From contig NZ_SOEB01000018.1 in assembly GCF_004365965.1 (NCBI RefSeq), positions 1-64,000 on the forward strand: DNA of 64,000 nt, read 5' to 3'. Made by a program: the position numbers and the translations under genes. Below the pieces are notes generated by a model. The model did no database searches and was not told the origin of the DNA. It saw only the letters and a program-made list of their open reading frames with translations. The DNA comes from Rhodovulum visakhapatnamense (lineage in GTDB: Bacteria; Pseudomonadota; Alphaproteobacteria; Rhodobacterales; Rhodobacteraceae). Of this stretch, positions 1-64,000 are shown piece after piece (position 1 is the stretch's first letter; each line of letters opens with the position of its first letter).

Positions 1-90
1 GCGACCCGCTACGACAAGACCGCTGAGAGCTTCCTCGGCTTCATTGACATCACGTCGATCCGTCTCTGGGTCCGCCATTTGTCAACATGA
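1..90 (+). CDS. IS5-family transposase, C-terminal end (gene cut by window edge)
   Basis: Frame 1 is open from the first base to a TGA at 88-90 and encodes 29 residues, ATRYDKTAESFL followed by a segment ending IRLWVRHLST. The pattern RYDK-x4-FL with a short C-terminal IR(L/I)W helix is typical of the extreme C-terminus of IS5-family DDE transposases. Only this tail is visible, so the catalytic residues cannot be checked and the copy may be intact outside the window. The stop lies one base before the end of the convergent AbrB-family gene, which places the insertion at that gene's 3' end. No terminal inverted repeat could be identified from this side. Confidence 0.6.
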   Translation, partial: ATRYDKTAESFLGFIDITSIRLWVRHLST

Positions 91-91
91 C

Positions 92-1168
92 CTAGTCCCG
101 GGGCGTCCGGGCCGCCGCCTCGCGCGCCATTACCCTGCGGGTCCGGGCCACCAGCGCCGGCACCACGACCGTCAGCATCAGCAGGCGAAAGACGTGATGC
201 GTGGTCACATAGGCCGGATCGGCGTTCAGCAGCAACGACATGGCGATCATCGTCTCAAGCCCGCCCGGAGCGAAGGCGATCAGCGCGCTCAGGATCGGCA
301 GGCCCAGCAGCTTGGAGACCAGCGCCGCCGCCGCCAGCGAGACCAGCGTCGCGAACAGGGTCAGCAGGCTCGCGGCCCCCAGCGCCTTCCCCAGCATCCT
401 TGGCGTCACGCCGGAAAAGCGGGTGCCGATCAGGGTGCCCATGGCGATGAAGGCCGGAACCGACAGCCAGGCCGGGACCGACCCCGGGATCGTCCCGGTC
501 GCATGGCCCAGCGCAGAAAGCCCCATCCCGCCCAGCAAAAGCGCCGCCGGGACCCGCAGCCGCAGCAGCACAAGCCCGGCCAGGGCCGACAGCGCCACAA
601 GCGGCAGCAGGATCCAGAGCGCCATCGGCGGCGCCCCTTGCGGCGGCAGCACCGGCAGGTCGCCATGGCCCAGCAGCGGCGCCAGGAACGGCACCAGCAG
701 GGTCAGCGCCAGCACCCGGATCGTCTGGATCATCGTGACCTGAAGCAGGTCGGCCCGGACATCGGTCGACAGGCTCAGCACGAAACTCAGATGCCCCGGC
801 GTCGCGGTCAGCAGCGCGCTCATCCGGTCGAAGCCGAACAGGCGCCGCAGCAGGCGCGATCCCAGCAGGATGATCGCCAGCACCGAGAGTGCCAGCACGA
901 CAAGGCTCAGCGGCCAGCGGATCGCGGTCTCGATCGCCTCGGGGGTGACGCTGGCCCCGAGATTGACGCCCACCAGCACGAAACAGGCATCGCGGAACCG
1001 GTCGGGAAGCCGGGCCTGCAGACCCGCCAGCGCGGCCAGCGTCACGCTCAGCGCCGGGCCGGTCAGGAACGGCGCGGGCATGTGCAAAAGCGCGGCGAAA
1101 GCCGCGCCCGCGGCGCCGATGGCGAGGGTCAGGAGGGCGGGGCCCAGCGAAGAGTCGGTCGATGTCAT
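92..1168 (-). CDS. AbrB-family integral membrane protein (putative transporter/ammonia monooxygenase regulator family)
   Basis: About 358 residues, nearly all hydrophobic, with ten or so predicted membrane segments in two related halves. This is the layout of the AbrB/YdhF membrane family (Pfam AbrB, named after an ammonia monooxygenase regulator and unrelated to the Bacillus DNA-binding AbrB). Gly/Pro-rich loops such as FAPGGLETM near residue 300 match the second repeat of the family. The substrate is unknown; a transport role is inferred from topology. The ATG at 1168 has GGAAG just upstream; an ATG at 1186 would add six residues. The gene ends immediately beside the transposase tail and is divergent from ugd. 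Confidence 0.8.
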   Translation of the reverse strand: MTSTDSSLGPALLTLAIGAAGAAFAALLHMPAPFLTGPALSVTLAALAGLQARLPDRFRDACFVLVGVNLGASVTPEAIETAIRWPLSLVVLALSVLAIILLGSRLLRRLFGFDRMSALLTATPGHLSFVLSLSTDVRADLLQVTMIQTIRVLALTLLVPFLAPLLGHGDLPVLPPQGAPPMALWILLPLVALSALAGLVLLRLRVPAALLLGGMGLSALGHATGTIPGSVPAWLSVPAFIAMGTLIGTRFSGVTPRMLGKALGAASLLTLFATLVSLAAAALVSKLLGLPILSALIAFAPGGLETMIAMSLLLNADPAYVTTHHVFRLLMLTVVVPALVARTRRVMAREAAARTPRD

Positions 1169-1363
1169 GCGCGCTTCCGCAGGCATCGTCCGCCTGCCGG
1201 GTCCAGAAACCTGTCTGCCGCCGGATTGTCAATTCCGGGTGGCCGCTCCGTACCCCGGCGACCACAGGCGTGCGCCCGCCGCAGGAGCGGCAGGCAAAGC
1301 ACGGTTGACTTGAGCCGCGCGCCGTCGCATGCGGCGTTGCAACAGGTTTCGAGGAGACTTTGC

Positions 1364-2689
1364 ATGAAGATCGCGATGGTGGGAACGGGCTATGTCGGGC
1401 TGGTCTCCGGGGTCTGCTTTTCCGATTTCGGGCACGAAGTCGTCTGCATCGACAAGGACCCCCGCAAGATCGAGATGCTGATGCGCGGCGAGGTGCCGAT
1501 CTACGAGCCGGGGCTTGAGGACGTCATGGCGCGCAACGTGGCCGCGGGGCGGCTGTCCTTCACCGGCGATCTGGCCGCGGCGGTGGCCGGGGCAGATGCC
1601 GTCTTCATCGCGGTGGGCACCCCCACCCGGCGCGGCGACGGCCATGCCGATCTCAGCTATGTGATGGCCGCGGCGGAAGAAATCGCCAAGGCGCTGACCG
1701 GCTATTGCGTCATCGTCACCAAGTCGACCGTGCCCGTCGGCACCAACCGGCAGGTCGCCGAGGTCGTGTCGAAGGCCAATCCGGCGGCCGAGTTCGACGT
1801 CGCCTCGAACCCCGAATTCCTGCGCGAGGGCGCGGCCATCGACGACTTCATGCGGCCCGACCGGGTCGTGGTGGGGGTCGAGTCCGACCTTGCCCGGGCG
1901 GTGATGTCCGACATCTACCGGCCGCTTTTCCTGCGCGAATTCCCCATCGTCTACACCGATCTGGAATCGGCCGAGATGATCAAATACGCGGCCAATGCCT
2001 TCCTCGCGACCAAGATCACCTTCATCAACGAGATGGCGATGCTGTGCGAACGGGTGGGCGCCGACATCAAGGCCGTGTCCAAGGGCATGGGGCTCGACGG
2101 CCGGATCGGCAACAAGTTCCTGCATGCGGGCCCCGGCTATGGCGGCTCGTGTTTCCCCAAGGATACCAATGCCCTGGCCCGGATCGGGCAGGATCACGCC
2201 TCGCCTTGCGCGATCACCGAGACGGTGATCGAGGTCAATGACCGGGTCAAGCGGCGGATGATCGACAAGCTGGTCGATCTGTGCGGCGGGTCGGTCAACG
2301 GCAAGGCCGTGGCGGTGCTGGGCGTCACCTTCAAGCCCAATACCGACGACATGCGCGAGGCGCCCTCGCTGACCATCGTGCCCGCGCTGGTGGGCAGCGG
2401 GGCGAAGGTCCGCGTGGTCGATCCGCAGGGACGGCGCGAGGGTGAACACCTGCTGCCCGGCGTCGACTGGGTCGAGGACCCCTATGCCGCTGCGACAGGG
2501 GCCGATGCGCTGGTCATCCTGACCGAGTGGAACGAATTCCGCGCGCTCGACCTCGGCCAGATGGCCCGGTCGATGGCGACGCCGCGTCTGGCCGATCTGC
2601 GCAACATCTACCCGCCCGAGGATGTACGCGCCGCCGGGTTCGAGGCCTATGTGGCGGTCGGCCGCCGGGGCTTCGGCCTCGACGCCTGA
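1364..2689 (+). CDS. ugd: UDP-glucose 6-dehydrogenase
   Basis: A 441-residue cytoplasmic enzyme that oxidises UDP-glucose to UDP-glucuronate with two NAD+, supplying precursors for exopolysaccharide, LPS or lipid sugars. The N-terminal Rossmann motif is GTGYVGLVSG (residues 7-16), and the active-site loop GPGYGGSCFPKDT holds the catalytic cysteine at about residue 263. The central dimerisation helix and the C-terminal UDP-binding domain follow (TFKPNTDDMREAPS). The length is normal for the family. The frame is open far upstream, but the ATG at 1364 is chosen because it starts directly on the Rossmann strand and is preceded by GAGGAG at 1351-1356. The gene stands alone, with no polysaccharide genes beside it. 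Confidence 0.96.
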   Translation: MKIAMVGTGYVGLVSGVCFSDFGHEVVCIDKDPRKIEMLMRGEVPIYEPGLEDVMARNVAAGRLSFTGDLAAAVAGADAVFIAVGTPTRRGDGHADLSYVMAAAEEIAKALTGYCVIVTKSTVPVGTNRQVAEVVSKANPAAEFDVASNPEFLREGAAIDDFMRPDRVVVGVESDLARAVMSDIYRPLFLREFPIVYTDLESAEMIKYAANAFLATKITFINEMAMLCERVGADIKAVSKGMGLDGRIGNKFLHAGPGYGGSCFPKDTNALARIGQDHASPCAITETVIEVNDRVKRRMIDKLVDLCGGSVNGKAVAVLGVTFKPNTDDMREAPSLTIVPALVGSGAKVRVVDPQGRREGEHLLPGVDWVEDPYAAATGADALVILTEWNEFRALDLGQMARSMATPRLADLRNIYPPEDVRAAGFEAYVAVGRRGFGLDA

Positions 2690-2754
2690 TCCGTTCGGGT
2701 TCGCGCTTCCCGCCCGGCGGGCGGGGGCGCCGATGCGCAAGGTCGCACGACGCG

Positions 2755-3441
2755 TCAGGCCGTCGCCAGCGCCTCCAGCCGGGCATGGGCAGAGACGCTG
2801 CGCGCATCCAGCGTCACGTCATGCAGGAACCGGCCCAGCGCGAGGCTGGTGATATGCATCCTCTCTTCGGTGAACTCGGCGTCGAACAGGGTGTCGCGGA
2901 TCAGCTGGCGTTCTTCCTCGTCCATCTCCAGGATCTGGGGCTCCGGCGTCGCGGTCTGCAGCGACACCAGCGTGATCGGCGGAATTCGCGCCAGCGAGGA
3001 CTGTTCGATCACCAGATGCAGATCGCCCGCCCGCATGCCGCGTCGGGCCGCGATCCGGGTCAGGATCTCGCGGCCGCGCACCCGGGCGATATCGGCGCCG
3101 CGTTCGGCCTCTTCCTCGGGCATCAGCCGGTGACGCCGGTCGGCATTGTCGACGGACAGCACCCGCGACTCGACCAGATAGACGACAAGGAACATGAAGG
3201 CCGGAAACTGCCCGATCGGCAGCGCCGCCTCGGGAAACAACAGCATCGCGACCGGAAAGGGCGTCAGCGCGGCGCAATAGCGCAGGAAGGAAATCTCGGT
3301 CGCCATGCGCCAGAAGATCGCGCGCCCGAACGAGCCGTGGGGCAACAGCCCCATCCCGTGCCCGATCAACTGGCGCGGTACTTTCCGGATCCGCATGACG
3401 GCCCGGTTGGTCACGGTCGACGGCGTCACGACATGAAGCAT
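2755..3441 (-). CDS. Conserved hypothetical membrane-associated protein
   Basis: A 228-residue protein I cannot assign to a characterised family. Residues about 50-97 are hydrophobic and would form one or two membrane segments. The rest is a charged, probably cytoplasmic part rich in Arg/Glu (MPEEEAERGADIARVRGREI and an acidic stretch MDEEERQLIRDTLFDAEF). The coding bias matches the neighbours, so the gene is probably real. The ATG at 3441 has GGAG about eight bases upstream. It converges on ugd and is divergent from pncA. No enzymatic motif is visible. Confidence 0.65.
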   Translation of the reverse strand: MLHVVTPSTVTNRAVMRIRKVPRQLIGHGMGLLPHGSFGRAIFWRMATEISFLRYCAALTPFPVAMLLFPEAALPIGQFPAFMFLVVYLVESRVLSVDNADRRHRLMPEEEAERGADIARVRGREILTRIAARRGMRAGDLHLVIEQSSLARIPPITLVSLQTATPEPQILEMDEEERQLIRDTLFDAEFTEERMHITSLALGRFLHDVTLDARSVSAHARLEALATA

Positions 3442-3672
3442 CGGCAGGACTCCGCAAGGTTGTCACTGATTAGATCTAACCGCCCACGGCCCCGCGTCCA
3501 GCCCGGCGCCCGTCCCCATCGACAGGCACGGGACGGGCCTGTTAGGCTGCCTCCGGGACCCGGTGGAACGGCCGCGCACGGCGCGATGCAAGAAGACTGC
3601 GGCAAGAGCGGGGCATTGACCTGACCCGGTCGGCCCCTTAACCCCTGATCGACAGTGACCGGAGGAAGGCCA

Positions 3673-4281
3673 ATGCGACCCGCCAACGAAGCCCTGATCG
3701 TCGTCGACATCCAGAACGACTTTTGCACCGGGGGGGCGCTTGCCGTGCCGGGCGGCGAAGAGATCATTGCCCGCGTCAACGCCCTGCTCGACGAGTTCCA
3801 GCTTCGCGTCTTCACCCAAGACTGGCATCCGGCCGATCACAGCTCGTTTGCGGACAATCACGAGGGCCGCAAGCCCTACGAGGTGATCGACATGCCCTAC
3901 GGGTCGCAGATCCTGTGGCCGGTGCATTGCGTGGCCGATACCGTCGGCGCCGCCTTTCATCCCGATCTTGACGTTGCGAAAGCCGATCACGTCGTGCGCA
4001 AGGGTGGCGATCCGGCCATCGACAGCTATTCGGCCTTCTTCGAGAACGATCACGAGACGCCCACCGGGCTTGACGACTACCTGTCGTCCAAGGGGATCGA
4101 GAAGATCACCCTGGCCGGGCTCGCCACCGATTTCTGCGTGCTCTATTCGGCGCTCGACGCCAACCGGCTGGGCTATGCGGTGACCGTTCTGGAAGGCGCC
4201 TGCCGCGGAATAGACCTGAACGGGTCGCTCGAGGATGCGCGCACCACCATGCTGGATGCCAACATCGTCCTGGAGCCCTGA
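3673..4281 (+). CDS. pncA: Nicotinamidase
   Basis: A 202-residue isochorismatase-fold amidase that hydrolyses nicotinamide to nicotinate in NAD salvage. The catalytic triad is readable: Asp12 in VVDIQNDF, Lys110 in VVRKGGD, and the nucleophile Cys155 in ATDFCV. The metal-site segment TQDWHPADH is present. The start is the ATG at 3673, with GGAGG at 3661-3665; an upstream GTG at 3655 overlaps that ribosome-binding site and is unlikely. It sits three bases before pncB, so the two consecutive steps of the Preiss-Handler salvage route are co-transcribed. Confidence 0.96.
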   Translation: MRPANEALIVVDIQNDFCTGGALAVPGGEEIIARVNALLDEFQLRVFTQDWHPADHSSFADNHEGRKPYEVIDMPYGSQILWPVHCVADTVGAAFHPDLDVAKADHVVRKGGDPAIDSYSAFFENDHETPTGLDDYLSSKGIEKITLAGLATDFCVLYSALDANRLGYAVTVLEGACRGIDLNGSLEDARTTMLDANIVLEP

Positions 4282-4284
4282 GCG

Positions 4285-5577
4285 ATGGCCGACATCGCGA
4301 CCCGGGTCTACAATCACAAATGGAAGATCGACCCGATCGTCCGGTCCCTGCTGGATACGGACTTCTACAAGCTTCTGATGTGCCAGTCGGTGTTCCGCAA
4401 CCATCCCGACACCCAGGTCCGGTTCTCGCTGATCAACCGCACGACCGATATCCGGCTGGCCGAGCTGATCGACGAAGGCGAACTGCGCCAGCAGCTGGAC
4501 CATATCCGCACGCTGCGGCTGACCCGGGGCGAGTCGACCTGGCTCAGGGGCAACACCTTCTACGGCAAGCGCCAGATGTTCCGCCCCGAATTCATGGAGT
4601 GGTTCGAAGAGCTCCGCCTGCCGCCCTACACGCTGGAAAAGCGCAACGGCCAGTACGAGCTGACCTTCGAAGGCCGCTGGCCCGAGGTCATGATGTGGGA
4701 AATCCCGGCGCTGTCGGTGCTGATGGAGCTGCGCTCGCGCGCGGTGCTGGAACGGCTCGGCAAGTTCGAGCTGCAGGTGCTTTATGCGCGCGCCATGACC
4801 AAGCTCTGGGAAAAGATCGAGCGGCTGCGCGGGCTCGAGGACGTGAAGGTCGCCGATTTCGGAACCCGGCGGCGGCATTCGTTCCTGTGGCAGGACTGGT
4901 GTGTGCAGGCGATGATCGAGGGGCTGGGCGACCGCTTTACCGGCACCTCGAACTGCCTGATCGCGATGCGCCACGACATCGAGGCCATCGGCACCAATGC
5001 CCATGAGCTGCCGATGGTGCAGGCCGCGCTGGCCGAAACCGATGCCGAGCTGGCCCGCGCGCCCTACAAGGTGCTTGCCGACTGGCACGAAGAACATGAC
5101 GGCAACCTGCGGATCATCCTGCCCGACACCTTCGGCTCGCGCGGGTTTCTGGAAAACGCGCCCGACTGGCTGGCGGGCTGGACCGGCATCCGCATCGATT
5201 CCGGCGACCCGGCCGAAGGCGCCGAGGCCGCCATTGCCTGGTGGAAGGCCCGCGGCGAGGACCCGACGCGCAAGCTCATCATCTTTTCCGACGGTCTCGA
5301 CGTCGACAAGATCGTCGAGCTGCACCACCGCTTTGCGGGCCGCGCCAAGATCAGCTTCGGCTGGGGCACCCTGCTGACCAACGATTTCCGCGGCCTCGTG
5401 CCCGGCGACGGGCTCGCGCCGTTCAGCCTGGTCTGCAAGGCGGTCAGCGCCAACGGACGCCCCACGGTCAAGCTCAGCGACAACCCGAACAAGGCGATGG
5501 GACCGGCGGGCGAGATCGAGCGCTACAAACGGGTCTTCGCGGTCGGTGCCCAGGCGCCTATGGAGGTCGTGGTCTGA
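4285..5577 (+). CDS. pncB: Nicotinate phosphoribosyltransferase
   Basis: A 430-residue enzyme that condenses nicotinate with PRPP (ATP-stimulated) to nicotinate mononucleotide, using the product of the preceding gene. Recognisable segments are [11 protein letters not shown] near the N-terminus, the active-site region with FGTRRRHSF (about residues 193-201), and the phosphate-binding region IRIDSGDP followed by IIFSDGLD. The length is as expected for bacterial PncB. Translationally coupled to pncA (three-base gap). The operon ends in a large hairpin at 5613-5672. Confidence 0.96.
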
Positions 5578-5612
5578 CACCCTGACGGCCCGCCCTTTGC
5601 AAGCCTCGCGTA

Positions 5613-5672
5613 TTGGGTATTTAAGCCAAGAAGAAGCAGAGATACGCGCTTCTTCTTGGTCCAAATACCCAA
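5613..5672. terminator. Large bidirectional hairpin between convergent genes
   Basis: A 60-base inverted repeat. The outer arms are TTGGGTATTT (5613-5622) and AAATACCCAA (5663-5672). The inner arms are CCAAGAAGAAGC (5626-5637) and GCTTCTTCTTGG (5648-5659), separated by a 3x3 internal mismatch and a 10-base loop. It lies between the stop of pncB and the stop of the convergent kinase gene, so it probably terminates or insulates both. One arm shares a long motif with the terminator at 15320-15367. Confidence 0.75.
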
Positions 5673-5709
5673 GGCGCACCACAGGCCAGAGGCGCGGCGT
5701 CTGGGCGGC

Positions 5710-6696
5710 TCACCCGATCCGGAACAGCGGGCGGCCTTCCATCACCGCATGGGCGGTGCGCACGGCCCGGTTCAGATACGCGCGGATGCGCGGGTCGTGG
5801 GGCTCGAGCCGGGGCATGGTCCAGCCCACCGAGGCCAGCGTACGCAGCATGACGAAGACCGGCAGCATCGCCAGATCGGCCTCGCTCAGCCCCCGTTCGG
5901 TGGCGTAGCCCTCGACGAGACCTGTCGCGATGGCATCGAGCCCGGGTTCCTCGAGATTGGGCACCAGCGCGGTCCCGAGGTCGTAGATCCGGAAGCCGAA
6001 GCCGCAATCGTCGAAGTCGATCAGATGCGCCTGGGCCCCGTCGAACAGCACGTTTTCCCGCATCAGATCGGCATGGATCAGCCCCGCGTCGCCGCCCGCC
6101 GCGGCATAGGCCGACAGCTTTTCGCGGGCGAAGCGGCGGGCTTCCTGCAGCAGGATCGCCTCGGCATCGCTGGCCGCCGGATGATCCCAGAACCGGCCCC
6201 AGAACGGCGCGGGGCCAAGCAGGCTGTCGGCGTCCCACCGGGGCCGGACAAAGCCCTGGGGCAGGGTCAGCCGGTCGGTCGCCACATGAAGCCGCCCGAT
6301 GGCCCGCCCGAGCCCGGCGAACCGCGTCATCTGCTCGGCCGGGGTGCCGTCGAGCGGCCGTGCGCCAAGGCCGAGCGGCGCGCCCTCGACCCAGCCCAGA
6401 ACCGAGGCCACGCGCCCGTCGCCCAGATGGGCCAGGAGGGCGCCGTCGCGGGTCGTCTCGGGGTCGGGTACCGGTATTCCGGCCTGCGCCAGGGCGGCCA
6501 TCCACCACAGTTCCGACCGGATCGCGTCGACGCTTTGATAGCCGCGCCGGTGGAGCCGCAGCACGCCGCGGCGGTTCTCGGGCAGGGCGACGGCGAAGAC
6601 CGCGTTCTCGCGATGCGACAACAGCCGGGGGGCGGTGCAGCCCTCCCAGTGGGTGGCGGCCTCCTCGGCCAGCGACAGCGTTTCGGCCTCGGTCAT
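5710..6696 (-). CDS. APH-family phosphotransferase (small-molecule kinase, hydroxylysine/amino-alcohol kinase-like)
   Basis: A 328-residue protein with the aminoglycoside-phosphotransferase/homoserine-kinase-II fold. The catalytic loop HADLMRENVL contains the Asp and Asn of the Brenner motif, and the metal-binding segment is LIDFDDCGFG. No membrane segments. It starts inside the end of the aminotransferase-like gene (four-base overlap), so the two are translationally coupled. Kinases of this type paired with a class III PLP enzyme phosphorylate an amino alcohol (for example hydroxylysine, ethanolamine or 1-amino-2-propanol) for the partner phospho-lyase. That role is inferred from context; the substrate cannot be read from the sequence. 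Confidence 0.85.
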   Translation of the reverse strand: MTEAETLSLAEEAATHWEGCTAPRLLSHRENAVFAVALPENRRGVLRLHRRGYQSVDAIRSELWWMAALAQAGIPVPDPETTRDGALLAHLGDGRVASVLGWVEGAPLGLGARPLDGTPAEQMTRFAGLGRAIGRLHVATDRLTLPQGFVRPRWDADSLLGPAPFWGRFWDHPAASDAEAILLQEARRFAREKLSAYAAAGGDAGLIHADLMRENVLFDGAQAHLIDFDDCGFGFRIYDLGTALVPNLEEPGLDAIATGLVEGYATERGLSEADLAMLPVFVMLRTLASVGWTMPRLEPHDPRIRAYLNRAVRTAHAVMEGRPLFRIG

Positions 6697-7967
6697 CGCG
6701 GCACCTCCGTACGGACCAGGACCCGGTCCAGACTATCGAGCGCAAGATCCGCATGCGCGCGCGAAAACGGCATCGGCGGGCGGAACTTGAGCGTGTTCAT
6801 CGCGCGCCCGATCCGCCCCGCAAGGATACCCTCGGCGCGGAGCCCCTCGACCAGCCGGGCGGCGAATTCGGTGGCAGGCGCGCCAGTCTCGTCGACGAAT
6901 TCGGCGCCGAAGAAAAGCCCCCTGCCCCGCACCTCGGCCAGCCAGGGATGGCGAAGCGCCCCGAGCCGTTCGAGTGCGTAGGCGCCGACCGCGCGGGCGT
7001 TTTCCATCAGTCCCTCCTCCTCGATCACCTCGAGGGTCGCCAGCGCCGCGGCCATCGAGACCGGGTTGCCGCCGAAGGTGTTGAAATAGCCGAAGGCGCC
7101 GCGGAAGGCGGCCATGATCTCGGGCCGGGTCACCGCCGCACCGACCGGGTGGCCATTGGCCATCGGCTTGCCGAGCGTCACCACATCGGGCGCGAAGCCC
7201 AGAACCTCGTGCCCCCAGAAGGCCGTGCCGAGCCGACCGAAGCCCGGCTGCACCTCGTCGGCGAGGATGAGTCCGCCCGCCTTGCGCACCGCCTCGACAG
7301 TCGGGTCGAGAAAGCCCGGGGCGAGGGTCGGGAAGCCCTCATTGGCGAAGAACGGGCAAAGCATGAACCCTGCGAAGCCGTAGCCCGCCGCGTCCAGCTC
7401 GGCGATGGCGCGGGCGACATTGGCGGCGAAGGCCCTGGGCTGGGCCTCGGCGCTGCCGCCCAGCGGAGCGAGGCTGTCGGGGGCCGGCACCAGCCGCACA
7501 TGGGGCGGGTAGCCGCCGATCGGCGGGCGCCGGGTCGAGAGCGCGCTGACCGCAGCCGTATTGCCGTGATAGGTGTTGTCGGTCGCGATCAGCCCCGTCC
7601 TGCCGGTCGCGGCCTGCGCCATCCGCAGCGCGACGTCATTGGCCTCGGACCCGGTGCAGACCATCACCGCCTGGCTCAGCCCATGGCCGAGTGTGGCGGT
7701 CAGCCGCTCGACATAGTCGAGGATACCCTCATGCAGGTAACGGGTATGGGTGTTCAGCCGTGCGGCCTGGGCGGCAATGGCCGCGACCACCTTCGGATGG
7801 CAATGGCCGACATGGGGGACGTTGTTATAGGCGTCGAGATAGCGCCGCCCGGCGGCGTCCCAAAGCCACACGCCCTCGCCCCGGACGATATGGGCAGGCT
7901 CGTCGTAGAAGGTGGGCACATTCGGTCCCAGCAGGCGTGCGCGCCGCTCGATCAGGGGGTCGGTCAT
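6693..7967 (-). CDS. Class III PLP enzyme, amino-alcohol-phosphate phospho-lyase-like (aminotransferase fold)
   Basis: A 424-residue fold-type I PLP protein. The N-terminal third carries NNVPHVGHCHP, LNTHTRYLH and VCTGSEANDVALR. These resemble the AGXT2L/ETNPPL-PHYKPL group of phospho-lyases more than ordinary class III transaminases. The PLP lysine is in LGKPMANGHP. The ATG at 7967 (MTDPLIERR) is preferred over a longer start ten codons upstream, with GAGGTG upstream of the ATG. Together with the overlapping kinase it would convert an amino alcohol into aldehyde, ammonia and phosphate; this is inference from family and pairing. It is the middle gene of an asparaginase-lyase-kinase run. Confidence 0.85.
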   Translation of the reverse strand: MTDPLIERRARLLGPNVPTFYDEPAHIVRGEGVWLWDAAGRRYLDAYNNVPHVGHCHPKVVAAIAAQAARLNTHTRYLHEGILDYVERLTATLGHGLSQAVMVCTGSEANDVALRMAQAATGRTGLIATDNTYHGNTAAVSALSTRRPPIGGYPPHVRLVPAPDSLAPLGGSAEAQPRAFAANVARAIAELDAAGYGFAGFMLCPFFANEGFPTLAPGFLDPTVEAVRKAGGLILADEVQPGFGRLGTAFWGHEVLGFAPDVVTLGKPMANGHPVGAAVTRPEIMAAFRGAFGYFNTFGGNPVSMAAALATLEVIEEEGLMENARAVGAYALERLGALRHPWLAEVRGRGLFFGAEFVDETGAPATEFAARLVEGLRAEGILAGRIGRAMNTLKFRPPMPFSRAHADLALDSLDRVLVRTEVPR

Positions 7968-8033
7968 GAAAGGGCACCTCGAACGTCTGCGTCCCAATCA
8001 GAGCGCAGTGGCGGGGCGCTTGCAAGGCCCAGT

Positions 8034-9029
8034 TCAGGCGAAGCCCGGTGCCAGCCGCATCTGGCCGGTCTCGATGCCGCGCCAGTTGACGATCGGACCC
8101 ACCATCCGCTTGCGCGCGGCCGGATGGGCCGGGTCGAGCGCCCCCAGATGGACCAGAAGCCCGGCAATGGCGGCCTCGGCCGCGCGGGTGGCGCCATCCT
8201 CGATCTTGACCGCGACGCCAAGGCCGCGTTCGGGCAGGAAGGCCACGAAGACGCCCTCGGCCCCGGTCTTGACCGCGACGCGGCCCTCTGTCGCCCGCAT
8301 GAGCTCGGTACAGGCCCGGCCCTCGCCCGCGACCAGATCGGGATGGTGCCGCATCGCCTCGCTCAACCGTCCGGCGGCGCGGGACCGGGCGTCGCCCGCA
8401 TCGGGCCGGGCGGCGGCAAAGACCGCCATCGCGCGGGCAAGCCCCGCGACCGTGGTGGCGAAGTTGGGCGCCGAACAGCCGTCGATGCCGAAACCCGGGC
8501 TCGCCCTCCCGGTGACCTCTTCGAAGGCGGCACGGACCGCGCGCTGCACCGGATGGGCGGGATCGACATAGTCGGGTCCCGCGCCCAGATGCCGGGCGAG
8601 CGTCAGAAAGCCCGCATGCTTGCCCGAACAGTTGTTGTGCAGCTGGCAGGCGCTTTCGCCCGCGCGGATCATCCGGACGCGCTCGTCGCGGTCGCGGGTC
8701 GGTTGCACGCCGCACAGCAGGTCGGCCTCGCCAAAGCCCACCCCGTCGAGCCAGGCCGCGACCTTGCCCACATGGAGCGGCGCACCCTGATGCGAGGCAC
8801 AGGCCAGCGCCAGATGCTCGGCCCCCAGACCGGCCGCGTCGGCCGCGCCGCTTTCGACCAGCGGCAGCGCCTGCACCATCTTGCAGGACGACCGGGGCAG
8901 GATCAGCGCCTCGGGGTCGCCCCAGGCGGCCACAAGACCCGAGGCATCGCAAATCGCCGCATGGCCGCGATGGCAGGATTCGACCATGCCCCCGCGCAGC
9001 AGCTCGACCATGGCGACGGCACCGGTCAT
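8034..9029 (-). CDS. L-asparaginase II family protein
   Basis: A 331-residue protein of the AnsA/asparaginase II family (PF06089, rhizobial/thermolabile type, unrelated to E. coli AnsB). Typical segments are ELLRGGMVESCHRG at the N-terminus, LPRSSCKMVQALP, ALACASHQG, a NNCSGKHAGFL block and GIDGCSAPNFA. These hold the conserved Ser/Lys/Cys residues of this family. The ATG at 9029 (MTGAVAMVELL) has AAGGA upstream; the frame is open for a further 69 codons without family similarity. No signal peptide. It is the first gene of the operon with the phospho-lyase (66-base gap) and kinase, suggesting ammonia release from amides and amino alcohols. Confidence 0.88.
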   Translation of the reverse strand: MTGAVAMVELLRGGMVESCHRGHAAICDASGLVAAWGDPEALILPRSSCKMVQALPLVESGAADAAGLGAEHLALACASHQGAPLHVGKVAAWLDGVGFGEADLLCGVQPTRDRDERVRMIRAGESACQLHNNCSGKHAGFLTLARHLGAGPDYVDPAHPVQRAVRAAFEEVTGRASPGFGIDGCSAPNFATTVAGLARAMAVFAAARPDAGDARSRAAGRLSEAMRHHPDLVAGEGRACTELMRATEGRVAVKTGAEGVFVAFLPERGLGVAVKIEDGATRAAEAAIAGLLVHLGALDPAHPAARKRMVGPIVNWRGIETGQMRLAPGFA

Positions 9030-9229
9030 TCCTTGCCTGCCATCCGGTCCGGGTCCGGCATCGTGTCCCTGCTCCCCTTCAAGTCCGATTGACTTTGTGC
9101 CATGAAGACTTTCATTTCCCCGCGTGCCTAGGCTAGGCTGCGGATATCGAGTTCGGACCTGCCACGCCACTGGAAACGCTTCCCCAAAAGGCGGGCCGAG
9201 AGGCAACGACAGCTGGAGGCTGTAAGACG

Positions 9230-9763
9230 ATGACATCCCTTTTCAGAGCGGCCATCGCGGGCGGCGCTTTGGCGTTGGCGGTGACAGCGGCACATGCCCA
9301 GGAGGAATCGACCAACAACGTGGCGGTCAAGACCGACTGGAACGTGTTCGTCGAGACCGATCCCACCGAATGCTGGAGCGTCTCGCCCCCCAAGAAGACG
9401 GTCAACAGCCGCGACGGTCAGGTCGTGTCCGTGCGGCGGGGCGAGATCCTTCTGTTCGTGACCTTCCGCCCCGGCGACGGCATCAAGGGAGAGGTGTCTT
9501 TCTCGGGCGGCTATCCGTTCAAGCCCGGCTCGACCGTGGCGCTGACCGTGGGCGACAGCAATTTCGACCTGTTCACCGAAGGCGAATGGGCCTGGCCCGC
9601 CTCGAAGGCGGACGATGCCAAGATCATCGAGGCGATGAAGCGCGGCGCCGAGGCCGAACTGGTCGGGTTCTCGTCGCGGGGGACCAAGACCGCCGACACC
9701 TTCTCGCTTTACGGCTTCACCGCCGCGATGGACGAGGCCGCGCGCCGCTGCTCGGGCAACTGA
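9230..9763 (+). CDS. Invasion-associated locus B (IalB)-like secreted protein
   Basis: A 177-residue protein. Residues 1-23 form a clear Sec signal peptide (RAAIAGGALALAVTAAHA, cut before QEEST). The mature part resembles alphaproteobacterial IalB-domain proteins: an initial W-x-VF segment, a cysteine at ECW, a glycine/lysine-rich core (FSGGYPFKPGS), and a late GFTAAMDEAARRC helix that could disulphide-bond to the first cysteine. The function in free-living relatives is unknown. The gene is monocistronic, divergent from the asparaginase operon, and ends before a perfect hairpin terminator. Confidence 0.75.
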   Translation: MTSLFRAAIAGGALALAVTAAHAQEESTNNVAVKTDWNVFVETDPTECWSVSPPKKTVNSRDGQVVSVRRGEILLFVTFRPGDGIKGEVSFSGGYPFKPGSTVALTVGDSNFDLFTEGEWAWPASKADDAKIIEAMKRGAEAELVGFSSRGTKTADTFSLYGFTAAMDEAARRCSGN

Positions 9764-9778
9764 TCCGGCCACCCGGTC

Positions 9779-9805
9779 GCCAAGGCATGACGTCGATGCC
9801 TTGGC
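9779..9805. terminator. Perfect 10-bp hairpin between convergent genes
   Basis: GCCAAGGCAT (9779-9788) and ATGCCTTGGC (9796-9805) are exact complements around a 7-base loop. It lies between the IalB-like stop and the end of the convergent broken gene. There is no long T tract on either strand, but the position fits a shared transcription end. Confidence 0.7.
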
Positions 9806-9814
9806 CAGGGAAGC

Positions 9815-10778
9815 TCAGGACCGGCGGAGGACAAGACCGAAGGCCGCGAGCCCCGACAGCGGCAGGGGCGCGGGCACCGGCACGGGCGCCGGATCGTCCG
9901 CCAGGACATAGCGATAAAGCCGCGTATAGGCGTCGAGTTCGCCCTCGACAGCCTGCGGGTCGATCACCCTCTCGACATGCATCTCAAGGCCGCCATCGGC
10001 CAGTTCGCGCGGGGCAAGCCCCTCGGTTTCGAACCGGATGTCGCCCTCGAAGATCGGCAGCTGGAACAGCTCCGCGACATGGGCGGTCGCCAGATCGAGA
10101 CTGTAGACCGATTTCGTGCCGATATCGGTGGAAAGATACATCCTCCCGTCCAGAACCTTGGCGCCCTGAACGCGCTTCAACTCCTGATCCATCGGCAGCG
10201 TGCCGAGATAGCTCCTGTCGGTCGTGTCATAGACGTTAAGCGTATCGCCAAGCGCCCATTCCTTGCCGTAGCCCAGCCCGGTCTCGGGGTCGATCGCCGT
10301 CCAGATGGCGACATCGTCGCGCCGGTTGGTCGAAGCGCCCATCATTTCGTGACGCGCGCCGGGATAGGCCAGGGTCGAGGCGTCGAAGGACGCCACGTGG
10401 CCGTTCTGATGGTCGCCTTCGGCACTGTCGGGAGAGGCGTGAACGATGCCGTCCTTGATCTCGAAATCGCCGATATGGTCGAAGCCCCGATCGGCCAGCG
10501 CAGCCGGAATGCCGCTGACGACCTGCCCGGTTTCAGGATCGCAATGCCCGCTGGCCTCGATGAACTGCCAGTCTTCGGTGAAGCGGGCGAGCCCGTATTG
10601 CTAGGAGGTGACCCATTCATTGGCCGCGACGTTCCAGGCGATGCGCTGGGTCATCTGAAGCCCGGTCTGGTCTTCTTCGAGGACGGGCATAAACGGCAAA
10701 GCTGTCGAGCGTCCAGCTTGCGGCATGAACCGAGCCGGCCGCCAGAACGCCCGCGGCAGTGGTGAACAGAAGACGCAT
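9815..10778 (-). pseudogene. Broken secreted protein gene with VPLPA-type C-terminal anchor
   Basis: Reading down from the ATG at 10778 (GGAGAG ribosome site upstream) gives a signal peptide (RLLFTTAAGVLAAGSVHAAS) and then about 12 further residues. Near 10685 a single extra base shifts the frame. In the new frame the protein continues, but a TAG at 10603-10601 interrupts it (NEWVTS*QYGLARF). The rest is open to 9815 and ends in a Pro-rich linker, a hydrophobic helix and RRS, the layout of a VPLPA/PEP-CTERM sorting tail. Removing the extra base and the stop restores one protein of about 320 residues. Two separate lesions suggest true decay rather than one sequencing error. The function of the parent is unknown. 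Confidence 0.75.
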
Positions 10779-10980
10779 TCGTCTCTCCAAGATCTGAGTC
10801 CTGCCCCAAGTGCGGGCGCCGCCAGCGGTAGGCGCGGCGCCTCACAGTCCGGTAACGTTCTGCGCCCCGGATTGTGACGCGATGCCGTTCCGTAGCGAAG
10901 CGGACCAAAGCTGCCCGCGGCCCTTTCAAAACGGGCACGACTCTGCTAAGGGGTACCGCTTTCCGAACAGGAGTCCTCCG

Positions 10981-12204
10981 ATGTCCGCGCCCATCGTCCA
11001 GGATGTGCTGCCGCTGCCCCGCAAGCTGCCGGAAACCGACCGGGTCAATCTGGTCGGCCTGACCCGCCCGAGCCTGCGCGAGGCGCTGATTGCCGCCGGA
11101 ACGCCCGAGGTCCAGGCCAAGATGCGGGTGAACCAGCTTTGGCAGTGGATCTACCAGAAGGGCGTGCGCGACTTCGACGCCATGACCAACCTGGCCAAGG
11201 ACTACCGCGCGCTTCTGAAGGACCATTTCGCCATCGAGGTGCCCGAAATCGTCACCCGCTCGGTCTCGGCCGACGGCACCCGCAAGTATCTGGTGCGGAT
11301 CGCGGGCGGCCATGAGGTCGAGGTGGTCTACATCCCCGAGGACGGGCGCGGCACGCTGTGCATCTCGTCGCAGGTGGGCTGTACCCTGACCTGCACCTTC
11401 TGCCACACGGGCACCCAGCGGCTGGTGCGCAACCTCACCGCGGCCGAGATCGTGGGCCAGGTCATGCTGGCGCGCGACGATCTGGGCGAATGGCCGAAAC
11501 CCGGCCGCAACCCGAAGGACGAGACCCGGCTGATTTCGAACCTCGTGCTGATGGGCATGGGCGAGCCGCTTTACAATTTCGAGGCGGTGCGCGACGCCAT
11601 GCTGATCGCGATGGATGGCGAAGGCATTTCGCTGTCGCGGCGCCGGATCACGCTGTCGACCTCGGGCGTGGTGCCGGAGATCGCGCGCGCGGGCCGCGAG
11701 ATCGGCTGCATGCTGGCGATCAGCCTGCACGCGACCACCGACGAGCTGCGCAACAAGATCGTGCCGATCAACCGAAAATACCCCATCGCCCAGCTGTTCG
11801 AAGCGCTCCGGGCCTATCCGAAGCTGTCGAATTCGGAACGGATCACGTTCGAATATGTGATGCTGAAGGGGGTGAACGACAGCGATGCCGATGCCCGCCA
11901 GCTGGTCCGGCTGATTGCGGGCATTCCGGCCAAGATCAACCTGATCCCGTTCAACGAATGGCCCGGCGCGCCCTATCAGCGGTCCGACTGGGACCGGATC
12001 GAAGCCTTTGCCAATATCGTCTACAAGGCGGGCTATGCGAGCCCGATCCGCACACCGCGGGGCGAGGACATCATGGCCGCCTGCGGCCAGCTGAAATCGG
12101 CAACCGAGCGCGCCCGCAAGAACCGCTTCCAGATCGCGGCCGAGGCCGGTCTGCCCGAGCCCGAACGCATCGTCCGCCGCCCCGACGCCCCCGACGTTCA
12201 CTGA
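10981..12204 (+). CDS. rlmN: Dual-specificity 23S rRNA/tRNA (adenine-C2)-methyltransferase
   Basis: A 407-residue radical SAM enzyme that methylates C2 of A2503 in 23S rRNA and A37 of some tRNAs. The CX3CX2C cluster motif is CTLTCTFC (Cys134, 138, 141), followed by the SAM-binding LMGMGEPL. The methyl-carrying cysteine is about residue 368 in AACGQL. The ATG at 10981 is preceded by AGGAG; the frame is open upstream but without family sequence. Somewhat longer than E. coli RlmN because of N-terminal and C-terminal extensions usual in alphaproteobacteria. Confidence 0.95.
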
Positions 12205-12313
12205 CCTCCAGCCATTGCGCGCGGCGGTCTCTGGCCGCCGGTTTGCGCAGCTTCCGGGTCGCCTGCGCTGGTCTGCAGCGCCAGTCTGCGCGAAAGCGGC
12301 AGGAGGGCATGAC

Positions 12314-13234
12314 ATGACAACCATCGCGGACCCGGCAGAGCGTCTGACCATGGGGCGGGCCGAATGGGCCATGCTACTGGCCCTGTCGGTTCTGTGGGGC
12401 GGGTCGTTCCTGTTCGTGGGCATCGCCGTGGCCGAACTGCCGACCCTGACGCTGGTCTGGCTGCGGGTGGCGCTGGCGGCGCTGGTGCTATGGGCGGCGG
12501 TCGCGGCGACCGGGCGGCGGCTGCCGCGCGCGCCGAGGGTCTGGGCAGCCTTCCTCGGCATGGGGCTTCTGAACAATGTCATCCCGTTCAGCCTGATCGT
12601 GGCCGGACAGCACAGCATCGCCTCGGGGCTGGCCTCGATCCTCAACGCCACGACGCCGCTTTTCACCGTGGCGGTGGCCGGGCTGCTGCTGGCCGACGAA
12701 CGGCTGAGCCGATTGAAACTCTGCGGCGTTGCGGCGGGGCTGGCCGGTGTGGCCGTCATGATCGGCCCCGACGCGCTGGCCGGGCTCGGGACGAATGCGC
12801 TGGCCCAGCTGGCGGTGCTGGGCGGGGCGCTGTCTTATGCCTGCGCGGCGGTGTTTGGGCGGCGGTTCCGCCGGATGAGGGTCGATCCGCTGGTCACGGC
12901 AGCCGGCCAGGTCGGCGCCGCGACGCTGCTGCTGAGCCCGGCGATGCTGATTGTCGACCGGCCCTGGACGCTGCCGATGCCCGGTGCGGCCACCTGCGCC
13001 GCGGTTCTGGGACTGGCGGTGCTGTCGACCGCGCTGGCCTATCTGCTGTATTTCCGCATCCTCGCCCGCGCCGGGGCCACCAGCCTCTCGCTGGTGACTT
13101 TCCTGATCCCGGTCTCGGCGATCCTGCTGGGCGGGCTGGTGCTGGGCGAGCGGCTGGCCCCCACCGATTTCGCCGGCATGGCCTGCATCGCGCTGGGGCT
13201 TGCGGCGGTCGATGGCCGGATCTTCCGGCGCTAG
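12314..13234 (+). CDS. EamA/DMT-superfamily metabolite exporter
   Basis: A 306-residue membrane protein with ten predicted helices in two EamA repeats, starting with the typical ALSVLWGGSFLF segment and ending LVLGERLAPTDFAGMACI. Probably exports an amino acid or other metabolite; the substrate is not predictable. The ATG at 12314 has AGGAGG at 12301-12306. The stop codon overlaps the stop of the convergent LOG gene by three bases. Confidence 0.88.
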   Translation: MTTIADPAERLTMGRAEWAMLLALSVLWGGSFLFVGIAVAELPTLTLVWLRVALAALVLWAAVAATGRRLPRAPRVWAAFLGMGLLNNVIPFSLIVAGQHSIASGLASILNATTPLFTVAVAGLLLADERLSRLKLCGVAAGLAGVAVMIGPDALAGLGTNALAQLAVLGGALSYACAAVFGRRFRRMRVDPLVTAAGQVGAATLLLSPAMLIVDRPWTLPMPGAATCAAVLGLAVLSTALAYLLYFRILARAGATSLSLVTFLIPVSAILLGGLVLGERLAPTDFAGMACIALGLAAVDGRIFRR

Positions 13235-14049
13235 CGCGGCGCGGTCCAGCCCTCGATGATCGCGACGGCCTCTTCGGCGGTCTCGACGAAGGAAAACAGC
13301 TTCAGGTCCTCGGGGCTGATGGTTCCGGCCTCGGCCAGGGCCTCCCAGTTGATGACGCTTTCCCAGAAGGCGCGCCCGAACAGCAGGAACGGCACCGGGT
13401 CCATGCGCCGGGTCTGGATCAGGGTCAGCGCCTCGAACATCTCGTCCAGCGTGCCGAAGCCGCCGGGAAAGATCGCGATCGCCGCCGCGCGCAGCAGGAA
13501 ATGCATCTTGCGCATCGCGAAATAGTGGAAGTTGAAGCACAGCTCGGGCGTCACATAGGGGTTCGGCACCTGTTCATGCGGCAACACGATGTTCAGCCCG
13601 ATCGACACGCCCCCCGCATCGGCCGCGCCGCGATTGCCGGCCTCCATCACCCCCGGCCCGCCGCCGGTCACGATCACATGGTCAAGCCGGTCGCCCTGCT
13701 GCCCCTTCAGCGTCATCCGCCGGGCGAATTCCCGCGCTTCGTCATAGTATCTCGACAGGTCCGCCAGGGTTTCGGTCCGGGCCGTGTCGCGATGCGCGGG
13801 GTCGGGGATGCGGGCGCCGCCGAACAGCACGATGGTGCTTTCGATGCCGTAGTCCCGCATCATCAGCTCGGGCTTCAGCAGTTCCAGCTGCACCCGGACC
13901 GCGCGCATCTCGTCGCGGCACAGAAATTCGGGATCGGCAAAGGCCAGCCGGTACGAGGCCGACCGGGCCTGCGCCGTGTCCGGGCTGTCCCGCGCGCTTT
14001 CGATATCGCGGAAGGCGTCGCGGAGCGGGCGGCGGGCATCGTCATGCAT
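13231..14049 (-). CDS. LOG-family protein (nucleotide 5'-monophosphate phosphoribohydrolase-like)
   Basis: A 272-residue Rossmann-like protein with both signatures of the LOG/YgdH family: GGGPGVMEAGNRGA and the catalytic PGGFGTLDE. Relatives hydrolyse cytokinin or purine nucleoside monophosphates; many are annotated wrongly as lysine decarboxylase. The frame is open to 14313, but a start there would run into dapD, so the ATG at 14049 (MHDDARR) is used. The gene is divergent from dapD with 91 bases between them, so the two share a promoter region. Confidence 0.88.
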   Translation of the reverse strand: MHDDARRPLRDAFRDIESARDSPDTAQARSASYRLAFADPEFLCRDEMRAVRVQLELLKPELMMRDYGIESTIVLFGGARIPDPAHRDTARTETLADLSRYYDEAREFARRMTLKGQQGDRLDHVIVTGGGPGVMEAGNRGAADAGGVSIGLNIVLPHEQVPNPYVTPELCFNFHYFAMRKMHFLLRAAAIAIFPGGFGTLDEMFEALTLIQTRRMDPVPFLLFGRAFWESVINWEALAEAGTISPEDLKLFSFVETAEEAVAIIEGWTAPR

Positions 14050-14140
14050 GGGGGTCTCGCTTGGATTGCGCGTTGAGCAACTAGCGTCTATAGCCTGACC
14101 GCCAACGAGACCAGAAACCTTTTGACGGGAGGTTACGCCC

Positions 14141-14960
<820 letters not shown>

Positions 14961-14968
<8 letters not shown>

Positions 14969-15287
14969 CAGACCCGCCAGCCGCCAGCAGGTCTACACCC
15001 TGTTGGTCGAGGTCGGGCGCAAGCCCGATGACGGCCTGCCCGACGGCGCCACCGGGGCGGGGCTGATGTGCTACGCCTCGGGCGTCGACGAGGCCGAGGC
15101 GGTGCGCGAGACGGTCGCCGTGCTGAAACAGGCGGGCCTCGCCCCGCTCGACGTCACCGGCTATGGCACCGCCGCAGACCGTCGCGAAGAAGGCCAAGAG
15201 ATCGGCCCCGAGGAAGAGGCCCTGATGGCCCGCGCCCTGGCCGAGAACGCGGTCATCGTGGCCCAGATGGACCCCTTCTTCGACTAG
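14961..15287 (+). CDS. Small conserved hypothetical protein coupled to dapD
   Basis: A 108-residue soluble protein beginning [19 protein letters not shown]. It has mixed alpha/beta character and a very acidic second half ending AQMDPFFD. The ATG lies inside the last codons of dapD (eight-base overlap), which implies translational coupling and therefore a real gene. I do not recognise a functional motif. A role linked to diaminopimelate synthesis is suggested only by position. Confidence 0.7.
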
Positions 15288-15319
15288 AGCCGCCGATCCC
15301 CGAACAGCCCCGCGCCCCT

Positions 15320-15367
15320 CTTCTTCTTGGTCGAAATACCCCGGGGGTGCGGGGGCAGAGCCCCCGC
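15320..15367. terminator. Terminator between convergent genes with recurrent CTTCTTCTTGGTC motif
   Basis: GCGGGGGC (15349-15356), a three-base loop and GCCCCCGC (15360-15367) form a perfect 8-bp hairpin. Just left is CTTCTTCTTGGTC followed by GAAATACCC (15320-15341), nearly identical to the right arm of the hairpin at 5648-5672. It stands between the end of the dapD operon and the end of the TRAP operon. Confidence 0.7.
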
Positions 15368-15383
15368 CCTGCCGCCTCCCGCC

Positions 15384-16712
15384 TCAGCGCAGCGCCTCGA
15401 CCAGCATCAGCGACAGCTGCGGCAGGCCCGCGACCACGGCAAGACCCAGCAGGCTCGTCAGCAGGAAGGGCGCCGCCCCCCGCGCGATCTGCTCGATGGA
15501 AAGCCGGGTCACGTTGGCCGCCACATAAAGGTTGATGCCGACCGGCGGGGTGAACAGCCCGATCCCCAGGTTGACCATCACCACCACCCCGAACCAGACC
15601 GGGTCCCAGCCCATCTCGCGCATCACCGGCAAAAAGATCGGCAGCGAGATGAACATCACCGTGATCGCATCCATGAACATGCCCGCGACCAGCAGGATCA
15701 CCATGATCGCCAGCAGGATCACCCACTGGTTGTCGCTCAGCCCCAGCAGTGCGCCGGAATAGCTGCCGACCAGATCCTCGACCGTCACCACCCAGCCGAA
15801 CAGCCCGGCATAGGCCACGACCAGCATCACCACCGCCGACGACGCGGCGGCATCGGCCAGCGCCTCGTACAGCCCGCGCAGGGTCAGGGTCCGGTAGGCC
15901 AGCGCCCCCACGCCCAGCGCATAGACCGTGGCGACAAGCGCGGCCTCGGTCGGGGTGAAGACGCCCGAATAGATGCCGCCCAGAATGACCAGAGGCGTCA
16001 GCAGGCCCCAGAACGCCTCGCGGAACGCGACTGCCAGCCGCCGCCCATAGGGCAGCCCGGCATGGGGCGCGGGGCTCAGCGCGTCAAGCGCCGCCCGCCC
16101 GGCGCCGCGCCGCCCGGCGAAGGGCAGCGTCGCCAGCATCACCAGCCCCATGAACAGCCCCGGCACCACCGCGGCGATGAACAGCTGCGAAATCGAGGTT
16201 TCTGCAATCACCCCGTAGATCACCAGCCCGATCGAGGGCGGGATCACGATGGACAGCGCCGCCCCGGTGCAGACCAGCCCCGCCGCATAGGCGCGGTCAT
16301 AGCCGTCTTCCTCCATCCCCTTGACGATCATCGGCCCGATGGCCGCGACCGAGGCCGGGCCGGACCCGCTGACCGCGCCCCAGAACAGGCAGACCACGGT
16401 GCCCACGACCCCCATGCCGCCCGGCATCGACCCGATCAGCACGCGGAAAAACCGGATCATCCGCTCGGCAATGCCCAGCGTGCCCATCAGCGTGCCCGCC
16501 AGGATGAAGAACGGGATCGCCAGCAGCGAGAACTTGGTCACGCCCGCCGCGATCAGATCGCCCGCGATGTCGAAGCCGAAGCCCATCTGTCCCATCGCGT
16601 AGAAGGCCGACAGCCCCAGCGAGAAGGCGACCGGCACCCGCAGCGCCATCAGCAGGAAGAACAGGATCACCATTTCGGTGCCCGCGCCGAGACCGGGGAA
16701 AAGATCAGACAT
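15384..16712 (-). CDS. TRAP transporter large permease (DctM-type)
   Basis: A 442-residue membrane protein with about twelve to thirteen helices, the ion-coupled permease of a tripartite (TRAP) uptake system. Typical segments are LRVPVAFSLGLSA, FILAGTLMG, a glycine-rich SGSGPASVAAIG loop and IPPSIGLVIYG. Its ATG at 16712 lies inside the end of the small-permease gene (eight-base overlap), so the two membrane subunits are translated together. Last gene of the operon, ending at the hairpin at 15349-15367. The substrate is not predictable from the permease. Confidence 0.93.
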   Translation of the reverse strand: MSDLFPGLGAGTEMVILFFLLMALRVPVAFSLGLSAFYAMGQMGFGFDIAGDLIAAGVTKFSLLAIPFFILAGTLMGTLGIAERMIRFFRVLIGSMPGGMGVVGTVVCLFWGAVSGSGPASVAAIGPMIVKGMEEDGYDRAYAAGLVCTGAALSIVIPPSIGLVIYGVIAETSISQLFIAAVVPGLFMGLVMLATLPFAGRRGAGRAALDALSPAPHAGLPYGRRLAVAFREAFWGLLTPLVILGGIYSGVFTPTEAALVATVYALGVGALAYRTLTLRGLYEALADAAASSAVVMLVVAYAGLFGWVVTVEDLVGSYSGALLGLSDNQWVILLAIMVILLVAGMFMDAITVMFISLPIFLPVMREMGWDPVWFGVVVMVNLGIGLFTPPVGINLYVAANVTRLSIEQIARGAAPFLLTSLLGLAVVAGLPQLSLMLVEALR

Positions 16713-17199
16713 GGGGCGTCTCCGGCGGCAGCCTGTGCGGGCCGCCGCGCAGCGCCTCGCGGACATGCTGCAGATAGCGGATCAGGATCAGGGCAAAGCC
16801 GAAGGGAACTGCCGCCTGATAATACCAGGCCGGGATGCCAAGCGCATAGGACCGCATCCCGTTGGCGTGCAAATTGACCAGCACATCCCAGGACACCCGG
16901 GCCGACAGCGCCAGCAGCAGCGCCGAAAGCGCGGCGGCCAGCATGAACAGCGGCCTGCGCAGCACCGGCGGCAGGAGGTCCTGCACCAGCGTCACCGCCA
17001 GATGCTCGCCCCGCCGGGCGGCGATGGCGGCGCCGAACACGGTCAGCAGCAGAAAGCCGTTGGTCAGAAGCTCTTCGCTGGCGGCCAGCGAATAATGGGT
17101 GCCGTAGCGCACCACAACATTGGCAAAGCCGACCGCCGTCATGCCAAGAAACAGCAGGGCGCAGACGATCTTCTCGGCCTCTCGAAGCACAAAGCGCAT
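16705..17199 (-). CDS. TRAP transporter small permease (DctQ-type)
   Basis: A 164-residue protein with four predicted membrane helices. It shows the DctQ pattern: a charged RxxE start (MRFVLREAEKIV), a conserved RYG after helix 2 region, EELLTNGFL, and RRGEHLAV before the third helix. It forms the membrane complex with the large permease. The ATG at 17199 is preferred; a GTG at 17211 would add four residues. 85 bases separate it from the binding-protein gene upstream. Confidence 0.9.
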   Translation of the reverse strand: MRFVLREAEKIVCALLFLGMTAVGFANVVVRYGTHYSLAASEELLTNGFLLLTVFGAAIAARRGEHLAVTLVQDLLPPVLRRPLFMLAAALSALLLALSARVSWDVLVNLHANGMRSYALGIPAWYYQAAVPFGFALILIRYLQHVREALRGGPHRLPPETPHV

Positions 17200-17284
17200 G
17201 GGCAGGCTCACCGGGTTCCGCGAAATGCAGGCAGGCGCCGGACGGGCCCGCCTGTCGGCGAACCCGGCCCCGGCGCCCGCGGGC

Positions 17285-18289
17285 TCAGTTGGTGCCGACG
17301 ATGGCCGACTGGAACGCCTCGACGATCTCGGGGCCGACCTTCCCGGCCCATTTGTCGAAGGCGGGCTTGGTCGCGGCGCGGAACGCCTGCAGTTCCTCGG
17401 CGGTCGGCTCGTAGACCTCCATGCCCTGATCGCGCAGGAACTCGATGCCCGACGCGGTCGCCTCGCGCGAGATCTGGCGTTGCCAGGCCATCGCCTCGAT
17501 CGCGGCCTTGCGCATCTTTTCCTGCGTTTCTGCGTCGAGACTGTCCCATTTCGCCTTCGACACGCCCAGGAAGACCGGATCGTAGGAATAATGCCAGGCG
17601 GTCAGGTATTTCTGCATCTCGTAGACCTGCTGCGGGATGATCACCGCGCCGATCGGGTTTTCCTGCCCGTCGACCACGCCCTGCTGCAGCGCGGTCAGCG
17701 TCTCGGACCATTGCATCTGGGTCGGGTTGGCGCCAAGCGCGTTCATCACGTCGATATACATCGGCCCCGACACCCGCATGTTGAGGCCCTTCATGTCCTC
17801 GGGCGATTTCACTGGGCGGACATTGTTGGTCAACTCGCGAAAGCCGTTCTCGCCCCAGGCCAGAACGACGATCCCCTTCTCCAGCAGGATCTTCGCCATC
17901 ATCTCGCCCGGCGCGCCCTGGGTCGTGGCGTCGACCTCGTCATAGGAGCTGTACAGATAGGGCAGCGAGAAGATCGCCATTTCGGGCACCAGAGGCGTCA
18001 CATTGATCGCCGAGGTCACCACCAGATCGAGCGCCCCGCGCCCGACCATCTCGGCCTGTTTCATCTGGTCGCCGCCCGAAAGCTGCGCATTGGGAAAGAC
18101 CCGGACGGTCATCTCGCCATCCGTGGCCTCGGACAGCAGCTCGCCGAACTTCTCGGCGCCCTTGTGCCAGGTCGTGGTGTCGCCGACATTATGCGACAGA
18201 CGCAGGGTCTCGGCCGAGGCCGTCCCCAGCATCAGCGCCCCCGCAATCAGGGCGGCCAGCGCGCGCCCTCCCAGTTTCGCAGCCTTCAT
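17285..18289 (-). CDS. TRAP transporter periplasmic substrate-binding protein (DctP-type)
   Basis: A 334-residue exported protein. Residues 1-26 are a Sec signal peptide ending TASA before ETLRLSHN. The mature part has the DctP fold marks: FGELLSEATDGEMTVRVFPNAQLGG-like start, the arginine that usually binds a carboxylate in the NMRVSGP segment, and QEVYEMQKYLT-like C-lobe sequence. The ligand is probably an organic acid, as in most of the family. The ATG at 18289 has GGAGGAG directly upstream. First gene of the P-Q-M operon; a perfect palindrome lies about 105 bases upstream. Confidence 0.93.
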   Translation of the reverse strand: MKAAKLGGRALAALIAGALMLGTASAETLRLSHNVGDTTTWHKGAEKFGELLSEATDGEMTVRVFPNAQLSGGDQMKQAEMVGRGALDLVVTSAINVTPLVPEMAIFSLPYLYSSYDEVDATTQGAPGEMMAKILLEKGIVVLAWGENGFRELTNNVRPVKSPEDMKGLNMRVSGPMYIDVMNALGANPTQMQWSETLTALQQGVVDGQENPIGAVIIPQQVYEMQKYLTAWHYSYDPVFLGVSKAKWDSLDAETQEKMRKAAIEAMAWQRQISREATASGIEFLRDQGMEVYEPTAEELQAFRAATKPAFDKWAGKVGPEIVEAFQSAIVGTN

Positions 18290-18392
18290 GGTTCTCCTCC
18301 GTCTTTTTGCCCGGCCCTGTGGCGCGGTGCCCGATGGCGGGCCGCACGGACCCGCGGGCAACATCAAGACCAGAAGCGGGACCGTGGCACAA

Positions 18393-18415
18393 GCCATCAG
18401 ACGCCCTCTGATGGC
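18393..18415. promoter_or_regulatory. Perfect 9-bp palindrome, candidate operator for TRAP operon / MFS gene
   Basis: GCCATCAGA (18393-18401) and TCTGATGGC (18407-18415) are exact complements with a 5-base centre. It lies in the 287-base divergent region between the TRAP binding-protein gene and the MFS gene, about 104 and 162 bases from the two starts. It is not next to a T tract, so regulator binding is more likely than termination. No regulator gene is adjacent. Confidence 0.45.
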
Positions 18416-18576
18416 GTCGGGCGTCGCATCACGTCAGCGCAGGACCCCGCCGCGGCCCCTTCGGCGAGAGCTTGCCCGCACGACGCGGCACCGATTGCCC
18501 CAGGCGGCATTTCCTGCAATCGAGGGGGCAAGCACGACGCGGGTCCCCGCGCGCCCCACGCATCCGGAGGATCGGC

Positions 18577-19770
18577 ATGCCCACATTCCGCACCCCCTGG
18601 CGCGGCGCCGCGGCGGCATTCGCGCTGAACGGCTTCCTTTTGGGCGCCTGGGCCTCGCGCGTGCCCGCCGTGGCCGAGCGTCATGGCCTGTCCGAGGCCG
18701 AGCTTGGCTTCATGATCCTGCTGATGGGGCTCGGGGCGCTTGTCTCCTTCCCGCTGGCCGGCCGGCTCAGCGACGCCTTGGGCGCGGTGCGCCTGACCCG
18801 GCGGATGGCCCCGGTCTATCTGCTGAGCCTCGTTCTCGCCGGTCTGGCCCCCAGCCCCCTGACGCTGGGCGCGGCGCTGGTCCTGTTTGGCGCGGCCCAT
18901 GGCGCGATGGATGTGGCCATGAACGGCTGGGCCGCCGAGGTCGAACGCCAGATGGGCCGCTCGGTCATGTCCTCGATTCACGCGATGTGGAGCTTCGGCG
19001 CCGGGATCGGCGCGGCATCGGGGCTGGCGGCGGTCGGCCTTGGCCTGACGGTCGGGCTGCATTTCGCACTGGCCGCCCTGGCGGTCGGGGCCGCGATGGG
19101 GCCCTTCCTGTCAGTGCCCTGGACCTCGCGCATCGCCCCGCGCCAGGGCCGGGCGCCGGTCTTCGCGCTGCCTCGCGGGCCGCTGATCCTGGTCGGGCTG
19201 ATCGCGCTGTCCTCGGGCTTCGGCGAGGGCGCCATGGTCGACTGGAGCGCGATCCTGCTGCGCGAGGGCATCGGCGCCACCGAGGCGCGTGCGGCCCTGG
19301 GCTATACCGTCTATTCGGGCAGCATGGTGGCGATGCGGCTTTGCGCCGACCGGCTGGTGGTCCGCCTCGGACCGGGGCCGGTGGCGCGGGCGAGCGGGCT
19401 GACGGCGGCGCTGGGCGTGGCGCTCGTCACCGGACCGATGAGCTTTCCGCTGGCGCTGGCCGGGTTCGCGCTGATGGGGCTGGGGCTTGCGGTGCTGGTG
19501 CCTCTGGCCTTCAGCCGCGCCGCCGACGACCCCGAGATCCCGCCCGGGCAGGCCATCGCCTCGGTCGCGACCATGGGCTACGGATCGGTTCTGATGGGGC
19601 CGGCCCTGATCGGGCTGATCGCCGAGGCGACCTCGCTGCGCCTGGCCTTCATGCTGCTGGGGCTGTGCGCGCTGCTGGCCGCGGCCCTTGCGCCGGTGCT
19701 TGGCGGCAAGGGGACGCGGCCCCCCGTGGCGGCGGCCGGTCAGGACATCATGTCCTTCAGCCGGAAATAG
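18577..19770 (+). CDS. MFS transporter
   Basis: A 397-residue membrane protein with twelve predicted helices. The family loop between helices 2 and 3 reads GRLSDALGAVRLTRR. Early segments GAWASRVPAVAERHGLSE resemble YbjJ/FucP-like MFS members of unknown substrate. The ATG at 18577 follows GGAGG at 18566-18570. Its last ten codons overlap the end of the convergent FAD oxidoreductase gene by 31 bases. Confidence 0.85.
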   Translation: MPTFRTPWRGAAAAFALNGFLLGAWASRVPAVAERHGLSEAELGFMILLMGLGALVSFPLAGRLSDALGAVRLTRRMAPVYLLSLVLAGLAPSPLTLGAALVLFGAAHGAMDVAMNGWAAEVERQMGRSVMSSIHAMWSFGAGIGAASGLAAVGLGLTVGLHFALAALAVGAAMGPFLSVPWTSRIAPRQGRAPVFALPRGPLILVGLIALSSGFGEGAMVDWSAILLREGIGATEARAALGYTVYSGSMVAMRLCADRLVVRLGPGPVARASGLTAALGVALVTGPMSFPLALAGFALMGLGLAVLVPLAFSRAADDPEIPPGQAIASVATMGYGSVLMGPALIGLIAEATSLRLAFMLLGLCALLAAALAPVLGGKGTRPPVAAAGQDIMSFSRK

Positions 19771-21017
19771 GCGCCCACCACCGGCAGGAACCAGGGCTTG
19801 CCGGTATTGAACGGGATCGGCGGCCAGTCGAGCCCGCTCAGCGGGTTGGTGTCGTCCCGCCCCATCGCGATATCGGCCAGCGCCGACCCGATCAGCGTCG
19901 ACATCTGCGCGCCATGGCCGGAATAGCCCATGCCATAGATCATGCCGTCGGCCCGACCCGCGCGCGGGAAGCGGTCCTTGGTCATGCCCACGAGCCCGCC
20001 CCAGCAATGGTCGATCTCGACCCGGGCCAGATCGGGGAAGATCGCCGCCATCGAGGCGCGCAGGATCTTGCCCGATTTCGCGTCCGAGCGCTGGTCGGAC
20101 ACCGCCGAGAACCGCGCCCGTCCGCCGAAGATCAGCCGGTTGTCGGGCGACAGCCGGAAATAGTTGCCGACATTCATCGAGGTCACGCAGGTCCGGTTGC
20201 CGGGCATGGCCTGCGCGGCTTCCTCGGCGCTCAGCGGCCGGGTCGCGACGATGAAGGACCCGACCGACAGGATGCGGCGCCGGAAATAGTCAAAGGTCCG
20301 GGGCGTATAGGCGCCGGTCGCGAGGATCACCCGGTCGGCGGTCAGCGTGCCCTTGGGCGTCGTCACGGCCCAGCCGGTCACGCCCTTTTCGCGTGCCGTC
20401 ACCGGCGCGCCTTCCCAGATCACCGCGCCGTGGCGCCGGGCGGCCTCGGCCAGCCCGGTCCCATAGCGGCCCATGTGCATCATCGCCGATTTCGGATAAA
20501 GTACCGCTCCGTGAAACGCCTCGGACCCGACCTCGCCCGCCAGATCGGCGCGCTCGAGCCATCGCGTCTCGGGGTCGACCTCGCGGTGGATCAGCTCGTA
20601 ATTCGCCTTCAGCCCGTCCACATGACCCGGCTTCGAGGCCAGCTTCAGCTTGCCCGACCAGCGGAAATCGCAGTCGATGCCTTCTTCCTGCGTGATCGCC
20701 TCGATCATCCGGATCGAGGCGTCATAGGCCTTGTAAAGCCGGTGCGCGGCCTCGGCGCCCAGCGCGGTCTTGGCCTCGGCATAGCCATGGGCCACGCCGT
20801 TGTTCAGATGCCCGCCATTGCGCCCCGACCCGCCCGCGCCGACATGCGCGGCCTCAAGCAGCGCGACCTTGACGCCCGCCTTGGCCAGCTGCCGCGCCGC
20901 GTTCAGCCCGGTGAAGCCGCCGCCGATCACCGCCACGTCGAAACGCCCCGAGACCTTGTCGGGGCAGGCGCCCGCAAAGCGTGGCGCGGTCTCGTGCCAG
21001 TACGAGGAATAGTCCAT
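19740..21017 (-). CDS. FAD-dependent amine oxidoreductase (DadA/PuuB-like)
   Basis: A 425-residue flavoprotein of the DAO family. The FAD-binding motif is VAVIGGGFTGLNAARQLAK (about residues 28-46), followed by GAGGSGRNGGHLNNG. This is the pattern of gamma-glutamylputrescine oxidase and related amine oxidoreductases, with a C-terminal GMGYSGHGAQMSTLIG. It probably oxidises a primary or secondary amine to an imine. The ATG at 21017 has GGAG upstream; the frame is open to 21149 without similarity. It follows the HAD hydrolase gene by 13 bases, forming a two-gene operon. Confidence 0.87.
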   Translation of the reverse strand: MDYSSYWHETAPRFAGACPDKVSGRFDVAVIGGGFTGLNAARQLAKAGVKVALLEAAHVGAGGSGRNGGHLNNGVAHGYAEAKTALGAEAAHRLYKAYDASIRMIEAITQEEGIDCDFRWSGKLKLASKPGHVDGLKANYELIHREVDPETRWLERADLAGEVGSEAFHGAVLYPKSAMMHMGRYGTGLAEAARRHGAVIWEGAPVTAREKGVTGWAVTTPKGTLTADRVILATGAYTPRTFDYFRRRILSVGSFIVATRPLSAEEAAQAMPGNRTCVTSMNVGNYFRLSPDNRLIFGGRARFSAVSDQRSDAKSGKILRASMAAIFPDLARVEIDHCWGGLVGMTKDRFPRAGRADGMIYGMGYSGHGAQMSTLIGSALADIAMGRDDTNPLSGLDWPPIPFNTGKPWFLPVVGAYFRLKDMMS

Positions 21018-21030
21018 CGCCCGTCTCCGC

Positions 21031-21696
21031 CTACAGCCCGACGACGCCGGCCAGCCCCGAGATGTCGTTGATCTCGGTATAGCCGTAATAGGGGTTCGCC
21101 GGTTCGTGGCCGCGATTGACCCAGACCTTGTTGACGATGCCCAGATCATGCGCGGTCATCAGGTCGTAGCGGAAGGACGAGGACACATGCAGGATGTCCT
21201 CGGGCCCGACGCCGAGGCTGTCGAGCATGTATTCGAAGCCGCGCATCCGGGGCTTGTAGGACTGCGCGTCCTCGGCGGTGAATACATGGGCGAAGGGCGC
21301 GCCCAGCCGGGCCACGTTCTGGTGGATCTGGGCATTGTCGGCATTCGACAGGATCACCAGCGGGATTTCGTGCGCCACCTTCGAAAGCCCCGCCGGCACG
21401 TCGGGATGCGGCCCCCAGCTCGGCACCAGATCGTAGATCCTGGCGGCCTCGGCCGGGTCGAAGGGCAGACCGTTGGCCTTGCAGGTCCGCTCGACCGCAT
21501 TATGGACGACCTCGGCATAGGGCTTCCAGGCGCCCAGCACCTCGTCCAGCCGGTAGGCCGCGAAATTCCTGATGAATTTTGCCAGTTTCTCGGGCGACAG
21601 ACGGGGCCCCCAGATTTCGGTGGCGGCCTCGGCCATCGCGAAATGGATCAGCGTGCCGTGGCAATCGAAGGTGATGTATTTCGGGCGGAAGGTCAT
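21031..21696 (-). CDS. HAD-superfamily hydrolase, haloacid dehalogenase type II
   Basis: A 221-residue cytoplasmic HAD enzyme. The nucleophile motif is FDCHGTLI (Asp10), motif II is VILSNADN, motif III lies in SYKPRMRGFEY, and motif IV is followed by HVSSSFRYDLMTAHDLG. This layout matches type II haloacid dehalogenases, which hydrolyse 2-haloacids, although many relatives are phosphatases of unknown substrate. It is upstream of and co-transcribed with the FAD oxidoreductase. A second type II HAD gene is at 26584-27324. Confidence 0.87.
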   Translation of the reverse strand: MTFRPKYITFDCHGTLIHFAMAEAATEIWGPRLSPEKLAKFIRNFAAYRLDEVLGAWKPYAEVVHNAVERTCKANGLPFDPAEAARIYDLVPSWGPHPDVPAGLSKVAHEIPLVILSNADNAQIHQNVARLGAPFAHVFTAEDAQSYKPRMRGFEYMLDSLGVGPEDILHVSSSFRYDLMTAHDLGIVNKVWVNRGHEPANPYYGYTEINDISGLAGVVGL

Positions 21697-21921
21697 GGGG
21701 GTCTCCGGTCAGTTCCGCCAGAGCATGCGCCCGGCACGACGGAAGACCTTGCCGCCTTTGCCCGCAGGGGCGCATGAAATTGCGTATCGTCCCCGGGCCG
21801 CGGCAGGTCGTGCCGCCAGAGCGCCAAGAACGGCCGCATCGCGCGGGGCGCCGCGGGCATTCTGGGGACAGCGCCGCGGAGCCCCTGCCCCGCCCCACCC
21901 CGGAACCGGATCAAAGACCCC

Positions 21922-23031
21922 ATGCCCCCCGAACTGATGCTTGCCCATCTCGTCGCCTTCCGCACCGTCGCCGGACGGCCGAACGGGGCGCTGATCGACT
22001 TCGTCCGCGACTATCTGATCGAGAACGGCGTGCCCTTCTCGGTGATCGCGGGGCCCGAGGGCGACCGGTTCAACCTCTTCGCCAGCATCGGCCCCGTGGG
22101 CGTGCCGGGCTATATCCTGTCGGGCCATGTCGATGTCGTCCCCGCGGGCGAGCCGGACTGGCGGGCCGATCCCTTCACGCTGCGCGAAGAGGCCGGGCGG
22201 CTGATCGGGCGCGGCGCCTGCGACATGAAGGGGTTTGTCGCCGCCGTGCTGTCGGCCGTGCCGGATCTGGCGCGGCGCGAACTGGCCGCCCCCATCCATA
22301 TCGCGCTCTCTTATGACGAAGAGGCCGGCTGCCTTGGGGTGCCGCATCTGATCAAGCGGCTGCCGACGCTTTGCGCGGCACCTCTGGGCTGTATCGTCGG
22401 CGAACCGACCGGGCTGGTGCCGGTGCTGCGCCACAAGGGCAAGGCCACGATCCGCGTCTCGGCCGAAGGCATCTCGGGGCACAGCTCGCGCCCCGATCTG
22501 GGCTGCAACGCGATCCACCGGCTGATCCCGGTGCTGACGGCGGCCCGGGCGCAGTCGGCCGCGCTCGAGTCCGGGGCGCAGGACCCGCATTTCGCCCCGC
22601 CCTGGTCGACGCTGCAGGTCGGCACGGTTTCGGGCGGGCAGGCGGTCAATATCCTGCCCGCCGCAGCTCAGGCAATGATCGAGGCGCGCGCCATCGCGGG
22701 CGTCGATCCGCAGGGTCTGCTGGCCCCGGTCATCGCCGCCGCGGGCGAGGGTGTGACGGTCGAGCTTCAGTCCGCCTACCCTGCGCTCTCGCTTGACGAG
22801 GCCAGCCCGCTGGCCGCACTCGCCGCCGATATCTCGGGCCATACGCCGCTTGCGGCGGTCAGCTTCGGAACCGAGGCAGGGCTTTTCCAGGCAGCAGGTG
22901 TGCCGTCCGTGGTCTGTGGCCCCGGCGACATCGCCCGCGCTCACAAGCCCGAGGAATATCTGACGGTCGACGAACTGCATGCCGCGCGGGCAATGGCGCT
23001 GCGGCTTGGCGACCGGCTCGCGGCCGCCTGA
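21922..23031 (+). CDS. argE: Acetylornithine deacetylase-like M20 amidohydrolase
   Basis: A 369-residue zinc-dependent M20 family enzyme. Metal ligands and catalytic residues are visible: His in SGHVDVVP, the bridging Asp in GACDMKGF, and the catalytic/metal Glu pair in SYDEEAG. The dimerisation domain follows (GISGHSSRPDLGCNAI). Best match to ArgE, which removes acetyl from N-acetylornithine. In this catabolic neighbourhood it may act on another N-acyl amino acid or polyamine derivative. The ATG at 21922 has only a weak purine stretch upstream. The gene is divergent from the HAD/FAD operon. Confidence 0.85.
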   Translation: MPPELMLAHLVAFRTVAGRPNGALIDFVRDYLIENGVPFSVIAGPEGDRFNLFASIGPVGVPGYILSGHVDVVPAGEPDWRADPFTLREEAGRLIGRGACDMKGFVAAVLSAVPDLARRELAAPIHIALSYDEEAGCLGVPHLIKRLPTLCAAPLGCIVGEPTGLVPVLRHKGKATIRVSAEGISGHSSRPDLGCNAIHRLIPVLTAARAQSAALESGAQDPHFAPPWSTLQVGTVSGGQAVNILPAAAQAMIEARAIAGVDPQGLLAPVIAAAGEGVTVELQSAYPALSLDEASPLAALAADISGHTPLAAVSFGTEAGLFQAAGVPSVVCGPGDIARAHKPEEYLTVDELHAARAMALRLGDRLAAA

Positions 23032-23182
23032 ACGCGGCATATCGTGTCGCGCGAGCAGGGCGCACCACAGAAAATGCCGCCCGGTCCGGCGATCCGGTGG
23101 CTTCTGCCGGGGTCGCGCCCCTAGCCTTCGGGGCAGGCGGCGCCCCGGCGCCCCACCCGGCGCCCGAACGGATGGAGGTTCA

Positions 23183-23995
23183 ATGATCCCGATCGTGCCT
23201 TTCGACGACAGCCATCTGGCGGATGGCGTGCGGCTCTCGCAGCAGGCGGGCTGGCCGCATCGGCGCGAGGACTGGGCGCTGGTCCTGTCGGTCTCGACCG
23301 GCGTGGCCGCGCTTGACGCCGAGGGCCGCGTCGTGGGAACCGCCTTCTGTTCCACCTTCGGGGACCGGGCCGCGCTGAACATGATCATCGTCGATGCGGC
23401 GCTGCGCGGGCAGGGGCTGGGCCGCCGTCTGATGGAGGCGGTGATCGCGCTTGCCGGCGACCGCGCGCTGTCGCTGGTCGCAACCCCCGAGGGCCGCCCG
23501 CTTTACGAAAAGCTGGGCTTTGCCGCCACCGGCGAGATCGTGCAGCATCAGGGCGAGGTGGTCCGCCATCTGCCGCCGCCAGGGCTGCCGGTACGAACCG
23601 GCGGGGCCGATGATCTCGACCGGATCGCCGCCATGGACCGGGCCGCGACCGGCGCCGACCGGCGCGCGCTGCTGACAAGGATCGCCGCCTCGGGCCGGAT
23701 CCTGATGGCCGAAGGCGGGTTCGCGATGCTGCGCGAGTTCGGCCGGGGCACCGTTCTGGGCCCGCTTGCGGCCGACACCCCGCTGACCGCCCGGGCGCTG
23801 ATTGCGGCCGCGGCCCAGGGGATGCCGGGCCGGTTCCTGCGGATCGACACCCGGCCCGGCCTCGGCCTCGGGCCGCTTCTGCAAGAAATCGGCCTGCCGC
23901 ATGTGGGCGGCGGGACGGAAATGCACCGGGGCCCCGCCCCCAGGCGCGACAACAGTTTCACAACCCATGCCCTCGCCTCGCAGGCCCTGGGCTGA
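23183..23995 (+). CDS. GNAT-family N-acetyltransferase (two-domain)
   Basis: A 270-residue protein. The first half is a typical GNAT domain with the acetyl-CoA loop LRGQGLGRRLM near residue 80 and LYEKLGFAATG at its end. The second half looks like a degenerate second acetyltransferase-like domain (AAAQGMPGRFLRID). It starts at ATG 23183 with GGAGG upstream and lies 18 bases before the aminotransferase gene, so the two are probably co-transcribed. The substrate is unknown; N-acetylation of an amine next to an ArgE-like deacylase is noteworthy. Confidence 0.82.
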   Translation: MIPIVPFDDSHLADGVRLSQQAGWPHRREDWALVLSVSTGVAALDAEGRVVGTAFCSTFGDRAALNMIIVDAALRGQGLGRRLMEAVIALAGDRALSLVATPEGRPLYEKLGFAATGEIVQHQGEVVRHLPPPGLPVRTGGADDLDRIAAMDRAATGADRRALLTRIAASGRILMAEGGFAMLREFGRGTVLGPLAADTPLTARALIAAAAQGMPGRFLRIDTRPGLGLGPLLQEIGLPHVGGGTEMHRGPAPRRDNSFTTHALASQALG

Positions 23996-24013
23996 ATTTC
24001 GGAGACCGCAGCC

Positions 24014-25390
24014 ATGTTGTCGAATTCGCTGATCGAGCTCGATCGCGCGCATCTTGTTCACCCGGTCGCCTCCTGGCAGGGCCACGAGGCGCGCGGCGTT
24101 CGTCTTCTGCAATCGGCCAAGGGCGCCACCGTCACCGATGCCGAAGGCCGCGAGTTGATCGACGGCTTCGCCGGGCTCTGGTGCGTCAATGCGGGCTATG
24201 GCCATGACAGCATCGTCGAGGCCGCCGCGGAACAGATGCGCCGCCTGCCCTATGCGACGGGCTATTTCGACCTTGGCGCCGAGGCCCCGATCCGGCTGGC
24301 CGCCGCTCTGGCCGAGCGCGCCCCGGGCGATCTGAACCACATCTACTTCGCTCTCGGCGGGTCGGATTCGGTCGACAGCACGATCCGCTTCGTGCGCTAT
24401 TACTGGCATGCGAAGGGCCAGCCCGGCCGCGACCAGTTCATCTCGGTCGCCCAGGGCTATCACGGCTCGACCACGATGGGCGCAGGCCTGACCGCCCTGC
24501 CGTCCTTCCATACCGGCTTCGGCGTGCCCTATGAGTGGCAGCACAAGATTTCGTCCCATTACAGCTACCGCAATCCGGTGGGCGACGATCCCGAGGCCAT
24601 TACCGCCGCCTCGGTCGCCGAACTGAAGGCCAAGATCGAACAGATCGGCCCCGAGCGTGTCGCCGCCTTCTATGTGGAACCGATCCAGGGTTCGGGGGGC
24701 GTGCTGGTGCCGCCGCCGGGCTGGGTCAAGGCGATGCGCGAGACCTGCCGCGACTATGGCGTGCTGTTCGTCGCCGACGAGGTCATCACCGGCTTCGGCC
24801 GCACCGGCCCGCTGTTCGCCTGCGAGGACGAAGGGATCGTGCCCGACCTGATGACCACCGCCAAGGGGCTGACCTCGGGCTATGTGCCGATGGGCGCGGT
24901 CTTCATGGCCGATCATGTCTACGAGACCATCGCCGAGGGCGCCGGCGCCGCGGCCGTGGGCCATGGCTTCACCTATTCGGCGCATCCGGTCTCGGCCGCC
25001 GTCGCGCTTGAGGTGCTGCGGCTCTACGAGGACGGCGGCCTGCTGGAAAACGGCCGCAAGATGGGGGCGCGGCTGATGGCGGGGCTGCAGGGGCTTGCCG
25101 ATCACCCGCTGGTGGGCGACGTGCGCGGGCGGGGCATGCTGGCCGCCATCGAGATGGTGACCGACAAGGCCAAGAAGACCCCGGTTCCGGCCGAGCTGAA
25201 CGCCGCGACCCGGCTTTTCGACCGCGCCTGGGACCAGGGCCTGGTGATCCGCGCCTTCGCCAACGGCATCTTCGGCTATGCGCCGCCGCTTTGCTGCACC
25301 GAGGCCGAGATCGACGCCATCGTCGAGCGCACCCGCAAGGTGCTGGACCTGACGCTGGACGATCCCGAGATCCGGCAGGCGATGGCCTGA
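24014..25390 (+). CDS. Class III aminotransferase (putrescine/diamine- or omega-amino acid-pyruvate type)
   Basis: A 458-residue PLP enzyme with the pattern of SpuC/omega-amino acid:pyruvate aminotransferases: GFAGLWCVNAGYGH, PYATGYFDLG, ALGGSDSVDSTIR, QGYHGSTTMG, VADEVITGFGRTG, and the PLP lysine in TTAKGLTSGYVPMG. Acts on a terminal amine with pyruvate as likely acceptor. GGAG lies upstream of the ATG. Its stop overlaps the next gene's ATG (ATGA), which couples it to the GhrA-like reductase. Confidence 0.9.
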   Translation: MLSNSLIELDRAHLVHPVASWQGHEARGVRLLQSAKGATVTDAEGRELIDGFAGLWCVNAGYGHDSIVEAAAEQMRRLPYATGYFDLGAEAPIRLAAALAERAPGDLNHIYFALGGSDSVDSTIRFVRYYWHAKGQPGRDQFISVAQGYHGSTTMGAGLTALPSFHTGFGVPYEWQHKISSHYSYRNPVGDDPEAITAASVAELKAKIEQIGPERVAAFYVEPIQGSGGVLVPPPGWVKAMRETCRDYGVLFVADEVITGFGRTGPLFACEDEGIVPDLMTTAKGLTSGYVPMGAVFMADHVYETIAEGAGAAAVGHGFTYSAHPVSAAVALEVLRLYEDGGLLENGRKMGARLMAGLQGLADHPLVGDVRGRGMLAAIEMVTDKAKKTPVPAELNAATRLFDRAWDQGLVIRAFANGIFGYAPPLCCTEAEIDAIVERTRKVLDLTLDDPEIRQAMA

Positions 25391-26298
25391 TGGCCTTTCT
25401 GCTGCTGTCCTACCCAGAACGCGGTGCCATCTGGCGCCGTGTTTTTCACGAGGCGGGCGAGGATCTGTGGGTCGGCACGGACGAGGTCCGGGACGCGGCC
25501 GCCGTCACCCATCTGGCCTGCTGGCAACCGCCGGACCTGTCCGCCTATCCCAACCTGCGGGTGCTTCTGTCGGTGGGTGCAGGCGTCGATCACATGCCGC
25601 CGCTGCCGCCGGGAGTGGCGCTGGTCCGCACCGTCGCGCCGGGGATCGACAGAATGGTGCGCGACTGGGTGGTGATGGGCACGCTGATGCTGCATCGCGA
25701 CATGCCCGCCTATCTGGACGCCGCCCGGCAGGGCCGCTGGTGCCAGCGCCCGGTGCGACTGGCCGGCTCGCGCCGGGTCGGAATCATGGGGATGGGGCGG
25801 ATCGGGCGGCTGGCCGCGGAAACCCTCGCGGGCCTCGGCTTCGAGGTCGCGGGCTGGAGCCGGTCCGGCACGCCGGTGCCCGGGATCGAGATCCATGGCG
25901 CGGCCGGGCTCGACGCCTTTCTTGCCCGCACCGACATCCTGATCTGCCTGCTTCCGCTGACCGGCAGCACCCGCGGCATCCTGAACGCCGGTCTCTTTGC
26001 GAAGCTGCCCCAAGGCGCGCATCTGGTCCATGCCGGGCGTGGCGCGCAGCTCGACATGGCGGCGCTGTCGGGCGCGCTCGATGCAGGCCGTCTGGCCTCG
26101 GCCATGCTCGATGTGACCGCCCCCGAGCCGCTGCCGGCAGACCATCCCGCCTGGGCCGATCCGCGGATCGTCATCACCCCCCATGTCGCGGCCAATACCG
26201 ACCCCGAGGAAGGCGCCCGCCATGCGCTGGCGGTGCTGATGGCCTGGCGCGCAGGTCAGACCCTGCCGGGACTTGTCGATCCCGAGGCCGGGTATTGA
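25390..26298 (+). CDS. Glyoxylate/hydroxypyruvate reductase A-like D-2-hydroxyacid dehydrogenase
   Basis: A 302-residue NAD(P)-dependent dehydrogenase of the GhrA branch. The nucleotide-binding motif is GIMGMGRIGRLAAE (about residues 133-146), the substrate-binding arginine lies in HAGRGAQLD, and the catalytic His in ITPHVAANT near the C-terminus. It reduces glyoxylate or another 2-oxoacid, fitting removal of the oxoacid formed by the coupled transaminase. The ATG at 25390 overlaps the previous TGA by one base. A 285-base region without an obvious gene follows. Confidence 0.9.
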   Translation: MAFLLLSYPERGAIWRRVFHEAGEDLWVGTDEVRDAAAVTHLACWQPPDLSAYPNLRVLLSVGAGVDHMPPLPPGVALVRTVAPGIDRMVRDWVVMGTLMLHRDMPAYLDAARQGRWCQRPVRLAGSRRVGIMGMGRIGRLAAETLAGLGFEVAGWSRSGTPVPGIEIHGAAGLDAFLARTDILICLLPLTGSTRGILNAGLFAKLPQGAHLVHAGRGAQLDMAALSGALDAGRLASAMLDVTAPEPLPADHPAWADPRIVITPHVAANTDPEEGARHALAVLMAWRAGQTLPGLVDPEAGY

Positions 26299-26583
26299 GC
26301 CCGGTATCGCACCGGCCAGCGCCGCAACCGGATATGCCGCGTGCGGGCCGGATTCGGTAGTTTCTGCCGCGGCGCCCGGATCTTTCGCACATTCCGCTTT
26401 TGCGCCAGCGGCACACTCAGGCGAGGCGCAGGCGCTCCGGGATCGCGGACGGCCTGAAATACAAGGGCGAAACGACAGGAAACGTCCCACCCCGCCCCGG
26501 CAAGACACCCCCGGCGCCCGGGTGCCGCAGACAGAAGAATGTTCCATGGCGGATGCCATGGCCGCATGAAGGAGAGGCCGATC

Positions 26584-27324
26584 ATGGACGACCAAACCGC
26601 CGAGACGCAGGTCATGCCGCTCACCCGGTTCGACTATGTCAGCTTCGACGTGGTCGGCACGCTGATCGACTTCGAGGGCGCCATCAAGGCCGGGCTCGAC
26701 GCCATCGCGAAAGCCGCGGGCATCGATCTGGACGGCGAGGCTGCGCTGAGCGTCTATCGCGCCGCGCGCTACGAGCCCGACGCGCTGAAATTCCCCGACG
26801 ATCTGGGCCGCTGCTACGGGCGCATCGCCGCCGCATTCGGTCTGCCCGACACCCCCGAGGCGCGCCAGAGCATGATCGACGCGGTGGGCGAGGCGCAGCC
26901 CTTCCCCGACAGCGCCGAGGCGCTGGCCCGGCTGGCCAGACGCTACAAGCTGATCGCGATGACCAATGCCCGCCGCTGGGCCTACGAGAAATACGCCGCC
27001 AAGCTGGGCGAACCGTTCTGGGCGGGCTTCACCACCGACGAGACCGGCACCGAAAAGCCCGATCCGGCCTTCTTCGAACAGGTCTTCGCCCATGTCGCGG
27101 CGACCGGCGGCAGCACGGACCGGATCCTGCATACCGCGCAAAGCCAGCATCACGACATCGGCATCTCGCGCGCGCTGGGCATGACCAATTGCTGGATCCA
27201 GCGGCGCCATGCCCAGAAAGGCTATGGCGGGACCATCGAGCCCGCCGAATTCACCAAGCCCGACTACCACTTCCACAGCCTCGCGGACCTTGCCGACGCC
27301 GTCGACCGGGCCTTCGCGGACTGA
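26584..27324 (+). CDS. HAD-superfamily hydrolase, haloacid dehalogenase type II
   Basis: A 246-residue HAD enzyme paralogous to the one at 21031-21696. The nucleophile motif is SFDVVGTLIDFEGA, the substrate region contains MTNARRWAYEKYA, the lysine motif is GTEKPDPAFF, and it ends with YHFHSLADLADAVDRAF. The ATG at 26584 follows AAGGAG. It is the first gene of a run leading into the ABC transporter (99-base gap), which ties it to whatever the transporter imports. Confidence 0.87.
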   Translation: MDDQTAETQVMPLTRFDYVSFDVVGTLIDFEGAIKAGLDAIAKAAGIDLDGEAALSVYRAARYEPDALKFPDDLGRCYGRIAAAFGLPDTPEARQSMIDAVGEAQPFPDSAEALARLARRYKLIAMTNARRWAYEKYAAKLGEPFWAGFTTDETGTEKPDPAFFEQVFAHVAATGGSTDRILHTAQSQHHDIGISRALGMTNCWIQRRHAQKGYGGTIEPAEFTKPDYHFHSLADLADAVDRAFAD

Positions 27325-27423
27325 TCCGCCCTCCGGGACAGGCACTCCCGGACACGGCACATCCGGGCCGCAAACGCATGGCAAAGGCGTCCGGCCCCCC
27401 TCCAACAGGGAGACGACAAGCCC

Positions 27424-29034
27424 ATGACCTTCAAGCCCACCAACTGGACCGGACGCGACGACGCGGCGGTCGAACATGCGATCCGGCGCGGCGCCTCGCG
27501 TCGCGAGCTTCTGAAGATGCTGATGGCCTCGGGCGTGGCCGTAACGGCCGGGTCCTCGATCCTGCTGCGCGCCGGGGCGGCGGTGGCCGCCACGCCGGTG
27601 ACGGGCGGCTCGTTTCGGGCCGCCGGCTGGTCCTCCTCGACCGCCGACACGCTCGACCCGGCCAAGGCGTCGCTCTCGACCGACTATGTGCGCTGCTGCG
27701 CCTTCTACAACCGCCTGACCTTCCTCGACGAAGCCGGTCAGGTGCAGATGGAACTGGCCGAAAGCCTTGAAACCGACGACGCGAAGGTCTGGCAGGTCAA
27801 CCTGAAATCCGGCGTCACCTTCCATGATGGCAAGACCCTGACCGCGGCCGATGTGGTCTATTCGCTGAACCGCCACCTCGACGACAGCGTGGGCTCCAAG
27901 GCGAACTCGATCGCCAAGCAGATGACCGCCATCACGGCGGTCGACGACCTGACCGTCCGGATCGAGCTGGCAGCCCCCAATGCCGACCTGCCGACGATCC
28001 TGTCGCTGCACCACTTCATGATCCTGGCCGAGGGCACGACCGATTTCACCAAGGCCAACGGCACCGGCGCCTTCCTCTGCGAGGTGTTCGAACCGGGCGT
28101 GCGCTCGATCGGCACGAAAAACCCCAACTACTTCAAGGCCGAAGGCCCCTATCTCGACAGTTTCGAGTTCTTCGCGATCTCGGATGACAGCGCGCGGGTC
28201 AATGCGCTTTTGTCGGGCGACATCCAGCTGGCGGCCTCGATCAACCCGCGCTCGATGCGGCTGATCGACAGCCAGCCCAATGTGGTCAAGTCGGTCACCA
28301 CGTCCGGCAACTATACCGACCTGAACATCCGGCTCGACATGGACCCCGGCACCAAGGCGGGCTTCATCGAGGGGATGCGCCACCTCATCAACCGCGAACA
28401 GATCGTCAAGGCGGTCCTGCGGGGTCTGGGCGAGATCGGCAACGACCAGCCCGTGTCCAGCGCGAACCGCTATCACAACCCCGACCTCAAACCGGCCGAG
28501 TTCGACCCCGAAAAGGCGAAACACATCTTCGACAAGGCCGGGCTTCTGGGCACCTCGATCCCGGTGGTGGCCTCGGATGCCGCAACCTCTTCGGTCGACA
28601 TGGCGACCGTGATCCAGCAGGCCGGCGCCGAGATCGGCATGAAGCTCGACGTGCAGCGGGTGCCCTCGGACGGCTACTGGTCGAACTACTGGCTGAAGGC
28701 GCCGGTCCATTTCGGCAACATCAACCCGCGCCCGACCCCCGACATCCTGTTCTCGCTGCTTTACGCCTCGGACGCGCCCTGGAACGAAAGCCACTATGCG
28801 TCCGAGAAATTCGACAGCCTGCTGGTCGAGGCCCGCGGGTCGCTGGACGAAGCGCGGCGGACCGAGATCTACTGGGACATGCAAAAGATGGTCGCGACCC
28901 AGGCGGGCACGCTGATCCCGGCCTACATCTCGAACGTCGACGCGCTGTCGGAAAAGGTGAAGGGGCTCAAACCGAATCCGCTGGGCGGCATGCTGGGCTA
29001 CGCCTTCGCCGAATATGTCTGGCTCGACGCCTAG
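27424..29034 (+). CDS. ABC transporter substrate-binding protein, family 5 (dipeptide/oligopeptide type), Tat-like signal
   Basis: A 536-residue periplasmic binding protein of the DppA/OppA family. Near residue 26 the sequence SRRELLKMLMASG followed by a hydrophobic stretch ending AAVAA resembles a twin-arginine export signal. The family marks follow: DTLDPAKAS, WQVNLKSGVTFHDGKTLTAADVV, and a C-terminal LIPAYISNVDAL. The ligand may be a peptide, opine or other cationic compound; these cannot be separated by eye. GGAGA lies upstream of the ATG. Separated from the permease genes by 82 bases holding a strong stem-loop. Confidence 0.92.
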   Translation: MTFKPTNWTGRDDAAVEHAIRRGASRRELLKMLMASGVAVTAGSSILLRAGAAVAATPVTGGSFRAAGWSSSTADTLDPAKASLSTDYVRCCAFYNRLTFLDEAGQVQMELAESLETDDAKVWQVNLKSGVTFHDGKTLTAADVVYSLNRHLDDSVGSKANSIAKQMTAITAVDDLTVRIELAAPNADLPTILSLHHFMILAEGTTDFTKANGTGAFLCEVFEPGVRSIGTKNPNYFKAEGPYLDSFEFFAISDDSARVNALLSGDIQLAASINPRSMRLIDSQPNVVKSVTTSGNYTDLNIRLDMDPGTKAGFIEGMRHLINREQIVKAVLRGLGEIGNDQPVSSANRYHNPDLKPAEFDPEKAKHIFDKAGLLGTSIPVVASDAATSSVDMATVIQQAGAEIGMKLDVQRVPSDGYWSNYWLKAPVHFGNINPRPTPDILFSLLYASDAPWNESHYASEKFDSLLVEARGSLDEARRTEIYWDMQKMVATQAGTLIPAYISNVDALSEKVKGLKPNPLGGMLGYAFAEYVWLDA

Positions 29035-29051
29035 GAGCCGGCCCTGAACGC

Positions 29052-29080
29052 GGGCGCGGGGGGCGATCCCTCCCGCGCCC
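29052..29080 (+). promoter_or_regulatory. Stem-loop between binding-protein and permease genes
   Basis: GGGCGCGGG (29052-29060) pairs exactly with CCCGCGCCC (29072-29080); three more G:C pairs can form inside the loop. It is followed by AAAG, not by a T run. The position suits an mRNA-stabilising or partial-termination element that keeps binding-protein expression above that of the permeases. Confidence 0.5.
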
Positions 29081-29116
29081 AAAGTCGACGCCCCACGCAG
29101 GAGGAGAGCCACGTCC

Positions 29117-30076
29117 GTGCAGGCATCCCTGATCCCCTATATCCTCGTCGCCCGGCGGCTGGGCATCGCGCTGATCACCCTGATCATCGTGTCCTTCGCC
29201 GTCTTCTTCGCCACCGACCTTCTGCCCGGCGACGTGGCCGAGATCCTGCTGGGGCAGGCCGCCACCCCCGAGGCGGTCGCGGGCCTGCGCGAGGCGATGG
29301 GGCTGAACCAGCCCGCCTTCCTGCGCTTCCTGGGCTGGCTCGGCGGGCTTTTCACCGGCGATCTGGGCACGTCTTATGTCAACCAGATGCCCGTGGCCGA
29401 CCTGATCGGCGACCGGCTGGCGAATTCGCTGAAACTGGCGGGCGTCACTTCCGCCGTCTCGGTGCCGCTGGCGCTGTTTCTCGGGATCACGGCGGCGATG
29501 TGGCGCGGCTCGGTCTATGACCGGCTGGTGACCGCGCTGACCATCACCGTGATCTCGGTGCCCGAATTCATGGTCGCGACGCTGGCCGTTCTGATCTTCG
29601 CGGTCTGGCTGAAATGGCTGCCCGCGCTCAGCTTCGGGGCCGAGGTCGGCACGTTCTGGGCGCTGCTGAAAGCCTATACCATGCCGGTCATCACCCTGAC
29701 CTTCGTGGTCTCGGCCCAGATGATCCGCATGACGCGCGCGGCCCTCATCGAGACCATCGACACCCCCTATGTCGAGATGGCGCGGCTGAAGGGGGCGGGC
29801 CGTATCCGCCAGGTGCTGCGCCATGCGCTGCCGAACGCGCTGGGGCCCATCGCCAATGCCATGGCGCTGTCGCTCTCTTACCTCGTCGGCGGGGTCATCA
29901 TCGTCGAAACCATCTTCAACTATCCGGGCGTCGCCAAGCTGATGGTCGACGCGGTCGCGACCCGCGACCTGCCGCTGATCCAGTCCTGCGCGATGATCTT
30001 CTGCGTCAGCTATCTGACGCTCATCACCCTGGCCGATCTGGTCGCGATCCTGTCCAATCCGAGGCTCCGCCGCTGA
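29117..30076 (+). CDS. ABC transporter permease (DppB-type)
   Basis: A 319-residue inner-membrane protein with six helices. It shows the DppB/OppB pattern: RRLGIALITLIIVSFAVFF at the N-terminus, GLNQPAFLRFLGW, and the EAA loop YVEMARLKGAGRIRQVLRHALPNAL contacting the ATPase. It starts at GTG 29117 with AGGAGGAG just upstream. The stop overlaps the next ATG by one base. Confidence 0.93.
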   Translation: MQASLIPYILVARRLGIALITLIIVSFAVFFATDLLPGDVAEILLGQAATPEAVAGLREAMGLNQPAFLRFLGWLGGLFTGDLGTSYVNQMPVADLIGDRLANSLKLAGVTSAVSVPLALFLGITAAMWRGSVYDRLVTALTITVISVPEFMVATLAVLIFAVWLKWLPALSFGAEVGTFWALLKAYTMPVITLTFVVSAQMIRMTRAALIETIDTPYVEMARLKGAGRIRQVLRHALPNALGPIANAMALSLSYLVGGVIIVETIFNYPGVAKLMVDAVATRDLPLIQSCAMIFCVSYLTLITLADLVAILSNPRLRR

Positions 30077-30921
30077 TGCCCAAACCGATGTTCCTGTCGC
30101 CCGCCCGCCATGGCTTTCGCTTCAACTGGGCCGGACGGATCGGTCTGGCCATCGTCCTGCTCTGGGGCGTCATCGCGCTGGTCGGGCCGCTGATAACCCC
30201 CTACCCGGTGGGCGAAATCGTCGACTGGGACTATTTCGGTCCGATGTCGCAGAAATTCCTGCTGGGCACCGACTATCTGGGCCGCGACATGCTTTCGCGC
30301 ATCCTGATGGGCGCGCGCTACACGGTGGGCATCTCGCTCGCCGCCGTCACCATCGCCTGTTCGGTCGGCGTCGTGCTGGGGATGATCGCCGCCGTGCTCG
30401 GCGGGATCTTCGATATGGGGCTCTCGCGGCTGCTGGATGCGATCAACGGCATTCCGGGGCTGCTGTTCGGGCTGGTGGTGGTCGCCGCCGTGGGCTCGTC
30501 GCTGACCGTGCTGATCCTGACGCTGGCCGCGATCTACATGCCCGGGGCCTACCGCTTTGCCCGGTCGCTTGCGGTGAACGTCAACACCATGGACTTCGTC
30601 ACCGTCGCCCGGGCGCGGGGCGAGCGCACCCCCTATCTGATCGCGCGAGAGATCTTTCCCAACATCCTCGGCCCGGTGCTGGCCGATCTGGGCGTGCGTT
30701 TCGTCTTCATCGTGCTGGTGCTGTCGGGCCTGTCGTTCCTCGGGCTCGGGGTGCAGCCGCCCAATGCCGACTGGGGCGCGCTGGTGCGCGAGAATATCGG
30801 CGCGCTCAGCTTCGGGGCGCCTGCGGTGGTGTTCCCGTCGCTGGCCATCGCGTCGCTGACCATCTCGATGAACCTCTTCATCGACAACATGCCCACCCGT
30901 ATCCGCGACAGGAGCGCCTGA
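30076..30921 (+). CDS. ABC transporter permease (DppC-type)
   Basis: A 281-residue inner-membrane protein, partner of the preceding permease. Family marks are FLLGTDYLGRDMLSRILMGARYT near residues 55-75, the EAA-type loop FVTVARARGERTPYLIAREIFPN, and LSFLGLGVQPPNADWG toward the C-terminus. Its ATG at 30076 shares a base with the previous stop, and its own stop shares a base with the next start. Translation is therefore coupled along the operon. Confidence 0.93.
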   Translation: MPKPMFLSPARHGFRFNWAGRIGLAIVLLWGVIALVGPLITPYPVGEIVDWDYFGPMSQKFLLGTDYLGRDMLSRILMGARYTVGISLAAVTIACSVGVVLGMIAAVLGGIFDMGLSRLLDAINGIPGLLFGLVVVAAVGSSLTVLILTLAAIYMPGAYRFARSLAVNVNTMDFVTVARARGERTPYLIAREIFPNILGPVLADLGVRFVFIVLVLSGLSFLGLGVQPPNADWGALVRENIGALSFGAPAVVFPSLAIASLTISMNLFIDNMPTRIRDRSA

Positions 30922-32591
30922 TGCCCGACGCCAGCCAGCCTCTTGTCACCGTCCACGACCTGCATATCGGCGCCGTGACCGATGCCGGCCGCCAGGTCGA
31001 GATCATCAAGGGCGTGTCCTTCGACATCCGGCCCGGCGAGTTCGTCGCGCTGATCGGCGAATCCGGGTCGGGCAAGACCACCATCGCGCTGTCGCTGATG
31101 GGCTATTGCCGACCCGGCTGTTCGATCACGGGCGGCACCGTCACGCTGGACGGCCGCGACGTCACCGCGATGACCGAGGCCGCGCGCGCCGAGCTGCGCG
31201 GGACCGAGGTGTCCTACGTGCCGCAATCGGCCGCCGCCGCCTTCAATCCGTCCAAGCGGATCATGGATCAGGTGGTCGAGATCACCGGCATCCACCGCCT
31301 GATGCCGCGCGCCGAGGCCGAGGCCAAGGCGGTCTCGCTCTTTCGCGCGCTTGCCCTGCCCCAGCCCGAGACCATCGGGCGGCGCTATCCGCACCAGGTC
31401 TCGGGCGGCCAGCTGCAGCGGCTGGCCGCGGCGATGGCGCTGATCGGCGACCCGAAACTGGTGATCTTCGACGAACCGACCACGGCGCTTGACGTCACCA
31501 CCCAGATCGAGGTGCTGCGCGCCTTCAAGGCGGTGGTACAGAAAGGCGGCGTCTCGGGCGTCTATGTCAGCCACGATCTGGCCGTGGTCGCCCAGATCGC
31601 CGACCGGATCATCGTGCTGAAGGGCGGCGAGATCCAGGAAGAGAACACCACGCCGAAGATCCTGACCGAGGCCCGCCACCCCTATACCAAGGCGCTGCTG
31701 GCGGCGGTCGATCCGGTGCCGCACCAGCCGCGCAGCATCGCCGGCCTGCAGCCCCGCCCGCCGATCCTCGAAGCGATCGGCCTGCATGCGGGCTATGGCA
31801 CCTTCCAGAACGCCGAGCCCGCCATAAAGGTCCTGAAGAACGTCAATTTCCGGCTGGAACGTGGTCGCAACCTTGGGGTGATCGGCGAATCCGGGTCCGG
31901 GAAATCGACCCTCGCCCGCGCCGTTTCGGGGATCCTGCCGCCCTATCGCGGCGCGGTCCTGCTGGACGGGCACGAGCTTGACGGCGATCTGAAAGAGCGC
32001 CGCAAGGAAGACCTCAGGCGCATGCAGATCGTGTTTCAGCTGGCCGATACCGCGCTCAATCCGGCCCAGACGGTCGGCAGCATCCTCGCGCGTCCGCTGA
32101 AATTCTACCACGGGCTCCGCGGCGCGGCCCGCGACGCCCGGGTCGATGCGCTGCTGGACATGGTGCATCTGCCCGCCGCGCTGAAATACCGGCTGCCGCG
32201 CGAGCTGTCGGGCGGTCAGAAACAGCGGGTGAACCTCGCCCGGGCGCTGGCCGCCGAGCCCGAGCTGATCCTTTGCGACGAAATCACCTCGGCGCTCGAC
32301 ACCGTGGTCGCCGCCGCGATCCTGAAGCTGCTGGAAGAGCTGCAATCCGAACTGAACCTCAGCTACATGTTCATTTCGCACGACCTTTCGACGGTCGAGG
32401 CGATCTGCGACGACGTGCTGGTCATGTACAGGGGCGAAGTGGTCGAGGAACTGCCCGCGGCCCGGATGTCGGCCGAGGCCGCGCATCCCTATTCGAAACT
32501 GCTGATCTCGTCGGTGCCGCAGCTCGACCCCGGATGGCTCGACAGTCTCGACCAGGACCCCGAATTGCTGGCCGCCTTCTCGCGCCGCTAG
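30921..32591 (+). CDS. ABC transporter ATP-binding protein with two fused ATPase domains (DppD-DppF type)
   Basis: A 556-residue cytoplasmic protein. The first nucleotide-binding domain has Walker A GESGSGKTT, signature VSGGQLQR and Walker B LVIFDEPTTALD. The second has GESGSGKSTL, LSGGQKQR and LILCDEITSALD. All key residues are kept in both halves. It joins in one chain the two ATPases usually encoded by dppD and dppF, so the transporter is complete: binding protein, two permeases, double ATPase. Its stop overlaps the stop of the convergent Lrp-type gene. Confidence 0.93.
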   Translation: MPDASQPLVTVHDLHIGAVTDAGRQVEIIKGVSFDIRPGEFVALIGESGSGKTTIALSLMGYCRPGCSITGGTVTLDGRDVTAMTEAARAELRGTEVSYVPQSAAAAFNPSKRIMDQVVEITGIHRLMPRAEAEAKAVSLFRALALPQPETIGRRYPHQVSGGQLQRLAAAMALIGDPKLVIFDEPTTALDVTTQIEVLRAFKAVVQKGGVSGVYVSHDLAVVAQIADRIIVLKGGEIQEENTTPKILTEARHPYTKALLAAVDPVPHQPRSIAGLQPRPPILEAIGLHAGYGTFQNAEPAIKVLKNVNFRLERGRNLGVIGESGSGKSTLARAVSGILPPYRGAVLLDGHELDGDLKERRKEDLRRMQIVFQLADTALNPAQTVGSILARPLKFYHGLRGAARDARVDALLDMVHLPAALKYRLPRELSGGQKQRVNLARALAAEPELILCDEITSALDTVVAAAILKLLEELQSELNLSYMFISHDLSTVEAICDDVLVMYRGEVVEELPAARMSAEAAHPYSKLLISSVPQLDPGWLDSLDQDPELLAAFSRR

Positions 32592-33088
32592 GTGTCGAGC
32601 TTGCCCGCGAACAGGCTGGTCAGCGGGATCTGCGACTTGATGAAGGGCGACTTGATCACGACGAAGCTGAAATACTTGTCGATGCCGATGTCGCGGTCGA
32701 TCAGGCTTTCCATGATGGTCTGATAGTCGACGATGCCCGCGGTCACGAATTTCAGCAGATAGTCGTAGCCGCCCGACACCAGATGGCATTCGATGCAGGA
32801 TTCTATCTTGGCCACGGTCTGCTGGAACCGCGAAAAGTCGATATGGCGGTGGTTCTTCAGCGTGACCTCGGTGAAGACGGTCAGGGTCTCGCCCAGCTTC
32901 GCCAGATCGATCTGCGCCGAATAGCCGGTGATGTAGCCCGCCGCCTGCAGCTTCTTGACCCGCATCAGGCAGGGCGAGGGCGACAGGTTGACCAGTTCGG
33001 CCAGCTCGACATTGGTGATCCGTCCGTTCTTCTGCAACTCGGACAGGATCTTGATGTCGATGCGGTCAAGCTTCTGGCGGCTGTCCAT
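32588..33088 (-). CDS. Lrp/AsnC-family transcriptional regulator
   Basis: A 166-residue regulator. The N-terminal winged helix-turn-helix (LDRIDIKILSELQKNGRITN, then LAELVNLSPSPCLMRVKKL) is followed by the RAM effector domain from about residue 70 (HLVSGGYDYLLKFV). Lrp proteins bind amino acids and control nearby uptake or catabolic genes. Here the likely targets are the ABC operon that converges on it and the divergent FAD oxidoreductase. The ATG at 33088 has GAGG upstream; the frame extends nine codons further without similarity. Confidence 0.9.
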   Translation of the reverse strand: MDSRQKLDRIDIKILSELQKNGRITNVELAELVNLSPSPCLMRVKKLQAAGYITGYSAQIDLAKLGETLTVFTEVTLKNHRHIDFSRFQQTVAKIESCIECHLVSGGYDYLLKFVTAGIVDYQTIMESLIDRDIGIDKYFSFVVIKSPFIKSQIPLTSLFAGKLDT

Positions 33089-33297
33089 GGGCGGTCCTCG
33101 GCGGTAAGGCGTCATCGGGGGGCGTCCTCGGCCCCGGCGGGCGGTCTGCGGCCGTCTGACGCAACGTCCGAGAAACGCCTTCTCACGCTGTTCGGCAAGG
33201 GCAATTCCGCAGGAAATGCTGTTTCCGGCGCGGTTTCTGGCAGGTACGGGCGCGGCGGCTGGCCTAACGTCGGCCCCGAACAGACCGGAGTCCCCTC

Positions 33298-34623
33298 ATG
33301 CCCGCGCCCCTTCACCGGATCGAAACCCCCGATATCCTGCCCGAATCCGCCGATTGCGTCGTCATCGGCGCAGGCATCGTGGGCGTGTCGGCCGCCTATT
33401 GGCTGGCCGCGGCCGGACAGAAGGTCGTGCTGCTGGAAAAGGGACTGGTCGGCGCCGAACAGTCCTCGCGCAACTGGGGCTGGTGCCGCCAGCAGAACCG
33501 CGACGCGCGCGAACTGCCGCTGGCCACCAGAAGCCTCGAGCTGTGGGAGCGCATGACCGTCGAAACCGGCGTCGATCTCGGCTTCCGCCGCTCTGGGCTT
33601 CTCTATCTCTCCAACGACCCTGCCGAAATCGAGGGCTGGGCCGACTGGGGCCGCTTTGCCCGGGGCGCGGGCATCGATACCCGGATGCTGAGCGCCGCCG
33701 AAGCCGCCGAGCGCGGCGCCGCGACCGGGAAATCCTGGGCGGGCGGGGTCTGGTCGCCGACCGACGGCATCGCCGACCCGGCCCGTGCCGCCCCCATGAT
33801 CGCAACCGGCGTGACGAAGCTGGGTGGCACCGTTCTGCAGAACTGCGCCGCCCGCGGGATCGAGCGCGAGGCGGGCGCGGTCAGCGGCGTCATCACCGAA
33901 AAGGGCGTGATCCGCACCCGTCAGGTGGTGCTTGCGGGCGGCGCCTGGGCCGCGAGCTTCCTGCACCAGCTTGGGCTGCGCTTTCCGCAGGCCTCGGTCC
34001 GCAGCTCGATCCTGTCGCTCGCGCCCGGCGGCGGCGATCTGCCCGCCGCGCTTCATACCGCCGCCGTCTCGGTCACCCGGCGCGGCGATGGCGGGCATAC
34101 GCTGGCGATCTCGGGCAAGGCCAGTCTCGACCCGACGCCCGGCGCGCTGATGGGCGCGCGGCACTTCCTGCCGATGTTCGCCAAGCGCTGGCAGGCGCTG
34201 GCCCCGGGCGGGTTCCAGGCCTGGGCCGCAGGCGTCGAGACCCGGCGCCGCTGGGCGATGGACGCGCCCACGCCGATGGAGACGGTCCGCATCCTCGACC
34301 CGCGCCCGGCGCCGAAGCTGATCGCCGAGACGCTGACCCGCGCCCGCCGGCTGCTGCCTGCGCTGAAGGCGCTGCCGGTACAGGCCGAATGGGCGGGCTA
34401 TATCGACAGCACGCCTGACGGGGTGCCGGTCATCGATGGCGAGATCGGCGTGCCGGGCCTGTTGCTGGCGGCCGGGTTTTCCGGGCATGGCTTCGGCATC
34501 GGCCCCGGTGCTGGCCATCTGGTGGCCGACATCCTGCTGGGCCGCCCGCCGATCACCGAAATCGCGCAATACCGGCTGGCGCGCTTCGATCGCGCGCAAT
34601 GGGGCAAGGTGTCGGACTTCTGA
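33298..34623 (+). CDS. FAD-dependent oxidoreductase (DAO family, D-amino acid/amine dehydrogenase-like)
   Basis: A 441-residue flavoprotein. The FAD motif VVIGAGIVGVSAAYWLA is at about residues 20-36, followed by the adenine-binding VVLLEKG and SSRNWGWCRQQNRD, which is common in this subgroup. A C-terminal segment GFSGHGFGIGPGAGHLVAD closes the FAD site. It is divergent from the Lrp gene and converges on a second, distinct DAO protein (34629-35741) with five bases between stops. Likely oxidises a D- or N-substituted amino acid; the substrate is not predictable. Confidence 0.88.
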   Translation: MPAPLHRIETPDILPESADCVVIGAGIVGVSAAYWLAAAGQKVVLLEKGLVGAEQSSRNWGWCRQQNRDARELPLATRSLELWERMTVETGVDLGFRRSGLLYLSNDPAEIEGWADWGRFARGAGIDTRMLSAAEAAERGAATGKSWAGGVWSPTDGIADPARAAPMIATGVTKLGGTVLQNCAARGIEREAGAVSGVITEKGVIRTRQVVLAGGAWAASFLHQLGLRFPQASVRSSILSLAPGGGDLPAALHTAAVSVTRRGDGGHTLAISGKASLDPTPGALMGARHFLPMFAKRWQALAPGGFQAWAAGVETRRRWAMDAPTPMETVRILDPRPAPKLIAETLTRARRLLPALKALPVQAEWAGYIDSTPDGVPVIDGEIGVPGLLLAAGFSGHGFGIGPGAGHLVADILLGRPPITEIAQYRLARFDRAQWGKVSDF

Positions 34624-34628
34624 GCCGG

Positions 34629-35741
34629 TCATCGGACGAAACGCCCGATCCCGAACTCGGCCAGCGGGGTCGCGCAAGCCCCGGTCGCGATCAGCTCGGC
34701 CATGGCATCGCCGACCCCGGGGCCAAGCTGAAAGCCGTGCCCGCAAAAGCCGAAGGCATGAAAGAGACCCGGCGTCGTGGCCGAGGCGCCCATCACCGGC
34801 AACCCGTCAGCGACATAGCCCTCGCAGCCCGACCAGGTGCGGATGATCGCGGCATCCCTCAGCGCAGGCAAAAGTCGCACGAGCGCCTGTGCCTGTCCCG
34901 GCAGCCGCGCCGGATCGGCATGGGCATGGCCGGGGTCAAGCGCCACCGGCACCCGTTCGGCCGCACCGCCGAAGACGATGTTGCCGCGCTCGACCTGCCG
35001 CAGATACCCGTTCCGGCCCGCATCCCGGGTCCAGATCCCGACCACCGGCAGCACCCGGTGCGGCAGCGGCTCGGTCACGCCCATCTGCGGGCCGAAGGCC
35101 GTCAGCGGCACCGGCTCGCCGAACCGCGCCGCGATCCCGGCGCCCCAGGCCCCGGCCGCGTTCAGCAGGACCCCGGCGCCAAAGGTGCCTTGCGCGGTGT
35201 CGACCTCGAAGCCCGCGGCGGTCTGGCGGATCTCGGCCCGCCCCGCCTCTTCGACGATCCGCACGCCCAGCGCGCGGGCGGCGGCGGCGAAGGCGGGCGC
35301 GATCAGACGCGGATTGGCCGCCCCGTCCTCGGGCGAGAACGAGGCCGCGATGGCCTCGGGCCCGACCCCCGGAAAGCGCGCGCGGATCTCTGTCGGCGAC
35401 AGTTCCTGAAGGTCGAGCCCCCAGGGACGGGCGGCCTTTGCAAAGGCGCGCATGTCCGACAGGCTGTCGGTGTCGAAGATCAGCCGCAGATGGCCGGTCG
35501 CCCGAAACTCGACATCGCGGCCCAGCAATGCCTCAGCCTCGCCCCACAGCGCCCGGGCGCGATGGGCCAGCGGCAATTGCGGCAGGTAGCGCCCGGTCCG
35601 GCGGATATTGCCAAAGGACGCAATTGTTGCGCCAGTGCCGATCCGGCCGCGTTCGACCAGCGTCACCCGAACCCCGCGCCGGGCCAGGAAAAAGGCCGAG
35701 GCCGTGCCCATCAGCCCGCCGCCCAGAACCAGTGCATCCAT
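34629..35741 (-). CDS. DadA-like FAD oxidoreductase, probable beta subunit of a heterotrimeric amine dehydrogenase
   Basis: A 370-residue DAO-family protein with LVLGGGLMGTASAFFLARRG at the N-terminus and FGFCGHGFQLGPGVGDAMAEL at the end. The size and the ATIASFGNIRRTGRY segment match beta subunits of opine oxidase/D-hydroxyproline dehydrogenase complexes, which need a small 2Fe-2S subunit and a larger FAD subunit. Both types are encoded in the operon on the other side of lysR (40888-42563). The ATG at 35741 follows AGGTGG. It is divergent from lysR, 103 bases apart, with a LysR-type palindrome in between. The subunit role is inference. Confidence 0.82.
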   Translation of the reverse strand: MDALVLGGGLMGTASAFFLARRGVRVTLVERGRIGTGATIASFGNIRRTGRYLPQLPLAHRARALWGEAEALLGRDVEFRATGHLRLIFDTDSLSDMRAFAKAARPWGLDLQELSPTEIRARFPGVGPEAIAASFSPEDGAANPRLIAPAFAAAARALGVRIVEEAGRAEIRQTAAGFEVDTAQGTFGAGVLLNAAGAWGAGIAARFGEPVPLTAFGPQMGVTEPLPHRVLPVVGIWTRDAGRNGYLRQVERGNIVFGGAAERVPVALDPGHAHADPARLPGQAQALVRLLPALRDAAIIRTWSGCEGYVADGLPVMGASATTPGLFHAFGFCGHGFQLGPGVGDAMAELIATGACATPLAEFGIGRFVR

Positions 35742-35816
35742 GCTGCCGCCACCTGTCTTTGCCATCTGCAAGCTTGGCGGCGACGGGACTTTGCGTCAAA
35801 GACGGGTTCGGAATAG

Positions 35817-35837
35817 CCTTATAAGCCCAACGTATGG
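35817..35837. promoter_or_regulatory. LysR-type binding site 1 (imperfect palindrome, autoregulatory position)
   Basis: The core ATAAGCCCAAC (35821-35831) followed by GTATGG sits 7-27 bases before the lysR start codon, in the divergent region with the DadA-like gene. The same 11-base core recurs exactly in the perfect palindrome at 36735-36755. The arms here match at four of seven positions. The A/T-rich ends with a fixed centre are typical of LysR T-N11-A boxes. Confidence 0.55.
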
Positions 35838-35844
35838 AAAGCCG

Positions 35845-36741
35845 ATGCGCGCACGCCAGCTGGAAGTCTTTACCGCCATCATGCGGGCGGGCACCGTCAC
35901 CGCCGCCGCGCGGATGCTGAACATCTCGCAACCGGCACTCAGCCAGATCCTGTTGCATACCGAGGACGAACTGGGCTTTCGGCTGTTCGACCGGATCAAG
36001 GGCCGCCTGCATCCCACGCCCGAGGCCATCGAGATCTTCCCCGAGGCCGAACGGATCTTCGCCGATCTCGAAGGGCTGCGCCGCAAGACCGCCGATCTGC
36101 GGCATGGCCGGGCCGGGCTGGTGCGGATCGCTGCCTCGACCCCGCCCGCAATGGCGGTGTTGCCCGGCGCGCTGGCCGCCTTCCGGGCGCGCCACCCCGA
36201 GATCCTGCTGCGGTCTCACATCGCGCCGCTGGCCTCGATGATCCGGATGCTGCGCGAGGGCGATGCCGGGCTGGCGCTGGCGCTTGACGACCGCCATGCC
36301 CCCGATATCGCGGCCGAGGTTCTGGGCCGCGTTGGCTTTGTCTGCCTGCTGCCTTCAGGCCATCCGCTGGCCGCGCAACACAGCCTGAGCCTTGCCGATC
36401 TGGCCGAGGCGCCGCTGATCTTCTATCGCAGCGACACCCGCCCCGCCGAAGAACTGGCCCGCGCGGCCCGCACCGGAGGCGTGACCCTGACCCCCAGTCT
36501 TGAAATCGACGTCTCGATCTCGGCCGTGGGCTTCGTGCAGGCGGGGCTTGGGCTGGCCCTTGTCGATGCGCTGCTGCCCTGGGCACAGTTTCAGGGCATT
36601 GCCGTGCGGCCGCTGGCGGCCAGCCCGACCGTGCCGCTGGCATTGCTGTCGGCCCGCAACCGCCCGCTGTCGCAGGCCGAAACCCGGCTTTGCGGCCATC
36701 TGCGCCAGACCTGCCGCGCCCTGCCCACGCTTTTGGCATAA
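35845..36741 (+). CDS. LysR-family transcriptional regulator
   Basis: A 298-residue regulator. The helix-turn-helix spans about residues 3-60 (LEVFTAIMRAGTVTAAARML and PALSQILLHTEDELGFRLFDR), followed by the PBP2-like effector domain (VRIAASTPPAMAVLPGALAAF onward). It stands between a DadA-like gene and the hyu operon, each preceded by the same ATAAGCCCAAC motif, so it most likely regulates both and itself. The ATG at 35845 is in frame with the HTH; an ATG at 35834 is out of frame. The TAA stop lies inside binding site 2. Confidence 0.92.
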   Translation: MRARQLEVFTAIMRAGTVTAAARMLNISQPALSQILLHTEDELGFRLFDRIKGRLHPTPEAIEIFPEAERIFADLEGLRRKTADLRHGRAGLVRIAASTPPAMAVLPGALAAFRARHPEILLRSHIAPLASMIRMLREGDAGLALALDDRHAPDIAAEVLGRVGFVCLLPSGHPLAAQHSLSLADLAEAPLIFYRSDTRPAEELARAARTGGVTLTPSLEIDVSISAVGFVQAGLGLALVDALLPWAQFQGIAVRPLAASPTVPLALLSARNRPLSQAETRLCGHLRQTCRALPTLLA

Positions 36742-36755
36742 GCCCAACTTATGCC
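36735..36755. promoter_or_regulatory. LysR-type binding site 2 (perfect palindrome) upstream of the hyu operon
   Basis: GGCATAAG (36735-36742), CCCAA, then CTTATGCC (36748-36755): exact 8-bp arms around a 5-base centre. It overlaps the lysR stop codon and lies about 73 bases before hyuA. It shares ATAAGCCCAAC with site 1. It could in principle also act as a weak lysR terminator, but the lack of a T run and the copy at site 1 favour an operator. Confidence 0.6.
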
Positions 36756-36827
36756 GCCGGTCAGGATGCGTCTTGGACCGCGCCCCGGCCCTCGTGCCAG
36801 CCTGCGGCCCGACACAGCAAGGGACAG

Positions 36828-38903
36828 ATGGCCATGGATGCAAGCGGCGCTTTGCCAGCCGACTGGAAGGTCGGCGTCGATATCGGCGGCACCTTCATCG
36901 ACTTCTGCGCGCTCGAGACGCGCTCGGGCCGGGTGGCCTCGCTGAAGGTGCTGACCACGCCCGACGAGCCGGGGGCCGAGCTGATGACGGGCCTCACCCT
37001 GCTGGCCGAGCGCGAGGGGCTGGCGCCCGCCGACATCACCCGCTTCGTCCATGGCACCACGGTCGGGATCAACACGGTGATCCAGCGCAAGGGCGCGCGG
37101 CTCGCACTTGTGACCAATGCGGGCTTCGAGGACGTGATCGAACTGGCGCGCCTCAGGATGCCCGACATGTATTCGCTGTTCTGTGCGCGCCCCGATCAGC
37201 TGATCGCCCGCGACATGGTGTTCGGCATTCCCGCGCGGCTGCGGGCCGACGGGCGGGAAACCCGCGCGCCGGACATGGCCGCAGTCGCCGGGGCCGTCGC
37301 CACGGCCCGCGCCCGGGGGGCCGAGGGCATCGTCGTGGCACTGCTGCATGCCTGGCGCGATGGCGCGCAGGAGACCGCGATCAAGGCGGAAATCGAACGG
37401 CTTGCGCCCGACCTTTTCGTCTTCACCTCGTCCGAGGTCTGGCCGGTGATCCGCGAATACGAACGCACGACGACCGCAATCCTCAACGGCTATGTCCACC
37501 CGCGCGTCGCGGGCTATCTGGGCGCGCTCGAAGACCGTCTGGCCGCCCGCGGCGTGCCCGCGCGCGCGCTTCTGACCAAGTCCAATGGCGGGGTGATGAA
37601 CGCCGCCGAAGGCAAGACCGCCTGCGTGAACATGCTGCTGTCGGGCACCGCCTCGGGGGTGATCGGAGCCGCCTGGCTGGCGCGGCAGGCGGGCGAGGAC
37701 AAGGTGCTGACGCTCGATATCGGCGGCACCTCGGCCGATTTCGCGCTGATCGTCGACGGCGCCGCGCAATTCGGCACGGGCGAGCTGGTGGGCGAGTTTC
37801 CGTTGCACATTCCGTCGGTCTCGGTCAGCTCGATCGGGATCGGCGGCGGGTCCATCGCCTGGATCGACGATCACGGCGTGCTGCGGGTGGGGCCTGACTC
37901 GGTCGGGTCGAGCCCCGGCCCTGCCTGCTATGGGCGCGGCGGCACCAAGGCGACGGTCACCGATGCGATGGCCGTCTGCGGCTGGCTTGGCCATGCGGAA
38001 ATGGCCTATGGGCAGCTCGACATGGACCCCGCGCTGGCCCGCGCGGCGGTGGGCGATCTGGCCGCGATCCTCGATCGGCCGCTGGCCGAAACGGCGCAGG
38101 CGATCCTCGATATCGCGGTTTCCGAGATGTTCGTCGAGGTCGAGAAACTGGCCTCGCGCGCGGGGGTCGACCTGCGCGAATTCACCCTGATGCCCTTCGG
38201 CGGCGGCGGCCCGATGCTGGGTGCGTTCCTGGCGCAGGAAATGGGCATCTCGCATGTGATGGCGCCGCGCCGTCCCGGCGTCGTCTCGGCGCTGGGCGGG
38301 CTGGTGGCCGATCTCAGGGGCGATTTCATCCGCACGGTCTTTGCCCTGCCCTCGCCCGAGGTCCTGCCAAGCCTTCGGGCCTCGCTGAAAGACCTGATCG
38401 CCGAAGGCTGCCAATGGCTGACCGATCAGGGCCATGATGGCGCGATCGATCTGATCCTGTCGGCCGACATGCGCTATCACGGGCAAAGCTACGAGATCGA
38501 GGTGACGCTCGACCCCGCCTGGATCGAGGCGGGCGATCTGGGCGCCATCGCGGCAACCTTTCACGCGACCCATGCCCGGATCTACGATTTCGACGACCCG
38601 ACGGGCACGGTCGAGATGGTCAACCTGCGCCTGACCGCCATCGGCGCCGGTCCCGCGCTGAGCCTGCCCGAGGCCGACCCCGCAGAGGCCCCCGCGACGC
38701 CATTGAAGACCGTGCGGGTGCACACCGGCGGGGCCCTGCGAGACGTAACGCTCTATTCGCGGGACGATCTGACCCCGGGCACCGGGTTCGAAGGCCCCGC
38801 CGTCATCGTCCAGGAAGACACCACCGTCGCGATCCCGCCCGGCGCGCGGGCCCGTGTCGACCGCCACCTGAACCTTCATCTGCAGATCGAGGAGCGCGCC
38901 TGA
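36828..38903 (+). CDS. hyuA: Hydantoinase/5-oxoprolinase subunit A (ATP-dependent)
   Basis: A 691-residue actin/ASKHA-fold ATPase subunit. Motifs: VGVDIGGTFIDFCAL near residue 15, FVHGTTVGINTVIQRKGAR, the central TLDIGGTSADFALI and GSSPGPACYGRGGTKATVTDA. With subunit B it hydrolyses a lactam or hydantoin-type ring using ATP (N-methylhydantoin, 5-oxoproline and relatives). Two ATGs, 36828 and 36834, are possible; GGGAC precedes both. It is the first gene of the LysR-linked operon, and its stop overlaps hyuB by one base. Confidence 0.92.
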   Translation: MAMDASGALPADWKVGVDIGGTFIDFCALETRSGRVASLKVLTTPDEPGAELMTGLTLLAEREGLAPADITRFVHGTTVGINTVIQRKGARLALVTNAGFEDVIELARLRMPDMYSLFCARPDQLIARDMVFGIPARLRADGRETRAPDMAAVAGAVATARARGAEGIVVALLHAWRDGAQETAIKAEIERLAPDLFVFTSSEVWPVIREYERTTTAILNGYVHPRVAGYLGALEDRLAARGVPARALLTKSNGGVMNAAEGKTACVNMLLSGTASGVIGAAWLARQAGEDKVLTLDIGGTSADFALIVDGAAQFGTGELVGEFPLHIPSVSVSSIGIGGGSIAWIDDHGVLRVGPDSVGSSPGPACYGRGGTKATVTDAMAVCGWLGHAEMAYGQLDMDPALARAAVGDLAAILDRPLAETAQAILDIAVSEMFVEVEKLASRAGVDLREFTLMPFGGGGPMLGAFLAQEMGISHVMAPRRPGVVSALGGLVADLRGDFIRTVFALPSPEVLPSLRASLKDLIAEGCQWLTDQGHDGAIDLILSADMRYHGQSYEIEVTLDPAWIEAGDLGAIAATFHATHARIYDFDDPTGTVEMVNLRLTAIGAGPALSLPEADPAEAPATPLKTVRVHTGGALRDVTLYSRDDLTPGTGFEGPAVIVQEDTTVAIPPGARARVDRHLNLHLQIEERA

Positions 38904-40891
38904 TGTTTGATCGCATGACCCTTCAGGTTCTCGCGAACCATGCCCGTGCCGCGGCGGAGAACATGGCCCATACGCTGCACCGCACCGCCCATTCCGCCTT
39001 CGTGAAAGAGACGCAGGATTTCACGGTGATGCTGATGGACCGCGCGGGTCAGACCTTTGCCGTGCCGATGGAGCTGGGTGCCACCTGGTATCCGGGGCTG
39101 ACCTACGGGCGCGCCATCGACATGGTGGACGACTACCGCCCCGGCGATGTGGCCTTCACCAACGACCCCTATTCGGGCCATGTCGCGACCCACGCCCCCG
39201 ACACCCATCTGTGGAAACCGATCTTCGCGGATGGCGAGATCGTCGCCTGGTCGGGCGGGCATATCCACAATACCGACATGGGCGGCGCCGTGCCCGCCTC
39301 GCTGTCGCGCGCGCTGACCGAGATCCATCAGGAGGGCCTCCGCTTTCCGCCGATGAAGCTGGTGAACGAAGGCGTCTTCGACGCGCAGATCCTGCGGATA
39401 ATGTCGACCAACGTGCGCAAGCCCGATCTGAACATCGGCGACATCAGGGCGCTGGTCGGCGCGCTGAACACGGGCGAACGCAAGGTCCATGCGATGATCG
39501 CCAAGTTCGGCAAGGCGGCGTTTCTGGACGGGGTGGCGGGGCTTCTCGATCATGCCGAGGCGCAGGCCCGCGCGGTTCTGGCGGCGATGCCCGACGGGAC
39601 ATGGGAGTTCGCCGACTACGCCGACGAAGATTCCGAAAAGGCCAATCCCTGCCGGCTGAAGCTGCGCCTCACGATCCGGGGCGACGAGGCCATCCTCGAT
39701 TTCACCGGGTCCGATCCGCAACTGGCCAGTTCGCTGAACGTGCCTTCGGGCGGCGATCCGCGCCATACGATGCTTTTGGTGGGCGTCTATTACGTCCTTT
39801 ACACCCTGAACCCGCAGATCCTGCTGAACACCGGGCTCACGCGCCCCTTCACCTGCATCGCGCCCGAGGGCACGGTGCTGAACCCGGTGGCACCCGCCGC
39901 GGTCGGCATGCGGTCGCTGACCTGCGCGCGGCTGCGCTCGGTGATCTTCGGCGCCTTCTCGCAGGCGGTGCCCGACCGCCTGCCTGCAGCACCGGCGGGC
40001 AATAACTGCATCGTCAATGTGATGACGACGGACGACCGCAGCCGCCGGACCGTTATCGCGGCGGTGAACCCGGTCGTGGGCGGCGGCGGCGGCATGCCCC
40101 ATCGCGACGGCACCAATGGCTCGGGCGCCGATGCGGCCTACCTGAAAAACACGCCCATCGAGATCACCGAAACCGAAACCCCGGTCGAATTCGTGAAATA
40201 CGGGCTCGCGCGCGATTCCGGCGGCCCGGGGCGCTGGCGCGGCGGGCTTGCGACCGAGATGGCGTTCCGCGTCTTCGCCCCGGATACCCGCATCACCGCG
40301 CGCAACCGCGACCGGTCCTTCTTTCGCCCCTGGGGCGTGCTGGGAGGCCGGGCGGCGGGGCTGTCCGATATGGTCGTCAATCCCGGCACCCCGGACGAGA
40401 GGCGTCTGGGCAATGTCGATACCGCCGTGCTGCAACCGGGCGACGTGCTCGAGATCCGGTCGGCCGGGGGTGGCGGGCGCGGCGATCCGATGGCGCGCGA
40501 GCCCTGGCGGGTGGCCGAGGATGTGGCGCGCGGCTATGTCTCGGCCAAGGCCGCCGAACGGGACTATGGCGTCGTGCTGCGCGACGGCACGGTCGACGGC
40601 CCCGCGACGGCGGCACTCCGCGCCCGCGCCACGCCCGCGCCGGGCCATTTCCATTTCGGCCCCGAGCGCGACGGTTACGAGGCGCAATGGACGCCCGCGG
40701 CCTATGACGCGCTGACCGCGATCCTGTCGGCGCTGCCGATCCACTGGCGGTTCTTCGCCAAGACCGAGATCTTCGCGCGGATGGAGGGGCGCACCGGCGC
40801 CGAAGGGGTCGCGGCCGCGTTCGAGGCCGTCTGCACCCGCTTTCCGGAGCTGCCCCGGCCCCGCGCCGAAGCCGCCGAGGCCGCTGAATGA
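38903..40891 (+). CDS. hyuB: Hydantoinase/5-oxoprolinase subunit B
   Basis: A 662-residue partner of subunit A. Typical segments are AAAENMAHTLHRTAHSAFVK near the N-terminus, DVAFTNDPYSGHVATHAPD, and the C-terminal glycine-rich GGGGGMPHRDGTNGSG and RSAGGGGRGDPM. Known pairs hydrolyse N-methylhydantoin, oxoproline or related lactams, and related acetophenone carboxylases share the fold. The C-terminus is longer than some relatives by a Pro/Ala-rich tail. The stop overlaps the start of the small iron-sulfur gene by four bases. Confidence 0.92.
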   Translation: MFDRMTLQVLANHARAAAENMAHTLHRTAHSAFVKETQDFTVMLMDRAGQTFAVPMELGATWYPGLTYGRAIDMVDDYRPGDVAFTNDPYSGHVATHAPDTHLWKPIFADGEIVAWSGGHIHNTDMGGAVPASLSRALTEIHQEGLRFPPMKLVNEGVFDAQILRIMSTNVRKPDLNIGDIRALVGALNTGERKVHAMIAKFGKAAFLDGVAGLLDHAEAQARAVLAAMPDGTWEFADYADEDSEKANPCRLKLRLTIRGDEAILDFTGSDPQLASSLNVPSGGDPRHTMLLVGVYYVLYTLNPQILLNTGLTRPFTCIAPEGTVLNPVAPAAVGMRSLTCARLRSVIFGAFSQAVPDRLPAAPAGNNCIVNVMTTDDRSRRTVIAAVNPVVGGGGGMPHRDGTNGSGADAAYLKNTPIEITETETPVEFVKYGLARDSGGPGRWRGGLATEMAFRVFAPDTRITARNRDRSFFRPWGVLGGRAAGLSDMVVNPGTPDERRLGNVDTAVLQPGDVLEIRSAGGGGRGDPMAREPWRVAEDVARGYVSAKAAERDYGVVLRDGTVDGPATAALRARATPAPGHFHFGPERDGYEAQWTPAAYDALTAILSALPIHWRFFAKTEIFARMEGRTGAEGVAAAFEAVCTRFPELPRPRAEAAEAAE

Positions 40892-41184
40892 CCGGCAGGC
40901 TCGTCCGGCTTGCGGAAAAGGGCCGCCTGCCCGTCCGCTTCACGCTGGATGGCAGCCCCTTTCAGGCGCTGGCGGGGGATACGGTTCTGACGGCGGTGCT
41001 GACATCGGCGCGAAGCCTGCGCGCGGGCGATGCAGGCCCCGAACGGCGCGCGGGCTTCTGCCTGATGGGCGCCTGTCAGGATTGCTGGATCTGGCAGGAA
41101 GACGGGCCGCGTCTGCGTGCCTGCTCGACACCGGTCGCGCCGGGCATGCGGCTTCTGTCGCAGCCGCCGGAAAGCTGGCCATGA
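40888..41184 (+). CDS. Small (2Fe-2S) protein, probable gamma subunit of heterotrimeric dehydrogenase
   Basis: A 98-residue ferredoxin-like protein. The N-terminal half (VRFTLDGSPFQALAGDTVLTAVL) is a beta-grasp. Cysteines are arranged as CLMGACQDC followed about 15 residues later by LRACSTPV. This is the spacing of HcnA/OoxC-type subunits, which link the two flavoproteins of hydrogen cyanide synthase, opine oxidase and D-hydroxyproline dehydrogenase. It overlaps hyuB (ATGA) and the following large flavoprotein (ATGA), so all are translated together. Confidence 0.85.
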   Translation: MTGRLVRLAEKGRLPVRFTLDGSPFQALAGDTVLTAVLTSARSLRAGDAGPERRAGFCLMGACQDCWIWQEDGPRLRACSTPVAPGMRLLSQPPESWP

Positions 41185-42563
41185 CCAGGGTCGTCATCGT
41201 CGGTGCGGGCCCCGCGGGCATCCGCGCGGCCGAAACGCTGGCCCAAGCCGGGCTTTGCCCTGTCGTGATCGACGAGGGCGCGCGCGCGGGCGGCCAGATC
41301 TACCGCCGCCCGCCCGAGGGCTTCACCCGCCCGCCCACCAGCCTTTATGGCAGCGAGGCCGCCAAGGCCGTCGCGCTGCACGGCTGTTTCGACGGGCTGG
41401 TCGCCCAGGGCCGGATCGACCATCGCCCCGAAAGCTCGGTCGTGGCGATCCGGGACGGGGTGCTGCATGTCCTCGGGCCAGTCGGGCTTTTGCCCTGCCC
41501 CTTCGACCGGCTGATCCTTGCGACCGGCGCGACCGACCGGCTGGCCCCGGTGCCCGGCTGGCAGGCGCCCGGTGTCTTTTCGCTGGGCGCCGCGCAGATC
41601 GCGCTGAAGGCCCAGGGCGTGGCGCTGGGGCGGCGGATCGTGCTGGCCGGTAGCGGGCCGCTTCTGACGCTGGTCGCGGCACAGCTGCAGGCGGCCGGCG
41701 CCGGGGTCGCCGCCGTTCTCGACACCGCGCCGCTTGGGGCTCAGGCCCGGGCGCTGCCTCTGCTGGCGGCCCGGCCCGTCGTCACGCTGCGGGGGCTGGC
41801 GATGCGGGCCCGGCTCGGGCGGCTTTACCGCGCGGGCGTCACGCTTGAGCGGATCGAGGCCGATGGCGATGGCCCGACCGCGCTCTACTGGCGCGATGCG
41901 CGCGGACGGGCGCGGGAGACCCCTTGCGATGCAGTCGCGCTTGGCTGGCATCTGCGCTCTGAAACCCATCTGGCCGAACTGGCGGGCGCGCGCCTTGTCC
42001 ACGATCCGCTCTGGTCGCAATGGCGGCCCGGGGCCGACCCGATGGGCCGGGCGGGTGCCGGGCTTTATCTCGCGGGCGACGGGCTCTGCCTGCTTGGCGC
42101 CGACGGTGCCGAGATCGCCGGGCGGCTGGCCGCCATCGCCTGCCTTCAGGATCTGGGCCTGCCCCACCCCGCCCCCGATCTGCGCCGCCTCAGGCGCCTG
42201 CACCGCTTTGCAACCGGCCTCGCGCGGGCCTTTCCCTACCCCGCCGCCGGGGTCGCGGCGCTGCCCGACAGCGCCGTCATCTGCCGCTGCGAGGGCATTA
42301 CCGCGGGCGCGCTGCGCGAAAGCGCCGCCCATGGCGGGGCCGAGGCCAACCGGGTCAAGTCGCTGTCGCGGGGGGGCATGGGCCGCTGTCAGGGCCGCTA
42401 TTGCCAGATCGCGGTGACCGAGATCCTGGCCGCCGCCACCGGGATCGCTCCGGCCGAGGCGGGGCGGATGCGGGCCCAGGCCCCGGCGCGGCCGCTGCCG
42501 GTCTCGGCCTGCCTGGCCGATCCTGCCCCATCGCAGACGATCCTGCCATCCGGGCGGCGCTGA
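41181..42563 (+). CDS. NAD(P)/FAD oxidoreductase with C-terminal Fe-S motif, probable alpha subunit of heterotrimeric dehydrogenase
   Basis: A 460-residue protein. The N-terminal FAD motif is VVIVGAGPAGIRAAETLA, a second nucleotide motif is IVLAGSGPLLTLVAAQL (about residue 155), and the C-terminal cysteines are CRCEGIT and RCQGRYC, a BFD-like iron-sulfur site. This is the layout of HcnB/OoxA/D-Hyp dehydrogenase alpha subunits. The matching beta subunit is probably the DadA-like protein at 34629-35741, encoded apart but under the same palindrome. 89 bases without a gene separate it from the aldehyde dehydrogenase. Confidence 0.87.
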   Translation: MTRVVIVGAGPAGIRAAETLAQAGLCPVVIDEGARAGGQIYRRPPEGFTRPPTSLYGSEAAKAVALHGCFDGLVAQGRIDHRPESSVVAIRDGVLHVLGPVGLLPCPFDRLILATGATDRLAPVPGWQAPGVFSLGAAQIALKAQGVALGRRIVLAGSGPLLTLVAAQLQAAGAGVAAVLDTAPLGAQARALPLLAARPVVTLRGLAMRARLGRLYRAGVTLERIEADGDGPTALYWRDARGRARETPCDAVALGWHLRSETHLAELAGARLVHDPLWSQWRPGADPMGRAGAGLYLAGDGLCLLGADGAEIAGRLAAIACLQDLGLPHPAPDLRRLRRLHRFATGLARAFPYPAAGVAALPDSAVICRCEGITAGALRESAAHGGAEANRVKSLSRGGMGRCQGRYCQIAVTEILAAATGIAPAEAGRMRAQAPARPLPVSACLADPAPSQTILPSGRR

Positions 42564-42652
42564 CAGCGGAATATGCTGCGCGCCCCGGCGCTTCGGCAGG
42601 AAGATACGGGGGCCATCGGCTAGGATCGGCCCAAGATCACAGCGGAGGAGCC

Positions 42653-44116
42653 ATGTCGCTCAGTTTCGACCCGGCACGCCTGTCCCTGCCGGAGGGCCAT
42701 TTCATCGGCGGGCGCTATCTGCCCGGCCCCGACGCCATCGAGATCCGCGCGCCCTCGGACGGCCGCATCCTTGGCGCGATCCCGCAGGCCGATGCCGAGA
42801 CCGTCGACCGCGCGGTCGAGGCCGCCCGCTCAGCGCTCGGCCGTTCGGGCTGGGGCGATCTGCCCCCGCGCGACCGGGTCCGGGCGCTGCAGGCCTGGGC
42901 CGATCTGATCGAGGCCGAGGCCGAGGACCTGGCCCGGATCGAGGCCGTGGCCTCGTCCCGGCCGATTGCCGAGGCGGTGCCGGGCGATGTCGCGATCCTG
43001 GCCGAACAGATCCGCTTTTTCGCCGAATTCGCCGACAAGGAGGGCGGCAGCCTGGTGCCGACCGGCGCCGGGCGGATGGGGATGATCGCGTCCGAACCCT
43101 ATGGCGTGGTCGGCGCCATCACGCCCTGGAACTTCCCGCTGTCGATGGCGGGCTGGAAGCTTGGCCCGGCGCTGGCCGCGGGCAATGCGGTGGTGCTGAA
43201 ACCCTCCGAGATGACGCCGTTCTCGACGCTGCGCCTGGCCGAGCTGTCGGTGCGCGCGGGCCTGCCGGAGGGGCTGATCAACATCGTGCTCGGCGACGGG
43301 CCGAACACCGGCGCGGCGCTGGTCGCCCATCCCGGCATCGCCAAGGTGTCGTTCACCGGCTCGACCCGGGCGGGCGCCGCGATCATGGAGAACATCGTGC
43401 GCAGCGGCATCAAGCCGATGACGCTGGAACTGGGCGGCAAGTCGCCGCAACTGGTCTTTGCCGATGCCGATCTGGACCTTGCCGCCGACTGCATCCTGCG
43501 CGGCATCACCGCCAATGCCGGGCAGGTCTGCGTCGCCGGATCGCGCCTGATCGCCGAAGCCTCGGTGGCCGAGGCGTTGACGGCGAAGATCGCCGCGAAG
43601 ATGGCCGGGATCGTTCCCGGCCCGACCTGGGAGGCGGCCACCGGCTATTCGCCGATCATCTCGGAGGCGCAGTTGTCGCGCATCGACAGCCTCGTGCAGG
43701 CCGCCCGGGCCGGTGGTGCCGAGGTGCTGTGCGGCGGCAACCGGCTCGACCGGCCGGGCAGCTTCTATGCGCCCACGATCCTGACCGGGCTTGGCGCGGA
43801 CTCGCCCGCCATCACCGAAGAGATCTTCGGCCCGGTCCTGACCGTCGAAACCTTCAAGACCGAGGACGAGGCGCTGGCCCTGGCCCGCCATCCGACCTAT
43901 GGGCTCTGTTCGGGGGTCTTCACCCGCGATCTGTCGCGCGCGCTGCGGATGACCCGCGCGATCGAGGCGGGCACGGTCTGGGTCAACCGCTATGGCCGGT
44001 CGCGCGACCATATCCTGCCCACCGGGGGCTGGAAATCCTCAGGCCTCGGCAAGGATCTGGGCCGCGAGGCCTATCTGGCCAACCGGCGCCAGAAATCCGT
44101 TCTGATCGACCTTTGA
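42653..44116 (+). CDS. NAD(P)-dependent aldehyde dehydrogenase
   Basis: A 487-residue ALDH-superfamily enzyme. Motifs: ITPWNFPLSM, FTGSTRAGAAI, the general-base Glu in LELGGKSPQ, and the catalytic Cys293 in NAGQVCVAG. Closest in pattern to betaine/aminoaldehyde and aromatic aldehyde dehydrogenases; the substrate is undetermined. GGAGG lies upstream of ATG 42653. It probably oxidises an aldehyde formed downstream of the lactam-opening step. Confidence 0.92.
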   Translation: MSLSFDPARLSLPEGHFIGGRYLPGPDAIEIRAPSDGRILGAIPQADAETVDRAVEAARSALGRSGWGDLPPRDRVRALQAWADLIEAEAEDLARIEAVASSRPIAEAVPGDVAILAEQIRFFAEFADKEGGSLVPTGAGRMGMIASEPYGVVGAITPWNFPLSMAGWKLGPALAAGNAVVLKPSEMTPFSTLRLAELSVRAGLPEGLINIVLGDGPNTGAALVAHPGIAKVSFTGSTRAGAAIMENIVRSGIKPMTLELGGKSPQLVFADADLDLAADCILRGITANAGQVCVAGSRLIAEASVAEALTAKIAAKMAGIVPGPTWEAATGYSPIISEAQLSRIDSLVQAARAGGAEVLCGGNRLDRPGSFYAPTILTGLGADSPAITEEIFGPVLTVETFKTEDEALALARHPTYGLCSGVFTRDLSRALRMTRAIEAGTVWVNRYGRSRDHILPTGGWKSSGLGKDLGREAYLANRRQKSVLIDL

Positions 44117-44139
44117 GCCGCGCTTTTCAGGAGACGACC

Positions 44140-45186
44140 ATGACCACTCACAAGATCGCCCTGATCCCCGGCGACGGAATCGGCGTCGACGTGACCGATG
44201 CCGCGATCGAGATCGCCACCGCCGCCGCCCGGCGCTTCGGCTTCACGCTGGCGACCGAGACCTTCCCCTGGTCCTGCGACCACTACCTGGCCACGGGGCG
44301 GATGATGCCCGAGGACGGGATCGAGACGCTGCGCGGCTTCGACGCGATCTATCTGGGCGCGGTCGGCTGGCCCGCCACGGTGCCGGATTCCGTCTCGCTG
44401 CACGGGCTTTTGCTGCCGATCCGCAAGGCCTTCGCGCAATATGCCAATATCCGGCCGCACCGGCTGCTGAAGGGCGTCGAGGGGCCGCTGAGATCGGACG
44501 GCTTCGACATTCTCTGCATCCGCGAAAATACCGAGGGCGAATATTCCGGCGCGGGCGGGCGCGTGCATCAGGGCACGCCCGGCGAGGTCGCGATCCAGAC
44601 CTCGGTCTTCACCCGGATGGGCGTCGAACGCATCCTGCGCTTTGGCTTCGAACAGGCGCGCGCGCGGCGCGGGCACCTGACCTCGGTGACGAAGTCGAAC
44701 GCCCAGCAGTATTCGATGGTCTTCTGGGACGAGGTCACCCGCGAGGTCGCGGCCGACTATCCGGACGTGAGCGTCGAACCCATGCATATCGACGCGATGG
44801 CCGCGCGGATGGTGATGGCGCCCGAAAGCCTTGACGTGATCGTCGCCTCGAACCTCTTCGGCGACATCCTGACCGACCTGGGGGCGGCCATTCAGGGGGG
44901 CCTGGGCTTTGCGGCCTCGGCCAATATCAACCCCGACCGCAGCGCGCCCTCGATGTTCGAGCCCGTGCACGGCTCGGCCCCCGATATCGCAGGCAAGGAC
45001 ATCGCCAACCCCATTGCCGCGATCTGGTCGGCGGCGATGATGCTCGATCATCTGGGCGAGGCCGAGGCCGCCGCCGCGATCCTTGCCGCCATCGAGGCCG
45101 CCACGGCGCAAGGCATCGGCACCCGGCCCGGCAGCCATTCCACATCCGCGATCACCCAAGCCGTCAAGGCGGCGCTGGAGGCCTGA
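44140..45186 (+). CDS. Tartrate dehydrogenase/decarboxylase or D-malate dehydrogenase (isopropylmalate dehydrogenase family)
   Basis: A 348-residue beta-decarboxylating dehydrogenase. The N-terminus [25 protein letters not shown], the phosphate-free substrate pocket [14 protein letters not shown], and the metal-binding [10 protein letters not shown] are characteristic of the TtuC/DmlA group rather than LeuB. It oxidises tartrate, D-malate or 3-substituted malates with NAD. It is 23 bases after the aldehyde dehydrogenase and one base before the next gene. Confidence 0.88.
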
Positions 45187-45187
45187 G

Positions 45188-46627
45188 ATGACCCTGAACG
45201 ATCCCGAACTTTTCCGCGAGGCCGCGCTGATCGGCGGCCAGTGGACCGCCCGCGCCGACATGGCGGTGACCGATCCCGCGACGGGGGCCACCATCGGCCA
45301 CATGCCCGATTGCACCGCCGCCGAGACCGAGGCCGCCATTGCCGCCGCCGCGGCCGCCATGGGACCCTGGAAGGCCCGCAGCCATGCCGAACGCGCCGAT
45401 CTGCTGATGGCCTGGTACGACCTGATGCGCGCCCATGAGGCCGATCTGGCCCGGATCCTGACCGCCGAGCAGGGCAAGCCACTGGCCGAGGCCCTGGGCG
45501 AGATCCGCTATGGCGCCAGCTTCGTGCGCTGGTTCGCGGAAGAAGCGCGCCGGATCAATGGCGGCATCATCCCCTCGCCCACGCCCGACAAGCGCATCCT
45601 GACCCTCAAGGAACCCGTGGGCGTCTGCGCCATCATCACGCCCTGGAACTTCCCCAACGCGATGATCACCCGCAAGGTCGCCCCGGCGCTGGCCGCGGGC
45701 TGCACCGTGGTCATCAAGCCCTCGGACTTCACCCCCTATTCGGCGCTGGCGCTTGGGGTTCTGGCAGACCGCGCGGGCATCCCCGCGGGCGTCATCAACA
45801 TTCTGACCGGCCGCCCCGAAGAGATCGGCGCGACGCTGACCGGGTCCCCCATCGTGCGCAAGCTGTCCTTCACCGGCTCGACCCGGGTGGGGTCTCTGCT
45901 GATGGAGCAATGCGCGCCCACGGTGAAACGCCTCAGCCTGGAACTGGGCGGCAACGCGCCTTTCATCGTCTTCGACGACGCCGATCTCGACGCGGCGGTC
46001 GAGGGCGCGATGGCCTCGAAATTCCGCAATGGCGGGCAGACCTGCGTCTGTTCGAACCGGATCCTCGTGCAGGCGGGCATTCACGACGCCTTCGTCGGGA
46101 AACTGGCGGCCCGGGTCGCGGCGCTGAAGGTGGGGGCGGGCACCGAGGACGGCACCCAGATCGGCCCGATGATCAACGCCGCCGCCATCGCCAAGATCGA
46201 GGCCCATGTGGCCGACGCGCTGGCGAAGGGCGCAACCCGCGCGACGCCCGCCCGCGATCTGCCGCCGCAATTCGCCGATCCGGTGGTCCTGACCGGCGCC
46301 ACGACCGCGATGCGGCTGGCCTCGGAGGAAACCTTCGGCCCGGTGGCGCCCATCTTCCGCTTTAAGACCGAGGCCGAGGCGCTGGCCATCGCCAATGGCA
46401 CGCCCTACGGGCTGGCCGCCTATTTCTACACCCGCGATCTGGCCCGCGCCTTCCGGGTCGGCGAGGCGCTCGAATTCGGGCTCGTCGGGCTCAATACCGG
46501 CGCGGTCAGCCACGAGGTCTCGCCCTTCGGCGGCGTCAAGACCTCGGGGCTCGGGCGCGAAGGCGCCCAGGCCGGGATCGAGGAATACCTTGAAACCAAA
46601 GCCTTCCATCTGGGCGGCCTGCTCTGA
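45188..46627 (+). CDS. NAD-dependent succinate-semialdehyde dehydrogenase-type ALDH
   Basis: A 479-residue aldehyde dehydrogenase. Motifs: LTAEQGKPLAEALGEI and RINGGIIPSP (both usual in GabD), ITPWNFPNAMI, FTGSTRVGSLL, LELGGNAPF, and the catalytic Cys286 in NGGQTCVCSNR. The C-terminal EVSPFGGVKTSGLGREG is also GabD-like. It would bring a C4 semialdehyde into the TCA cycle as succinate. Last gene of the operon, ten bases before a perfect terminator hairpin. Confidence 0.9.
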   Translation: MTLNDPELFREAALIGGQWTARADMAVTDPATGATIGHMPDCTAAETEAAIAAAAAAMGPWKARSHAERADLLMAWYDLMRAHEADLARILTAEQGKPLAEALGEIRYGASFVRWFAEEARRINGGIIPSPTPDKRILTLKEPVGVCAIITPWNFPNAMITRKVAPALAAGCTVVIKPSDFTPYSALALGVLADRAGIPAGVINILTGRPEEIGATLTGSPIVRKLSFTGSTRVGSLLMEQCAPTVKRLSLELGGNAPFIVFDDADLDAAVEGAMASKFRNGGQTCVCSNRILVQAGIHDAFVGKLAARVAALKVGAGTEDGTQIGPMINAAAIAKIEAHVADALAKGATRATPARDLPPQFADPVVLTGATTAMRLASEETFGPVAPIFRFKTEAEALAIANGTPYGLAAYFYTRDLARAFRVGEALEFGLVGLNTGAVSHEVSPFGGVKTSGLGREGAQAGIEEYLETKAFHLGGLL

Positions 46628-46636
46628 TCGAGGCAG

Positions 46637-46658
46637 GGGCGCGCCCTCCGGCGCGCCC
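46637..46658 (+). terminator. Rho-independent-type terminator ending the hyu operon
   Basis: GGGCGCGCC (46637-46645), loop CTCC, GGCGCGCCC (46650-46658), then TTTCC. A perfect 9-bp GC stem ten bases after the last stop codon. Confidence 0.8.
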
Positions 46659-46753
46659 TTTCCGGGGCCCGGCGACAGAGCCCCGGCGCGGTTAATTCTT
46701 ATTTCGGATGTGAGGGATAGGCAGGGATTCGTGCAAAAGAGTGAGCCCTGTTC

Positions 46754-49138
46754 ATGCAAGCTGTCCTGGCGGTTCTCGCCACCCTCCTGATCCCTGGGAT
46801 TGCAACTGCCGAGACCGAGCGTTTCGCGCTTCATACCGACCTCGACCATGTCTGGACGATGACCGCCGCGGCGCTGGTCTTCTTGATGCAGGCGGGCTTC
46901 CTGCTGCTTGAGGCCGGGCAGGTCCGGTCCAAGAACTCGATCAACGTCGCCCAGAAAAACCTGGTCGATTTCATCCTGTCGACCCTGGCCTTCGGCTCGG
47001 TCGGCTTCGCGCTGATGTTCGGCCCCAGCCTCGGCGGATGGATCGGGTTTTCGGCCGATTACGCCTTCTTCAACACACAAGGCGACTGGTCGCTGACCTT
47101 CTTCGTCTTCCAGCTGATGTTCTGCGGCACCGCCGCCACCATCGTCTCGGGTGCGGTCGCCGAACGCGCGACGATGTCGGGCTACATGATCTGCACCCTG
47201 CTGATCGGCTGCCTGATCTACCCGGTCTCGGGCCACTGGGCCTGGGGCGGGCTTTTGTCGGGCGAGTCCGAGGGCTGGCTCGCGCGGCTCGGATTCATCG
47301 ACTTCGCGGGGTCGACCGTGGTGCATTCGGTCGGCGCCTGGGTGGCCCTGGCCGCGATCATCCTTATCGGGCCGCGGCTCGGGCGCTATGACGCGGCGGG
47401 GCGGCCCGTCGCATTGCACGGGCATTCGCCGGTGCTGTCGACGCTGGGCGCGCTGATCCTCTGGATCGGCTGGATCGGGTTCAATGGCGGGTCGACCAAT
47501 ATCGGATCGGGCGCCATTGCCGGGATCGTCGCCAACACCATCGTCTCGGGCGCGGCGGGCGGCGCGGCCGGGCTGATCATCGGCGCGCGCAAGACCGGCA
47601 TCTACCGGCCCGAGCATCTGATCAACGGCTCGCTGGCCGGTCTGGTCGGCATCACCGCGGGCTGCGACGCGGTCACGACGCAATCGGCCTTCCTGATCGG
47701 GGCCAGCGCGGGCGCCGTTGCCTTTCTCGCGCATGAGATGCTGGACCGGGTCTGGCGGCTCGACGACCCGCTCGGGGCGATTTCGGTGCACGGCGTCGCA
47801 GGCGCCTGGGGCACGCTGATGGCGGGCGCCCTGGCCCGGCCCGATGCGTTGATGGCAGGCGGCCGCCTGACCCAGGTCGGTGTGCAGGCGCTGGGCGTGG
47901 GCGCGGTCTTCGTCTGGGCCTTCGGCACCGGCTTTGTTCTGCTCCGGATTGCGGACGCTCTGCTGCCCGCGCCGGACGGGCCGCGCGGCGGGCTGCGCGT
48001 TTCGCGCGAGGCCGAAGAGGCCGGGTTGAACATTTCCGAACATGACGCGCCGCTGGGGCTGTCGGGGCTGGTGCGGGCGATGGCCCGCATCGCCGAGAAC
48101 CCCTCGGCCGAAATCGGCCGGATCGACACCGAACCGGGCGAGGAATCGCACGAGGCCGCAACGCTGTTCAACGGCATCGCCGAGAACATCCGCCTCAAGG
48201 CCGAAACCGACCGGCGGCTTGCCGACCAGTCCGAAGCGTTGCTGGCCGATCTCGCTGGCACCATCGAGGCGGTGCTGGACGGGCGGCTCGACCGGCGCAT
48301 GCGGATCGGGCATGAGGGCCCCTTCGCCCGGGTGCCGGGGTCGATCAATGCGATGATCGGGTCGGTCGAGACGATGGTCGGCGAGATCGCCGCCTCGGCG
48401 CAGTCGGTCGCCGCCCATGCCGCGCAGCTGAGCGCCCAGAGCGTGACGCTGACCTCAGGCTCGACCGATCAGGCCCGCCAGATCGGGTCCGTTTCGGAAG
48501 AGATGGCCGAGCTGCGCGCCGAGGTCGACCGCAACGGCGCACGGCTGGAACAGGCGTTGCTGAATTCGGAACTGGCGCGGCAGGGCGCGGCCGATGCCGC
48601 CGAGATTTCGCGGCGCGCCGTGGCCGGGATGGAACGGGCCAGCGCCGCGATCGGGCGTATCGCCGCCGGGCTCGAGATGATCGACGAGGTCGCCTTTGCC
48701 ACCCGCCTGCTCAGCCTCAACGCCTCGGTCGAGGCGGCCCGGGCGAGCGGCACGGCCGGCGCGGGCTTTTCGGTGGTGGCGCAGGAGGTGCGCAGTCTTG
48801 CCGAAACCACGACCGCCTCGGCCCGCGATATCCGCGGGATGCTGAACGGCGTGCGCGAGACCGTTTCCGGCGCGGTCCGCGAGGTCGCGGGCACCGACCA
48901 CGCGCTGGAGGACATTCGCGGTCGCATCGCCTCGAACGCGACGCTTCTGGCCGAGGTCGAACAGATGGAGACGCGCTCGCGCACCCTCCTGGCCCGTGTC
49001 GAAACCACGCTGTCCGATCTGGCGCAGTCCTCGCGGAGGGTACTGGAAGAGGCGGACCAGACCCGGCAGGTGGCACGCGAGCTGCATTCGAACGCCGCGC
49101 GCACAACCGCCACGGTCGAACGCTACCGCGCGGCCTGA
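46754..49138 (+). CDS. Amt ammonium channel fused to a methyl-accepting chemotaxis signalling domain
   Basis: A 794-residue protein. Residues 1-19 are signal-peptide-like. Residues about 30-405 are a complete Amt/MEP/Rh channel: Asp183 in FIDFAGSTVVH, pore histidines His191 and His346 (SVHGVAGAWG), and LWIGWIGFNGGS. The linker (EAGLNISEH) leads to a HAMP-like helical stretch (about 495-545) and an MCP helical hairpin (about 560-775). Its conserved tip reads DEVAFATRLLSLNASVEAARA and then GFSVVAQEVRSLAE. The channel probably senses or conducts ammonium and passes a signal to CheA/CheW-type partners. There is no C-terminal CheR-docking pentapeptide. The ATG has a weak ribosome site. Downstream is an IS relic and a convergent GGDEF/EAL gene. 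Function is inferred from domains. Confidence 0.92.
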   Translation: MQAVLAVLATLLIPGIATAETERFALHTDLDHVWTMTAAALVFLMQAGFLLLEAGQVRSKNSINVAQKNLVDFILSTLAFGSVGFALMFGPSLGGWIGFSADYAFFNTQGDWSLTFFVFQLMFCGTAATIVSGAVAERATMSGYMICTLLIGCLIYPVSGHWAWGGLLSGESEGWLARLGFIDFAGSTVVHSVGAWVALAAIILIGPRLGRYDAAGRPVALHGHSPVLSTLGALILWIGWIGFNGGSTNIGSGAIAGIVANTIVSGAAGGAAGLIIGARKTGIYRPEHLINGSLAGLVGITAGCDAVTTQSAFLIGASAGAVAFLAHEMLDRVWRLDDPLGAISVHGVAGAWGTLMAGALARPDALMAGGRLTQVGVQALGVGAVFVWAFGTGFVLLRIADALLPAPDGPRGGLRVSREAEEAGLNISEHDAPLGLSGLVRAMARIAENPSAEIGRIDTEPGEESHEAATLFNGIAENIRLKAETDRRLADQSEALLADLAGTIEAVLDGRLDRRMRIGHEGPFARVPGSINAMIGSVETMVGEIAASAQSVAAHAAQLSAQSVTLTSGSTDQARQIGSVSEEMAELRAEVDRNGARLEQALLNSELARQGAADAAEISRRAVAGMERASAAIGRIAAGLEMIDEVAFATRLLSLNASVEAARASGTAGAGFSVVAQEVRSLAETTTASARDIRGMLNGVRETVSGAVREVAGTDHALEDIRGRIASNATLLAEVEQMETRSRTLLARVETTLSDLAQSSRRVLEEADQTRQVARELHSNAARTTATVERYRAA

Positions 49139-49312
49139 GCCTGCGCGCGAAGCTGTAAGCTGCCAAGAAGTCCGCGAGGTGCGTCTGCAGCTGGTCGTGG
49201 CTGTCGTGATGGTCCCGATTGACGTTCAGCGGGAAGACGCGCCACTGGTGCCTCGCCTGATCCGCTTCACCCGCCCTGATCGTGCGGTGCATCCGTTCGA
49301 CCTGTCCGCCGC

Positions 49313-49357
49313 TCGGGAAAAACAGTCCCCCCGGACTGTTTTCCGATCCTCCGAACT
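49313..49357. repeat. Palindromic repeat, family 1, copy A
   Basis: AAAACAGTCC (49319-49328) and GGACTGTTTT (49333-49342) pair perfectly. The flanks CGGGAAA on the left and CCGATCCTC on the right are shared with copy B at 49990-50034. It sits between the IEHR...NHPG and GGQVERM blocks of the transposase relic, where an intact gene has only a few residues. Confidence 0.65.
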
Positions 49358-49476
49358 CCCGGGATGGTTGGGGTTGGTCCGCCGGTGCTCGATCCCGTTT
49401 GCCTCGCAGATCATGTCAAAGCGCATCGGCCGCGAAGACGCGGTATTCCGGCTCCGGGGCTGCTCGGCGAACTGAA

Positions 49477-49522
49477 TGCCCCTCGCCATTGTCTCTCAAA
49501 CCAATGGCGCTCCAATGGCTCG
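49477..49522. repeat. Palindromic repeat, family 2, copy A
   Basis: GCCATTG (49485-49491) pairs with CAATGGC (49502-49508), followed by CAATGGCTC. It breaks the transposase reading after VHTVLTD. About 42 bases replace a single codon of the expected sequence. It shares AACCAATGGC and CAATGGCTC with copy B. Confidence 0.6.
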
Positions 49523-49630
49523 ATCGGTGAGGACGGTGTGGACCTGATAGGGCACGGCTTCGAGCATGCATTGCAGGACCTCCCGGGCCGTCTTCCTGTC
49601 TGCGCCTCGGCGATGTTGATCTGGATCGAG

Positions 49631-49670
49631 CCTGCGTGGTCGCCATCGGTTCGAGACCCGCTGGCGAGGG
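49631..49670. repeat. Probable degenerate family 2 repeat, copy C
   Basis: TCGCCATCGG followed by TTCGAGACC resembles the left part of family 2 copies. It lies at a point where the transposase relic loses similarity (after KRCPVG and before IQINIAEA). The match is weak and partial. Confidence 0.3.
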
Positions 49671-49739
49671 CCGACAGGGCAGCGTTTGAACGCCGACCGC
49701 TTCGGCTTGTCGCCCTCGACGTCCGGCAGGCGCGAGAGG

Positions 49740-49781
49740 CATTCGCCATCGGGCTTGAACCAATGGCACCGCAATGGCTCA
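49740..49781. repeat. Palindromic repeat, family 2, copy B
   Basis: GCCATCGG (49745-49752) pairs with CCAATGGC (49760-49767) except for one wobble. GAACCAATGGCACC and GCAATGGCTC match copy A. It interrupts the transposase relic between LTRSA and SRLPDVEGD, replacing about seven codons by about 43 bases. Confidence 0.6.
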
Positions 49782-49989
49782 GCGCTGCGGTGCAGAGCGT
49801 GTCAGATGCGGGATGGACGGCTGCAGGGCACGGAGGCCGTCATCAAGCGGCAGCAGCGTGTGGCGCCGAAACGCGACGATGGCCGCCTCCTCGGCCTCGG
49901 TGAGGACCGTCGAACGTGGATCCTTAGGGCCGGTCTTGCGATCATCGACCGTCTGCCGTTTGCGCCGGTTCGCAACCGTCTCGGGGGTC

Positions 49990-50034
49990 GTCGGGAAAAC
50001 GATTCACCGGATCGTTTTCCGATCCTCTCCACTC
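49990..50034. repeat. Palindromic repeat, family 1, copy B
   Basis: GGAAAACGAT (49994-50003) and ATCGTTTTCC (50011-50020) are exact complements around a 7-base loop. The flanks TCGG and CCGATCCTC match copy A. It interrupts the N-terminal helix-turn-helix region of the transposase relic. Confidence 0.65.
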
Positions 50035-50192
50035 CGCAGGTCCCGGCTCAGCGTCGCGAGCGACGCCTGCGATCACTGTATCGCGGCTCTGACCGCGTAC
50101 GTGGTCGTGGCGCTTCCGTGAGGAACTTGTCCCATAGGGCCTCCTTCCATTCCTTCGAAAGGATCACACCATCAAACCCTGGGATCGAACAG

Positions 50193-52778
50193 CTAGCCCG
50201 CCTGTGCGCTGCGCATGGGCGGAAGGACCGGGGTCTCTTCGACGCCGAGCCCCGGAAAGACACCCGCCGCCGACCGGCCCTCGACCTCGAGGAAGTCCTC
50301 GCGCGAGAGCGGGTGGCCCAGAAGGTACCCCTGTGCCTCGTTGCACCCGGCCTCCATCACCTGAAGCAGTTGTTCGCGGGTCTCGATCCCCTCCGCAACC
50401 ACGTCGATCCCCATGCTGCCGCAGAGCATGCAGACCGCGCGCACGACCGCGGCGCCGCCCAGATCGCTGTCGATCTCCTGCACGAAGGAGGCGTCGATCT
50501 TGACCTTGTCGAAGGAGAAGATCCTGAGATAGCGCAGCGACGAATACCCGGTGCCGAAATCGTCGAGCGAGATCCGGACGCCCATCCCCTTCAGGGCGGT
50601 CAGCTTGTCCTTCACATCGTCGGTATCCTCGAGCAGCACGCCTTCGGTGATTTCCAGCGCCAGCCGCGCGGGCGGCAAACCGCTCGATTTCAGGGCCTGG
50701 GTCACATCGCCGACGATGTCGTGGCGCCGGAACTGCACCGGCGACAGGTTGATGGCGACACTCAGCCGGTCGGGCCAGGAGGCCGCCTCGGTGCAGGCCA
50801 TCCGCAGCACAAGCGCCCCGAGCGGCACGATCAGCCCCAGTTCCTCGGCCATGGGGACGAATTCGCAGGGCGGGACCAGGCCGCGCGTCGGGTGCCGCCA
50901 GCGCAGCAGCGCCTCGGCCCCGGTGATCCGCCCGGTATCGAGATTGACCAGCGGCTGGAACAGCATCGAGAACTGGTCCAGCTCGATGGCGCGCTTGAGA
51001 TCGGCTTCCAGCTTGATCAGCGCATTCTGCCGGTCCAGCATGTCCCTGTCGAACAGAAGGCACTGGCCCCGGCCCGCGGATTTGGCCGCGTAAAGCGCGA
51101 TATCGGCCCGCGACATGATCTTTTCGGCGCGATCGCCATGCTCGGGCGCGAGCGCGATGCCGACGCTGGCCCCGATATCCGCCAGACGCCCGTCGATCCT
51201 GAAGGGTTGCGACAGCAGGTCGATGATCCGGTCGCCAAGCCCAAGCGCGCTGTCGGGTTGCTGCTGGCCGATCTGGATCACGGCGAACTCGTCGCCGCCG
51301 AACCGCGCCACCGTGTCGCCCTCGCGCACCGCGCCCTGCAGACGCTCGGACACATGGCGCAACAGCTGATCGCCTGCGGCATGGCCAAGCGTGTCGTTGA
51401 CATGCTTGAACCGGTCGAGATCGACGAACAGGATCGCCGCAGGCCGGTTCGGGTCGGCGGTGGCAATGGCGTAATCGATGCTGTCGGCAAAGGCCCGCCG
51501 GTTCGGAAGCCCGGTCAGCGTGTCGTGCCTGGCCATGTGGAGGGCCTGTTCTTCCTGATCGACCCGTTCGGAAATGTCGCTGGCAATCATCATCCAGCCG
51601 CCGGGCACGGGCTGGACCTGCAGCAGGACATGCCGACCGTCGTCCAGTTCCCACGATGCCGAATCCGACCCGCGCTGCGCGATCAGGGCCTTCATGCGGC
51701 TGGCAAAAGCCGCCCCGCCGCCGGGGCGCGCGGCGCTCATCCGGCAGCCGACCTGCGTCAAAAGCCGGTCCAGCGTCACCGAACCCTGCCCGGAAGACAG
51801 CTCTTTCGGCATGCCGAAGAAGGACCAGAACATCGCGTTCGCCACCAGAAGCTTGCCGGTTCCGTCGAACATGCACAGGCCCGCCGGCATGTTCTGCACG
51901 GTCTCGGACAGAAGCGCCCGCTGGGTCTTCATCTCGGCGGCCAGCCGCCGGGTCTCGACGATGCTGTCGCGCAGCGCATGGGCCGAATGGGACAGGGTCG
52001 ACAGCTCGTTCCGTTCGGTGCCGAAATCCGGCAGCCGGACCGTATCGTCCCCGCCAAGAAGTCGGCGCAGCGCATCGTTCAGAGCGATCAGCGGAAGGCT
52101 CAGGCGCCGCACGACCCAGATCGCCGCGCCAAGGGCGAGTGCTCCGGCGGCCGCCAGCGTCAGCACGATCAGCCGCAGGCTTTGTTCGACGATGATGTCC
52201 TGGCGCTCCAGCGCGACCGCCGTATCGGCACGGGTCAGCGTGGTCATGTCAGTGATTCGCGCGGTCAGATCGGCCGCCATCTGTTCGACGCCCACTTCGA
52301 AATGCTCTTTTGCCTTCTCGAAGTCCCCGTCCTCCGCCAGCCTGTCGGCCACGCGAAAACTGGCAAGATAGCCGTCCCAGTCCCGTTGAAGATCGTCGAC
52401 GATCCGCGTTTCCTCGACCGACAGGCCGAGCGACCTGAGCCGCAGCAGCGCCTGTCCGAAGGCCGAGGTCGCCACGCGCTGCGCCTCGCGCAGATCCTCA
52501 CGCTCGAACGGATCGACCTCGAGCACGGAGCGTTCTGCGGCAATTTCGTGATCGCTCAGCGCATTCTCGATGTCATTGATGGCAAAGAGACGCGAGACCG
52601 AGACATCGCCGACAGACCGCGCCGAGGCGCCCAGTGCCTTGAATTCCACATATCCCACGACGCCAAGCGTCACGCTTGTCAGGAAAAGCGCCAGCATGAT
52701 CCCGATCAGGCGCACCCCGAGCCCCGTCGCCGCAAGGCGATTGACGAGCCGCCCCCGCCCGCTGCGCGTTTCCGTCAT
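50193..52778 (-). CDS. Membrane GGDEF/EAL cyclic-di-GMP enzyme with periplasmic sensor and PAS domain
   Basis: An 861-residue inner-membrane protein: TM1 (about 22-42), a helical periplasmic sensor (45-200), TM2 (201-223), HAMP (224-276), PAS-like domain (290-405), GGDEF domain (415-575) and EAL domain (605-830). The cyclase motif GGDEF is at 494-498 with an intact inhibitory-site RxxD (485-488). The EAL motif is at 622-624 with DDFGTGYSS at 739-747 and KID at 760-762. Both activities are possible, so it may make or degrade c-di-GMP. The ATG follows GGAG. It converges on the Amt-MCP gene across an IS relic whose end lies one base beyond its stop. Confidence 0.94.
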   Translation of the reverse strand: MTETRSGRGRLVNRLAATGLGVRLIGIMLALFLTSVTLGVVGYVEFKALGASARSVGDVSVSRLFAINDIENALSDHEIAAERSVLEVDPFEREDLREAQRVATSAFGQALLRLRSLGLSVEETRIVDDLQRDWDGYLASFRVADRLAEDGDFEKAKEHFEVGVEQMAADLTARITDMTTLTRADTAVALERQDIIVEQSLRLIVLTLAAAGALALGAAIWVVRRLSLPLIALNDALRRLLGGDDTVRLPDFGTERNELSTLSHSAHALRDSIVETRRLAAEMKTQRALLSETVQNMPAGLCMFDGTGKLLVANAMFWSFFGMPKELSSGQGSVTLDRLLTQVGCRMSAARPGGGAAFASRMKALIAQRGSDSASWELDDGRHVLLQVQPVPGGWMMIASDISERVDQEEQALHMARHDTLTGLPNRRAFADSIDYAIATADPNRPAAILFVDLDRFKHVNDTLGHAAGDQLLRHVSERLQGAVREGDTVARFGGDEFAVIQIGQQQPDSALGLGDRIIDLLSQPFRIDGRLADIGASVGIALAPEHGDRAEKIMSRADIALYAAKSAGRGQCLLFDRDMLDRQNALIKLEADLKRAIELDQFSMLFQPLVNLDTGRITGAEALLRWRHPTRGLVPPCEFVPMAEELGLIVPLGALVLRMACTEAASWPDRLSVAINLSPVQFRRHDIVGDVTQALKSSGLPPARLALEITEGVLLEDTDDVKDKLTALKGMGVRISLDDFGTGYSSLRYLRIFSFDKVKIDASFVQEIDSDLGGAAVVRAVCMLCGSMGIDVVAEGIETREQLLQVMEAGCNEAQGYLLGHPLSREDFLEVEGRSAAGVFPGLGVEETPVLPPMRSAQAG

Positions 52779-52888
52779 GTCCGTCTCCGTACACTGGCGG
52801 GGCTTTCCTCCTGCCCCGGGTCTGCGCGCCTCGGCCCGTCGCCCGGTCCGCCCTACGCCCCGTCACATCAAGGGACTGACGCCTGTGG

Positions 52889-52905
52889 CTTAAATCCGCT
52901 TTAAG
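52889..52905. promoter_or_regulatory. Inverted repeat in the leader of the GGDEF/EAL gene
   Basis: CTTAAA (52889-52894), TCCGC, TTTAAG (52900-52905): perfect 6-bp arms in an otherwise GC-rich leader, about 110 bases before the start codon. A candidate regulator site. Confidence 0.35.
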
Positions 52906-52934
52906 ACGCCCGGGTTTGCGAACTGCAAAAACCA

Positions 52935-52963
52935 AGAATTTTTATAGTCCTCGAATGGGTCAA
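52935..52963 (-). promoter_or_regulatory. Possible sigma-70-type promoter for the GGDEF/EAL gene
   Basis: On the minus strand TTGACC (complement of 52958-52963) is followed by an AT-rich stretch TATAAAAATTCT. The -35-like hexamer is good; the best-spaced -10 is weak, so the exact start point is uncertain. Confidence 0.35.
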
Positions 52964-53155
52964 GTTGATGGCATCTATGGGCGGCGGAGGCCGGTCCTTG
53001 CGCGGTCCGCGAAAACCGCCGACCGACAGCCCTGAGGGCGGGCGTCGGCTTTGCCCGGCCTGCTGGAAAAGCCCGTCCTGACGCTGCAGGATCGCGGCCC
53101 GGATCGGCGCGCGGCGCGCACGCGGCGACCGGTCCTTGTCGTTCCGTCTTCCGCC

Positions 53156-54286
53156 CTATTCCGGGATCAGAACGAAACCGTGCGTCGCGCCGTTCGGCGC
53201 GATGCCATAGCCGGTGATCCAGCCATTGTCATTGATGTCCTTGGCCAGCACGAGATGCCAGCCGCTGTCGGGGTCGATGCAGTCGTTGAGATCGACCAGC
53301 CGCCGGTCGGCCCGGGTCCAGAGCACGGCGGCATTGCCGTCCCCGGCGGCGCTGTAGCCCACCACCTCGCCCCGGTCGTTCAGCCCGAAGGCGTGGCTCA
53401 TGTCCTTGCCGCCGGGCAGGTCGCCGATGTCGTGCAGAACCGCCCCATCCCAGAAAAAGCCGCGATCCGTGCCGCTGTCGCCAATGCCCTTGCCGACGAT
53501 CTCGCCCAAGCGGTTCATGTCGTTGACGAGGCTCGCATAGCCGCCGCCCGAAAACCCGGGCAAAAGCGTCCAGACCCCGGCTTCGTAGCGGAAGGCGCGA
53601 ACCTCGTCATGGAGCGCGGCCTGGCCCGCGATCTGGCCCGCGTCGTTGATGACCATGCCATGGGCGGTGTCGAATTGCGGCCCCGGCAGGCCGATCTCGA
53701 CCAGCCGCCCGCCCTGCCAGAGTGCCACGCTTTCCTTGCGGTCGGGGCGGCCGACATAGCCGGTGATGTCGCCCCGGGCATTGATCGAATGCGCCTGCCC
53801 CGGATCGGCGTCGGGTTCCAGCGCGGGCAGCAGCGAGATGCCCGACTTGTCCCAGAGCGCGACCGCCGGGCCCGCGTCGGTATAGGTGGTCCCGACGATC
53901 TGCCCGGCCTCGTTGATATCCTCGGCCTGGCTGTAGATCGGCTCGCCCATCAGCCGCAACACGCCCAGATCGCGCATCTGCCCGCCTTTCCAGTAGAAGG
54001 CATGGGTGGCGCCGGTCATGTCGACGGCCGCGCCGACCACGGCATTGTCCTCGCTGATCGCATGCGGAACGCTGGTCGCGCTGCCATCCGCCAGATCGCC
54101 CAGATCGACCACGAAATAGAAGGGCCGCTCCGGAGCGTCGGTCAGCGGCGGCATCGCGACCGCCGGTCCCGCCGCCAGGTCCGAGCCCCCCAGCACCAGA
54201 GCCAGCGGCAGGAGCGCGGCCCGGCAGGGTCGCGGAACACCGGCCGGTTCGGCAGTCTTGACGGCAGTCTTGACGAGGGCGGGCAT
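53156..54286 (-). CDS. Secreted HAF-repeat protein
   Basis: A 376-residue exported protein. A signal peptide (LLPLALVLGGSDLAAGPAVA) is followed by repeated units of about 50-60 residues of the HAF type: AISEDNAVVGAAVD/HAFYWKGGQMRDLG, DINEAGQIVGTTY, SINARGDITGYVG/VALWQGG, VINDAGQIAGQAA, GLNDRGEVVGYSA and DINDNGWITGYG. Such beta-propeller-like repeats occur in extracellular proteins of unknown role. The ATG at 54286 has AGGA upstream; the frame runs on to 54457 but without a signal sequence. Confidence 0.82.
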   Translation of the reverse strand: MPALVKTAVKTAEPAGVPRPCRAALLPLALVLGGSDLAAGPAVAMPPLTDAPERPFYFVVDLGDLADGSATSVPHAISEDNAVVGAAVDMTGATHAFYWKGGQMRDLGVLRLMGEPIYSQAEDINEAGQIVGTTYTDAGPAVALWDKSGISLLPALEPDADPGQAHSINARGDITGYVGRPDRKESVALWQGGRLVEIGLPGPQFDTAHGMVINDAGQIAGQAALHDEVRAFRYEAGVWTLLPGFSGGGYASLVNDMNRLGEIVGKGIGDSGTDRGFFWDGAVLHDIGDLPGGKDMSHAFGLNDRGEVVGYSAAGDGNAAVLWTRADRRLVDLNDCIDPDSGWHLVLAKDINDNGWITGYGIAPNGATHGFVLIPE

Positions 54287-54517
54287 GAGAGGTTCCTGAT
54301 CCGGGCCGCCCGCGATGCGGAGGGGGCGCGATGGCGGGCGACATAGCCCGAGCCATGTCACGGAGTCCTTGATCCAGGATAAACTTCTCTTGCGACACGA
54401 GCGCTCATATCGTACCCGGCCAGACGGAAGACGGCGTCGCCGCCCGGTGAAAGGCATTCATCACCCTTTCGCCGGGTTTCATGCCGACGAGCCCGTTCGC
54501 CACGGAGACCGCCCGCC

Positions 54518-54811
54518 ATGCCAGACCGCGCCAGCCGCACTCCCGCCCGCCGGTCCTGCCCCGGATCCTGCCGCTCGCTCTGTGCCCTGCCGCCCGCCAG
54601 GGCGCTGCCGATCCTCGCGGTCGCGCTTGGCGCCTCGGCCTTCCTGTGGCTGGGGCTTGGCGCCGGTCTCGGCCGGCTTGCGGCGGGCGCCGACAGTTCT
54701 CCCGTGCTGGCCGAGTTCTGCGTGCTCGGGATCCAGGGCTTCGGGATCTGCGCACTGGCGCTGGCGCTGCTGATCGGCCTGGCCCGCCCGCCCCGCGCCT
54801 CGCGGAACTGA
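54518..54811 (+). CDS. Possible small membrane protein
   Basis: A 97-residue open frame with an Arg/Pro-rich N-terminus and two hydrophobic stretches (about 33-55 and 66-88) separated by a short loop. GGAG lies upstream of the ATG. No known family. The hydrophobic pattern suggests a real two-helix membrane protein, but the gene is short and lies in a GC-rich region where chance frames are common. It converges with mntH. Confidence 0.4.
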   Translation: MPDRASRTPARRSCPGSCRSLCALPPARALPILAVALGASAFLWLGLGAGLGRLAAGADSSPVLAEFCVLGIQGFGICALALALLIGLARPPRASRN

Positions 54812-54822
54812 AGCGCCCCGCC

Positions 54823-56121
54823 TCAGGACTGCGCGACCGGCCCGAGGACGGGAAGATCGAGCCCGAAGGCGCCGGCCAGCAGCACCGCGTTGAGGCTCAG
54901 CACCACGACCGCGCCCGCAACCGCGAGGCCCCGCACCAGTGGCCCGGCGGCATAGGTCCCCATCACGTCGCGCCGCCCGGCAAAGACGATCAGCGCGATC
55001 ATCGGCACCGGCAGCGCGATCGACAGGATCACCTGGCTGACCACCAGTGCCTGGGTCGCGTTGACCCCGGCGGCCACAACCGCGAAGGCGGGCAGCATCG
55101 TCACCAGCCGCCGCAGCCAGATCGGGATACGCACTCTCAGAAAACCCTGCATGATCATCTGCCCGGCCATGGTGCCGACGACCGAGCTGGAAATGCCCGA
55201 AGCGATCAGCGACAGCAGGAACACCCCCGCGGCGGCCGCCCCCAGAAGCGGGGTCAGCGTGTGATAGGCGGTCTCGATCTCTGACACTTCGCTATGGCCG
55301 GTGTGAAAGGCGCTGGCCGCCATCATCACCATCGCCATGTTGACGATCCCGGCAACGGCCAGCGCCGCCACCACCTCGACATCGGAAAACCGCAGCACCT
55401 TGGCGCGCTCGGCCTCGCTGTGGATGACCGCCCGGGTCTGGGTCAGGCCCGAATGCAGATAGATCGCGTGCGGCATGACGGTGGCGCCGATGATGCCGAC
55501 GGCAATGGTCAGCGCGGCAGTATCGGGCATCGCCGGTGTCACGAGCCCCAGCCCGGCCGCGCCCCAGTCGATGGGCGCGATCAGGATTTCGGCCAGATAG
55601 CAAAGCCCGATGACGCCCACGAGCGCGCCGATGATCAGCTCGATCGGCCGGAAGCCCCGGCCCTGGGCCAGCAGGATCGCATAGGTGACGATGGCGGTGA
55701 TCGCCATCCCGACGATCAGCGGCAGGTCCAGCAGCAGCGACAACCCGATGGCGCCGCCCAGGAACTCGGCCAGATCGGTGGCCATGGCCGCGACCTCGCT
55801 GACCGCCCACATCACGCCCACCAGCGGGCGCGGAAAGTGGTCGCGGCACAGTTCGGCCAGGTTCTTGCCGGTAACGATGCCAAGCCGCGCCGAGAGGCCC
55901 TGAAAGAGCATCGCGATCAGGTTCGCCAGCAGAACCACCCACAAAAGCGCATAGCCGTAGCCCGCCCCGGCCTGAATGTTCGTCGCGTAGTTGCCGGGGT
56001 CCATATAGGCCACCGAGGCGATCACAGCCGGACCCACGAACAACAGCCGGGCACGCAGCCCGTGACGCTTGCCCGCGAGAACGGCAGACATTTCCAGACG
56101 GGTACGGTCGCTCGGGCTCAC
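54823..56121 (-). CDS. mntH: Nramp-family manganese (divalent metal) transporter
   Basis: A 432-residue proton-coupled metal importer with eleven helices. The metal-site motifs are DPGNYAT (helix 1, about residue 41) and GATVMPHAIYLHSG (helix 6), both intact. Consistent with Mn(II) uptake. It starts at GTG 56121 with AGGA upstream; an ATG ten codons later is an alternative. Divergent from mntR with an MntR-type operator 41 bases before its start, so it should be repressed by MntR when manganese is abundant. Confidence 0.94.
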   Translation of the reverse strand: MSPSDRTRLEMSAVLAGKRHGLRARLLFVGPAVIASVAYMDPGNYATNIQAGAGYGYALLWVVLLANLIAMLFQGLSARLGIVTGKNLAELCRDHFPRPLVGVMWAVSEVAAMATDLAEFLGGAIGLSLLLDLPLIVGMAITAIVTYAILLAQGRGFRPIELIIGALVGVIGLCYLAEILIAPIDWGAAGLGLVTPAMPDTAALTIAVGIIGATVMPHAIYLHSGLTQTRAVIHSEAERAKVLRFSDVEVVAALAVAGIVNMAMVMMAASAFHTGHSEVSEIETAYHTLTPLLGAAAAGVFLLSLIASGISSSVVGTMAGQMIMQGFLRVRIPIWLRRLVTMLPAFAVVAAGVNATQALVVSQVILSIALPVPMIALIVFAGRRDVMGTYAAGPLVRGLAVAGAVVVLSLNAVLLAGAFGLDLPVLGPVAQS

Positions 56122-56161
56122 GGTTTCGTCCTGCGGGCAGGGGGTGAAAGGATGACGGTCG

Positions 56162-56183
56162 AAATTTAGCCACAGCTATATTT
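56162..56183. promoter_or_regulatory. MntR-type operator between mntH and mntR
   Basis: AAATTTAGC (56162-56170), CACA, GCTATATTT (56175-56183): 9-bp arms with one mismatch. The TAGC...GCTA core matches the MntR recognition pattern known from enterobacteria. It lies in the mntH leader/promoter region. Confidence 0.7.
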
Positions 56184-56327
56184 CGTGCAAGTGTATTCAT
56201 CATGATGATGCGCCTTTGTTTTCCTCCCGCCACGGCAAGAGGGGCTGGTCTGGACCGCCCGGCCCGGGTATATATCGGGGTCTGACAGTCCGGTCGGCCG
56301 CGGCGCCGCCCCGGGAGAGGAGACCCG

Positions 56328-56783
56328 ATGCCGCCCGACGCGCCCCCGACCTGCGACCCGCAAACGGACCTCGCCGCCGATGCGCAGCCCGACCGGTTCC
56401 AGCGCGCCCGAGAGGCGCAGGCCGTCGCGCTGCTGGAGGATTATGTCGAGATGATCGGCGATCTGATCGCCGAGCATGGCGAGGCGCGGGTGGCCGACAT
56501 CGCCCAGCGGATGGGCGTGGCGCATCCGACCGCCACCAAGGCGGTCTCGCGGCTCAAGCGCGAGGGGCTGGCGGTGTCGCGTCCCTATCGGGGTGTGTTC
56601 CTGACCGAAGACGGCGCGGCCCTGGCCGACCGGGTGCGCCAGCGCCACCGGGTGGTGGTCGATCTGCTGGTGGCGGTGGGGGTGCCGCGCGAGACCGCCG
56701 AACTTGACGCCGAAGGGATCGAACATCACGTCTCGGACGCGACGCTGCATGCCTTCGAGGGGTTTCTGGACGCGAAGGGCTGA
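56328..56783 (+). CDS. mntR: Manganese-binding transcriptional regulator MntR
   Basis: A 151-residue DtxR-family repressor. The winged helix (ARVADIAQRMGVAHPTATKAVSRLKREG, about residues 55-82) is followed by a helical dimerisation/metal domain with the ligands usual in MntR: RHRVVVDLLVAVGVPRETAELDAEGIEHHVSD. It has a Pro/Asp-rich N-terminal extension. GGGAGAGGAG precedes the ATG. Encoded divergently from its presumed target mntH. Confidence 0.93.
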   Translation: MPPDAPPTCDPQTDLAADAQPDRFQRAREAQAVALLEDYVEMIGDLIAEHGEARVADIAQRMGVAHPTATKAVSRLKREGLAVSRPYRGVFLTEDGAALADRVRQRHRVVVDLLVAVGVPRETAELDAEGIEHHVSDATLHAFEGFLDAKG

Positions 56784-56792
56784 GCGCGGCCG

Positions 56793-57299
56793 TCACTTCA
56801 CCCGCAGCGGCAGGCCCGACACCACGAATTCGACCTCGTCGGCCACCGCGGCCACGCGCTGGTTGACCCAGCCCTGGGCATCGCGAAAGGCCCGCGCCAG
56901 CGCGTTTTCCGGCACGATCCCCATACCGACCTCGTTCGAGACCAGCACCACCGGCGCCTGCTGGCGCAAAAGCGCCGCGGTCAGGGCCTCGGCCTCGGGT
57001 TCCCAGTCCTGACCGGCGAACATGTGATTGGACAGCCACAAAGTCAGGCAATCGACCAGACGGGGCCCGGCGCCGTCGCTGCGGTCAAGCGCGCCGACCA
57101 GATCGAGCGGTTCCTCGATCAGCGTCCAGCCCGGCCCCCGCACCGCCCGGTGGCGGGCCACGCGGTCGCGCATCTCGTCATCCTGCGGGTCCGAGGTGGC
57201 GATATAGACCGGCACGCCCGGCATCGCCCGCACCCGCGCCTCGGCATGACTGCTCTTGCCCGACCGGGCCCCGCCGGTCACCAGAACGATCCGTCCCAT
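56793..57299 (-). CDS. cobU: Adenosylcobinamide kinase / adenosylcobinamide-phosphate guanylyltransferase
   Basis: A 168-residue bifunctional enzyme of cobalamin nucleotide-loop assembly (CobU/CobP). The P-loop is LVTGGARSGKSSHAE at the N-terminus. The RHRAVRGPGW segment carries the guanylylated histidine, and LVDCLTLWLSNHMF and VLVSNEVGMGIVPENALAR are diagnostic. The ATG at 57299 follows GAGGAG. It is not beside other cob genes here. Confidence 0.94.
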   Translation of the reverse strand: MGRIVLVTGGARSGKSSHAEARVRAMPGVPVYIATSDPQDDEMRDRVARHRAVRGPGWTLIEEPLDLVGALDRSDGAGPRLVDCLTLWLSNHMFAGQDWEPEAEALTAALLRQQAPVVLVSNEVGMGIVPENALARAFRDAQGWVNQRVAAVADEVEFVVSGLPLRVK

Positions 57300-57486
57300 C
57301 GCGCTCTCCTCTTGCCGCAAGGCGCTGCATAGCCCGCGAGGCGGGGCGCTTCAATCGCCGCCCGGGAAGAGTCCGGCACGGTTCGTGCTTGGGGACGCGC
57401 GTGGAATTGGTATAAACTTCGAACCGGACAGGACGGGCGGCCGCCGGATCCGGACGAAGACCGCGCCGCAGGGAAGGAGACATGCC

Positions 57487-57780
57487 ATGTGCCAGATCTT
57501 TGCGGGTCAGGACCCCGAACGCTATCGGTCCACCACGCGGCGGCTGCGGCTGAACGGGCAAAGCACCAGCATCCGGCTGGAAAACAGCTTCTGGGCGATC
57601 CTCGACGAAATCGCCCTGTCCGAAGGCGTGACGACGCCCGCCTTCATCTCGAAGCTGCATGCCGAGGTGCTGGAACTGCATGGCGAGCCGTCGAATTTCA
57701 CCTCGCTCCTGCGCTGCACCTGCCTGATCTTCCGCGAGACCGTTCCGGCGCGCGGCCCGATGGCGATGGCCGCCGAATAG
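57487..57780 (+). CDS. Ribbon-helix-helix domain protein
   Basis: A 97-residue protein. The core RRLRLNGQSTSIRLENSFW followed by a helix and ISKLHAEVLE fits the RHH_4 family, DNA-binding-like proteins common in alphaproteobacteria. The C-terminal part LLRCTCLIFRET is also family-typical. AAGGAG lies upstream of ATG 57487. The function is unknown; it is often annotated as an aryl-sulfate sulfotransferase-related or regulatory protein without evidence. Confidence 0.8.
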   Translation: MCQIFAGQDPERYRSTTRRLRLNGQSTSIRLENSFWAILDEIALSEGVTTPAFISKLHAEVLELHGEPSNFTSLLRCTCLIFRETVPARGPMAMAAE

Positions 57781-57797
57781 CACCGCACGGAAGGCCC

Positions 57798-57826
57798 GCG
57801 CGGTAGTATCAAGCTACTACCCGCGC
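57798..57826. terminator. Inverted repeat between RHH gene and glyoxalase gene
   Basis: GCGCGGTAGTA (57798-57808) and TACTACCCGCGC (57815-57826) pair fully apart from one bulged base, with loop TCAAGC. It stands 18 bases after the RHH stop and about 60 bases before the next start. No T tract follows, so it could be a terminator or an operator. Confidence 0.5.
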
Positions 57827-57885
57827 CCTCCCCGCCTCGCGCTAGGATCATTCCGAACGGAAGACCGAGCGAGAAGGGGACCATC

Positions 57886-58281
57886 TTGGCCAAGGCGATC
57901 CACAGCATGATCCGGGTGCTCGACGAAGAGCGGTCGGTCGCGTTCTACGACAAGGCCTTCGGGCTCAAGGTCGCGGACCGGCTCGACTTCCCGGAGTTCA
58001 CGCTGATCTACATGAGCAACCCGGAAACCGAATTCGAGGTCGAACTGACCGTCAACAAGGGCCGGACCGAGCCCTATGACCTGGGCGACGGCTATGGCCA
58101 TCTCGCCGTCTCGGTCGAGGATCTCGAGGCCGAGCATGCGCGCTTCGAGGCCGAGGGCCTCGCCCCCCGCAAGCTGGTCGCCTTCGCGCCTGCAGGCGAG
58201 GTGATCGCGCGGTTCTTCTTCGTTGCCGACCCGGACGGCTACCAGATCGAGGTGCTGGAACGCGGCGGCCGATTCAAATGA
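57886..58281 (+). CDS. Glyoxalase I-fold (VOC) protein, lactoylglutathione lyase-like
   Basis: A 131-residue protein with two beta-alpha-beta-beta-beta units: HSMIRVLDEERSVAFYDKAFGLKV and the second from GYGHLAVSVEDLEA. Candidate metal ligands are His6, the Glu in FEVELT, His in YGHLAV and Glu in YQIEVLE, the four positions used by GloA. Likely detoxifies methylglyoxal with glutathione. It starts with TTG 57886 after GAAGGGGA; the next ATG (57907) would remove the first ligand, which supports the TTG. Confidence 0.87.
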   Translation: MAKAIHSMIRVLDEERSVAFYDKAFGLKVADRLDFPEFTLIYMSNPETEFEVELTVNKGRTEPYDLGDGYGHLAVSVEDLEAEHARFEAEGLAPRKLVAFAPAGEVIARFFFVADPDGYQIEVLERGGRFK

Positions 58282-58343
58282 CCAGATAACGACAAGATAC
58301 CGGGCGGTTGGGACCCCGCCCGTCTGTCCAGGGAGGAGACCAG

Positions 58344-58868
58344 ATGACAGACCAGCAAGCCGTCCGGGCATTGACCCGGCGCCAGCTTCTTGCGCGCGCC
58401 AGCGCGGCGGGGGCGACTTTGGTGGTGGGGGCGGGCTTCGTTGCCGCGCCCGACGCCGCCTGGGCGCTGGAGACCGCCGTGCTGAAACCCGAAACCTTCG
58501 CGACCCTCGTGCAGATGGCGCGCGACATCTACCCCCATGACCGGGTCGGCACCGAATATTACGCGGTCGCGGTCAAGGGCTACGACACCGCCGAGGCCGC
58601 GCCCATGGTCGAGGCCGGGATCGCCGCGCTGGACGCGGCCGCCCGGGGCCATGGCTTCGGCAGCTACATGGGCACCGGCTGGGAAAGCGACCGCGCCGCA
58701 ATCCTGCGCGGGATCGAGGACAGCCCGTTCTTTCAGACCGTGCGCGGCGGGCTCGTGACCGGGCTTTATAACCAGAAAGCGCTTTGGCCGCTCTTTGGCT
58801 ACGAGGGCGAGAGCTATTCGAAGGGCGGCTATCTGCACCGCGGCTTCGACGACATCGCCTGGCTCTGA
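58344..58868 (+). CDS. Tat-exported small subunit of a GMC dehydrogenase (gluconate 2-dehydrogenase subunit 3 family)
   Basis: A 174-residue protein. Residues 10-40 form a twin-arginine signal (LTRRQLLARASAAG... ending AWA). The rest is the helical subunit-3 fold (LVQMARDIYPHDRVGTEYY). In FAD-dependent gluconate and related dehydrogenases this subunit escorts the large GMC flavoprotein, which lacks its own signal, through the Tat pathway. GGAGG precedes ATG 58344. The large subunit follows after 27 bases. Confidence 0.87.
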   Translation: MTDQQAVRALTRRQLLARASAAGATLVVGAGFVAAPDAAWALETAVLKPETFATLVQMARDIYPHDRVGTEYYAVAVKGYDTAEAAPMVEAGIAALDAAARGHGFGSYMGTGWESDRAAILRGIEDSPFFQTVRGGLVTGLYNQKALWPLFGYEGESYSKGGYLHRGFDDIAWL

Positions 58869-58895
58869 GCCATCGCCAGTCAGGGAGGAACGGAC

Positions 58896-60467
58896 ATGGC
58901 TGCGAAATTCGACAAGACCGACGACAGTGTGGTCGTCATCATCGGCACCGGCGCGGGCGGCGGGGTGCTGGCCAACGAACTGGCCCAGAAGGGCATCAAG
59001 GTCGTGGCACTCGAGGCCGGCGGGCGCTACATGCCCGAGGATTTCATCAACGACGAATGGGAAAGCTTCGGCCAGCTTGCCTGGACCGACCCGCGCACCA
59101 CCTCGGGCGACTGGCGCGTGGCGCGCGATTTCCCGGCCCTGCCCGCCTGGATCGTCAAGGCGGTGGGCGGCACCACGACCCACTGGGCCGGGGCCTCGCT
59201 GAGGTTTCAGGAGCATGAGTGGAAGGGCAAGACCACCTATGGCCCGGTCCAGGGCGCGAACCTTCTCGACTGGCCGATCGACGCGGCCGAGATGGCGCCC
59301 TGGTACGATCTGGCCGAGAAGAAGCTTGGCGTGACCCGCACCAACGGCCTGCCCGGCCTGCCGGGGAACAACAACTACAAGGTCTTCGAGGCAGGCGCGC
59401 TGGCGCTTGGCTACAAGGAGGTCAGCACCGGCCGGATGGCGATCAACTCGGTCGAGCGCGACGGGCGCGTCAGCTGCCAGCAGACGGGGTTCTGTTTCCA
59501 GGGCTGCAAATGGGGCGCCAAATGGTCCTCGGCCTATACCGACATCCCGCGCGGCGAAGAGACCGGCAATCTCGAGGTCCGCGACCGGTCGCATGCCGCG
59601 CGCATCCTGCATGACGCGGCCGGCAAGGTGACCGGGGTCGAGTATTTCGACGCCGAGGGCAACCTGCAGATGCAGAAGGCGCGGATCGTCTGCGTCGCCG
59701 GGAACTCGTTCGAAAGCCCGCGGCTTCTGCTCAATTCGGCCTCGTCGATGTTCCCCGACGGGCTGGCCAATTCCTCGGGCCAGGTCGGACGCAACTACAT
59801 GCGGCACATGACCGGATCGGTCTATGGGACCTTCGAAAAGCCGGTCAGGATGTGGCGCGGCACGACCATGGCCGGGATCGTCCGCGACGAGGCGCGCCAC
59901 GATCCCGCGCGCGGCTTCGTCGGCGGCTACGAGCTGGAAACCCTGAGCCTCGGGCTGCCCTTCATGGCCGCCTTCCTCGACCCGGGCGGCTGGGGGCGCG
60001 AATTCACCTCGGCGCTCGACGCCTACGAGACCATGGCGGGCATGTGGATCGTCGGCGAGGACATGCCGCAGGAAACCAACCGCGTCACGCTCAACCACGA
60101 CGTGACCGACCAGCACGGCCTGCCGGTGGTCGATGTGCATTTCGACGATCACCCGAACGACCGCGCGATGCGTGCCCATGCCTATGCTCAGGGCCGCGCG
60201 ATCTACGAGGCGGTGGGCGCGACCCGCACCTTCCCGACTCCGCCCTATCCCTCGACCCACAACCTCGGCACCAACCGGATGTCGGAGAACCCGAGGGACG
60301 GCGTGGTGAACCGCTGGGGGCAGACCCATGACGTGTCGAACCTCTTCGTCTCGGACGGCTCGCAATTCACCACCGGCGCGGCCGAGAACCCGACCCTGAC
60401 CATCGTCGCGCTGGCGATCCGTCAGGCCGACCATATCGCCCGCGAGATGTCGGCACGGACGATCTGA
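58896..60467 (+). CDS. GMC-family FAD dehydrogenase, large subunit
   Basis: A 523-residue flavoprotein. The FAD motif is VIIGTGAGGGVLANELAQKG (about residues 14-33), the GGTTTHWAGASLRF loop follows, a cysteine-rich segment CQQTGFCFQGCKWG lies about residue 195, and the C-terminal HNLGTNRMS and SDGSQFTTGAAENPT hold the catalytic His/Asn region. It oxidises a sugar, sugar acid or alcohol in the periplasm. No signal of its own. The cytochrome c subunit that usually completes such complexes is not encoded nearby. The operon ends in a hairpin. Confidence 0.9.
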   Translation: MAAKFDKTDDSVVVIIGTGAGGGVLANELAQKGIKVVALEAGGRYMPEDFINDEWESFGQLAWTDPRTTSGDWRVARDFPALPAWIVKAVGGTTTHWAGASLRFQEHEWKGKTTYGPVQGANLLDWPIDAAEMAPWYDLAEKKLGVTRTNGLPGLPGNNNYKVFEAGALALGYKEVSTGRMAINSVERDGRVSCQQTGFCFQGCKWGAKWSSAYTDIPRGEETGNLEVRDRSHAARILHDAAGKVTGVEYFDAEGNLQMQKARIVCVAGNSFESPRLLLNSASSMFPDGLANSSGQVGRNYMRHMTGSVYGTFEKPVRMWRGTTMAGIVRDEARHDPARGFVGGYELETLSLGLPFMAAFLDPGGWGREFTSALDAYETMAGMWIVGEDMPQETNRVTLNHDVTDQHGLPVVDVHFDDHPNDRAMRAHAYAQGRAIYEAVGATRTFPTPPYPSTHNLGTNRMSENPRDGVVNRWGQTHDVSNLFVSDGSQFTTGAAENPTLTIVALAIRQADHIAREMSARTI

Positions 60468-60479
60468 CGCCGACCCGAA

Positions 60480-60503
60480 GGGCCGGGCGGCAAAGCCCGG
60501 CCC
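60480..60503 (+). terminator. Terminator after the GMC dehydrogenase operon
   Basis: GGGCCGGGC (60480-60488), loop GGCAAA, GCCCGGCCC (60495-60503), followed by TCTTTCC. A perfect 9-bp stem 12 bases after the stop. Confidence 0.8.
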
Positions 60504-60650
60504 TCTTTCCGTCCCCGGGCCACCAGCCGCCCGCCCGGCGGCATCGCGGTGCGGCACCGCCCAAGACCCGATCTTCAGCTTGATTTGGCCCGCGAATCCA
60601 CCACATCCCTCGGACGACGCCCCGCCGGGGCCGCCGCCAAGGAGCCCATC

Positions 60651-62261
60651 GTGCCGACTGTCCGCCCGACCGCCTACCGCCTTCTGACGAGTGTCCTCTT
60701 CGCCGCCGCCACGTCCGTCGCGCTTGCCCCCCTGGCCTCGGCCGATCGGGTCCCCGCGCCCCCCGGCACCACGCCGGCGCTTTCGGGTCCGGTTCTGGCC
60801 GCCCCCGCGGCCTTCAGCTACGACGTGCTGGCCGCCCGCGCCGCCGCGCTGGCCGCCCAGCCTTACGTGCCGACGCCGGTGCATCAGGCCGACGTGCTGG
60901 AAAAGATCGACTATGACGAACACTGGAAGATCCGGTTCCGCCCCGAGGCCTCGCTCATGCTGGGGGGTACCCCGGCGCAGTTCTTCCATCTGGGCACCTA
61001 TTTCCGCCAGCCGGTGAAGATCTTCCTGGTCGAGGACGGCGCCGCCCGCGAGGTGGTCTACAACACCGACTATTTCGACATGCCCGAAGACAGCCCGGCC
61101 CATGCGCTGAAGCCCGATGCGGGCTTTGCCGGGTTCCGCCTGATGCGGCCCGACATGAAATCCGACTGGATCTCGTTTCTGGGCGCGGCCTATTTCCGTT
61201 CGGACGGAGCGCTGAAGCAATACGGGCTGTCGGCACGCGGCATCGCGCTGAATACCGGCATGTCGGTGCCCGAGGAATTCCCGCGCTTTACCGAATTCTA
61301 TCTCGAACCCGCCGGGGACGGCCGCACCGTCGTCAACGCGCTGATGGACGGGCCAAGCGTCGCGGGCGCCTACCGGATGGTGCTGCGCGACCGGCCCGGA
61401 CAGGGGCAGGTGATGGACATCACCGCCAAGCTCTTCTTCCGCGCCCCGGTCGTGCGGCTGGGGATCGCGCCCCTCACCTCGATGTTCTGGTATTCCGAAA
61501 GCAACCGCTTCCAGTCCGCGGACTGGCGCCCCGAGGTGCATGACACCGACGGGCTGATGATCGAGACCGGGTCGGGCGAACATATCTGGCGCCCGCTGAA
61601 CAACCCCGACCGGGTCGTGACGTCGAGCTATTTCGACCGCGACATCAAGGGCTTCGGGCTGATCCAGCGGGATCGCGATTTCGACAATTACCAGGATGAC
61701 GGGGTGTTCTACGACAAGCGCCCCGCAGTCTGGGTCGAACCGACCTCACCCTGGGGCGCCGGTGCCGTGCAGCTGATCGAGATCCCGACCGATGACGAGA
61801 TCTTCGACAATATCGTGGCCTTCTGGAATCCCGAAACCGCGCCGCAGGCAGGCGACGAAATGGACTTTTCCTACCGGCTGCACTGGACCGCGACCCCGCC
61901 GGTCGAGATGAAGCTGGCCCATACCGTCGCGACCCGGATCGGCAATGGCGGCGTGCCCGGCCAGCCCCGGCCCGAGAACCAGATCAAGGTGGTGGTCGAT
62001 TTCGAGGGCCCTGCGCTGGACGGGCTGACCCGGAAGGACGGGATCCTGCCCGAGGTCTCTGCGCCAGAGGGCGTCGAGTTGATCAACCCCTATGTGCTGC
62101 CGGTGGTGGGCACCGATCGCTGGCGGATGGTGTTCGACCTCAAGGCGCCGCCCGGCACCGGGACGGTGGACCTGCGGGCCTATCTGGCGCGCGACGGCAA
62201 GCCGCTGACCGAAACCTGGCTCGGGCAGATCCATCCCGACCAGATCGACCGGCTGCGCTGA
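60651..62261 (+). CDS. Periplasmic glucan biosynthesis protein (OpgG/OpgD family)
   Basis: A 536-residue exported protein. It starts at GTG 60651 after AAGGAG, with a signal peptide (LLTSVLFAAATSVALAPLASA). The mature part begins FSYDVLAARAAALAAQPYVP and has the OpgG/D marks YDEHWKIRFRP, FFHLGTYF, GFAGFRL, FPRFTEFYLE, SMFWYSESNRF and GFGLIQRDRDFDNYQD. These proteins act in making osmoregulated periplasmic beta-glucans. G and D types cannot be separated by eye. No opgH-like glucosyltransferase is within the window. Confidence 0.92.
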   Translation: MPTVRPTAYRLLTSVLFAAATSVALAPLASADRVPAPPGTTPALSGPVLAAPAAFSYDVLAARAAALAAQPYVPTPVHQADVLEKIDYDEHWKIRFRPEASLMLGGTPAQFFHLGTYFRQPVKIFLVEDGAAREVVYNTDYFDMPEDSPAHALKPDAGFAGFRLMRPDMKSDWISFLGAAYFRSDGALKQYGLSARGIALNTGMSVPEEFPRFTEFYLEPAGDGRTVVNALMDGPSVAGAYRMVLRDRPGQGQVMDITAKLFFRAPVVRLGIAPLTSMFWYSESNRFQSADWRPEVHDTDGLMIETGSGEHIWRPLNNPDRVVTSSYFDRDIKGFGLIQRDRDFDNYQDDGVFYDKRPAVWVEPTSPWGAGAVQLIEIPTDDEIFDNIVAFWNPETAPQAGDEMDFSYRLHWTATPPVEMKLAHTVATRIGNGGVPGQPRPENQIKVVVDFEGPALDGLTRKDGILPEVSAPEGVELINPYVLPVVGTDRWRMVFDLKAPPGTGTVDLRAYLARDGKPLTETWLGQIHPDQIDRLR

Positions 62262-62300
62262 GGCGCGCCGGTCCGGCCCCGACCTGACGGGTCTGGGCGC

Positions 62301-64000
62301 TCAGACGATCTGCAGATCGTCGATCAGCGCCCAGACCGAAGAGATCCCCTCGACCACGATCCCGTTCCCGGCACCGAAATCGACCATCAGACCGGCGCCG
62401 GTCACGCTGGCAAGGCCCGGCACCCCGGCCAGATCGGGCGGCGTGCCCCCCCAAAGCGCGTGGTCGAGCCTGAGCGTATCGAGATCGTCCTCGAAGTCCG
62501 CGATCCGGTCCCAGCCGCCGGTGAAGATGAAAAGATCGGCCCCGGCGCCGCCGATCAGCAGGTCGGACCCCGCCCCGCCATCCAGCAGGTCGGCCCCCTC
62601 GCCGCCGTCGAGCCAGTCGTTGCCCGCCCCGCCCCAAAGCCGGTCGTCCCCGGCGCCGCCCACAAGCCCGTCGTCGCCCGCCCCGCCCGACAGCGTGTCC
62701 CGCCCGCCAAGCCCGCAAAGGTAGCTGGCCCCCGCATTGCCGATCAGGACGTTGGCCAGGGCGTTGCCGGTGCCGTCAAGCGCGGCGCTGCCGCCCAGCG
62801 TCAGCTGTTCGACATGATCGCCAAGCGTCCAGCTGACGCTGGCACAGACCCGGTCCCAGCCCTCGCCCGGCCGCTCGAACGTCCGGTCGCCGGGGGTGTC
62901 GACCGCATAGATGTCATCGCCCGCCCCGCCCTCCAGCAGGTCGGCCCCGGCCCCGCCCCACAGCCGGTCACTGCCCGCCCCGCCCAGCAGCCAATCCTCG
63001 CCCGCGCCGCCCTGAAGCGTGTCGTTGCCGCCGGCGCCCTGCAGGGTGTCGTGGCCACCCCGCCCGTCCAGGAGGTTGGCCGCGCCGTTGCCGGTCAGGA
63101 CGTTGGCCAGCGCATTGCCGGTGCCGTCAAGCGCGGCGCTGCCGCCCAGCGTCAGCTGTTCGACATGATCGCCAAGCGTCCAGCTGACGCTGGCACAGAC
63201 CCGGTCCCAGCCCTCGCCCGGCCGCTCGAACGTCCGGTCGCCGGGGGTGTCGACCGCATAGATGTCATCGCCCGCCCCGCCCTCCAGCAGGTCGGCCCCG
63301 GCCCCGCCCCACAGCCGGTCGTGGCCCGCCCCGCCCAGCAGCCAATCCTCGCCCGCGCCGCCCTGCAAAGTGTCGTCGCCCTCCCGCCCGTCCAGGCGGT
63401 TGGCCGCGCCGGTGCCGGTCAGGACGTTGCCCAGCGCATTGCCGGTGCCGTCAAGCGCTGCGCCGCCGGTCAGGGTCAGTTGCTCGACATGATCGCCCAG
63501 CACCCAGTTGAGGCTGGCCGAAACGCGGTCCCAGCCCTCGCCCGGACGCTCGATCAGCGTGCTTGCCGCCGACAGGACGACGTAAAGATCGTTGCCGGTG
63601 CCGCCCTCCAGCCCGTCGCCCCCGGTCCCGCCCTGCAACGTGTCGTTGCCCGCCTCGCCCCGCAGGGTGTCGGCGCCGCCGCCGCCCGAAAGCAGGTCGT
63701 CGCCCGCGCCGCCCAGGACCAGCTCGGCCCCCGCGGTGCCGGTCAGCCGGTCGTCACCCGCGCCCCCGGCGATCGGAGGCGGCGCCCCGGGCGCGGTCAG
63801 CTGGGCGAAGGTCCGCCCCACCTCGGTCAGGTTGCCCGCCGCGTCGAAGAGCCCGCTGTTCAGATACCAGCCGTCGCCGCCCTCACAGGCGGCAAACCAG
63901 GCATGCCGTTCGACGAAGTCCAGATCGTCCATCATCTCGGTCGCGGCCCGGGCGAAGGCGGCCTGGTCGGCGGCGCTGAAGCTGCGCGCGCCGGTCCAGT
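62301..64000 (-). CDS. RTX calcium-binding secreted protein with glycoside-hydrolase-like N-terminal part (gene cut by window edge)
   Basis: The frame is open to the right edge, so the N-terminus is missing. The first visible residues (SFSAADQAAFARAATEMMDD, then FVERHAWF and LTEVGRTFAQL) resemble the end of an Asl1/GH128-type glycoside hydrolase domain. After a Pro-rich linker come about 20 RTX nonapeptides (GGAGDDLL, GGAGNDWLDGG) in blocks separated by modules reading GEGWDRVCASVSWTLGDH and LTLGGSAALDGTGN. The C-terminal 70 residues have the hydrophobic character of a type I secretion signal region. Probably secreted by a type I system and folded by calcium. The hydrolase assignment is tentative. 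Confidence 0.85.
   Translation of the reverse strand, partial: WTGARSFSAADQAAFARAATEMMDDLDFVERHAWFAACEGGDGWYLNSGLFDAAGNLTEVGRTFAQLTAPGAPPPIAGGAGDDRLTGTAGAELVLGGAGDDLLSGGGGADTLRGEAGNDTLQGGTGGDGLEGGTGNDLYVVLSAASTLIERPGEGWDRVSASLNWVLGDHVEQLTLTGGAALDGTGNALGNVLTGTGAANRLDGREGDDTLQGGAGEDWLLGGAGHDRLWGGAGADLLEGGAGDDIYAVDTPGDRTFERPGEGWDRVCASVSWTLGDHVEQLTLGGSAALDGTGNALANVLTGNGAANLLDGRGGHDTLQGAGGNDTLQGGAGEDWLLGGAGSDRLWGGAGADLLEGGAGDDIYAVDTPGDRTFERPGEGWDRVCASVSWTLGDHVEQLTLGGSAALDGTGNALANVLIGNAGASYLCGLGGRDTLSGGAGDDGLVGGAGDDRLWGGAGNDWLDGGEGADLLDGGAGSDLLIGGAGADLFIFTGGWDRIADFEDDLDTLRLDHALWGGTPPDLAGVPGLASVTGAGLMVDFGAGNGIVVEGISSVWALIDDLQIV
62745..63365. repeat. Near-identical 270-bp direct repeat inside the RTX gene
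   Basis: 62745-63014 and 63096-63365 are collinear and differ at only a few bases (for example at the GGCGTT/CGCATT and ACTG/GTGG positions), with an offset of 351 bases. Each encodes one 90-residue module. A third, clearly diverged copy begins near 63419. The low divergence points to recent duplication or conversion. Confidence 0.85.

Follow-up and report, generated by a model that had tools for sequence, protein, structure and literature searches.

Fusions of ammonium transporter (Amt) domains to histidine kinases and to GGDEF domains are already known and their structures have been solved. Ks-Amt5 (PDB entry title 'Sensor Amt Protein') holds two NH4+ through Q24, E31, N47, D50, T51, T109 and T112; it retains the His pair, the Phe gate and the selectivity filter and yet translocates NH4+ inefficiently, its pore plugs being F27, Y30 and F34 (PMC5764959). 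PDB entries of a second protein, Sd-Amt1, are entitled 'Receptor Sd-Amt1 ON-state' and 'OFF-state'; the open-access matches listed included no paper about this protein. Amt domains combined with other domains have been observed in sequences before (Tremblay and Hallenbeck, 2009, as cited in the 2023 review PMC10433425); since those observations may include MCP fusions, we do not claim the first sighting of the architecture described here, an Amt domain joined to a chemotaxis receptor domain (Amt-MCP), which is a further output variant of these fusions. The preliminary description of this locus knew of no characterised Amt-MCP receptor, and we likewise found none, by title or abstract start, among the open-access matches listed, which also yielded no description of a bacterial ammonium chemoreceptor.

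Results

Domain architecture

The window, the whole stretch of 64,000 nucleotides of Rhodovulum visakhapatnamense DNA that was analysed, contains the Amt-MCP gene with the following parts.

46754..49138, + strand: Amt-MCP gene, 794 aa, ATG start, TGA end, frame unbroken
46754..46822, + strand: N-terminal 23 residues, inferred to be signal-peptide-like (pLDDT <50 in the predicted model)
46850..48046, + strand: Amt domain, residues 33-431 (PF00909)
47996..48043, + strand: Amt C-terminal region RVSREAEEAGLNISEH, residues 415-430, aligned to the A. fulgidus Amt1 C-terminus
48050..48193, + strand: first HAMP-like unit, residues ~433-480, where Pfam HAMP of relatives maps
48242..48370, + strand: second HAMP-like unit, residues 497-539, where Pfam HAMP of P0002 maps
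48572..49072, + strand: MCP signalling domain, residues 607-773 (PF00015)
residues 527-663 and 667-793, + strand: antiparallel arms of the MCP hairpin in the predicted monomer model

The single unbroken frame of 794 residues reported in the preliminary description was confirmed, and an orthologue in the genome G680 has the same number of codons and no frameshift. Pfam profile searches matched residues 33-431 to PF00909 (Ammonium_transp, E 2.6e-108) and residues 607-773 to MCPsignal PF00015 (E 1.9e-21; 77.1 bits against a curated cut-off of 34.6), the latter within the interval 560-775 where it had been predicted. The protein also passes the own cut-off of the NCBIfam model TIGR00836 (amt). NCBIfam models of E. 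coli-type MCPs align to its C-terminal part with scores far under their equivalog cut-offs, residues 500-791 corresponding to 225-515 of such a model, from HAMP to the C-terminus, with a net gain of one residue.

The region joining the two domains differs from its first interpretation. The stretch EAGLNISEH had been taken for the fusion linker, which is wrong: it is part of the conserved Amt C-terminal region and is aligned with GLRVSSQEEYVGLDLSQHE of A. fulgidus Amt1, and R415, V416, E421, G424, L425, N426 and H430 are invariant in 29 aligned rows. A HAMP-like stretch was rightly recognised, but there are two copies (~433-480, and 497-539 or beyond), not one. Pfam HAMP and HAMP_2 gave no match in the window's protein itself. 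The first unit is placed by HAMP matches of P0006, L095, L097, L106 and L112, which map to 433-480, 438-479, 439-480, 441-480 and 447-478, respectively, and of which only that of L097 passes the curated cut-off; in the predicted model it consists of a helix (437-448), a loop and a helix from 464. The second unit is placed by the HAMP match of P0002 (42.6 bits, cut-off 25), which maps to 497-539 and is overlapped by HAMP_2 of P0002-P0005; confidence of the predicted model is low at 509-525, and comparison with PDB structures is little informative for residues 437-519. As judged from its sequence, Amt-MCP is one conserved polypeptide in which a sensor-group Amt domain is followed by a pair of HAMP-like units and then by an MCP hairpin of Tsr/Tar length.

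Conservation and distribution

The orthologue in G680, a genome of the same genus, is syntenic, 96% identical and also 794 codons long. An ungapped comparison of the upstream region had given 34% identity; properly aligned, identity was 93% across 7.5 kb, and the idea of gene mobility was rejected. Estimated from this one genome pair, dN/dS is 0.105 overall (Amt 0.157, HAMP-like 0.071, MCP 0.053), a comparison of coding sequences that shows purifying selection in both the Amt and the MCP parts. Within the genus, three of 16 genomes (own, G680 and G683) have a match with an E-value of 1e-62 or less; the Amt of G683 carries GGDEF and EAL instead of an MCP. Such rarity, with Amt-MCP in only two genomes of the genus, would be expected if the fusion had been created by the assembly or the gene were decaying; we give this explanation practically no chance, as the frame is open in two genomes, dN/dS is low and the architecture recurs elsewhere, and the G680 orthologue already refutes it.

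The survey of genomes that had been proposed found at least 27 loci with the Amt-MCP architecture, mostly in Alphaproteobacteria and also in Vibrio, Neiella and one member of the Bacillota, so that it is not unique to the window. This number includes one locus that is counted only (L101, inferred to have a broken frame in the assembly from a 575-aa frame set against coverage) and leaves out two loci presumed, on equal lengths and scores, to be duplicates (L098 and L130, of L068 and L036); the samples overlap in part. All counts are lower bounds, because few candidates were scored per genome and the fetched loci were limited. The family sample of 295 genomes contained at least six Amt-MCPs (own, G252, G127, G024, G056, G017) among the 30 fetched loci that were classed, further listed matches ending by query residue 456 and their loci lying outside the classed set. 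There were at least five in 385 genomes of the class sample (own, G582, G417, G328, G503; E up to 1e-100), with 4 of 34 listed matches having no locus and left unclassed, and at least three in 398 genomes of the phylum sample (own, G824, G1021; E up to 1e-120). Named genomes had Amt-MCP in 16 of the best 80 loci, one with a broken frame; carriers include Roseospirillum parvum, Terasakiella pusilla, T. brassicae, Rhodobium orientis, Roseibium aestuarii, Vibrio sinus, Neiella litorisoli and Salibacterium qingdaonense (Bacillota). About one to two per cent of the sampled genomes have an Amt-MCP; the architecture is rare yet broadly scattered.

We classed the outputs of 139 fetched loci, duplicates included, by local phmmer with seeds: 25 MCP and one broken-frame locus, 36 kinase, 21 GGDEF-EAL, three GGDEF, one cyclase, two other, and 50 without output (19 transporter-type, 31 sensor-type). 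Pfam confirmed the MCP in P0002-P0006 and ten further relatives and identified P0007 as a hybrid kinase, P0008 as PAS-GGDEF-EAL and P0009 as a cyclase. A quick tree built from 122 Amt domains places every fused row in one group of 89 (SH-aLRT 97), which also takes in three stand-alone rows. Across eight groups the output label switches 13 times (12 if the broken-frame row is an MCP); the MCP label needs five changes, at least two of them forced by starred branches. The window's protein joins L032 (support 96) and then L033 and L034 (99); deeper joins are unsure because several branches are long. By its Amt-domain sequence, Amt-MCP belongs to a group of Amts that carry a kinase, GGDEF/EAL, cyclase or MCP as output.

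The pore and the ammonium site

The residues considered here were located from the sequence and alignments.

47300..47326, + strand: Asp183 and pore His191
47789..47791, + strand: pore His346
46889..46969, + strand: helix 1-2 part of a Ks-Amt5-type NH4+ site, Q46, E53, N69 and D72 (Q24, E31, N47 and D50 of 6eu6)
47138..47149, + strand: helix 4 part of the NH4+ site, T129 and S132 (T109 and T112 of Ks-Amt5)

Aligned with the sequences of PDB entries, the Amt part is nearest to Ks-Amt5 (313 bits) and Sd-Amt1 (8qj3/8qpf, 307 bits), with 175 bits for A. fulgidus Amt1 and at most 109 for the E. coli AmtB entries. The features of the PF00909 family (Amt fold, His pair, Asp, Phe gate) are present: Asp183, His191 and His346 had been placed correctly and are invariant in alignments of 6 and 29 rows, and the Phe gate F123/F243, W164 and S247 are all retained. 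Five of the seven residues of the Ks-Amt5 NH4+ site are identical, T112 is conservatively replaced by S132 and T51 is lost (F73). Among the pore plugs F27 is shared (F49), and Y30 and F34 differ (L52 and Q56), for which reason we do not class Amt-MCP as a functional copy of Ks-Amt5. The differences at F73, L52 and Q56 count against the receptor reading.

A survey of the NH4+ site in the 139 fetched loci found that all kinase, GGDEF, cyclase and MCP rows carry Q, D and T at the positions of Q46, D72 and T129 unless the alignment has a gap there (all 25 MCP rows have D and T, and 24 have Q, the remaining one a gap). The 19 transporter-type rows fetched (L042-L060, of the same family and taken from a much longer list) all have A, L and S instead, the division of stand-alone Amts following the mode of fetching. 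Q, D and T are also found in all 31 other stand-alone Amts, of sensor type; the site therefore marks the sensor group and does not prove sensing, a stronger claim that these 31 proteins weaken.

The preliminary description took the retained pore histidines as a reason why the protein may combine transport with signalling. We reject this argument: Ks-Amt5 has the same histidines and hardly transports, so their retention does not speak for transport, and five of the seven extra-site residues are present in Amt-MCP. A related reading, in which ammonium is conducted at a useful rate and the transport flux is signalled to the chemotaxis array, has in its favour the retained His pair, Phe gate, W164 and S247, the absence of two of the three Ks-Amt5 plugs (L52, Q56) and the title of the Sd-Amt1 entry 8qpf, 'Ammonium Transporter Amt1 from Shewanella denitrificans', itself a point against a receptor. 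We hold it to be improbable, considering that Ks-Amt5 with identical motifs translocates inefficiently (PMC5764959), that the extra cation site is mostly retained and that the genome has a separate ordinary Amt (a 460-aa frame on C2; no PII gene was found near it with the short patterns used). By analogy with Ks-Amt5, Amt-MCP is probably no efficient NH4+ transporter.

The signalling domain and the chemotaxis machinery

The tip of the hairpin contains one further feature.

48743..48766, + strand: hairpin turn ASGTAGAG, residues 664-671, one residue longer than the usual AGEAGRG

The canonical tip AGExGxGF, usual rather than defining, is absent, Amt-MCP having ASGTAGAGF; the tip residues that we take to contact CheA/CheW, as is commonly held, are retained. 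Turn lengths, counted by eye, are normal in 20 of 23 aligned Amt-MCPs, and the three inserts (+1 in the window's protein, +6 in L033, +3 in L034) all belong to the window's clade, in which the sister L032 has none. The turn is also of normal length in L181 and L190 (L190 by eye), in the genome's 15 other MCPs with a readable tip and in all 39 control MCPs whose tip was located, a fortieth control (L226) having been dropped because it gave none. The G680 orthologue has the identical +1 turn. Such an altered turn could weaken CheA/CheW binding.

The strict consensus of methylation sites is [ASTG]2-x2-[EQ]2-x2-[ASTG]2. It was absent from the two arm windows of the window's Amt-MCP, which held one loose match, and present in those of 13 of the source genome's 15 other MCPs. 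One of 23 Amt-MCPs (the Bacillota one) has it vs 31 of 39 other MCPs, hand-picked across 11 Amt-MCP genomes (Fisher p 3.6e-9, relatedness ignored); shuffled arms would give 1.3 Amt-MCPs with the motif, and L035 and L036 are without most of the C-terminal arm. L181 and L176 lack the strict motif as well. A looser pattern narrows the gap, to 11 of 23 Amt-MCPs (the window's protein included) vs 35 of 39 other MCPs, and methylation sites outside the consensus are possible. As the strict motif is absent from both arm windows, we name the protein a chemoreceptor rather than methyl-accepting, and a receptor of this kind is perhaps not itself adapted by CheR/CheB.

Profile searches of the source genome found 11 CheW domains, CheR, CheB, CheD and FliG, and three full CheA proteins, each with Hpt, dimerisation, ATPase and CheW domains. 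With a significant MCPsignal match, a frame intact in the orthologue and CheA/CheW encoded in the genome, the preliminary description stands on the three points at which it could have failed. All 22 Amt-MCP genomes tested (of 27) have the CheA dimerisation domain, vs 7 of 14 control genomes. FliG was found in 11 of 13 Amt-MCP genomes tested; G417 and G1021 gave no match, a point against ammonium taxis, and G1021 does have CheA. In a Rhodospira MAG, CheY, CheB and CheR genes lie upstream of Amt-MCP with one ORF intervening. No che gene was recognised beside Amt-MCP within the window, where the gene ends a run including hydantoinase A, an isocitrate/isopropylmalate-dehydrogenase-type enzyme and an aldehyde dehydrogenase, and a GGDEF-EAL protein gene lies 1 kb downstream, facing it. 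A sigma-54 promoter was not used as evidence: the window holds 63 sites resembling -24/-12 elements vs 64.4 expected, no excess, and the best match in the 360 bases upstream of the gene has two mismatches and lies 300 bases upstream, inside the preceding gene.

These observations also bear on whether the output is flagellar taxis at all. Amt-MCP might instead serve a chemosensory system for another process, or be a poor array member that modulates CheA weakly, as the three CheA clusters, the turn inserts of +1, +3 and +6, the missing consensus methylation motif, the Amt-MCP genome G1021 with CheA and no FliG match, and the c-di-GMP, cyclase and kinase outputs of related Amt fusions would allow. 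This seems to us rather unlikely in view of the FliG of the source genome, the normal turn in 20 of 23 Amt-MCPs and the retained tip residues, whose CheA/CheW contacts we presume.

Discussion

Our data suggest that Amt-MCP is likely to be an ammonium receptor of the sensor-Amt kind that is wired to chemotaxis and feeds CheA/CheW. The earlier reading stands in that the protein, without a periplasmic ligand-binding domain and in a chemotaxis genome, has ammonium sensing as its likeliest role; its histidine-based claim of transport does not. NH4+ would pass the selectivity filter and be held at the predicted intramembrane site Q46/E53/N69/D72/T129/S132, not efficiently conducted. By analogy with Ks-Amt5 and Tsr, on which all steps from NH4+ binding onward are modelled, a filled site would, as has been proposed for Ks-Amt5, shift loop 5 and residues 415-430, the Amt C-terminal region; the HAMP-like units would convert this shift into altered packing of the MCP hairpin, and the hairpin tip would join a CheA/CheW array and alter kinase activity, leading to ammonium taxis. 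An unadapted receptor would report absolute ammonium or borrow the adaptation of neighbouring receptors.

Amts are trimers and MCPs are dimers. As these symmetries differ, chains from different trimers must pair, and two Amt trimers per trimer of dimers may be one fitting stoichiometry. A bolder proposal is that Amt-MCPs form a distinct class of chemoreceptor with a trimeric channel-like sensor and no methylation of its own, the turn being retuned in the window's family for a dedicated CheA/CheW partner. A trimeric sensor on dimeric rods would then impose a different array geometry from the one that Tsr/Tar have, and the lack of own methylation would mean that the absolute ammonium level is fed into an otherwise adapting array. 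We regard this proposal as doubtful.

If the receptor reading is true, cells may steer by ammonium directly through one protein, and the design lets ammonium chemoreception be tested directly with one gene. That consensus motifs are nearly absent across Amt-MCPs is what a receptor without adaptation of its own would predict, and this can be checked. The architecture also poses a structural question latent already in Ks-Amt5 and Sd-Amt1, that of signalling from a trimeric membrane sensor through dimeric rods, which is sharpest for Amt-MCP because MCP arrays have a fixed lattice.

Among known systems, Ks-Amt5 (Candidatus Kuenenia stuttgartiensis, 6eu6) is also a sensor-type Amt, with the same pore motifs and 43% identity over 399 aligned residues; its output is a histidine kinase, without HAMP by its authors' account (PMC5764959), whereas in the window's protein an MCP hairpin follows two HAMP-like units. 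Sd-Amt1 (Shewanella denitrificans; 8qj3, 8qj4, 8qpf) resembles it as a sensor-type Amt with a C-terminal signalling domain, but its 8qj3 chain matches an Amt-GGDEF protein over almost the whole length, and not an MCP. AmtB-type transporters have the fold and the pore motifs in common with the window's Amt and lack both Q46/D72/T129 (A/L/S in all 19 fetched rows) and an output domain. Aer, the E. coli aerotaxis receptor, signals without methylation, from a cytoplasmic PAS-FAD sensor with no channel fold. In comparison with E. coli Tsr and Tar, the window's protein has an Amt in place of the periplasmic ligand domain, an altered turn and no consensus methylation motif; what it shares with them is HAMP and a hairpin, equal in length to within one residue (500-791 vs 225-515).

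Surroundings of the Amt-MCP gene

Ahead of the gene for the Amt-MCP, the ammonium-transporter-like protein with an MCP signalling hairpin (window 46754-49138, forward strand), window 25000-46700 holds a long run of genes judged by eye to be catabolic and transport-like. By Pfam, this run includes a hydantoinase A, and in another fetched locus (L096) the frame adjoining the Amt-MCP gives a weak match to the Asp/Glu/hydantoin racemase family (27.4 bits, against a cut-off of 31). The Amt-MCP receptor might be connected with ammonium-releasing catabolism. On the other side of the gene, about 1 kb (window 49140-50190) contains no clear gene. This interval is likely an insertion-sequence scar, because the corresponding place in a congener genome (L178:10973-11407) is occupied by an ORF that, judged by eye, resembles an integrase/transposase.

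Chemotaxis setting

Two other genomes, G1021 (L190) and G417 (L068), encode both an Amt-MCP and CheA and gave no match to the flagellar marker FliG, and the Amt-MCP pathway in these genomes may therefore not be flagellar. In a Micavibrio MAG, another receptor gene lies upstream of the Amt-MCP:

L102:1558-3711, NIT (nitrate/nitrite-sensing) MCP

Elsewhere in the R. visakhapatnamense genome, contig C19 carries two genes in direct succession:

L063:3822-6629, MCP that looks cytoplasmic and contains five PAS stretches (both domain types assigned by Pfam)
L063:6626-8218, 530-residue frame with three CheW domains (from a search of the genome)

The second of these could be a triple-CheW scaffold. On contig C20 (L020), a 643-residue frame with a degenerate MCP-like stretch (weak, 21.6 bits, under the cut-off) lies near a che cluster.

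Other sensor-type Amt arrangements

At locus L039, the output domain of a sensor-type Amt fusion is an adenylate/guanylate cyclase (PF00211, E 5.4e-52). G200 and G141 each have a pair of adjacent stand-alone sensor-type Amt genes (L037, L038 and neighbours). A single group of stand-alone Amts lacking any output domain, many of them from Desulfobacterales, makes up 27 rows of the tree (L085, L121-L172). These proteins may be transporters, or else sensors acting in trans; their sequences have the NH4+ site of the type found in Ks-Amt5, the kinase-fused Amt of Kuenenia.
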